Below the pieces are notes generated by a model. It had not been told where the DNA came from. It ran no database searches and saw nothing but the letters and a program-made list of their open reading frames with translations. A stretch of 25,160 bases of DNA, taken from positions 1 to 25,160 of the IMG/VR virus record IMGVR_UViG_3300043413_000040, one strand, 5' to 3'. This DNA is from a virus. Both the position numbers and the translations under genes were made by a program. Below, one piece after another: positions 1-25,160 of the stretch (position 1 is its first letter; each line of letters begins with the position of its first letter).

Positions 1-299
1 GACCCCTCAAAAGTAGCATATGACTTTTTTGTGTCATACCAAAAATAGTATATAAGCCTGTTGCTTATTTGATAAGAACTGTGTGTATTGCTTTTATAGA
101 TTTTTTTGGATCCTAGTTTCATTAGCCATTCCTCGGTTATGGGGATTGGAGTGAATGCAGATACATGGTCAAGACCTGTCATTCTTCCTTGCAATGCTCT
201 ATATTCAATATGGTGCATACGTACAGACTCCACGACTGATACACCTGAATATTCATTGAATACAGTGTTTCCTATTCGTAGTTCGTTTGGTTTAATCAT
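1..299 (-). CDS. Phage hypothetical protein, truncated by the window edge
   Basis: An open frame starts at the ATG whose complement is at 297-299 and runs without a stop to position 1, so about 99 codons of the N-terminal part are visible. The protein opens with MIKPNELRIGNTVF and later contains PIPITEEWLMKLG. An N-terminal 'ELRIGN' with a downstream 'P-I/L-TEEWL-LG' signature is familiar from small hypothetical proteins of Bacteroidetes phages and prophages. No function is known to me. It is the most downstream visible member of a minus-strand block of small genes. An 89-aa plus-strand frame at 106-375 lies opposite it and is a shadow. Confidence 0.75.
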   Translation of the reverse strand, partial: MIKPNELRIGNTVFNEYSGVSVVESVRMHHIEYRALQGRMTGLDHVSAFTPIPITEEWLMKLGSKKIYKSNTHSSYQISNRLIYYFWYDTKKSYATFEG

Positions 300-341
300 T
301 TCTCTGTTGTTTTTTTGGTTAAACTTGCGTAAATATGGGAG

Positions 342-776
342 TTATGTGCAATGTTTAAAGAACCCTTCGCCATGACAATACTTGCATTGAACTTGAATAG
401 GGTTGGGGTTTCCGCAACAGCTTCCGTATTTCTGAATATAATCTACATTCCAACAGCAATCGGGTTCAGTTAATATTCCAGTGCCTTCACAAACACTGCA
501 CATAACAGCACCTAAACAAGATGGTTGGCTTTGTGCTTCGTTTGAAATCTTTTCGTCAACATCCACATAGTTGTTAGGGAGGTATTGGTCGGGGTTGGGT
601 TTGTTGTAATAAACAGCAGACCAATATTTCCATCCTTCTTTGGTTTCTGACCAAGTAATGTCAGCATCAGTACCCCAATATGCTTCGCCCTCCCTTTTCT
701 GCTCCCTCACAGCTCTCAAAGCCCTAGCGAGTACCTTTCCTGAATAGTTGGCCTTAAGCCCTTCGATTACGTTCAT
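342..776 (-). CDS. DnaJ-type zinc-finger small protein
   Basis: The protein has about 144 residues from the chosen start MNVIEGLKANYSG. Near the C-terminus are two cysteine pairs of the DnaJ central-domain type, CSVCEGTG and CKYCHGEG, separated by further cysteines (DCCWN, SCCGNP). It probably binds structural zinc and may mediate protein or nucleic-acid contacts; J-domain motifs are absent, so it is not a DnaJ co-chaperone. A longer frame reaches 851, but its first 25 residues run into the lipoprotein gene that ends at 790, so I prefer the internal ATG, 13 bases after that stop. Role unknown. Confidence 0.6.
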   Translation of the reverse strand: MNVIEGLKANYSGKVLARALRAVREQKREGEAYWGTDADITWSETKEGWKYWSAVYYNKPNPDQYLPNNYVDVDEKISNEAQSQPSCLGAVMCSVCEGTGILTEPDCCWNVDYIQKYGSCCGNPNPIQVQCKYCHGEGFFKHCT

Positions 777-789
777 TGATTTAATTGTT

Positions 790-1050
790 TTAATTGTTTC
801 TTTCTTTACAAAACTTACAATTACCTTTATGACAAAAAGTAGCAAATCCATGAAATGTTCTGCTTACAATATATTCACAACTATCTATAGTTTTAATAGT
901 AGTGTAAACAGTATTGCTATAATAATTATCTCTTACTTCAAGAGTTACTTTTTGAAACTCATTATCATAAGTTATAACAGGTGTATTATTATCAACTCCA
1001 CAAGAAGCTAATAATGTAATACATAATAAATTGGTAAATATTTTAATCAT
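790..1050 (-). CDS. Small phage-encoded lipoprotein
   Basis: The protein has 86 residues. The N-terminus MIKIFTNLLCITLLASCGVDN is a classic lipoprotein signal: positive n-region, hydrophobic core, and lipobox LLASC with the acceptor cysteine at residue 17. The mature part is about 70 residues, polar, with a C-terminal cysteine cluster (CHKGNCKFC). It should be exported and anchored in a host membrane. Phage lipoproteins in such positions often act in superinfection exclusion, which is inference here. Its ATG overlaps the stop of the upstream 53-codon ORF in an ATGA arrangement, suggesting translational coupling. Confidence 0.65.
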   Translation of the reverse strand: MIKIFTNLLCITLLASCGVDNNTPVITYDNEFQKVTLEVRDNYYSNTVYTTIKTIDSCEYIVSRTFHGFATFCHKGNCKFCKERNN

Positions 1051-1208
1051 TTTATTGATTGGTTAAATTGTTCGACATCAGAAGCCTTAAATGCTCCAAA
1101 AGTAGGACAAAAGACTATACCTTTATTTTGAGTAAGCCATCTTTTGTATAACAGCTTACCATTCATATAAACATATAATTCTTTTCCTATTATTTGTTTG
1201 TGAATCAT
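1047..1208 (-). CDS. Short hypothetical protein (53 aa)
   Basis: A 53-codon frame reads MIHKQIIGKELYVYMNG and continues to VEQFNQSIK. Its stop overlaps the ATG of the downstream lipoprotein gene (ATGA), the usual sign of a coupled pair. The predicted protein is soluble and basic in its first half (GKLLYKRW), with no signal peptide. I do not recognise the family. Support comes from the overlap with the lipoprotein start and from the lack of any alternative gene in this interval. Confidence 0.5.
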   Translation of the reverse strand: MIHKQIIGKELYVYMNGKLLYKRWLTQNKGIVFCPTFGAFKASDVEQFNQSIK

Positions 1209-1233
1209 TAGTCAAAAGTAATTAAATAAATGC

Positions 1234-1262
1234 CTCTATTAAGCCATTACAGCTCAATAGAG
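1234..1262 (-). terminator. Hairpin terminator after the KTSC-like gene
   Basis: On the minus strand an 11-bp stem (CTCTATTGAGC with GCTTAATAGAG, one G-U pair) closes a 7-base loop and is followed by a moderately T-rich tract. It lies 22 bases past the stop of the exported-protein gene and 25 bases before the next start. It could be a weak terminator or an mRNA-stabilising hairpin. Confidence 0.5.
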
Positions 1263-1284
1263 ACACTTTGTAGTTAAGGGTGAA

Positions 1285-1611
1285 CTAATTACAACCTAGT
1301 CTATCTTGACTAGCTATAAACGCATGAAAAGCCTTACCAGCTGATGTGACATAATTAGCTCCATAGTTACTAATACTCGAATAAGGAACTTGGTAAATAT
1401 ACCTAGTCCAGGATCCCCGGAAAGTAACAAGAGCATAATAATCTCCATCATATTGGTAAAAATCAACTCTATCAATAGAAGTTGATGATGGAGAAACACA
1501 GGTTTTAATACAAGCCCCATTAACTGCTACTGTACTAGTAAGTTGAGAGCAGGTTTGGCTCAAACAAGAGGTTGTAACAAATAATGCTACTAAGATTAAA
1601 AGATTTTTCAT
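1285..1611 (-). CDS. Exported KTSC-like domain protein
   Basis: The protein has 108 residues. The first ~19 residues (MKNLLILVALFVTTSCLSQ) form a secretion signal; TTSC could be a loose lipobox, otherwise cleavage follows a little later. The mature part (from about residue 46) matches the pattern of the small KTSC domain: IDRVDFYQYDGDYYALVTF, an aromatic stretch (YIYQVP), then SAGKAFHAFI, corresponding to the family pattern of strand, 'Y-Y-VP', and 'S-G-FN--I'. KTSC domains are small folds also found fused to lysyl-tRNA synthetase. An exported phage version suggests periplasmic or surface action. The gene is flanked by hairpins on both sides, so it may be a single-gene unit. Confidence 0.6.
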   Translation of the reverse strand: MKNLLILVALFVTTSCLSQTCSQLTSTVAVNGACIKTCVSPSSTSIDRVDFYQYDGDYYALVTFRGSWTRYIYQVPYSSISNYGANYVTSAGKAFHAFIASQDRLGCN

Positions 1612-1650
1612 TAGATTGAATTTATTAAATTGATTAATTGATTACAAAAT

Positions 1651-1685
1651 AAAAAAACCTAGGAGTATTTCCACAAACTCCTAGG
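1651..1685 (-). terminator. Intrinsic terminator downstream of the tRNA
   Basis: On the minus strand a perfect 9-bp stem (CCTAGGAGT with ACTCCTAGG) encloses a 10-base loop and is followed directly by a run of seven T. It lies 46 bases beyond the 3' end of the tRNA-like gene and probably ends that transcript. A second short inverted repeat (CCTAG / CTAGG, 1710-1725) lies between it and the tRNA. Confidence 0.75.
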
Positions 1686-1730
1686 CTTATTAAAACAAAG
1701 AACAAAACGCCTAGATTTAACTAGGAAAAG

Positions 1731-1800
1731 TTTCTGAGGCAAGATTCGAACTCACAACCTCCTAATAAAATTAGGGCTCCACCAGTAGAGCTTCTCGGAA
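1731..1800 (-). tRNA. tRNA-Lys-like gene (anticodon UUU) with a shortened anticodon arm
   Basis: Read 5'->3' on the minus strand, a cloverleaf fits. The acceptor TTCCGAG pairs with CTCAGAA with one C-A mismatch at pair 4. A 4-bp D stem GCTC/GAGC closes the loop TACTGGTG. The variable loop is AGGTT. The T stem GTGAG/CTTGC (with G-U pairs) closes the invariant loop TTCGAAT. The discriminator base is A and CCA is not encoded. The anticodon arm has only 15 bases: a 4-bp stem CCTA/TAGG and loop ATTTTAT, giving U33, anticodon UUU and A37, hence lysine. Base 26 and one anticodon-stem pair are missing, so total length is 70 rather than about 73. It may be functional, degenerate, or a decoy. Confidence 0.65.
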
Positions 1801-1826
1801 AACCGTATAACCAAATCAAATAAACT

Positions 1827-2057
1827 TCAATTAAGAATTACGGTAAATAAATTCTGCACACCATAAGTTGAATGAGCAAAATAAGACATTTCAGTACACA
1901 AAAACACATCTTTCATTTCTGAATACATATCAGCTGGACAACTCATGAAATCAATTAAACAATCTTTGTAGATTTGTGCAAATTCTACTTGATGTTTGTA
2001 CCATTCATCAGCTTTCTTATGATGTAAGGCTAGTTGGGAGATTGTTGGATTTTGCAT
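1827..2057 (-). CDS. Hypothetical small protein (76 aa)
   Basis: The frame is read from MQNPTISQLALHHKKADEWY to a C-terminus ending FTVILN. A longer frame reaches 2099, but the ATG at 2057 is preceded on the minus strand by CAACAAAAAACAA, the A-rich leader seen before several other starts here, so I use it. The sequence looks helical, with aromatic and charged residues (DEWYKHQVEFAQIYKDCL), and has no signal peptide or membrane segment. I do not recognise the family. Confidence 0.55.
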   Translation of the reverse strand: MQNPTISQLALHHKKADEWYKHQVEFAQIYKDCLIDFMSCPADMYSEMKDVFLCTEMSYFAHSTYGVQNLFTVILN

Positions 2058-2091
2058 TTGTTTTTTGTTGTTTTGAGTTAAACTTAAATAA

Positions 2092-2151
2092 AAACCCATC
2101 CTCTTTTGGCTCCTATTACTACCGTATTGGAGTTTTAGAGAGGACGGGTTT
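2092..2151 (-). terminator. Long hairpin terminator after the SSB-like gene
   Basis: A long imperfect stem is formed by 2092-2115 and 2129-2151. It includes AAACCC/GGGTTT at the base, CCTCT/AGAGG in the middle and CTCC/GGAG at the top. On the minus strand it ends in GGGTTTTTATTT, typical of an intrinsic terminator. The plus strand also leads into a T-rich stretch (2149-2161), so it could work in both directions. Confidence 0.65.
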
Positions 2152-2176
2152 ATTATTTTTTACTAAGAGCCGTTAA

Positions 2177-2608
2177 TTACATCTCGGCAGCAGGCATACG
2201 CTTTTTAGCAGTTAGACCAGCCTTTTTTTCAGCAGGTTTTTTAGCTACAACTTCCTCCTCTCCAATACCAAAGTCATCATCAGAAGCTCCAATAGTAGGA
2301 CTTAAGTGACTCAGAACCAACAAAACACCCTTACGTGAGTTGTCTTTAATAGCTTTGCACAAGTAGCTTTGTCCTTTAACAAAACCGCCTTCTTCATCAG
2401 CTCTGTCTACATTACCTTGCATAACAAGAGCAGATGTAGTTTTGATTTGACCTGCTGCATTCTCAAATTTAACAGTAGCACTGTAAAAAGGAATTTCGTT
2501 GGTTGATGTTTCACCACTTGGTTCAGAGCTGATAGATACCAACTCTGCTGAGAATGGAGCTTCCATATTACCGGTCTCTTCATTCAGTTTGAAATTAAAT
2601 GTTGCCAT
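2177..2608 (-). CDS. Putative single-stranded DNA-binding / OB-fold protein
   Basis: The protein has 143 residues. The core (about residues 20-105) is rich in alternating beta-type segments (FYSATVKFENAAGQIKTTS, YLCKAIKDNSRKGVLLVLS), compatible with an OB-fold. The tail combines an acidic patch (DDDFGIGEEEVV) with Lys/Ala-rich repeats. Small size, beta core and a flexible charged tail resemble phage SSB-like proteins, and neighbourhood to a possible origin and a RepL-like gene fits replication. No diagnostic SSB motif is visible, so the function is inference. The start is secure: CAACAAAA directly precedes ATG on the minus strand. Confidence 0.45.
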   Translation of the reverse strand: MATFNFKLNEETGNMEAPFSAELVSISSEPSGETSTNEIPFYSATVKFENAAGQIKTTSALVMQGNVDRADEEGGFVKGQSYLCKAIKDNSRKGVLLVLSHLSPTIGASDDDFGIGEEEVVAKKPAEKKAGLTAKKRMPAAEM

Positions 2609-2644
2609 TTTTGTTGAATTATATATTAATAAATAAATTACAGG

Positions 2645-2677
2645 AGAAAAACTAGTAGGCCATCACACCTACTAGTT
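2645..2677 (-). terminator. Intrinsic terminator closing the non-coding region
   Basis: A perfect 10-bp inverted repeat, AACTAGTAGG (2650-2659) and CCTACTAGTT (2668-2677), has an 8-base loop. On the minus strand the stem runs straight into TTTTTCTCC. Reading leftwards, it would stop any transcript coming out of the 2.7-4.1 kb gene-free region, just before the SSB-like gene. Confidence 0.7.
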
Positions 2678-2700
2678 ATAAAAACCATTAAAACAAACAA

Positions 2701-2778
2701 AGAGTCCTATAAATAGAACTCAAAGAATTTATAGATTTAATCTTACAATAGTTTTTAGCCTAATACAACTAGGACTCT
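2701..2778. repeat. Structured 78-base element with AGAGTCCTA/TAGGACTCT ends
   Basis: Nine-base arms (2701-2709 and 2770-2778) are perfect complements. Inside, CTATAAAT and ATTTATAG form a further 8-bp hairpin that shares the outermost bases with the outer stem. The size resembles a tRNA, but no D arm or TTCGA-type T loop is present on either strand, so it is not called as one. Confidence 0.5.
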
Positions 2779-3114
2779 ATTGATCTAGATTGAAATTTGC
2801 AAAAGAATATAAGGGATGTTTTCTACCTCATTTCAACAAACTATTAACCTATACAGTTAAATATTGCCATCTGCCATCTTCTACCACTAAGAATAGACAT
2901 TTTTATAATACTCTGTGTATCTTAGGGCCCGGAGTATTAGTGGATTTGTTATAATAATTTAAACTAAGAATTTTGTCCCGCACGGCTTATAATTACGAGA
3001 TTCTTAATAAAAATTACACGTTCACGTCTGCTAGATAACTAGTTTGAGCTATTAGATTTTTCTGGGCAATAAGGACGCCAACCTAAATTAATAGGTATTT
3101 TTGAGGTTTGGGAA

Positions 3115-3152
3115 TAGTAGGGCTAAGAGCTGGATTTGCCCCTAGCCTACTA
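3115..3152. repeat. Stem-loop, 10-bp stem with one bulge
   Basis: TAGTAGGGCTA (3115-3125) pairs with TAGCCTACTA (3143-3152) apart from one bulged G; the loop contains further GGGC/GCCC-like complementarity. On the plus strand it is followed by six A. It may be part of the structured-RNA or origin region. Confidence 0.5.
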
Positions 3153-3339
3153 AAAAAGTTGAAAAATTGACAAAAATTGTCAGGTTTGTAGAATTTGTGG
3201 ATTAACGGTAGGTTTTAAGGGATTAAAGGTTGATAAATGATGATTATCGGGCCAATCTTTATATCTTACCTATCAATCTTCAAAAACTATCGACTAAATT
3301 TAACTCCATTTAACCTTAACTATTTTACTATTATATAAT

Positions 3340-3420
3340 AAGAGTCTGATAATCTTAAACTGGCGTTTAAGAACAGCCTCTAATTATATCTCGCAAATTA
3401 ATTAAGTTATATAGACTCTT
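3340..3420. repeat. Structured 81-base element with AAGAGTCT/AGACTCTT ends
   Basis: Eight-base perfect arms (3340-3347 and 3413-3420) enclose a perfect 7-bp hairpin, CTTAAAC-TGGC-GTTTAAG (3354-3371). Arm sequence and overall size echo the 2701-2778 element, suggesting two copies of a related fold. Confidence 0.5.
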
Positions 3421-3843
3421 GGTGAAGTTTAACTATTTTACTAGTAGTACTATTAACCTTAAGTACTCCTATTAAAACTAATCCATTTAACTTAACGCTA
3501 CTCTAAGGTATCTCTAACTCCCTAAAGGTCGTAAGAGCTACTCTTAGTTTAGCTGAGAAAAATTGATCTATTTAGACCTAACTGATCTACTTAATATATA
3601 ATTAAGGGAGATCAATTCTTCTGAAAGCCTTATCAGATCTACAAAGAGCCTAAAATAAATTCTCACCTAGCTGATAAAAAATCTTTAACTTTTTCTCAAC
3701 CTGGTGATAATTGAACTATGAATATTTTTCCCCGAACTTTGGTACAAAAATAATTTTACTATAATTTGATAAATTTCCCAAAACTAAGTAATTTTCCAAA
3801 ATGAAAAATAAACAGGTTTAAACAGATCCACTTAACTTAACTA

Positions 3844-3898
3844 ATTGAAAACCAGCCAGTTAAAATAACCTTAATTATCTAACTAGTTGATTTTCAAT
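3844..3898. repeat. Long imperfect hairpin
   Basis: ATTGAAAACCAGCCAGTTA (3844-3862) pairs with 3880-3898 over 19 positions, with two C-A mismatches and one G-U pair, around a 17-base loop. Eight base pairs at the open end (ATTGAAAA/TTTTCAAT) and five at the loop end are perfect. The covariation-like imperfections would suit an RNA structure. Confidence 0.5.
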
Positions 3899-4208
3899 CA
3901 CTTAAGACTATTTTATAGGGTTTAGCGAAGCCAACCTTCTGAAACCCTTATGGGAGTAGCAAAAAACTTACAAAGAGAATAAAGAAAATACCCTAGGACC
4001 CAAAAGAAACAAGAGAAATGTTATTTCTCTATTATTCTATGAAAAAAATAGGGGTAGCTAGGGGATCAATCCAAATTTTTAATGTTAAGAAATTGTTAAG
4101 CTTTTAATTTCCTAGGTTTTACAAGCCTTTCCTGAGATTAAAACTATTAAGGTCAAGAGATTTCCTAGGATTAAACAGATTCACTTGATGATACTGTTGC
4201 CTATGCCT

Positions 4209-4236
4209 AAAAAAGGGGAACCAGTTAAGGCTCCCC
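4209..4236 (-). terminator. Intrinsic terminator after the 91-aa gene
   Basis: On the minus strand GGGGAGCC, loop TTAACT, GGTTCCCC and then six T follow the stop codon at 4243 within 7 bases. Eight pairs (one G-U) and a clean T tract make this the clearest terminator in the left half. Confidence 0.85.
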
Positions 4237-4242
4237 AATTTA

Positions 4243-4518
4243 TTACCAAGTACCAAGAACTTCAGCAGGACCAGGAACATAAGCATAGTAAGTAAGCTCA
4301 TCAGTTTCATCATCCTGATATTCCTGTATTACAAGCCCCTTAGGTGGCTTTGCAACATCAATTCCATCCTGGATCATAAATAGGAAGTCTCCTGATTCAG
4401 CATCAATAGCATACAATTTCCCCTTGCGAGATTTGCAAATGGTAATAGCTTCAATGCCGTTAGCTTTTTTGTAAGCAGCAACAGTAACTGCTGCTTCGTC
4501 TGTCTTAATAAGTGCCAT
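4243..4518 (-). CDS. Hypothetical protein (91 aa)
   Basis: The protein starts MALIKTDEAAVTVAAYKKAN and ends PGPAEVLGTW. It is compact, mixed alpha/beta by eye, acidic near the C-terminus (DDETDEL), with no signal peptide or membrane segment. I do not recognise the family. It is a single-gene unit: a strong terminator follows 7 bases after the stop, and a divergent control region with repeats lies upstream. Divergence from the RepL-like gene would suit a regulator, but no DNA-binding motif is evident, so this is only a possibility. Confidence 0.65.
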   Translation of the reverse strand: MALIKTDEAAVTVAAYKKANGIEAITICKSRKGKLYAIDAESGDFLFMIQDGIDVAKPPKGLVIQEYQDDETDELTYYAYVPGPAEVLGTW

Positions 4519-4545
4519 AATATTTGATGTTTTAATGGTTAATCC

Positions 4546-4566
4546 CCGGTAGTTCCGGCAAATTTA
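4546..4566 (-). promoter_or_regulatory. Candidate promoter with adjoining CCGG dyad for the 91-aa gene
   Basis: On the minus strand TAAATTTG (4566-4559) matches the Bacteroidetes -7 consensus TAnnTTTG, 41 bases upstream of the ATG. A dyad CCGG-N5-CCGG (4546-4558) abuts it on the downstream side and could be an operator. No clear -33 element is visible. Confidence 0.35.
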
Positions 4567-4574
4567 GAGAGAGT

Positions 4575-4782
4575 GGGGGTATGATATGGGGTAAGTCTAC
4601 ATATATATCCTTGAGATAGTTTTATCTATATATAAGTAATCCGGGTAGTATTTTTACCTATATATTTGATAGGGGGTATCTTTTAATCTATATAAAAGAC
4701 CGGGGGTACTTTTTCCCAAAATCATCCCTAACGGGTATAGTTTTAGCCAAATCCCTATTTTTTGCTCCCGACCGGGTATAAT
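4575..4782. repeat. Array of imperfect ~30-bp repeats (GGGTA...TTTTA...CTATATA)
   Basis: GGGTA begins at 4577, 4589, 4643, 4674, 4704, 4733 and 4774. The central intervals are 31, 30 and 29 bases, close to three helical turns, and a related unit (GATAGTTTTATCTATATATA) begins about 4615, again one interval earlier. Several units continue as an AT run, TTTTA and CTATATA. The array fills the space between the divergent 91-aa gene and the RepL-like gene, so it may be iterons for replication-protein binding or a multi-operator control region. Confidence 0.65.
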
Positions 4783-4832
4783 TTGCTGGATTTAAAAGAT
4801 GTTAAATTCTACCAAGAGCCCTATAAATACTA

Positions 4833-4840
4833 TATATTTG
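4833..4840 (+). promoter_or_regulatory. Candidate -7 promoter box of the RepL-like gene
   Basis: TATATTTG matches TAnnTTTG exactly and ends 20 bases before the ATG at 4861. No good -33 element is seen, and AT-rich sequence makes chance matches likely. If real, the leader would be very short and a TTG-initiated extension from 4762 would not be translated. Confidence 0.4.
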
Positions 4841-4860
4841 TATATATAAATAATACAATT

Positions 4861-5394
4861 ATGCAAACCCACGATTATAATTATCTTGTACCTCTTAATC
4901 ACAATGAAGTACCTGCCAAAGTCAATGCAGAAACAGGAGAAATTACTACTTTTACAAGTAAGGGTAAAAAACCAAATCCTCCTAGAGATTCTACTATGCA
5001 AAGATTTGAAAGTACAGCTTCTTATCAAAGAACTTTTACAAAAGCTTGGCAATTACTAGAAACCCAAACCACTCCACAAGAATTTAAAGTAGCTGTCAAA
5101 ATGTCATTTATGGCTAAAGCATATACTAATTCCCTAGAACCATTGGGCCCAGATTCTACAAAAACCAGTTTAGCTGAAGAGTTTAAACTTTCCTATAGAG
5201 ATCTTACTAGAGTCCTAGAGAAGCTTTTAAGGCTAGGTGTATATGCTTCTTTTGAAGTATATAATGCCAATGAAGTCTACACTAAGTACTGGGTTTTTAA
5301 TCCATATTTGAGTTTTAATGGTAAAACTATAAAAAAAGATGTAGCAACTTTATTTGATAAAACCTTTTTTGCCCTGTTAGGAACAGCTAAATAA
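4861..5394 (+). CDS. RepL-like winged-helix replication initiation protein
   Basis: The protein has 177 residues from MQTHDYNYLVPLNHNE. The C-terminal half (about residues 80-175) reads as a winged-helix domain: SLAEEFKLSYRDLTRVLEKL for the HTH, then a wing with KYWVFNPYLSFNGK and a final LFDKTFFALL. The 'NPYLSFNGK' block is characteristic of the RepL / Bacteroidetes plasmid replication group, and a RepL-like gene is known in crAss-like phages. It should bind the origin; the repeat array directly upstream is a plausible target, also for autoregulation. The frame can be extended to a TTG at 4762, but the ATG at 4861 lies just after a -7-like box and the extension overlaps the repeats. Confidence 0.65.
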   Translation: MQTHDYNYLVPLNHNEVPAKVNAETGEITTFTSKGKKPNPPRDSTMQRFESTASYQRTFTKAWQLLETQTTPQEFKVAVKMSFMAKAYTNSLEPLGPDSTKTSLAEEFKLSYRDLTRVLEKLLRLGVYASFEVYNANEVYTKYWVFNPYLSFNGKTIKKDVATLFDKTFFALLGTAK

Positions 5395-5476
5395 TAGTTA
5401 ATTTAATGTTCTATAAATAAATAAAGAAGAAGAAAAAAACTTTGCAGCAAATACAGGGCTTTCAAGAGACAAATAT

Positions 5477-5515
5477 TACCATTTGGTAAAATTTCTCTAC
5501 CATTTGGTAAAATTT
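5477..5515. promoter_or_regulatory. Twin operator-like dyads
   Basis: TACCATTTGGTAAAATTT occurs twice, at 5477-5494 and 5498-5515. Each copy contains a TACCA-N2-TGGTA inverted repeat, and the centres are exactly 21 bp (two helical turns) apart. This is the typical layout for cooperative binding of a dimeric repressor on one face of the DNA. The pair lies after the RepL-like gene and 35 bases before the next start. Confidence 0.65.
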
Positions 5516-5550
5516 AGCCCAAATAATTAGGCAGACCTAATTCCAAAATA

Positions 5551-5769
5551 ATGAAAAAAGAAAGATTTAAAATAAGGGAAATATCCTGGAAAAATAAGGA
5601 AGGTAAACTTCTAACAGTAGGCGGGTACATAATAATACTGGATTATAAGCTCCGGGAAGAAGTCTTCCTAACCAAATCAAAAACCCAAAACCAATATATA
5701 GAATTTCTCAAAAATCTACCAAAACCCAAACCTGAACCCTACAAATCAGTCTGGGATGAATTCAAATAG
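5551..5769 (+). CDS. Hypothetical basic small protein (72 aa)
   Basis: MKKERFKIREISWKNKEGKL opens a Lys/Arg-rich protein with a beta-like middle (VGGYIIILDYKLREEVFL) and a proline-rich C-terminus (LPKPKPEPYKSVWDEFK). It ends in TAG. No family is recognised. The gene stands directly behind the twin dyads and is followed by a hairpin, so it probably forms its own regulated unit and could be the target, or the product, of a small repressor circuit. No HTH is visible. Confidence 0.55.
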   Translation: MKKERFKIREISWKNKEGKLLTVGGYIIILDYKLREEVFLTKSKTQNQYIEFLKNLPKPKPEPYKSVWDEFK

Positions 5770-5785
5770 CCTAATTTAGCATTTT

Positions 5786-5818
5786 AAGGGGGTAAGGTTG
5801 AAAGATCTACCCCTTTAT
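5786..5818 (+). terminator. Hairpin terminator after the 72-aa gene
   Basis: AAGGGGGTA and TACCCCTT pair over 8 bases with one bulged G around a 13-base loop, followed by TTATAG. The T tract is short, so efficiency is uncertain. The stem lies 17 bases after the TAG stop. Confidence 0.5.
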
Positions 5819-5882
5819 AGTATCTACCACTACCCTACCCATCAAACTGTCTTAAATGGGCTTATTTTAAATCCTAATGGGT

Positions 5883-5903
5883 TCTCCGCTTTTTATGCGG
5901 AGA
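5883..5903. repeat. Small GC-rich hairpin in the intergenic region
   Basis: TCTCCGC-TTTTTAT-GCGGAGA is a perfect 7-bp stem with a 7-base loop. It stands out from the AT-rich surroundings and has no T tract after it. The remainder of 5819-6033 holds no convincing gene or other signal. Confidence 0.5.
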
Positions 5904-6033
5904 TTAAGCTAGTTATTTCCTAAAAATTAACTTTAAGTAACTTTTCGTCATTAAGATTAAATTATGTTATAGATTATTGGTAGAACCTATAATTTCGTTT
6001 ATGCCTTAAAATGTCAGTAAATTACTAAAGTCT

Positions 6034-6474
6034 ATGAAAAAAAGAAATATCAAAAAATATGACGGAACTTCTGTTGAAGACTGCTTAAGATACCAAAGGT
6101 ATTTAAAAAGGACATTTATGGCTAAGGTTGAAAGAGCAAGTTTATATATAGAAGAACTGAATAATAGAAAAACTCCTTCAGAATTACAATTTGAAAAATT
6201 ATTAACAGCTTGGGAAATAGAATTTGCCCCACAGTATCTTGTAGTACCTAGTACTGGAAAATACATAATAGCTGATTATTATCTACCAACTTATCATTTA
6301 ATAGTAGAAATAGATGGAGGAATTCACAAAAAACCAGAAGTTTGGTTTAATGATAGATTTAAAGAAGACACTTTAAAAGCAATTGGATTTACCAATATTC
6401 TACGGATTAAAAATGAAGATCTAATTTATTTTACCCAGGATTGGTTAGGTTCCCCTCTACAATTAAACCTATAA
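6034..6474 (+). CDS. DUF559 / PD-(D/E)XK-type nuclease
   Basis: The protein has 146 residues. A catalytic core of the DUF559/Vsr-like type is visible: SELQFEKLL (residues 49-57, Glu), IADYYLP with D81, VEIDGGIH with E92 and D94, DRFKEDTLKAIGF, then ILRIKNEDL. This order (D, then E-x-D-G-x-H, then a D-x-x-R/K-x-x-x-L-x-x-x-G helix) fits the PD-(D/E)XK nuclease fold. Such freestanding phage enzymes act as homing-type endonucleases or in DNA processing; no intron or intein is visible here. The 3' end overlaps the convergent metallopeptidase gene by 44 bases. Confidence 0.7.
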   Translation: MKKRNIKKYDGTSVEDCLRYQRYLKRTFMAKVERASLYIEELNNRKTPSELQFEKLLTAWEIEFAPQYLVVPSTGKYIIADYYLPTYHLIVEIDGGIHKKPEVWFNDRFKEDTLKAIGFTNILRIKNEDLIYFTQDWLGSPLQLNL

Positions 6475-6844
6475 TATAAGTTAAAGCATGGGGCAACATA
6501 TTACTAGCTAAGTTATTAGCTTCCTTTTCTAGTGGATTATTTTCATACCCAAAGTAATGCTCTAAGCCTAAATAACATTGATCTATAGGTTGATAGTAAT
6601 GGGCCAACTCGTGTAATATAGTACTTACAAATTCTACTAAAGGGTTGTCTGAAGCTTCAATAGAGCCCATATAAAGAGATATAGAACAAGTAGTGGTAGA
6701 ATATATACCAAAGTAGTCTTTAGTGGCTTTATATAGCCTTATTTTAGGTTTCCTGGTTTCATAGTCAGACTTGCCAGTTAAATTTATAGCCCAATTAAGT
6801 ACTGACTCAGCCAGTTCCTTATTTAAAATTATAGGACTCTTCAT
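6431..6844 (-). CDS. Small zincin-type metallopeptidase
   Basis: The protein has 137 residues. HELAH at residues 78-82 is the zinc-binding HExxH motif, and ENNPLEKEANNLA (about 101-113) supplies a likely third ligand (E106 or E108), the arrangement seen in small gluzincins such as ImmA/IrrE-like and SprT-like domains. No signal peptide, so it acts in the cytoplasm. In phages, related peptidases can cleave repressors or process proteins; the substrate here is unknown. It is coupled to the upstream gene by an ATGA overlap (6841-6844) and its C-terminal codons run antisense through the end of the nuclease gene. Confidence 0.7.
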   Translation of the reverse strand: MKSPIILNKELAESVLNWAINLTGKSDYETRKPKIRLYKATKDYFGIYSTTTCSISLYMGSIEASDNPLVEFVSTILHELAHYYQPIDQCYLGLEHYFGYENNPLEKEANNLASNMLPHALTYIIGLIVEGNLTNPG

Positions 6845-7230
6845 TGAGCTAGTCCTTTATTGTCTATTAGGACTCTTGTTATTGCTGACTTAAATATACC
6901 TATGACTTCCGGTAAACTATCTGATAAAGACCAGCTAGTATAATTGTTCAAATGAACAGATCCAGTAAAAGTCTTATTTCTCAAGTGAGCTAGGTTAGCA
7001 TTTCTAACAGAGTCAAATGAGTTTTTAGAAGAAGCTGTTAAAACCACTCCATTATCTAACAAAAAATCTACTATCCTTTCATGTAGCTTTTGTCCTTCTG
7101 GATTATTCTCAAACTTAAGTGCTCCTAAGAAAACTTCTACAGGTGAGAATAGTTTAAAGGCTAAGTATATATTATCCTCCTCTCTATCAAATTTACAAAT
7201 AGATGTTAAAATACTTGACTTGTCGCTCAT
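6841..7230 (-). CDS. Hypothetical protein coupled to the metallopeptidase
   Basis: The protein has 129 residues (MSDKSSILTSICKFDREEDN to DNKGLAQ). The middle contains ERIVDFLLDNGVVLTASSKNSFDSVRNANLAHLRNKTF. No signal peptide or membrane segment. I do not recognise the family. Its stop overlaps the start of the metallopeptidase gene by four bases, so the two are made together. By analogy with peptidase-regulator pairs it could be the substrate or partner, but no HTH is evident. Confidence 0.65.
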   Translation of the reverse strand: MSDKSSILTSICKFDREEDNIYLAFKLFSPVEVFLGALKFENNPEGQKLHERIVDFLLDNGVVLTASSKNSFDSVRNANLAHLRNKTFTGSVHLNNYTSWSLSDSLPEVIGIFKSAITRVLIDNKGLAQ

Positions 7231-7262
7231 AATAATCTAGCTTTGATTCCACAACAAAAATA
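7216..7262. promoter_or_regulatory. Candidate overlapping divergent promoters
   Basis: Plus strand: TTG (7216-7218), 19 bases, then TAGCTTTG (7238-7245) fits the Bacteroidetes -33/-7 pattern and ends 28 bases before the ATG at 7274. Minus strand: TATTTTTG (7262-7255) fits the -7 box for the gene starting at 7230. The two would face and overlap each other, suggesting mutual interference. Confidence 0.45.
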
Positions 7263-7273
7263 GTAATAACCCA

Positions 7274-8239
7274 ATGAATAGATATAAAGAGCTCCAAATT
7301 AAATATGCTATTAAGACTAGTGAGCCTATTTCAGAATGGATTAAAAGAGTTGCTGCTGGAGAAAATCTGTCAATCAGAACTATTCAAAGAGCAGTAAAAG
7401 AAGGATCAAATATTCCAGTAGATTATCTAGAAAGACAATTATCTCCAATAGAAGAACATAAGTTAGCCAGTAATTCAGCTTTTAAAAAGTCTACTGGCAA
7501 TATGTGGATAGTAATATCTGATGTACATATACCAGCTGAAGATCCTGAATTGATGCAAAATCTATTTAAGATGATGGAAGACTATAAGGATCAAATAAAA
7601 GGATTTGTTATAGCAGGTGATTTCTTAGACTGTTATGGATTTTCCACCCACAGTATTAACCAGGTACAACCAGAAGGCTATTCTATGGATCTAGAGTATT
7701 CTGTAGGCAATGCTTACCTTAATAAAATAGATAGTATTTTGCCTAAGAATACACAGAAAGTGTTTATAAATGGCAACCACGAAGCAAGGTATGAAAAATA
7801 TTTTAAAAATGTAAATACAAGTGTGCTTAAAGATATTACTCCTAATCCAACAGAAGCTCTTAAATTAAAGAATAGAGGTTATACCGTACTCACTGATTGG
7901 AAAGAAGACAGCTTTAATATAGGTAAGCTCCAAGTGTTTCATGGTCAATATCTGAATGCTAATGCTATTAAAACTCACATGAATAAAACTAGAGGATCTG
8001 TTATGTACGGGCATAGTCATAGAGCAGGTTCTATATTTGAAGGTGATCATGCAGGATTTAATATAGGATGGATGGGTAATCCAGATCATGACTTTTTTAA
8101 ATATGCTTCTAGGTTTGAAAGAGCTTCCTGGGTCCAAGGATTTGCAGTAGTATATGAACTACCTAACAATGGATTCCAAGTAACCCAAATAACTTGTCAA
8201 GATAGCAGCTTTTATTTTGGAGGAAAGAAATATGAGTAA
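7274..8239 (+). CDS. Calcineurin-like metallophosphoesterase with N-terminal helical domain
   Basis: The protein has 321 residues. All motifs of the calcineurin-like phosphoesterase superfamily are present in order: D83-x-H85 (SDVHIP), GDFLD with D116, GNHE (N168-H169), H223 (FHGQ), and GHSHR (H247, H249). It should bind two metal ions and hydrolyse phosphoesters; the substrate could be DNA, RNA or a small nucleotide. The first ~60 residues (ENLSIRTIQRAVKEG) look like an HTH-type DNA-binding segment, which would be unusual for a stand-alone phosphatase. It leads a coupled small-gene cluster and overlaps the next ORF by 8 bases. Confidence 0.85.
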   Translation: MNRYKELQIKYAIKTSEPISEWIKRVAAGENLSIRTIQRAVKEGSNIPVDYLERQLSPIEEHKLASNSAFKKSTGNMWIVISDVHIPAEDPELMQNLFKMMEDYKDQIKGFVIAGDFLDCYGFSTHSINQVQPEGYSMDLEYSVGNAYLNKIDSILPKNTQKVFINGNHEARYEKYFKNVNTSVLKDITPNPTEALKLKNRGYTVLTDWKEDSFNIGKLQVFHGQYLNANAIKTHMNKTRGSVMYGHSHRAGSIFEGDHAGFNIGWMGNPDHDFFKYASRFERASWVQGFAVVYELPNNGFQVTQITCQDSSFYFGGKKYE

Positions 8240-8372
8240 ATACACCATAAAATCAACAGAAACAGGTTTAGTCCTAATACCTGATCCAAATGGACACACA
8301 CTAGAACAAATACAGAAAGTTCTATTACCACATTACACAGTAAATCAATTAACAGCTTTAATTAAAAAATAA
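8232..8372 (+). CDS. Short hypothetical protein (46 aa)
   Basis: The ATG lies inside the last codons of the phosphoesterase gene in another frame; the product is MSKYTIKSTETGLVLIPDPN to QLTALIKK. The 8-base overlap and the 5-base gap to the next ATG fit translational coupling. A beta-then-helix layout is suggested (LVLIPDPNGHTLEQIQKVLL). No family is recognised. Confidence 0.55.
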   Translation: MSKYTIKSTETGLVLIPDPNGHTLEQIQKVLLPHYTVNQLTALIKK

Positions 8373-8377
8373 ATATT

Positions 8378-8569
8378 ATGAAAACACTTACAACATTTTA
8401 CAGCAAAAATCCCTCTTACCTTAAAGTAGGTTCTGACAAAGTAGCAGCTAAAACAGGTTTAAAAGTAGCCACTGTCAATAAATTTAAAACTACTCCTGAA
8501 TATAAGGCTATGAAAAATCAATATATGGAAATAGTTAAAAACCGTAAAGCAGCTAAGAATAATGACTAA
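8378..8569 (+). CDS. Small basic HTH-like protein (63 aa)
   Basis: MKTLTTFYSKNPSYLKVGSD is followed by KVAAKTGLKVATVNKFKTT, which reads like a helix-turn-helix (helix, Gly turn, second helix starting 'KVATVNKF'). The tail is very basic (KNRKAAKNND). It may bind DNA, possibly as a small regulator. Its last codons overlap the start of the next ORF (8562). Confidence 0.6.
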   Translation: MKTLTTFYSKNPSYLKVGSDKVAAKTGLKVATVNKFKTTPEYKAMKNQYMEIVKNRKAAKNND

Positions 8570-8723
8570 AATTCAATGTCCTACTTGTAGAGGATGTACT
8601 AGAATTGTGTCACTAGATAACCAATTTAAGTCAGATAAAATATGTCCTACCTGTAAAGGTACAGGTGTAGTAGAAACAACAGAAGATAATAATTTAAATA
8701 ATAAACCCAATGACAATAACTGA
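8562..8723 (+). CDS. Small zinc-ribbon protein (53 aa)
   Basis: MTKIQCPTCRGCTRI and KICPTCKGTGVV give two CPTC knuckles spaced about 18 residues apart, as in DnaJ-type or rubredoxin-like zinc ribbons, followed by a polar Asn/Asp-rich tail. It overlaps the ORFs on both sides (8 bases upstream, 14 downstream), consistent with a compact coupled operon. The zinc knuckles make it convincing as a gene. Function unknown; small zinc ribbons often mediate nucleic-acid or protein contacts. Confidence 0.65.
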   Translation: MTKIQCPTCRGCTRIVSLDNQFKSDKICPTCKGTGVVETTEDNNLNNKPNDNN

Positions 8724-9078
8724 ATTTAATAATTTTCCTCCATCACTTCAAGAAAGTATTCTTGATAGAATTGAAAAAGTAAGAGTTTGTGGTCCAGCTA
8801 CTAGTAGTACTGCTGAAGCTACAATAATGCATCCTTCTCCTGATGTAATACAACTTCTTAAGGAAATTCAACAAGAGATAGCCGACTCTCAAAAAGTAAC
8901 TAGCTCAGAAGATGCTTGTCCAACTTGTGGAGAAGGTCCTTGCCAATGTGGTCCAGAAGAGTCTGATGACGGATTGTCTTTAATAGGACTTGTAAGAGAG
9001 GCTGAGTTTCAATTAATTGAAGCAGCAGCTTGGGCAGGACTAACAGTAGATATAACTTATAAACTAGCAGAAATTTAA
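8710..9078 (+). CDS. Hypothetical protein with Cys motif (122 aa)
   Basis: MTITEFNNFPPSLQESILDR begins a helical region; the centre has a potential zinc site, CPTCGEGPCQCG (about residues 74-85), then an acidic linker and a C-terminal helix (LVREAEFQLIEAAAWAGLTV). No family recognised. It sits between the zinc-ribbon ORF (14-base overlap) and the Acb2-like gene (4-base gap), so it is part of the same transcript. Confidence 0.6.
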   Translation: MTITEFNNFPPSLQESILDRIEKVRVCGPATSSTAEATIMHPSPDVIQLLKEIQQEIADSQKVTSSEDACPTCGEGPCQCGPEESDDGLSLIGLVREAEFQLIEAAAWAGLTVDITYKLAEI

Positions 9079-9082
9079 TAAT

Positions 9083-9358
9083 ATGGAAACAACACAATCA
9101 CAAACAGAAGGTCAAAGACTAGTAGGAATAACATTTAATCCTTCTGGTGATCCTAAAGTAAATAGAGCTAAAGAGCTTTGTGCGGAACTATTTGACCTAG
9201 TAAATAATAATTACGATAATCCTTATTCCAGTAACTCTGAGATTGAACACGCTGTTCCTGGATATGAAGATCCACTAAAGGACACTGTATTTCAAAGTTT
9301 TATAACAGATTGTCTTAAAACTCAAATGATGGCAGTTAAATTACTAACTTGGAAATAA
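9083..9358 (+). CDS. Candidate Acb2/Tad1-like cyclic-nucleotide sponge (anti-CBASS)
   Basis: The protein has 91 residues. After a variable N-terminus comes VGITFNPSGDPKVNRAKELC AELFDLVNN: an 'FNPSGDPxV' lead-in and a first helix starting V-x-x-x-K. A second helix, FQSFITDCLKTQMMAVKLLTW, closes the protein with the pattern 'T-x-x-x-x-x-Q-M-x-A-V-K'. Two helices of this size and pattern resemble the Acb2/Tad1 hairpin domain, which forms oligomers that sequester cyclic oligonucleotides made by CBASS and related defences. The match is from memory of the family pattern, not a search. Position in a small-gene cluster fits an anti-defence role. Confidence 0.5.
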   Translation: METTQSQTEGQRLVGITFNPSGDPKVNRAKELCAELFDLVNNNYDNPYSSNSEIEHAVPGYEDPLKDTVFQSFITDCLKTQMMAVKLLTWK

Positions 9359-9389
9359 TAAATTTAAATAAATTCACACCCTTATAAAT

Positions 9390-10628
9390 ATGAATCAAAT
9401 TGAAGTATCAGAGGTACTAGACCTTATGGAGCTTAGTCAAGAACTAGCTCTTCTAGCAAATAAAAAGATGGTTCCTACTACTGGATCTCAAATATTGCAT
9501 AAATCAGTTGTAACTAGAAGATTTGTATCTGGTCAAATAGTAGATACTATTGAATCTCAGGCTTTTGTGGGACAACCTGTACAAACAGCTAATGCTTATG
9601 GATTGCTTAATTACATTTGTATGCAAAAAAATGAAGGAACTTTTCAAGAAGTAAATCCATTTACTTATATTACTCCTAGTAAAAGAAATGAAACTGGTTT
9701 TAGAAACTCCACTTCTTTAACTATTGAAGGCAACACAGTTATTCAAAAAGTATTAGGTTGTTTTATGAATATTGAAAGTACTGCCAAACAAGGTAGTATT
9801 GGAGATACTGACGGAGTTTATACAGGAGAACAAATTCAATATAAAGATGGCTGGTTTAGCTGTAATACGGAAAAAACAGTTACTGTTGAATATATTGCTT
9901 CTAGAACTAGAAAAAAAGGAACTGGCCCATTGTATGGTACTCCTCAAGAATGGAATATTATCACTAAGAGGATGCCTCCTATTATTGAGAAAAGTACCAA
10001 GATTTTCACAAAGTCAGAAATTGAAGCTATGGGTTACACAGATGAACAACTAGCTACTATGTCCTTTGAAAAATGGAATTTAGTTGATGTTAATCCTGAT
10101 ACAGAACTAGCTCATATTGCACTGGAACTACAGCCAATTGAGGAAGTACAAGATATGCTATTCCCTCAAGTTTGGATTAATGGTACTGATGACAATGATT
10201 TTAACTTCCAAGCTCTTAATACACCTTGGGGAGGTAAAATGACAGACTTTACTCTTAAAATCTGTGGTTATGGAGATATTGATTTTGAAGATCTATTTAC
10301 TTATGACAGTACTGGTAGAGCCACTTTAAAACCAGATGCTCCTGTGTTTGCTACTAGTGAAAATCCTAAGCTTTTTGGTTGGAGAGGTAAGTTTTCAGAA
10401 ACAGTTTTTGAGAATGAATTCCCACCTATTATCAAAGTAGTAGAAGGAGATAGATACCTGGCTACTTATTCTGAAGGGATTTTGACAGTTCAGTTTCCTG
10501 TAGGAGTTAATAGAAAGGTAATTGGATTCCACATAGCTAATAAACCAGATACTGGTAAATCAGATTTTTACCACATCTTTTATAACCTTCACTCTGGAGA
10601 ACAAACTAGATCTTTCTGGAATATTTAA
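9390..10628 (+). CDS. Hypothetical 412-aa protein, possibly virion-associated
   Basis: The protein starts MNQIEVSEVLDLMELSQELA and ends LHSGEQTRSFWNI. It is mainly soluble, with many aromatic and acidic residues and beta-like segments throughout (TVTVEYIASRTRKK, YLATYSEGILTVQFPVG). I see no catalytic motif and no transmembrane segment. It is the last gene before a GGGGAGT-type terminator that also follows the capsid gene, which hints that it is made in quantity. It could be a structural or internal virion protein, but this is only inference. Confidence 0.7.
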   Translation: MNQIEVSEVLDLMELSQELALLANKKMVPTTGSQILHKSVVTRRFVSGQIVDTIESQAFVGQPVQTANAYGLLNYICMQKNEGTFQEVNPFTYITPSKRNETGFRNSTSLTIEGNTVIQKVLGCFMNIESTAKQGSIGDTDGVYTGEQIQYKDGWFSCNTEKTVTVEYIASRTRKKGTGPLYGTPQEWNIITKRMPPIIEKSTKIFTKSEIEAMGYTDEQLATMSFEKWNLVDVNPDTELAHIALELQPIEEVQDMLFPQVWINGTDDNDFNFQALNTPWGGKMTDFTLKICGYGDIDFEDLFTYDSTGRATLKPDAPVFATSENPKLFGWRGKFSETVFENEFPPIIKVVEGDRYLATYSEGILTVQFPVGVNRKVIGFHIANKPDTGKSDFYHIFYNLHSGEQTRSFWNI

Positions 10629-10634
10629 TTTCTA

Positions 10635-10661
10635 TTTGTCGCAAATTTAGCATATATTTGC
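10635..10661 (+). promoter_or_regulatory. Candidate promoter overlapped by an inverted repeat
   Basis: TATATTTG (10653-10660) matches TAnnTTTG, with TTTG at 10635-10638 upstream though at a short spacing (14 bases). GCAAAT (10641-10646) and ATTTGC (10656-10661) form an inverted repeat that covers the -7 box. Binding there would block initiation, so it may control the late packaging operon that starts at 10783. Confidence 0.45.
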
Positions 10662-10738
10662 TACAGAAAGTTCTGAGCTCCTATTACCCCAACAAATACT
10701 TATAAGTATATAGATGAAGCCATAACTTTATAAATTTA

Positions 10739-10771
10739 ATTAGGGGAGTTAACCACTCCCTTAATTTTTTT
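10739..10771 (+). terminator. GGGGAGT-type terminator after the 412-aa gene
   Basis: ATTAGGGGAGT and ACTCCCTTAAT pair over 11 bases (one G-U) around the loop TAACC and run into eight T. The hairpin ends 11 bases before the next ATG, downstream of the candidate promoter at 10653, so it might also act as an attenuator for the packaging operon. Confidence 0.8.
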
Positions 10772-10782
10772 ACAACAAAAAC

Positions 10783-11271
10783 ATGTCTAAGCAATTTGAG
10801 CAAATAACAGTACTAGTAGGACCTACGGATAATATTTATGGGTACTATTTATCTATAATCAACTCTCTAATAGGAGATATGACTGAGGAAGGTGTGTATA
10901 TACCTAATCCTCTAACTACTAGAGAATTAGAAGTATTTGCCGAGCTACTTAATGCCAATAATGAGTATAGTGCTTTACCTGTAGATAAAAGAGCCCTATT
11001 TATCAATTCTGGGGCTATTAAAAAGCAGATAAAAGATAAGCTTAGTCTAACATCAGCTGGCTTAAATAACATCATTATAAAGCTTGAAAATAAGAAATTC
11101 ATTAATGGCTTACCCCTTTATAAAGCTGGTGTAGTCAATCCTCAATTTAATAAAAACCTATATGAATACAAAGGAATACAATTTACTTTTGAAAGCCAGC
11201 CAGCTAGACAACAACAGCCGGAGCAAGTATTACACCGAGGGGCAACAGAAGATATTTCAGGAGTTAGCTGA
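10783..11271 (+). CDS. Winged-helix-like protein at the head of the packaging operon
   Basis: The protein has 162 residues. The stretch from TTRELEVFAELLNANNEY to LSLTSAGLNNIIIKLENKKFI (about residues 44-108) reads as a winged-helix or HTH domain, with 'LTSAGLNNIIIKLE' as the likely recognition helix. It is the first gene of the operon that carries the terminase, so a DNA-binding role in packaging (a small-terminase-like function) or regulation is possible but unproven. The start follows CAACAAAAAC. The last ~36 codons overlap the next gene in another frame. Confidence 0.65.
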   Translation: MSKQFEQITVLVGPTDNIYGYYLSIINSLIGDMTEEGVYIPNPLTTRELEVFAELLNANNEYSALPVDKRALFINSGAIKKQIKDKLSLTSAGLNNIIIKLENKKFINGLPLYKAGVVNPQFNKNLYEYKGIQFTFESQPARQQQPEQVLHRGATEDISGVS

Positions 11272-11476
11272 GAAATACAATATTACAGTTGACCAAGTAG
11301 CTGCTTATTGGGGTAGTATAGGTTTTATTAATCATGAGTTTATGAAGCCTAAGAAGAATAAAAAAAGACCTTTATTGTTGTTAGACAAAATAGTAAGACT
11401 AATACCTAAAGAACACAATGATTCAACTAAAAGTAAAAAAAGAAACAATCTGGAAGACAGTAAAGACTCCCTATAA
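11162..11476 (+). CDS. Hypothetical basic protein (104 aa), overlapping both neighbours
   Basis: MNTKEYNLLLKASQLDNNSR leads to a helical part (QELAEKYNITVDQVAAYWG) and a strongly basic tail (KPKKNKKRPLLLLDKIVRL). It overlaps the previous gene by 110 bases and the next by 59, each in a different frame. The frame has no clear start closer to the previous stop, apart from a late ATG at about 11341, so the long overlap may be genuine. No family recognised. Confidence 0.5.
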   Translation: MNTKEYNLLLKASQLDNNSRSKYYTEGQQKIFQELAEKYNITVDQVAAYWGSIGFINHEFMKPKKNKKRPLLLLDKIVRLIPKEHNDSTKSKKRNNLEDSKDSL

Positions 11477-11678
11477 TATTGGAGATACTGTGGGGTTATA
11501 TTCTACTGGTTTACAAGATAATATACTTTTAGGAACTATTATAGATATTAGGTTTCTTCTTAAAACTGATGAATTCCAATACCATGTGACTTTTGCTAAT
11601 GCTTGGAGAGATTGGTTCTTAAATGAGGAATTAGTCCCTATTCAAATAGAAGCTCCTACAAAAACAGGATTTAAATGA
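11418..11678 (+). CDS. Small SH3/KOW-like beta protein (86 aa)
   Basis: The core 'YNIGDTVGLYS ... LGTIIDIRF ... YHVTFANAWRDWFLNEELVPI' follows the pattern of small SH3-like or Tudor-like domains (G-D-x-V, G-x-I-x-x-I, Y-x-V-x-F, W-F-x-x-E-L), common in small phage proteins. It would be a soluble adaptor; target unknown. It begins inside the preceding gene and shares an ATGA overlap with the next (11675-11678). Confidence 0.6.
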   Translation: MIQLKVKKETIWKTVKTPYNIGDTVGLYSTGLQDNILLGTIIDIRFLLKTDEFQYHVTFANAWRDWFLNEELVPIQIEAPTKTGFK

Positions 11679-12187
11679 TACAAGATTTAATACATACAAA
11701 AAACTTTTGGGAAGAATATCCTAACACCAAAATTGATCCCAGAATTCACTTATTTTGGGAGACAGATAAATCCCCTAACAAAGAAGAAACTTCTAAAATT
11801 ATGTGGGCTTTAGCTTACTGTTTGGAAAGACATTCTCCTCTATTTAATTCTGATGCTAAATGGGAGTCTGTTAAAAAGACTATTATTAAAGATGATAAGT
11901 TTAAGTGGAGTAATTATGATACTATCAAAATAGCTTATACAGACTTATGTTTAACCCCAGAAGAAAAAGCTTATCATGAGTTACTAGGTCTACTAGAAAA
12001 CAGAAGGAAGTACTACAGTGACTTTAAATACAAAGGAGCTGAGGCAGCTGAAATTAAAGTAGTAGAACAGATGATAGGTAATACTCTTAAACTTAACCAG
12101 GATATAGCTAAGGTTAAGGAATTACTCCAAGATAAAACTATGAAACAACCAAAAAACAAGTCACTATCCGATAGTGGTAAAATATAA
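11675..12187 (+). CDS. Conserved-looking phage protein upstream of the chaperonin (170 aa)
   Basis: Starts MIQDLIHTKNFWEEYPNTKI. Features: SKIMWALAYCLERHSPLF, then KFKWSNYDTIKIAYTDLCLTPEEKAYHELLGLLENRRKYY and a long C-terminal helix rich in Lys and Glu. This pattern (FWEEYP, SKIMWA, LTPEE) resembles a family often found near terminase genes of Bacteroidetes phages, with unknown function; the resemblance is from memory. It is coupled at both ends: ATGA overlap before, 2-base gap to the chaperonin gene. Confidence 0.65.
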   Translation: MIQDLIHTKNFWEEYPNTKIDPRIHLFWETDKSPNKEETSKIMWALAYCLERHSPLFNSDAKWESVKKTIIKDDKFKWSNYDTIKIAYTDLCLTPEEKAYHELLGLLENRRKYYSDFKYKGAEAAEIKVVEQMIGNTLKLNQDIAKVKELLQDKTMKQPKNKSLSDSGKI

Positions 12188-12189
12188 TT

Positions 12190-13833
12190 ATGAACAACAA
12201 AACAGCAGTTATAACAGATAAAAATAAATTATTTAGAGGTATAGATATTATCTCTTCTACTGTAGCTAGTACTATGGGAGCCAAGGGCAGAACTGTATTA
12301 ATAAATAGTTTATTTGGACCTCCTCTTGTAACTAAGGATGGAGTAACAGTAGCTAACTCAATTAATCTAGAAGATCCTATTGAAAATATGGGAGCTTTTA
12401 TGATTAAAGAAGTAGCCAATAAAACTCTAGATAAAGCTGGTGACGGTACAAGTCAAGTCTCCGTACTATCAGCAGAATTAGCTAGACAAATACAAAGCCT
12501 GGATCAAACCAACTTTAACTTTGTTAGGGTAAATAATGGAATGTGGAAGGCAGTTGAAGATATTAAATCTATACTATCTAAACATACTCTTACTATTAAC
12601 CTGGACAATAAAGAAGAGGCTAAAACTATTATAAGTAATATTGCTACTATTTCTGCCAACAATGATTCAGAAATAGGACAATTGATAGCCGGACTTGTAG
12701 ATGATTTGGGTAAAGATTGTTTAATTATTACTCAACCCTCTAATACTCTAAACTCTTACACCAAAATAGTAGAAGGGATGGAGTTAGATAATGGCTATAT
12801 TTCTCCAGCTCTTATTAATGATCTAGAGTCTTATACTGTTAAATTGTCTAAGTCAAAAGGTCATGTTTCAGTCCTCTTGGTAGATGGAGTAATTCCTAGT
12901 CCCAAGTCTTTACATGCCTTAATGGAATTTTCTAAAAAGAATGATAATCCAATTCTTATTATTGCTACTGACTATGAACCTAATGTAATAGATTTCCTGT
13001 GTAGTAATGTTAAGGGGGTAGGATTAAAAGTAGCAGCAATAAAGACTCCTGGTTTTGGTGATAGACAAGTAGAAATACTTAAAGACTTATCAGTTCTAAC
13101 AGGAGGTAATATATTTAAAGCTGATCCAGAACTATTAGCTGAGATCAAAGATGTCAGTCAACTAGGTAAATGTACTGATGTTATTTGTACTAAGGGTACT
13201 ACTAAATTAGTAGGAGCTACTCCCGATAAAAAGGAACTTGACTTAAGAGTCGCTCAAATCAAAGCTCAACTAGATTCTACTACTGAAGTATATGACCAAG
13301 AAAAGTTATCTGAAAGATACTTTAAACTTAAATCTGGAGTAGCTACTCTTTTTGTAGGTGGTCAAACTGAAATGGAAGTTAAAGAAAAGAAGGATAGAAT
13401 AGATGATGCTCTCCATGCAGTTAAAGCTGCTCTAGCTGATGGTTATGTACCTGGTGGTGGAATTATGCTTTATAAAGCTGGTTTGATTCTAGCTAACTCT
13501 GAAGAGAATTATGAAGCTGATTTTCAAGTAGGCTATAATATAGTTCTAAAATCCATTTATAGCCCTTTTAAGACCATCTTAGATAATGCTGGTATAAACT
13601 ATTCAGCTATACAGGAAAGTGTCTCAGATCCTCTAGAAATGCTTGGCATCAATGTTCTAACTGGTCAAAAAGAAGATCTAGCTAAAACAGGAATTATAGA
13701 TCCGGTAAAAGTAATAATTACAGCTTTGGAAAATTCAGTTAGTTTAGCCACTACTCTTATGTCTAGTAAGTATATTATATCTCCTACTAGTCAACCAGAA
13801 GCTTATAACGCACACCAACAATTTAAATTTTAA
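12190..13833 (+). CDS. groEL: Full-length GroEL-type (group I) chaperonin
   Basis: The protein has 547 residues, essentially the length of bacterial GroEL. ATPase elements are all present: TKDGVTVA with D50, AGDGTS with D85, and RIDDALHA with D406 (equivalent of GroEL D398), followed by VPGGGI. The intermediate and apical domains are also present (VEGMELDNGYISPALI about 194-209, AAIKTPGFGDRQVEIL about 282-297, LRVAQIKAQL). The C-terminus lacks the GGM repeat and ends HQQFKF. It should form ATP-driven folding rings. No groES-like gene is visible, so it may use the host co-chaperonin or none. It sits in the packaging operon between small genes, 2 bases after the preceding stop. Divergent but with no broken motif. 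Confidence 0.95.
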   Translation: MNNKTAVITDKNKLFRGIDIISSTVASTMGAKGRTVLINSLFGPPLVTKDGVTVANSINLEDPIENMGAFMIKEVANKTLDKAGDGTSQVSVLSAELARQIQSLDQTNFNFVRVNNGMWKAVEDIKSILSKHTLTINLDNKEEAKTIISNIATISANNDSEIGQLIAGLVDDLGKDCLIITQPSNTLNSYTKIVEGMELDNGYISPALINDLESYTVKLSKSKGHVSVLLVDGVIPSPKSLHALMEFSKKNDNPILIIATDYEPNVIDFLCSNVKGVGLKVAAIKTPGFGDRQVEILKDLSVLTGGNIFKADPELLAEIKDVSQLGKCTDVICTKGTTKLVGATPDKKELDLRVAQIKAQLDSTTEVYDQEKLSERYFKLKSGVATLFVGGQTEMEVKEKKDRIDDALHAVKAALADGYVPGGGIMLYKAGLILANSEENYEADFQVGYNIVLKSIYSPFKTILDNAGINYSAIQESVSDPLEMLGINVLTGQKEDLAKTGIIDPVKVIITALENSVSLATTLMSSKYIISPTSQPEAYNAHQQFKF

Positions 13834-13844
13834 TACCAACAAAT

Positions 13845-14303
13845 ATGTATAACAATTCAGGCAAAAAAATCTCTTCAAATGCTATTATTAAAAGATTCGA
13901 AGATCAAGAAAAAGAACTTACCAATCTAGGAACAGATATGTTTTCTATGATGAGAATTATTCAAGAAATACAACAGAAGTATGATATAGTTCTTATCAAA
14001 CTGCTTAATCAAATGGATCTACCTACTCTTAATGAGATAGATTTTACTGATGAAGAATTTGAAGAGTTATATGCTCCTCTTGTACCTAGCTATTTTATTG
14101 AAAAATCTACAGGTGATTTTGTTAAAGTTGTTAGTATTTTTACTGGATGGAGTTTTGATAGAGAAGCTTCAATGGAGGCTAAAAAGTTTATCTTTAAATC
14201 AGAACAGCAAACTTGTGAGTTTGAAGTAGGTAGTCTACAAGAAGCCTATATGAAACTTAAAGAAGTAATTAGAGAAAATAACAGAATTATAATTGAAGAG
14301 TAA
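13845..14303 (+). CDS. Hypothetical protein preceding the terminase (152 aa)
   Basis: MYNNSGKKISSNAIIKRFED begins a protein with a helical, coiled-coil-like N-terminal half (EDQEKELTNLGTDMFSMMRIIQEIQQKYD), an acidic patch (DEEFEELYAP), a beta-like middle (GDFVKVVSIFTGWSFD) and a helical end. The start follows CAACAAAT. It overlaps the terminase start by one base. A small-terminase role is conceivable from position and coiled-coil character, but nothing diagnostic is seen. Confidence 0.65.
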   Translation: MYNNSGKKISSNAIIKRFEDQEKELTNLGTDMFSMMRIIQEIQQKYDIVLIKLLNQMDLPTLNEIDFTDEEFEELYAPLVPSYFIEKSTGDFVKVVSIFTGWSFDREASMEAKKFIFKSEQQTCEFEVGSLQEAYMKLKEVIRENNRIIIEE

Positions 14304-16549
14304 TGATAAATAACTCTGAGTTTTTATTAAAAGAGATACCCTTTTTCCATCCAGATCTAGATGAATATGAGTATGTAGATTTTTGGAGAGGAGTAAAAAG
14401 CAAGATTATTCAAGGAGAAATAATTGGTGGGAAGTTTATGCCTGGACCACTTTGGTATGGGTGTAATTTCCACAACATTCAACTAGAAGATCCTATGGGT
14501 AATCAGTATCTAGGTTTAATGAAAGTCAGGGATATTGATTGGGAATTATATTACTATTATGAGGAAGCCAGGGGATTCTCTGGCTTCTCTAATTCTAAAT
14601 ATTCTTGTCACAGAGATCTTGGGGATCCAGATGTCAGTGATGAAGATTTGCTTAGAAGAATAGATTTTATGGGTAAAAGGAATCAGCTTTATTATGATAA
14701 TGTGTTTAATAAAGATGGATCTAGAAAAATTTATAAACCTGCTAGAGAAGTTTTGAGAAGTTTAGATGCTTCTGGTATTCCTTTGTATTTTAATAATGCA
14801 AAGAATGTAGCTTTGTTATCTAGTAGGATGGCAGGGAAAAGTGTTTTTGCCTCAGTATTAGCTAACCATAACATAATTACAGATGGGGCACTGTATTCAG
14901 ACTACTATTTTGAACAAAAGGATTTAGGACAAGCTTTTAAATCTTTTACTATTGTAGCTTCGCAAGAAGGTAAGTATGTTAATAGTATTATGAAGATTAT
15001 TAAAGAGGCTTACTATAATTATCCTGGTAAATTTATTACTTCTAATACTACTTGGGAATCTCCTCTATTTAAAACTCCTAACCCAGGAGCTGATTGGGGA
15101 GACAGTTCTAAATCTACAGCTGGCTCTGTTACTTTTAATGGTAAAGATGGTACTGGTATTATTTCTAGGGTAGTAGCTGATAATCCTTTATCAGTAAACT
15201 CAGGAAGACCTAATTTATCTATTATAGATGAGTTTGGTTTTGTTAGTACTCTTACTGAAGTTATAGGAGCTCTAGAAGGATCTACTGCTGCTAAAGCTAG
15301 AAAGAATAACCCTATTATGATGATGGGTACTGGTGGTTTAGGAAGTTCTGGAGCTATTAAATATGCAGAAAGAATCTTTATGAATCCTGATGCCTACAAC
15401 TGTATAGCTGTAGATGATATATTTGAAAACAGAGGTAAGATAGGTATCTTTATTCCTATTACTATGGCTAGTATAGCTTACAAAAAGGGAGAAAACTTAA
15501 TTACTGATTTGGATTATGCTGAAAAAATGCAATTTGCTGAAAGGGTAAATAAGAAAAAAGATGCTAAAGCTTATCAGTCTTATATTATCAATAATCCTCT
15601 TTTTCCAAGTGAGTGTTTTTTGCTAGGAGACAATTCTGTATATCCTACTATTTTACTTAAAGATCATTTAGCACAACTTGAATTTGGCAATAAAACAGAC
15701 GTTTTAAGAGACTCTGCTAAAGGATGGTTCAAAGAGTTGAATGGAGAAATTGAGTTCAATGAAGAGCCTATAATGCCCATTAGAGACTATCCGTTAAACA
15801 ATTCTACAGACAGTAATAAAAAAGGAGCTTTTGAAGTTTGGCAATGGCCCCAGAAAGATGAATATGGAGTTATTAAAAAAGGTAGATATATAGCCTCTGC
15901 TGATATTGTGGCTAATGATGTAATTGGTAAATCTGAATCCCTACCATCACTACTTATATTTGACAGAGAAACTAGAATAATAGTAGCTGAATATACAGGT
16001 AGGACAAATGACACTAAGTTCTTTTATACTCAAGCAAGAAGAGCCTTACAATATTATAATGCTGTATGTATGTATGAGCAGAATATTAAAGGGATGTTTA
16101 CTTTCTTTGAACAGGAAAGATGTCTACATTTATTAGCTGACAGACCTCATCAGATGAGAAATGCTGAGGCTCCTTTTGTAGAAGGTACTAATACCTCTAA
16201 GGGTATTTTGATGAATAAACCTAACATCAATACAGGGGTCCAGTATATACAGAGTTGGTTAGAAAGTGAGTCACTAGTTAATACTCAAGACTTAATGCTC
16301 CACCATATTAATTCTCCAGCAATTCTTAAAGAGTTAATATCTTATGATCCTAGTGATGGTAACTATGACAGACACTCTTCACTGATACTATTAATGTGGT
16401 ATGATGAAACTTTAAGGGTATATCAGAAGAAAGAAACTAGTGAAAGAAGAAAGACTTTTTATGATAATTATTTGAATGCCAGACAGAAAGATTTAGGTAA
16501 GAATAATAGCCCATTAAAACAAATCTCACCTCTCCCTACTAAAGATTAA
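14303..16549 (+). CDS. terL: Terminase large subunit
   Basis: The protein has 748 residues. The N-terminal packaging ATPase shows a Walker A-type loop SSRMAGKS (173-180) and Walker B LSIIDEF with D309-E310. The C-terminal RNase H-like nuclease carries D534 (ASADIV), E592 (CMYEQN) and a likely third acidic residue D689 (NYDRHSS). It cuts concatemers and drives DNA into proheads through the portal, whose gene follows after 63 bases. Length and gene order suit crAss-like phages. It starts one base before the preceding stop ends, so it is tightly coupled to the chaperonin operon. Confidence 0.93.
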   Translation: MINNSEFLLKEIPFFHPDLDEYEYVDFWRGVKSKIIQGEIIGGKFMPGPLWYGCNFHNIQLEDPMGNQYLGLMKVRDIDWELYYYYEEARGFSGFSNSKYSCHRDLGDPDVSDEDLLRRIDFMGKRNQLYYDNVFNKDGSRKIYKPAREVLRSLDASGIPLYFNNAKNVALLSSRMAGKSVFASVLANHNIITDGALYSDYYFEQKDLGQAFKSFTIVASQEGKYVNSIMKIIKEAYYNYPGKFITSNTTWESPLFKTPNPGADWGDSSKSTAGSVTFNGKDGTGIISRVVADNPLSVNSGRPNLSIIDEFGFVSTLTEVIGALEGSTAAKARKNNPIMMMGTGGLGSSGAIKYAERIFMNPDAYNCIAVDDIFENRGKIGIFIPITMASIAYKKGENLITDLDYAEKMQFAERVNKKKDAKAYQSYIINNPLFPSECFLLGDNSVYPTILLKDHLAQLEFGNKTDVLRDSAKGWFKELNGEIEFNEEPIMPIRDYPLNNSTDSNKKGAFEVWQWPQKDEYGVIKKGRYIASADIVANDVIGKSESLPSLLIFDRETRIIVAEYTGRTNDTKFFYTQARRALQYYNAVCMYEQNIKGMFTFFEQERCLHLLADRPHQMRNAEAPFVEGTNTSKGILMNKPNINTGVQYIQSWLESESLVNTQDLMLHHINSPAILKELISYDPSDGNYDRHSSLILLMWYDETLRVYQKKETSERRKTFYDNYLNARQKDLGKNNSPLKQISPLPTKD

Positions 16550-16560
16550 TAAAAATCCAC

Positions 16561-16601
16561 TACTTTTGTACCTAATTAACTTTATTTAGTAATTATTTTT
16601 G
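16561..16601 (+). promoter_or_regulatory. Candidate promoter boxes before the portal gene
   Basis: TACTTTTG (16561-16568) and TATTTTTG (16594-16601) both match TAnnTTTG in the only gap of the terminase-portal region; the second ends 11 bases before the ATG. No convincing -33 element is present, so confidence is limited. Confidence 0.35.
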
Positions 16602-16612
16602 TAGATTGTAAA

Positions 16613-19027
16613 ATGAGTTTTCCAGCACAAAAAATAGCTTCTAGTAAGAAGAATGAACAATGGTACAGAGATAACCTAGAGGCAGCTTGTAGCTATTCTA
16701 GAGGTGTAGCTTCTTACCATAAAACTTGGAAAGCAAGAAGAGAAAACTACTTACTATCTATAGGTGAATTAGATGTCCACAGTGTAGGTAAGGAAATAGA
16801 TTTCCAAAATCAAGGGTTAGATAGTTACCCAATTCAGTTAAAGCATATTGGTATTGGTAATTCTAAAATTAATGTCCTATTAGGAGATTATTTTGACAGA
16901 AGAACAGAGCTAAGAGCTTTTATATCTAATGCTGATGAAGAAGGTATAACTAGAAAAGAGAATGATTTAAAGCAACAGATGCTGTCTAGAATGATGGCAT
17001 TAATTCAAAGTCAGTTTGAAGCTGGTCAAGTAGATCAGAAATATGTAGAAGCTGAAACTCAAAAATTAGAGGAATGGGCTACTTATGAATATCAAGATGT
17101 TGCTGAGATTACTGCTAACCAAATATTAAAACACGAATATAACAAAAAGAATATTAGCTATACTATGGCTATGGGATTTAAAGATCTCTTAGTCCAAGGT
17201 AAAGTGGCTTACTGGATTGATGAATTTGGTAAAGACATAGATCTAAGAAAAATAGATCCTATGACAGTTACAGCTGTTGGTGGATCTTCTCCCTATCTAC
17301 ATGAGAGGGATTATATTATTGTAGAGCAATATAAGTCTCTTGGTCAAGTTTATGATGACTATTGGGACAAACTTAAAGAGAAAGATAGAACAGAATTAGA
17401 GGACAGAATGAGTAATAACAATTCTGCTTCTTGGGGTAATCAGCCTGCTGTTTGGTCTGGAGAATTTGCTACTGCTGAAAACTTTGGAGATAAAGTAGGT
17501 TATCCAGATGGATTGTCTAATATGCCTTTATTTAAGGGCAATGATTGGGAACAAATGCCTACTGGAGCTATCTGGGCTAAAAATCCTTATGTTAATTCTG
17601 ATATATTAGAGACTACTGTTTTTTGGAAATCTAGAAGAAAGCTAGGAGAATTAACTACTCTTAATGAGTTTGGTATGCCTGAAGTTTCTTATGTTTCAGA
17701 AAATTATATTTCAGACAAATTTGCCGGAGAAACTATTAAATGGTTTTGGGTTAATGAATGGTGTAGGGCAACTAAATTAGGAGCTGATATTATTATTAAT
17801 TATGGTCCTATTGAATCTGCTTGTAAATCTCTTACTAATCTATCTACTGGACTTCCTCCTATTATTGGAGTAGAAGTAGCCCAATCTATGATGGATATTA
17901 TTAAACCACTAGATTTGGAGTATGATAAAGCTTACTGGAAGAGAAGTGTACTATTGTCTCAAATGCAAGGAACTAAGACTGCTGTCAATGTTAGTATGGT
18001 TCCTAATGGAGTAGATCCAAAAGAATGGCTTCACATGGCTAATATAGACCAAATAGTGATGCTAGATCCAACTCAAGAGGTATTGTCCGGACCACTAGAT
18101 GGTAAAGCTGCTAGTGCTGCTTTAAACACTTTTATTACCCAAGATATTAAGTTTGGTACTAACCATGAGCAAATACAAGCTCTTACTGACTACTTGATAA
18201 ACTTAGAATACACTATGGGTAAAATCTGTGGTGTTAATGGTACTAGAGAGGGAGAGGTTGGAGAAAGACAGGCTGTTAGAAATACTCAGCTTGAAATGGC
18301 TCAATTTTCCAAGATTACTGAACACTGGTTTCAGTTAGAAGAAGATTTGAAAAGAGTAGTATTTAAGAAGTTCTTGGAAATAGCCAAAACAGTTTATAAA
18401 AAATACCCTATTAAGGGCTCTTATATTCTCAATGACTTATCCCAGGAGTTTATTCAAAACTACCAAGAGTTTGCTGAGAGTGAGTTTGATATACATGTTA
18501 ATAATGCTACAGCTGATGGTCAGTTGATGCAGAAATTACAAGCCTCTGTTGATGCTGCAATTAGTGCAGGTCAAGGCACTTTAGAAGATCTTTTGACTGT
18601 TAATTCTACTGGATCTATTCAATCAATAGCTAGAAGACTTAGAGAGAGTTCTAGAAAAATTAGAGCTGAACAACAACAGATACAAGAAGCTCAAAATAAA
18701 GCTGCTATGGAAGCTAAGCAGATGGATGCTCGAGAAAATCAAGTTAACAGAGAACATGAGATTATTAAACTTGACAAGACTATTGAGATTCAAAAGTATA
18801 AAGTAGATAGAGATAATGAGACTAAACTTGCTATAGCTGATTCTAATCTTAGTGCTAACTCTGAAGTAGATTTAGTAGATGATAGAGAATTAGACTTAGC
18901 AGATATTGCTCTAAAAACTAGAGACTTACAGGAAAAAGAAAGGTCAAATAGAGCTAAAGAAGATATAGCTAGAGAGAAAAATCAAATAGCTAGAAACAAA
19001 CCTAGACCCTCTACTACTAAAAAATAA
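16613..19027 (+). CDS. Portal protein
   Basis: The protein has 804 residues, long for a portal but in keeping with crAss-like phages. The central region (about 70-620) has the mixed composition expected of a portal clip, stem and wing, including PLDLEYDKAYWKRSVLLSQM and an internal LEEDLKRVVFKKFLEIAK helix. The last ~140 residues are highly charged and helical (QQQIQEAQNKAAMEAKQ, EHEIIKLDKTIEIQKYKVDR), probably a coiled-coil barrel. It forms the dodecameric DNA channel at the head vertex. Position between terminase and scaffold/capsid genes is the strongest argument; no short diagnostic motif exists. Confidence 0.85.
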   Translation: MSFPAQKIASSKKNEQWYRDNLEAACSYSRGVASYHKTWKARRENYLLSIGELDVHSVGKEIDFQNQGLDSYPIQLKHIGIGNSKINVLLGDYFDRRTELRAFISNADEEGITRKENDLKQQMLSRMMALIQSQFEAGQVDQKYVEAETQKLEEWATYEYQDVAEITANQILKHEYNKKNISYTMAMGFKDLLVQGKVAYWIDEFGKDIDLRKIDPMTVTAVGGSSPYLHERDYIIVEQYKSLGQVYDDYWDKLKEKDRTELEDRMSNNNSASWGNQPAVWSGEFATAENFGDKVGYPDGLSNMPLFKGNDWEQMPTGAIWAKNPYVNSDILETTVFWKSRRKLGELTTLNEFGMPEVSYVSENYISDKFAGETIKWFWVNEWCRATKLGADIIINYGPIESACKSLTNLSTGLPPIIGVEVAQSMMDIIKPLDLEYDKAYWKRSVLLSQMQGTKTAVNVSMVPNGVDPKEWLHMANIDQIVMLDPTQEVLSGPLDGKAASAALNTFITQDIKFGTNHEQIQALTDYLINLEYTMGKICGVNGTREGEVGERQAVRNTQLEMAQFSKITEHWFQLEEDLKRVVFKKFLEIAKTVYKKYPIKGSYILNDLSQEFIQNYQEFAESEFDIHVNNATADGQLMQKLQASVDAAISAGQGTLEDLLTVNSTGSIQSIARRLRESSRKIRAEQQQIQEAQNKAAMEAKQMDARENQVNREHEIIKLDKTIEIQKYKVDRDNETKLAIADSNLSANSEVDLVDDRELDLADIALKTRDLQEKERSNRAKEDIAREKNQIARNKPRPSTTKK

Positions 19028-19072
19028 AAAAATCTACACTAAAAAAGTTTAATTTAATATCTTCTAGATATA

Positions 19073-19080
19073 TAACTTTG
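19073..19080 (+). promoter_or_regulatory. Candidate -7 box before the scaffold gene
   Basis: TAACTTTG matches TAnnTTTG and lies 31 bases before the ATG at 19112, within the 84-base gap after the portal gene. It may drive extra transcription of the scaffold and capsid genes. The -33 element is not clear. Confidence 0.35.
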
Positions 19081-19111
19081 TATTATAAATTAATAAAAAC
19101 AGCAAAAACAC

Positions 19112-20206
19112 ATGTTTAATAATTTTAAATTGCCTGACCAGGTAAAGAAAGAACAAGAAGAGTGGGAAAAAATGGGATTCTCCACAGTCAAAGATTTGAG
19201 TGATGGTGAGTTTATTACTCCTTCTAGTGATGACCCAGACCTTTCAGGAGATGATTTAGGGGACCAAGGTTCAACTCAAATCAATAAGCCTTCTACTAGT
19301 ACTGATGTCTATAAAGAGTTGTTTAAACAGCTCGTAGAGAAGTCTGGTGGCACAATTAAAGAAGATGAAGAACTAACTATTGAGGACAGCACACAGTTGA
19401 TTGATCTTTTGGAAGAAAGAGTTATTTCAGCTAAAGCCAAGCAGATGATAGATAAGCAATTTGAATCAGCTGCTCCTCAAGTAAAAATGTTTTTAGGAGT
19501 TAAAGATTATTTTGATGATGATGTAGAAGCTCTTAAATATGTTAATACAATTTCTACTTTAGAAAGTTTTTCTGCTGAAGATATGGAAAATGCAGATTTG
19601 CAAAAAGACATTTATGCAGATTACTTGATGACAGTCAAGAACCATACTAAAGAAGAAGCTGATGAAGCAATTAAATCTGCTGAGGCTCTTTCTGAACTTG
19701 AAGAGAAAGCTGCTAGAGCTAGAAAACAACTTATTTCTACTTATACAGATAACCTAGATGTTATTAAGGGGAATAAGAATAAAAAAATAGAAACTGCTAA
19801 GAAAGCTCAGGAAAAAGAAATTAATGATATTCTTTCTAGAATAGATAAGATGACTGAAATTAGAGGTCTTCCTATTACAGAAGAATTTAAAAAAGCAGTT
19901 AAAAAGAATCTTACAACTCCTGCTGGTAAGGTAGCTGATAAACCGGTTAACCAATTTGCCCTAAAGCAAGGACAACATAAAGCTGAAGTAACAAAAGCTA
20001 TTGAAGTATTAAACACTCTTGGTTTGTTTAATATTGACTCTGACGGTAATTGGTCTCCAGACTTTACTAAAATTTCAACTATTGTAAATAAACCTGTAAA
20101 AAATAAGCTCGATGAAATGCTAAAATCAAATCCTTCTACTGGAACACTAGATGTTGTACAAGGAGGTTTGATGGAGGTTATGAAGAAAGCGGGTTATAAT
20201 AAATAA
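19112..20206 (+). CDS. Putative capsid scaffolding protein
   Basis: The protein has 364 residues. It is acidic near the N-terminus (SSDDPDLSGDDLGDQGS), then dominated by charged helices (EEADEAIKSAEALSELEEKAARARKQLIS, KKAQEKEINDILSRIDKM), with a short C-terminal domain ending MKKAGYNK. A soluble, acidic, coiled-coil protein directly before the major capsid gene is the usual profile of a scaffold that organises prohead assembly. No protease motif is seen, so how it is removed is not clear. It is 27 bases upstream of the capsid gene and probably co-transcribed with it. Confidence 0.65.
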   Translation: MFNNFKLPDQVKKEQEEWEKMGFSTVKDLSDGEFITPSSDDPDLSGDDLGDQGSTQINKPSTSTDVYKELFKQLVEKSGGTIKEDEELTIEDSTQLIDLLEERVISAKAKQMIDKQFESAAPQVKMFLGVKDYFDDDVEALKYVNTISTLESFSAEDMENADLQKDIYADYLMTVKNHTKEEADEAIKSAEALSELEEKAARARKQLISTYTDNLDVIKGNKNKKIETAKKAQEKEINDILSRIDKMTEIRGLPITEEFKKAVKKNLTTPAGKVADKPVNQFALKQGQHKAEVTKAIEVLNTLGLFNIDSDGNWSPDFTKISTIVNKPVKNKLDEMLKSNPSTGTLDVVQGGLMEVMKKAGYNK

Positions 20207-20233
20207 ACAACTAAATTTTAATTAAATTTTATT

Positions 20234-21763
20234 ATGAGTAAATTTCACAATTTGCAACTTAATGAAGCCCGTGATTGGAAAGGTAACTGGGCAGATGAAA
20301 GATTGCTTTACCAAGCACTTCAGGTAGAACCTAAGTATTTGGACAAAACTGTAACTCAGTTGTATGGCTGCAACCCAGACACTGAGCTTATTAAATTCTA
20401 CAATTCATTCCCCACCTTGACTGTTCCTGGTGAGAATGATATGTACTACTATGATGTACAAGGTAAGACTACTATTGCTGGTATCCTTGCTGATGTCCGT
20501 AGAGCTAATGGTGAGTCTTTGTCCTTGGGTACTTTGGTTACTCCAATTACCTCTGATGAGATTTTCTTCTTGCGTTTTGAGAAGCCAATCTTTTCTCAAA
20601 CAATGACTATTAAAAATGAGTCAGACAACTTCCAGTTCTATATTGAGAACTCTCAAAATGTTCCTGGTGGTACTGAGTATGAAGTAAAAGTTATTAAGCG
20701 TCCTGGAGATTACTTCCAAATTACTCTTGATGAGTTGAAGCTTAAATCACGTTTTGCACCTATTGGTGGATCTGTAGCTGACCACTTCTCTAGTCGTGGT
20801 ATGGAAGGAGCTTTCTTCCCAGGTACTTACAAGATGGGCTTTAGAATCAATAAAATGCGCTATGAGTATAAAATCTCTGGTGCTATGATTGAGCAAGGTA
20901 AAAACTACCCAGTTAAAGTTCCATTTTATTTTATGGACCACAATCAAGGTAAATTGGGCATGGCTCCAGCTTATGTTAATGCAATGGAGATGGCTAGTAT
21001 GGCTACTTTTGAATTGCTTAAAGCTCGCGCTAGTCTTTACTCTAAAGCTAACTGGGATGTCCAAGGCAGAGTAGATATGTTGGATGCTAATGGTCACAAT
21101 GTACCTACTACTTATGGTTTGTTTGAGCAAATTGTAGCTTACAACCGTTTGAAGTACTCAACCTTCTCACTAGATTACTTGACTGATGTTATTCTTACTC
21201 GTATGATCCACAAGCGTTCTAGAGGTGACAGAAAAGTTAGATTGGTAACTGGTGAATGGGGTGCTAAAGCTTTCCATGATGCAGTTGATAAAAAAGTAGG
21301 TACTACCAATGTTAACTTGCTTAACACTCAATATATTCAGAATGCCTCTGCTAGTAATACTGGTGCTACCAATGCTCTTGGTTTTGGCTACCAATATACT
21401 TACTACCGTTCTGTAAATGGTATTGACTTTGAGATTTATGTAGCTGATTGGATGGATGATAAAAACTTCTTCCCAACTGTAGATCCTCGTGGTGGTTTTG
21501 GTACTGCTAAATCTTACACTTATTACATTATGAGTGGAGATATGGGTTCTGAAACAGGTATCTTCAAGATCAAATCTAATACCTCAACTCTTCCTGCTCA
21601 TGCCATGATTAATGGTATCCGTTCAGGTATGAATCCTGGCGGTATGGGTAGAGTAGCTAATGCTGCTTCTGCAATGGATGGTTATGAAGTACATCACATG
21701 GATACTGTAGGTCTTTTGATGAAAGATCCAGAAGCTATGGTAGAATTGTCTTTGGCAATCTAA
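20234..21763 (+). CDS. Major capsid protein, HK97-type
   Basis: The protein has 509 residues, in the size range of crAss-like capsid proteins. It starts MSKFHNLQLNEARDWKGNW and is rich in beta segments and glycine (PGGTEYEVKVIKRPGDYFQI, GTYKMGFRINKMRYEYKISG, GFGYQYTYYRSVNGIDFEIYV). Location after portal and scaffold supports the call. Codon use differs from neighbours: arginine is often CGT (e.g. near 20500, 20575, 20700) while AGA dominates elsewhere, consistent with selection for high expression. A GGGGAGT-type terminator follows. Confidence 0.88.
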   Translation: MSKFHNLQLNEARDWKGNWADERLLYQALQVEPKYLDKTVTQLYGCNPDTELIKFYNSFPTLTVPGENDMYYYDVQGKTTIAGILADVRRANGESLSLGTLVTPITSDEIFFLRFEKPIFSQTMTIKNESDNFQFYIENSQNVPGGTEYEVKVIKRPGDYFQITLDELKLKSRFAPIGGSVADHFSSRGMEGAFFPGTYKMGFRINKMRYEYKISGAMIEQGKNYPVKVPFYFMDHNQGKLGMAPAYVNAMEMASMATFELLKARASLYSKANWDVQGRVDMLDANGHNVPTTYGLFEQIVAYNRLKYSTFSLDYLTDVILTRMIHKRSRGDRKVRLVTGEWGAKAFHDAVDKKVGTTNVNLLNTQYIQNASASNTGATNALGFGYQYTYYRSVNGIDFEIYVADWMDDKNFFPTVDPRGGFGTAKSYTYYIMSGDMGSETGIFKIKSNTSTLPAHAMINGIRSGMNPGGMGRVANAASAMDGYEVHHMDTVGLLMKDPEAMVELSLAI

Positions 21764-21793
21764 GAACTAAGCTAACTCTATAAATGGTAATTT

Positions 21794-21820
21794 AGGGGAG
21801 TTGAAATATACTCCCCTTTA
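21794..21820 (+). terminator. GGGGAGT-type terminator after the capsid gene
   Basis: AGGGGAGT and ACTCCCCT pair over 8 bases around an 8-base AT loop, followed by TTATT. The T tract is imperfect, so partial read-through into the next gene is likely. The stem shares its sequence with the hairpins at 10743 and 24870. Confidence 0.7.
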
Positions 21821-21852
21821 TTACAATCTTTAACCAACAAAAATTTAAAAAA

Positions 21853-22806
21853 ATGGCAAAAACTCAAACAGCAACCCCTAAAACACAAGTACATCCTTAT
21901 CTAAGAAATAAGATTGTCCATGTAGTACCAGCTCCTAGTAAAGGTAAATGGAGGGGTTTAATAGCACCAGAACAAGAAGCTTCTCTTAATGATATGGCTT
22001 TTATGGTTCCAGGAGCTATGAGAAATTATATTAAAAGATTGGGCTCTGGTCAAATCCTAGATACTATCACTAAGAATACTTGTGTAGATTTTAATGGAGA
22101 AGAGCTGACAGAAAAAGAGTACTTTGAAAAAATCCTAAGACTAAACCTTGATGTTTATTCACCGGATAATGACTGGGATAATAACTACCATTATGCTAAT
22201 GGGACTGGTTATCCTAAATATACTTACATCAGTTTGAATGATGGGGAGCTTACTTTGGATCTTAATAAGCCAGAGGATATGCTTAAATATAAAATTCTAT
22301 TGACTTGGCCAGATGAAATTGCCAGAAGTCAAGAAGTTTATAAAGCAGAAAACAGACCTTCAGTTCTTTTTATTATTCAAGATGAGAAGGATGAAGATGT
22401 TAATTTGATGCAAGAGGCTGAAGATAAAGCTAAAGCAGCTACTAGTTTCTTTGAGTTTAAGGACAACAAAGACAAGATGCTTGAAGTACTTAATTCAGTG
22501 GGTATATCAATAGCCTATAAAACGTCATTAGACGGCATTAGACAGGAGTTTGCAAAGTTGTATACTAAGACTCCAGCTGAATTTACTAAGGCTCTTAAAG
22601 ACCCTAAAAGTAGCCTTAAATACACCATTAAGTTGGCAAGAGAGTTTGGTATAATTACAAGTGCTACTGGGTCAGGTAAATTTATGACTTTGTCTGGTAA
22701 AGCTTGTACACTAGATGAATTAGTAGAGTACTTTAGACTGGCTCCTAATTTTGCAGAATTGCAAGACATAGAAAATAAGGTTTTTGGTCACAAAGAAAAC
22801 CTTTAA
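21853..22806 (+). CDS. Hypothetical head-region protein (317 aa)
   Basis: The protein starts MAKTQTATPKTQVHPYLRNK, with a flexible Thr/Gln-rich beginning, then KGKWRGLIAPEQEASL and MAFMVPGAMRNYIKR. The middle contains a Lys/Asp/Glu-rich helical region and the end is helical (CTLDELVEYFRLAPNFAELQDIENKVF). No enzymatic motif recognised. It lies directly after the major capsid gene, where auxiliary capsid or connector proteins are found, so a virion role is likely but unproven. The start follows CCAACAAAAA. The preceding terminator probably lowers its expression relative to the capsid. Confidence 0.65.
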   Translation: MAKTQTATPKTQVHPYLRNKIVHVVPAPSKGKWRGLIAPEQEASLNDMAFMVPGAMRNYIKRLGSGQILDTITKNTCVDFNGEELTEKEYFEKILRLNLDVYSPDNDWDNNYHYANGTGYPKYTYISLNDGELTLDLNKPEDMLKYKILLTWPDEIARSQEVYKAENRPSVLFIIQDEKDEDVNLMQEAEDKAKAATSFFEFKDNKDKMLEVLNSVGISIAYKTSLDGIRQEFAKLYTKTPAEFTKALKDPKSSLKYTIKLAREFGIITSATGSGKFMTLSGKACTLDELVEYFRLAPNFAELQDIENKVFGHKENL

Positions 22807-22834
22807 GACTTAAATAGAAAAATAGAACTAAGAG

Positions 22835-23545
22835 ATGACAGCTAATGAAATGGCGGATAAATTAGAGCAGGTTTATTTAAACTTGACTAATGCCCAGTTT
22901 TCTTATGAAGACTTGGAATTATCCTCCATTTTATCTAGCGCACAACAGCTCTATTTTTCAAGATATTTAGAGAAAAGTAATATAAACAAATATAGTTTTG
23001 AGGAGACTGAGTTAAGAGGTTGGGGATTTGGCCCATTAATTTCTGACTCAACTTTAACTCTTAGTGCTTCTCAAATAGGTGTTTTAGAGAATGGTTTTTA
23101 TTTTGATCTTCCAGCTGATTTCCAAGCAATTATACTGGACTTGCCTACTAGCAATACTGTTAAGTGCAATTCAACTGAAAAGATTAAACCAATGGTTGAA
23201 GTTATATCTCATGATGAATACCAGAAGGCTATTAGAAACTATTACAAAAAACCCTATATGAGTGGATCTGATGGGAAGTTTTGGAGAATGTATGACAGTA
23301 CTAAAAGAGTGCAACTGATTGTACCTCAAGGTGTTACTATAGACAATTATAGAATTAAGTACTTGAAGTCATTACCAAACATTGTTGTGGACAGGATTAC
23401 TCCTACTAACCAGGTTAATTGCTTGTTAAGTAGCGAACCTAAAACTATCCATGAGACCATTGTGAAATTAGCTATGGAGTTAATATTTACTCAAACTGGG
23501 CAACAAGTTGTACCTAATCAAATAGGTATTGACATTTTTAATTAA
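22835..23545 (+). CDS. Putative head-tail connector (adaptor) protein
   Basis: The protein has 236 residues. The N-terminal part is helical (MADKLEQVYLNLTNAQFSYEDLELSSILSSAQ) and the centre is beta-rich with tyrosines. The end (TIHETIVKLAMELIFTQTGQ, about 211-230) matches a pattern I associate with adaptor/connector proteins of podoviral and crAss-like necks, in which a C-terminal helix follows a 'HxxIVxLAxEL' motif. Position after the capsid-linked gene fits a ring protein below the portal. The call is by composition and position only. Confidence 0.5.
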   Translation: MTANEMADKLEQVYLNLTNAQFSYEDLELSSILSSAQQLYFSRYLEKSNINKYSFEETELRGWGFGPLISDSTLTLSASQIGVLENGFYFDLPADFQAIILDLPTSNTVKCNSTEKIKPMVEVISHDEYQKAIRNYYKKPYMSGSDGKFWRMYDSTKRVQLIVPQGVTIDNYRIKYLKSLPNIVVDRITPTNQVNCLLSSEPKTIHETIVKLAMELIFTQTGQQVVPNQIGIDIFN

Positions 23546-23577
23546 CTTATTAATTTATTAATTTATTTTTTTAAACT

Positions 23578-24843
23578 ATGAATTCAAGTATGTCTTCACA
23601 AAACATGACTCACAGAGCATTTGCTGTTGTGAATCAGGCTGTATCATTGCGCCCTGCTGCTGGTACAGTTGTTAATCAAACTAATGTACCTGCGGGTGTA
23701 GTTTGTCTAGTAGATACTTCTATGAAAGTATTGGCTGCTATGCCAGCTTCTGGACAAGTAGCATTTGTTTATTCTGTGGGTAGCCAAAAGCCTCTTATTA
23801 AGACCCAGTTTATGGATGCTTCTAAGTTGACTTTGACTAAGCAGAAATTCCAAGCTGCTGTAGAACAAGTAACTACTATTGGTTATGCTGGCAGTGGTAC
23901 TGGTAATATGCCTGTAGTAAACTCAGCTGACTTTGGTATTTATATCCGTCAAGAGCAAGAGGATAATATGTTTGGTGGTAACTGCTCACACTGGTTGCCA
24001 ATGGTAGGTCAATTCTCTACTAGTGCGACTTCTTCTGCTAAGGAATTTGCTATGAGAGCTGCTGATGCTATCTGGGCTTCTGCTAAAGGTTGGAAACAAG
24101 AAATTACTAATGCCCGTCCTAGCTACTGCCGTATTGAAGTAATTACTAATGGTACTCCTGTTGCTATTGCTCAAACTGCTAGTCCTGTGACTGATTCAGC
24201 TGAAGTAACCTTTAGTGCTGCTCCTGCTGGTTTGGTTGCTGGTGATTTATTTACTCTTGGTGGTACAGATACTTATGAAGTAAAATCTATCTCTGGTGCT
24301 GTAGTTACTATGACTACTAAATACCGTGGTGCTACTGCTTCTGGTGTAGCTGCTGCTGAAGTTACTGCTACTGCTACATTGTTTGGTATTAAGTTTACTG
24401 GTATTGCCAATGAATTTGATAGAATCATGTGGAAAGATTACACCAAAAACACTTTTGATGTATTTGTAACTCGTGAGTCTGCTCCAGTAGATTTGGGTAA
24501 AGTAACTACTCCAGCTAAAAATGGTGTAGGTACTTGGGAATTTGCTTCTCTTGAAGAACTAGATTCTATGTATGCTACTAGCCAGGGTACTTTGGCAGGA
24601 TTTATTCCTAACCAAGAACCACCTAAGTACGTAGTAGATGGTTCTAAATACTCAATCATTGATGTTAAATATCAGAATGATGTTACTAGTCAAGTAATTG
24701 GATATGCTGGTCAAACTTATGGCCATGTAAGATTCTTGTTGGAACTAGGTCCTTTGAATACTCTTGTAGCTGGTTCTCAAGGAGATCAGTTGGCAGAGAC
24801 TATCCTAACTACTGGTTATACTACTGGTGACTTGGATGCCTAA
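23578..24843 (+). CDS. Abundant virion protein candidate (421 aa)
   Basis: The sequence is rich in Ala, Thr, Gly and Val with repeated beta strands (AGVVCLVDTSMKVLAAMPASGQVAFVYSVG, VTDSAEVTFSAAPAGLVAGD, GAVVTMTTKYRGATASGVAAAEV), resembling capsid-decoration, tail-tube or fibre-like proteins. Arginine codons are often CGT as in the capsid gene, and a strong terminator follows, both suggesting high expression. It may be a tail or capsid-surface protein; I cannot choose between them. No signal peptide. The leader is very T-rich with no CAACAAA motif. Confidence 0.65.
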   Translation: MNSSMSSQNMTHRAFAVVNQAVSLRPAAGTVVNQTNVPAGVVCLVDTSMKVLAAMPASGQVAFVYSVGSQKPLIKTQFMDASKLTLTKQKFQAAVEQVTTIGYAGSGTGNMPVVNSADFGIYIRQEQEDNMFGGNCSHWLPMVGQFSTSATSSAKEFAMRAADAIWASAKGWKQEITNARPSYCRIEVITNGTPVAIAQTASPVTDSAEVTFSAAPAGLVAGDLFTLGGTDTYEVKSISGAVVTMTTKYRGATASGVAAAEVTATATLFGIKFTGIANEFDRIMWKDYTKNTFDVFVTRESAPVDLGKVTTPAKNGVGTWEFASLEELDSMYATSQGTLAGFIPNQEPPKYVVDGSKYSIIDVKYQNDVTSQVIGYAGQTYGHVRFLLELGPLNTLVAGSQGDQLAETILTTGYTTGDLDA

Positions 24844-24860
24844 TCTATAGGCTAATTATT

Positions 24861-24918
24861 AGGAGCCTTGGGGAGTGCTGTTTTTGTTGGTTACTCCCCT
24901 TGGTATCCTCTTTTTTCT
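24861..24918 (+). terminator. Strong terminator after the 421-aa gene
   Basis: GGGGAGT (24870-24876) and ACTCCCC (24893-24899) form the upper stem. AGGA-GCC and GGT-ATCCT extend the base with a small internal loop, and CTTTTTTCTT follows. It shares the GGGGAGT/ACTCCCC core with the hairpins at 10743 and 21795. Confidence 0.8.
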
Positions 24919-24939
24919 TAATCTTTTATACAACAAATA

Positions 24940-25160
24940 ATGAACTTACTCAGGTTAAGAGATTCTCAGGCTATAGAACAATTCCAAAGTAGTAAACAAC
25001 AAGTATTTCTTTACTATTCTATAGACTCAAACTCTGTCAAAATATTAACACCTGAAGGAAATCAGGTAACTTCAATTGATTCTGGTGGAAGCCAGGCGGC
25101 AGTTCAATTCCAAGAAGAAGGAGGTAACTTAGGTTCTTCTGGTGATGTTAGTACTCTTAA
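24940..25160 (+). CDS. Gene truncated by the right edge, N-terminal part
   Basis: An open frame starts at ATG 24940 after CAACAAATA and is still open at 25160 (73 complete codons). It reads MNLLRLRDSQAIEQFQSSKQ, then a beta-like part (VFLYYSIDSNSVKILTPEGN) and a Gly/Ser-rich stretch (SIDSGGSQAAVQFQEEGGNL). No signal peptide. It is probably another virion gene by position; the family cannot be judged from this fragment. Confidence 0.65.
   Translation, partial: MNLLRLRDSQAIEQFQSSKQQVFLYYSIDSNSVKILTPEGNQVTSIDSGGSQAAVQFQEEGGNLGSSGDVSTL

Follow-up and report, generated by a model that had tools for sequence, protein, structure and literature searches.

A lone, strongly diverged GroEL-family chaperonin gene among the packaging genes of a crAss-like phage

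Results

The window, the whole stretch of DNA analysed here, is a linear 25,160-base piece of the genome of a Crassvirales phage; the genomes of its relatives measure about 100 kb. We assigned it to this order because its capsid and ring proteins match crAss-specific Pfam families above the cut-off and its large terminase (TerL) is closest to that of Cellulophaga phage phi14:2. The crAss capsid gene lies in a TerL-portal-capsid-ring block with phi14:2-like order. Named phages are only distant to the window, with identities of 26% for the major capsid protein (MCP) and 29.5% for TerL (phi14:2), and the phage order points to a Bacteroidota host. The main features are as follows.

11418..11678, + strand: 86 aa ORF in the slot of the phi14:2-type GroES-like gene; no test identified it as GroES
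11675..12187, + strand: putative small terminase (TerS), by position; most crAss-like loci have a homologue immediately before TerL
12190..13833, + strand: GroEL-family group I chaperonin, 547 aa; matches to Pfam PF00118, PHROG 5725 and PDB chaperonins, ATPase residues kept
13845..14303, + strand: 152 aa gene between GroEL and TerL, function unassigned; homologue in L017 (41% over 71 aa)
14303..16549, + strand: large terminase subunit (TerL); PHROG 6681, 1.7e-65; 29.5% to phi14:2 TerL
16613..19027, + strand: portal protein; PHROG 6547, 1.7e-68
20234..21763, + strand: major capsid protein, crAss type; Pfam PF23898 Crass_capsid, 1.5e-59
22835..23545, + strand: tail ring protein, crAss type; Pfam PF25710 CrAss_Ring_3_4, 4.9e-14

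The chaperonin gene sits inside a plus-strand run that begins with 10783-11271, 11162-11476, 11418-11678 and the putative TerS gene, and continues after GroEL with 13845-14303, TerL, portal, 19112-20206 and capsid, on through the ring protein. Only 2 bases separate GroEL from the preceding gene, whose stop ends at 12187, and 11 bases separate it from the next one, which starts at 13845; the stop of the latter and the start of TerL share one base, 14303 (TAATG). These measurements agree with the original prediction, which placed GroEL 2 bases behind a small gene and in a coupled run with the large terminase. That small gene, 11675-12187, had no family match in Pfam or PHROG. The crAss gene adjoining terL is considered a likely TerS (PMC7886860), and we read 11675-12187 as TerS because of its position next to terL and because its homologues precede TerL in most relatives with sequence there.

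Upstream of the packaging genes, the window also encodes a metallophosphoesterase (7274-8239, +), a DUF559 endonuclease-like protein (6034-6474, +) and a weak match to an SprT-like zinc peptidase (HELAHYY; 6431-6844, -). Positions 2609-4242 form an AT-rich stretch of about 1.6 kb with several imperfect direct and inverted repeats, in which the coding side holds no ORF of at least 60 aa; an Rfam search of this stretch gave no match.

A complete but diverged GroEL

The GroEL frame runs from an ATG at 12190 to a stop at 13831-13833, with no internal stops. Residues 21-531 of the protein match Pfam Cpn60_TCP1 (PF00118) over profile positions 1-487 of 490 (E=9e-54), the PHROG 5725 family 'chaperonin groEL' matches with E=7e-124, and the best PDB match, to GroEL structures, covers residues 11-531 (E ~4e-109). 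This full-length Cpn60 homology spans the equatorial, intermediate and apical domains, as expected from the original prediction of a complete three-domain GroEL. The three ATPase aspartates that it had listed, D50, D85 and D406, align with the E. coli catalytic residues D52, D87 and D398. A fourth aspartate, D504, aligns with E. coli D495, and the alignment shows K51 and the GGG motif to be retained as well. The nucleotide loop reads GDGTSQ instead of the usual GDGTTT (T90S/T91Q), which could lower the ATPase activity. The apical domain carries a 4-residue insert. Several inter-ring residues are altered in the alignment (E461N, V464A, K105S and E434A), with the equatorial strands kept. The C-terminus is ...YNAHQQFKF; the GGM repeat is thus missing, as had been noted from the DNA.

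Changes were also found in the GroES- and substrate-binding groove. The E. coli positions L234, L237, L259, V263 and V264 are H, M, I, C and S in the window protein, which leaves two of the five core positions hydrophobic, whereas all 31 bacterial GroELs sampled keep five of five (mean 5.0). The corresponding means are 4.86 for phage GroELs adjacent to a GroES (n=57), 4.77 for other phage GroELs (n=35) and 3.0 for crAss GroELs (n=16). Further changes in the mobile-loop groove are Y203A and F204L; Y199, M237 and I259 are still hydrophobic. As crAss GroELs with diverged partners are eroded too, the state of the groove is compatible with a diverged partner as well as with a missing lid. It suggests mainly that a canonical host GroES is not the normal lid, and so weakens the case for canonical GroES use; the family assignment is unaffected.

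Compared with bacterial GroEL (E. coli, Bacteroidales), the window protein shares the three domains, the ATPase residues and the length (547 versus 548 residues), but it is only 37-40% identical, its groove is eroded, and both the GGM tail and an adjacent groES are missing. The GroELs of phi14:2 and cr108_1 are 33% identical to it and shorter (490-494 aa), lacking an equatorial stretch near E. coli positions 425-480. Across the genomes, plasmids, phages and viral contigs that we searched, the highest identity, found with an IMG/VR contig, was 41%. The original prediction had named a near-identical host groEL as the counter-evidence to look for, and none was seen. The phylogeny that it had proposed gave no firm placement. 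The terminal branch of the window GroEL measured 2.4-2.7 changes per site in trees of 78 and 48 GroELs, and AU tests rejected neither a clade with other crAss GroELs (p=0.365) nor placement with the bacterial-type clade (p=0.55). A grouping with phage EL in the tree sits at a fork without firm support and involves long branches. The Bacteroidota reference set consisted of three GroELs from plasmid records, with which a closer Bacteroidota lineage could be missed. On sequence grounds, we regard the protein as a new, strongly diverged phage GroEL, genuine and phage-resident. The long branch could reflect a shifted role.

The nearest relatives lack GroEL at this site

Single-protein queries of viral contigs with the window TerL or MCP returned no close relatives; these were found with an alignment query. 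The nearest TerL relative, contig L017, is 43% identical. There, the TerS-like gene stops at 85-87; a homologue of the window's 152 aa gene begins 10 bases further on, TerL comes next, and no GroEL intervenes. TerS-like genes likewise stop within a few bases of TerL in L018-L022, L025 and L028. GroEL had been described as fixed in this lineage, which these data do not support: L017 has the same site without it, and GroEL is absent from all other window-type relatives whose sequence extends far enough upstream. The 152 aa gene (13845-14303), which we had considered as a GroEL partner, was ruled out by its homologue at the GroEL-free L017 site.

GroEL would therefore have been gained as a single gene at the TerS-TerL junction in the window lineage, or lost by the others; gain is the simpler reading of these data. 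Such a gain would not be recent, because the GC content and codon usage of GroEL resemble those of its operon neighbours.

GroEL and GroES in crAss-like packaging operons

GroEL in a Crassvirales packaging operon is recurrent, already partly annotated and not unique to the window. Annotated GroELs lie upstream of TerL in Cellulophaga phage phi14:2 (g105), cr108_1 and cr111_1 (Steigviridae, Asinivirinae), in all of which, as in the window, the gene belongs to the packaging operon ahead of TerL and portal. About 15 IMG/VR contigs related to phi14:2 also carry an operon GroEL. In these phi14:2-type loci, GroEL precedes the TerS-like gene wherever the latter is visible; in the window it lies downstream of the TerS-like gene, between it and TerL. 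The three annotated phages also have an operon GroES-like gene, whereas the window has neither this gene nor their GroEL placement.

The window was searched for a partner in several ways. Pfam gave no Cpn10 match anywhere in the 25,160 bases, beyond which about three quarters of the genome lies; custom GroES profiles did not match any window ORF; and a profile comparison of 14 small window ORFs with GroES gave no match. The 86 aa ORF at 11418..11678 was rejected as a hidden co-chaperonin, with a profile-comparison probability of 0.4% and no phage homologue; its AlphaFold2 model was uninformative (pLDDT 49). The claim that a groES partner is missing therefore stands for the 25 kb window. It describes an atypical locus, as a GroES-like gene accompanies GroEL in each of the 15 phi14:2-type GroEL loci whose sequence extends 4 kb or more upstream. 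Beyond crAss-like phages, a recognisable GroES was present in 52 of 82 viral GroEL loci, mostly directly upstream.

With Pfam Cpn10, 49 crAss loci yielded 15 with GroEL, 6 with GroES and none with both, suggesting that these phages have one or the other, never both. We discarded this reading because custom profiles revealed diverged GroES-like genes in the operons of GroEL phages, with support from fold and annotation. The custom profile was built from phage and bacterial GroES and run at full sensitivity, and the family was grown iteratively from the same loci, which gives weight to three checks from outside it. The GroES-like protein of L058 (AlphaFold2 pLDDT 86) matched GroES structures with probability 1.0 and T4 gp31 with 0.98, at modest Foldseek E-values (best 8e-4), and that of L084 scores above the Pfam Cpn10 cut-off. 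At the same place, cr85_1, cr116_1 and cr111_1 are annotated with a 'putative 10kDa chaperonin [phiCrAss001]' that scores with the custom profile. The diverged genes of phi14:2-type loci lie directly before GroEL or directly before TerS.

We assigned loci to the phi14:2 type or the window type by TerL bit score and counted those whose sequence reached 4 kb or more upstream of TerL. Among phi14:2-type loci, 15 had GroEL and GroES, 16 GroES only, 3 neither and none GroEL only; among window-type loci, 4 had GroES only, 4 neither, and one, the window, GroEL only. These counts include near-copies (L006 and L080 are the same phage) and do not represent independent events.

GroES-like genes occur in most phi14:2-type packaging operons, with or without GroEL, and mostly fall under the Pfam Cpn10 cut-off. 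They include L006 7767-8156 (phi14:2 g096, annotated only as hypothetical), L058 5392-5757, L065 636-956, L073 7714-7992, L076 7285-7602 and L084 1367-1645, among others. In L050 (7870-8460) and L053 (8825-9418), the gene immediately ahead of the TerS-like one encodes a longer protein, of about 196 aa, that contains a GroES-like domain. Three window-type relatives without GroEL encode a canonical GroES on the opposite strand (L024 2461-2757, L033 5432-5722 and L038 1043-1342, all -), 3.8-4.9 kb upstream of TerL, with an intact GIIIPDS/GIILPDS loop in a gp31-like arrangement. The GroELs of L005, L006, L065, L068, L069, L070, L076, L079, L082 and L092 are about 471-501 aa long and lack the equatorial stretch near E. 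coli 425-480, which bears inter-ring contacts; these short proteins may be single rings.

Discussion

The intact frame, the retained ATPase residues, the coupling to the TerS-like gene and TerL, and the occurrence of GroEL as one gene at a site that L017 leaves unoccupied all support a working chaperonin. We consider it rather probable that the window encodes an old, phage-resident and active group I chaperonin, which is co-produced with the packaging and virion proteins of this crAss-like phage and aids their folding. Produced from one operon with these proteins, presumably late, GroEL would form a ring and bind and release its clients by ATP, the likely clients being late virion proteins. 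The ring may be closed by a diverged lid that the phage encodes beyond the window, or it may act lidless, as reported for EL, OBP and AR9. Dedicated folding of virion proteins, as originally proposed, is plausible, since the packaging operon repeatedly holds chaperonin genes across the phage order; the many related operons with GroES, or with GroES and GroEL, fit a late, virion-folding role.

Two refinements of this explanation concern the lid. That the window GroEL works with a diverged phage GroES-like lid encoded outside the window, as in phi14:2-type phages, is a serious possibility that we would not presume: the partner gene is present in 15 of 15 phi14:2-type GroEL loci that extend 4 kb or more upstream, L024, L033 and L038 carry their opposite-strand GroES, and groove erosion is also seen in crAss GroELs that have such partners, but in these relatives GroES lies within 6 kb of TerL, and the window's 14 kb upstream of TerL has none. 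That it is lidless, like the jumbo-phage chaperonins of EL, OBP and AR9, is likewise held tentatively. The lack of a GroES-like gene in 25 kb, the eroded groove, the changed inter-ring residues and the missing GGM tail all point this way; against this, the window is only part of the genome, the tree grouping with EL is long-branched, and EL itself may have an unrecognised lid (PMC7185714). Use of the host GroES, the phage supplying extra GroEL during infection, seems unlikely to us, given L234H, V263C, V264S, Y203A and F204L in the mobile-loop groove and the hydrophobic core conserved in every bacterial GroEL sampled, even though no phage GroES is seen in the window and Y199, M237 and I259 could still offer hydrophobic contacts. 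To our knowledge, every bacterial host has a GroES, which also counts for this reading.

It is improbable that the protein has lost general folding for another job, such as an assembly binding protein or counter-defence: the very long branch and the altered nucleotide loop would fit, but the protein retains K51, the GGG motif and every ATPase aspartate, and its operon is one in which chaperonin genes turn up repeatedly. It is extremely unlikely that the gene was recently picked up from a host or is an assembly contaminant. Bacterial GroELs are nearer in identity than crAss GroELs, and a bacterial-type placement was not rejected, but nothing in the sequences searched exceeds 41%, a level at which we reject recent capture, and the long terminal branch, the phage-like codon usage and the coupling inside the operon speak against it as well. 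A bolder version of our favoured reading, which we regard as speculative and rather unlikely, holds that from relatives with GroES only or no chaperonin gene, the window lineage took up a lone GroEL and adapted it to lidless virion folding, independently of the jumbo-phage chaperonins.

What is unusual in the window is the position of GroEL between TerS and TerL, its solitary state and its eroded groove. One operon of one phage order thus offers a natural series, from no chaperonin gene seen, through GroES only and GroES with GroEL, to GroEL only in the window. With this series one can examine which half of the folding machine has to come from the phage, and whether group I chaperonins are able to lose the lid. 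As the culturable relative phi14:2 encodes GroEL and the unannotated GroES-like g096, the idea can be tested at the bench.

Virioplankton chaperonins are the subject of a survey by Marine et al. 2017. The word stem 'chaperon' is absent from the crAss papers PMC7886860 and PMC10136315. Phage GroEL-like proteins with no recognised lid gene nearby, as in the window, are known from EL (gp146), OBP and AR9 (PMC7185714, PMC9598537), but the window GroEL is much closer to bacterial GroEL and lies in a crAss-like packaging operon. PMC9598537 describes the EL, OBP and AR9 chaperonins as functional in the absence of a co-chaperonin; the EL protein was reported not to interact with E. coli GroES, a distant phage GroES not being excluded (PMC7185714). 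T4 gp31 and the crAss '10kDa chaperonin' are GroES-only cases in which the phage supplies one half of the folding machine; L024, L033 and L038 are GroES-only relatives of the window, which supplies the GroEL half. Two unrelated phages also have GroEL among late genes: in myovirus MW202566 (L016 5633-12654) the order is an annotated 'mhsp60' gene, GroEL, TerL and portal, and Vibrio phage Va1 (L014 3890-8420) has GroEL between tail sheath and tail tube.
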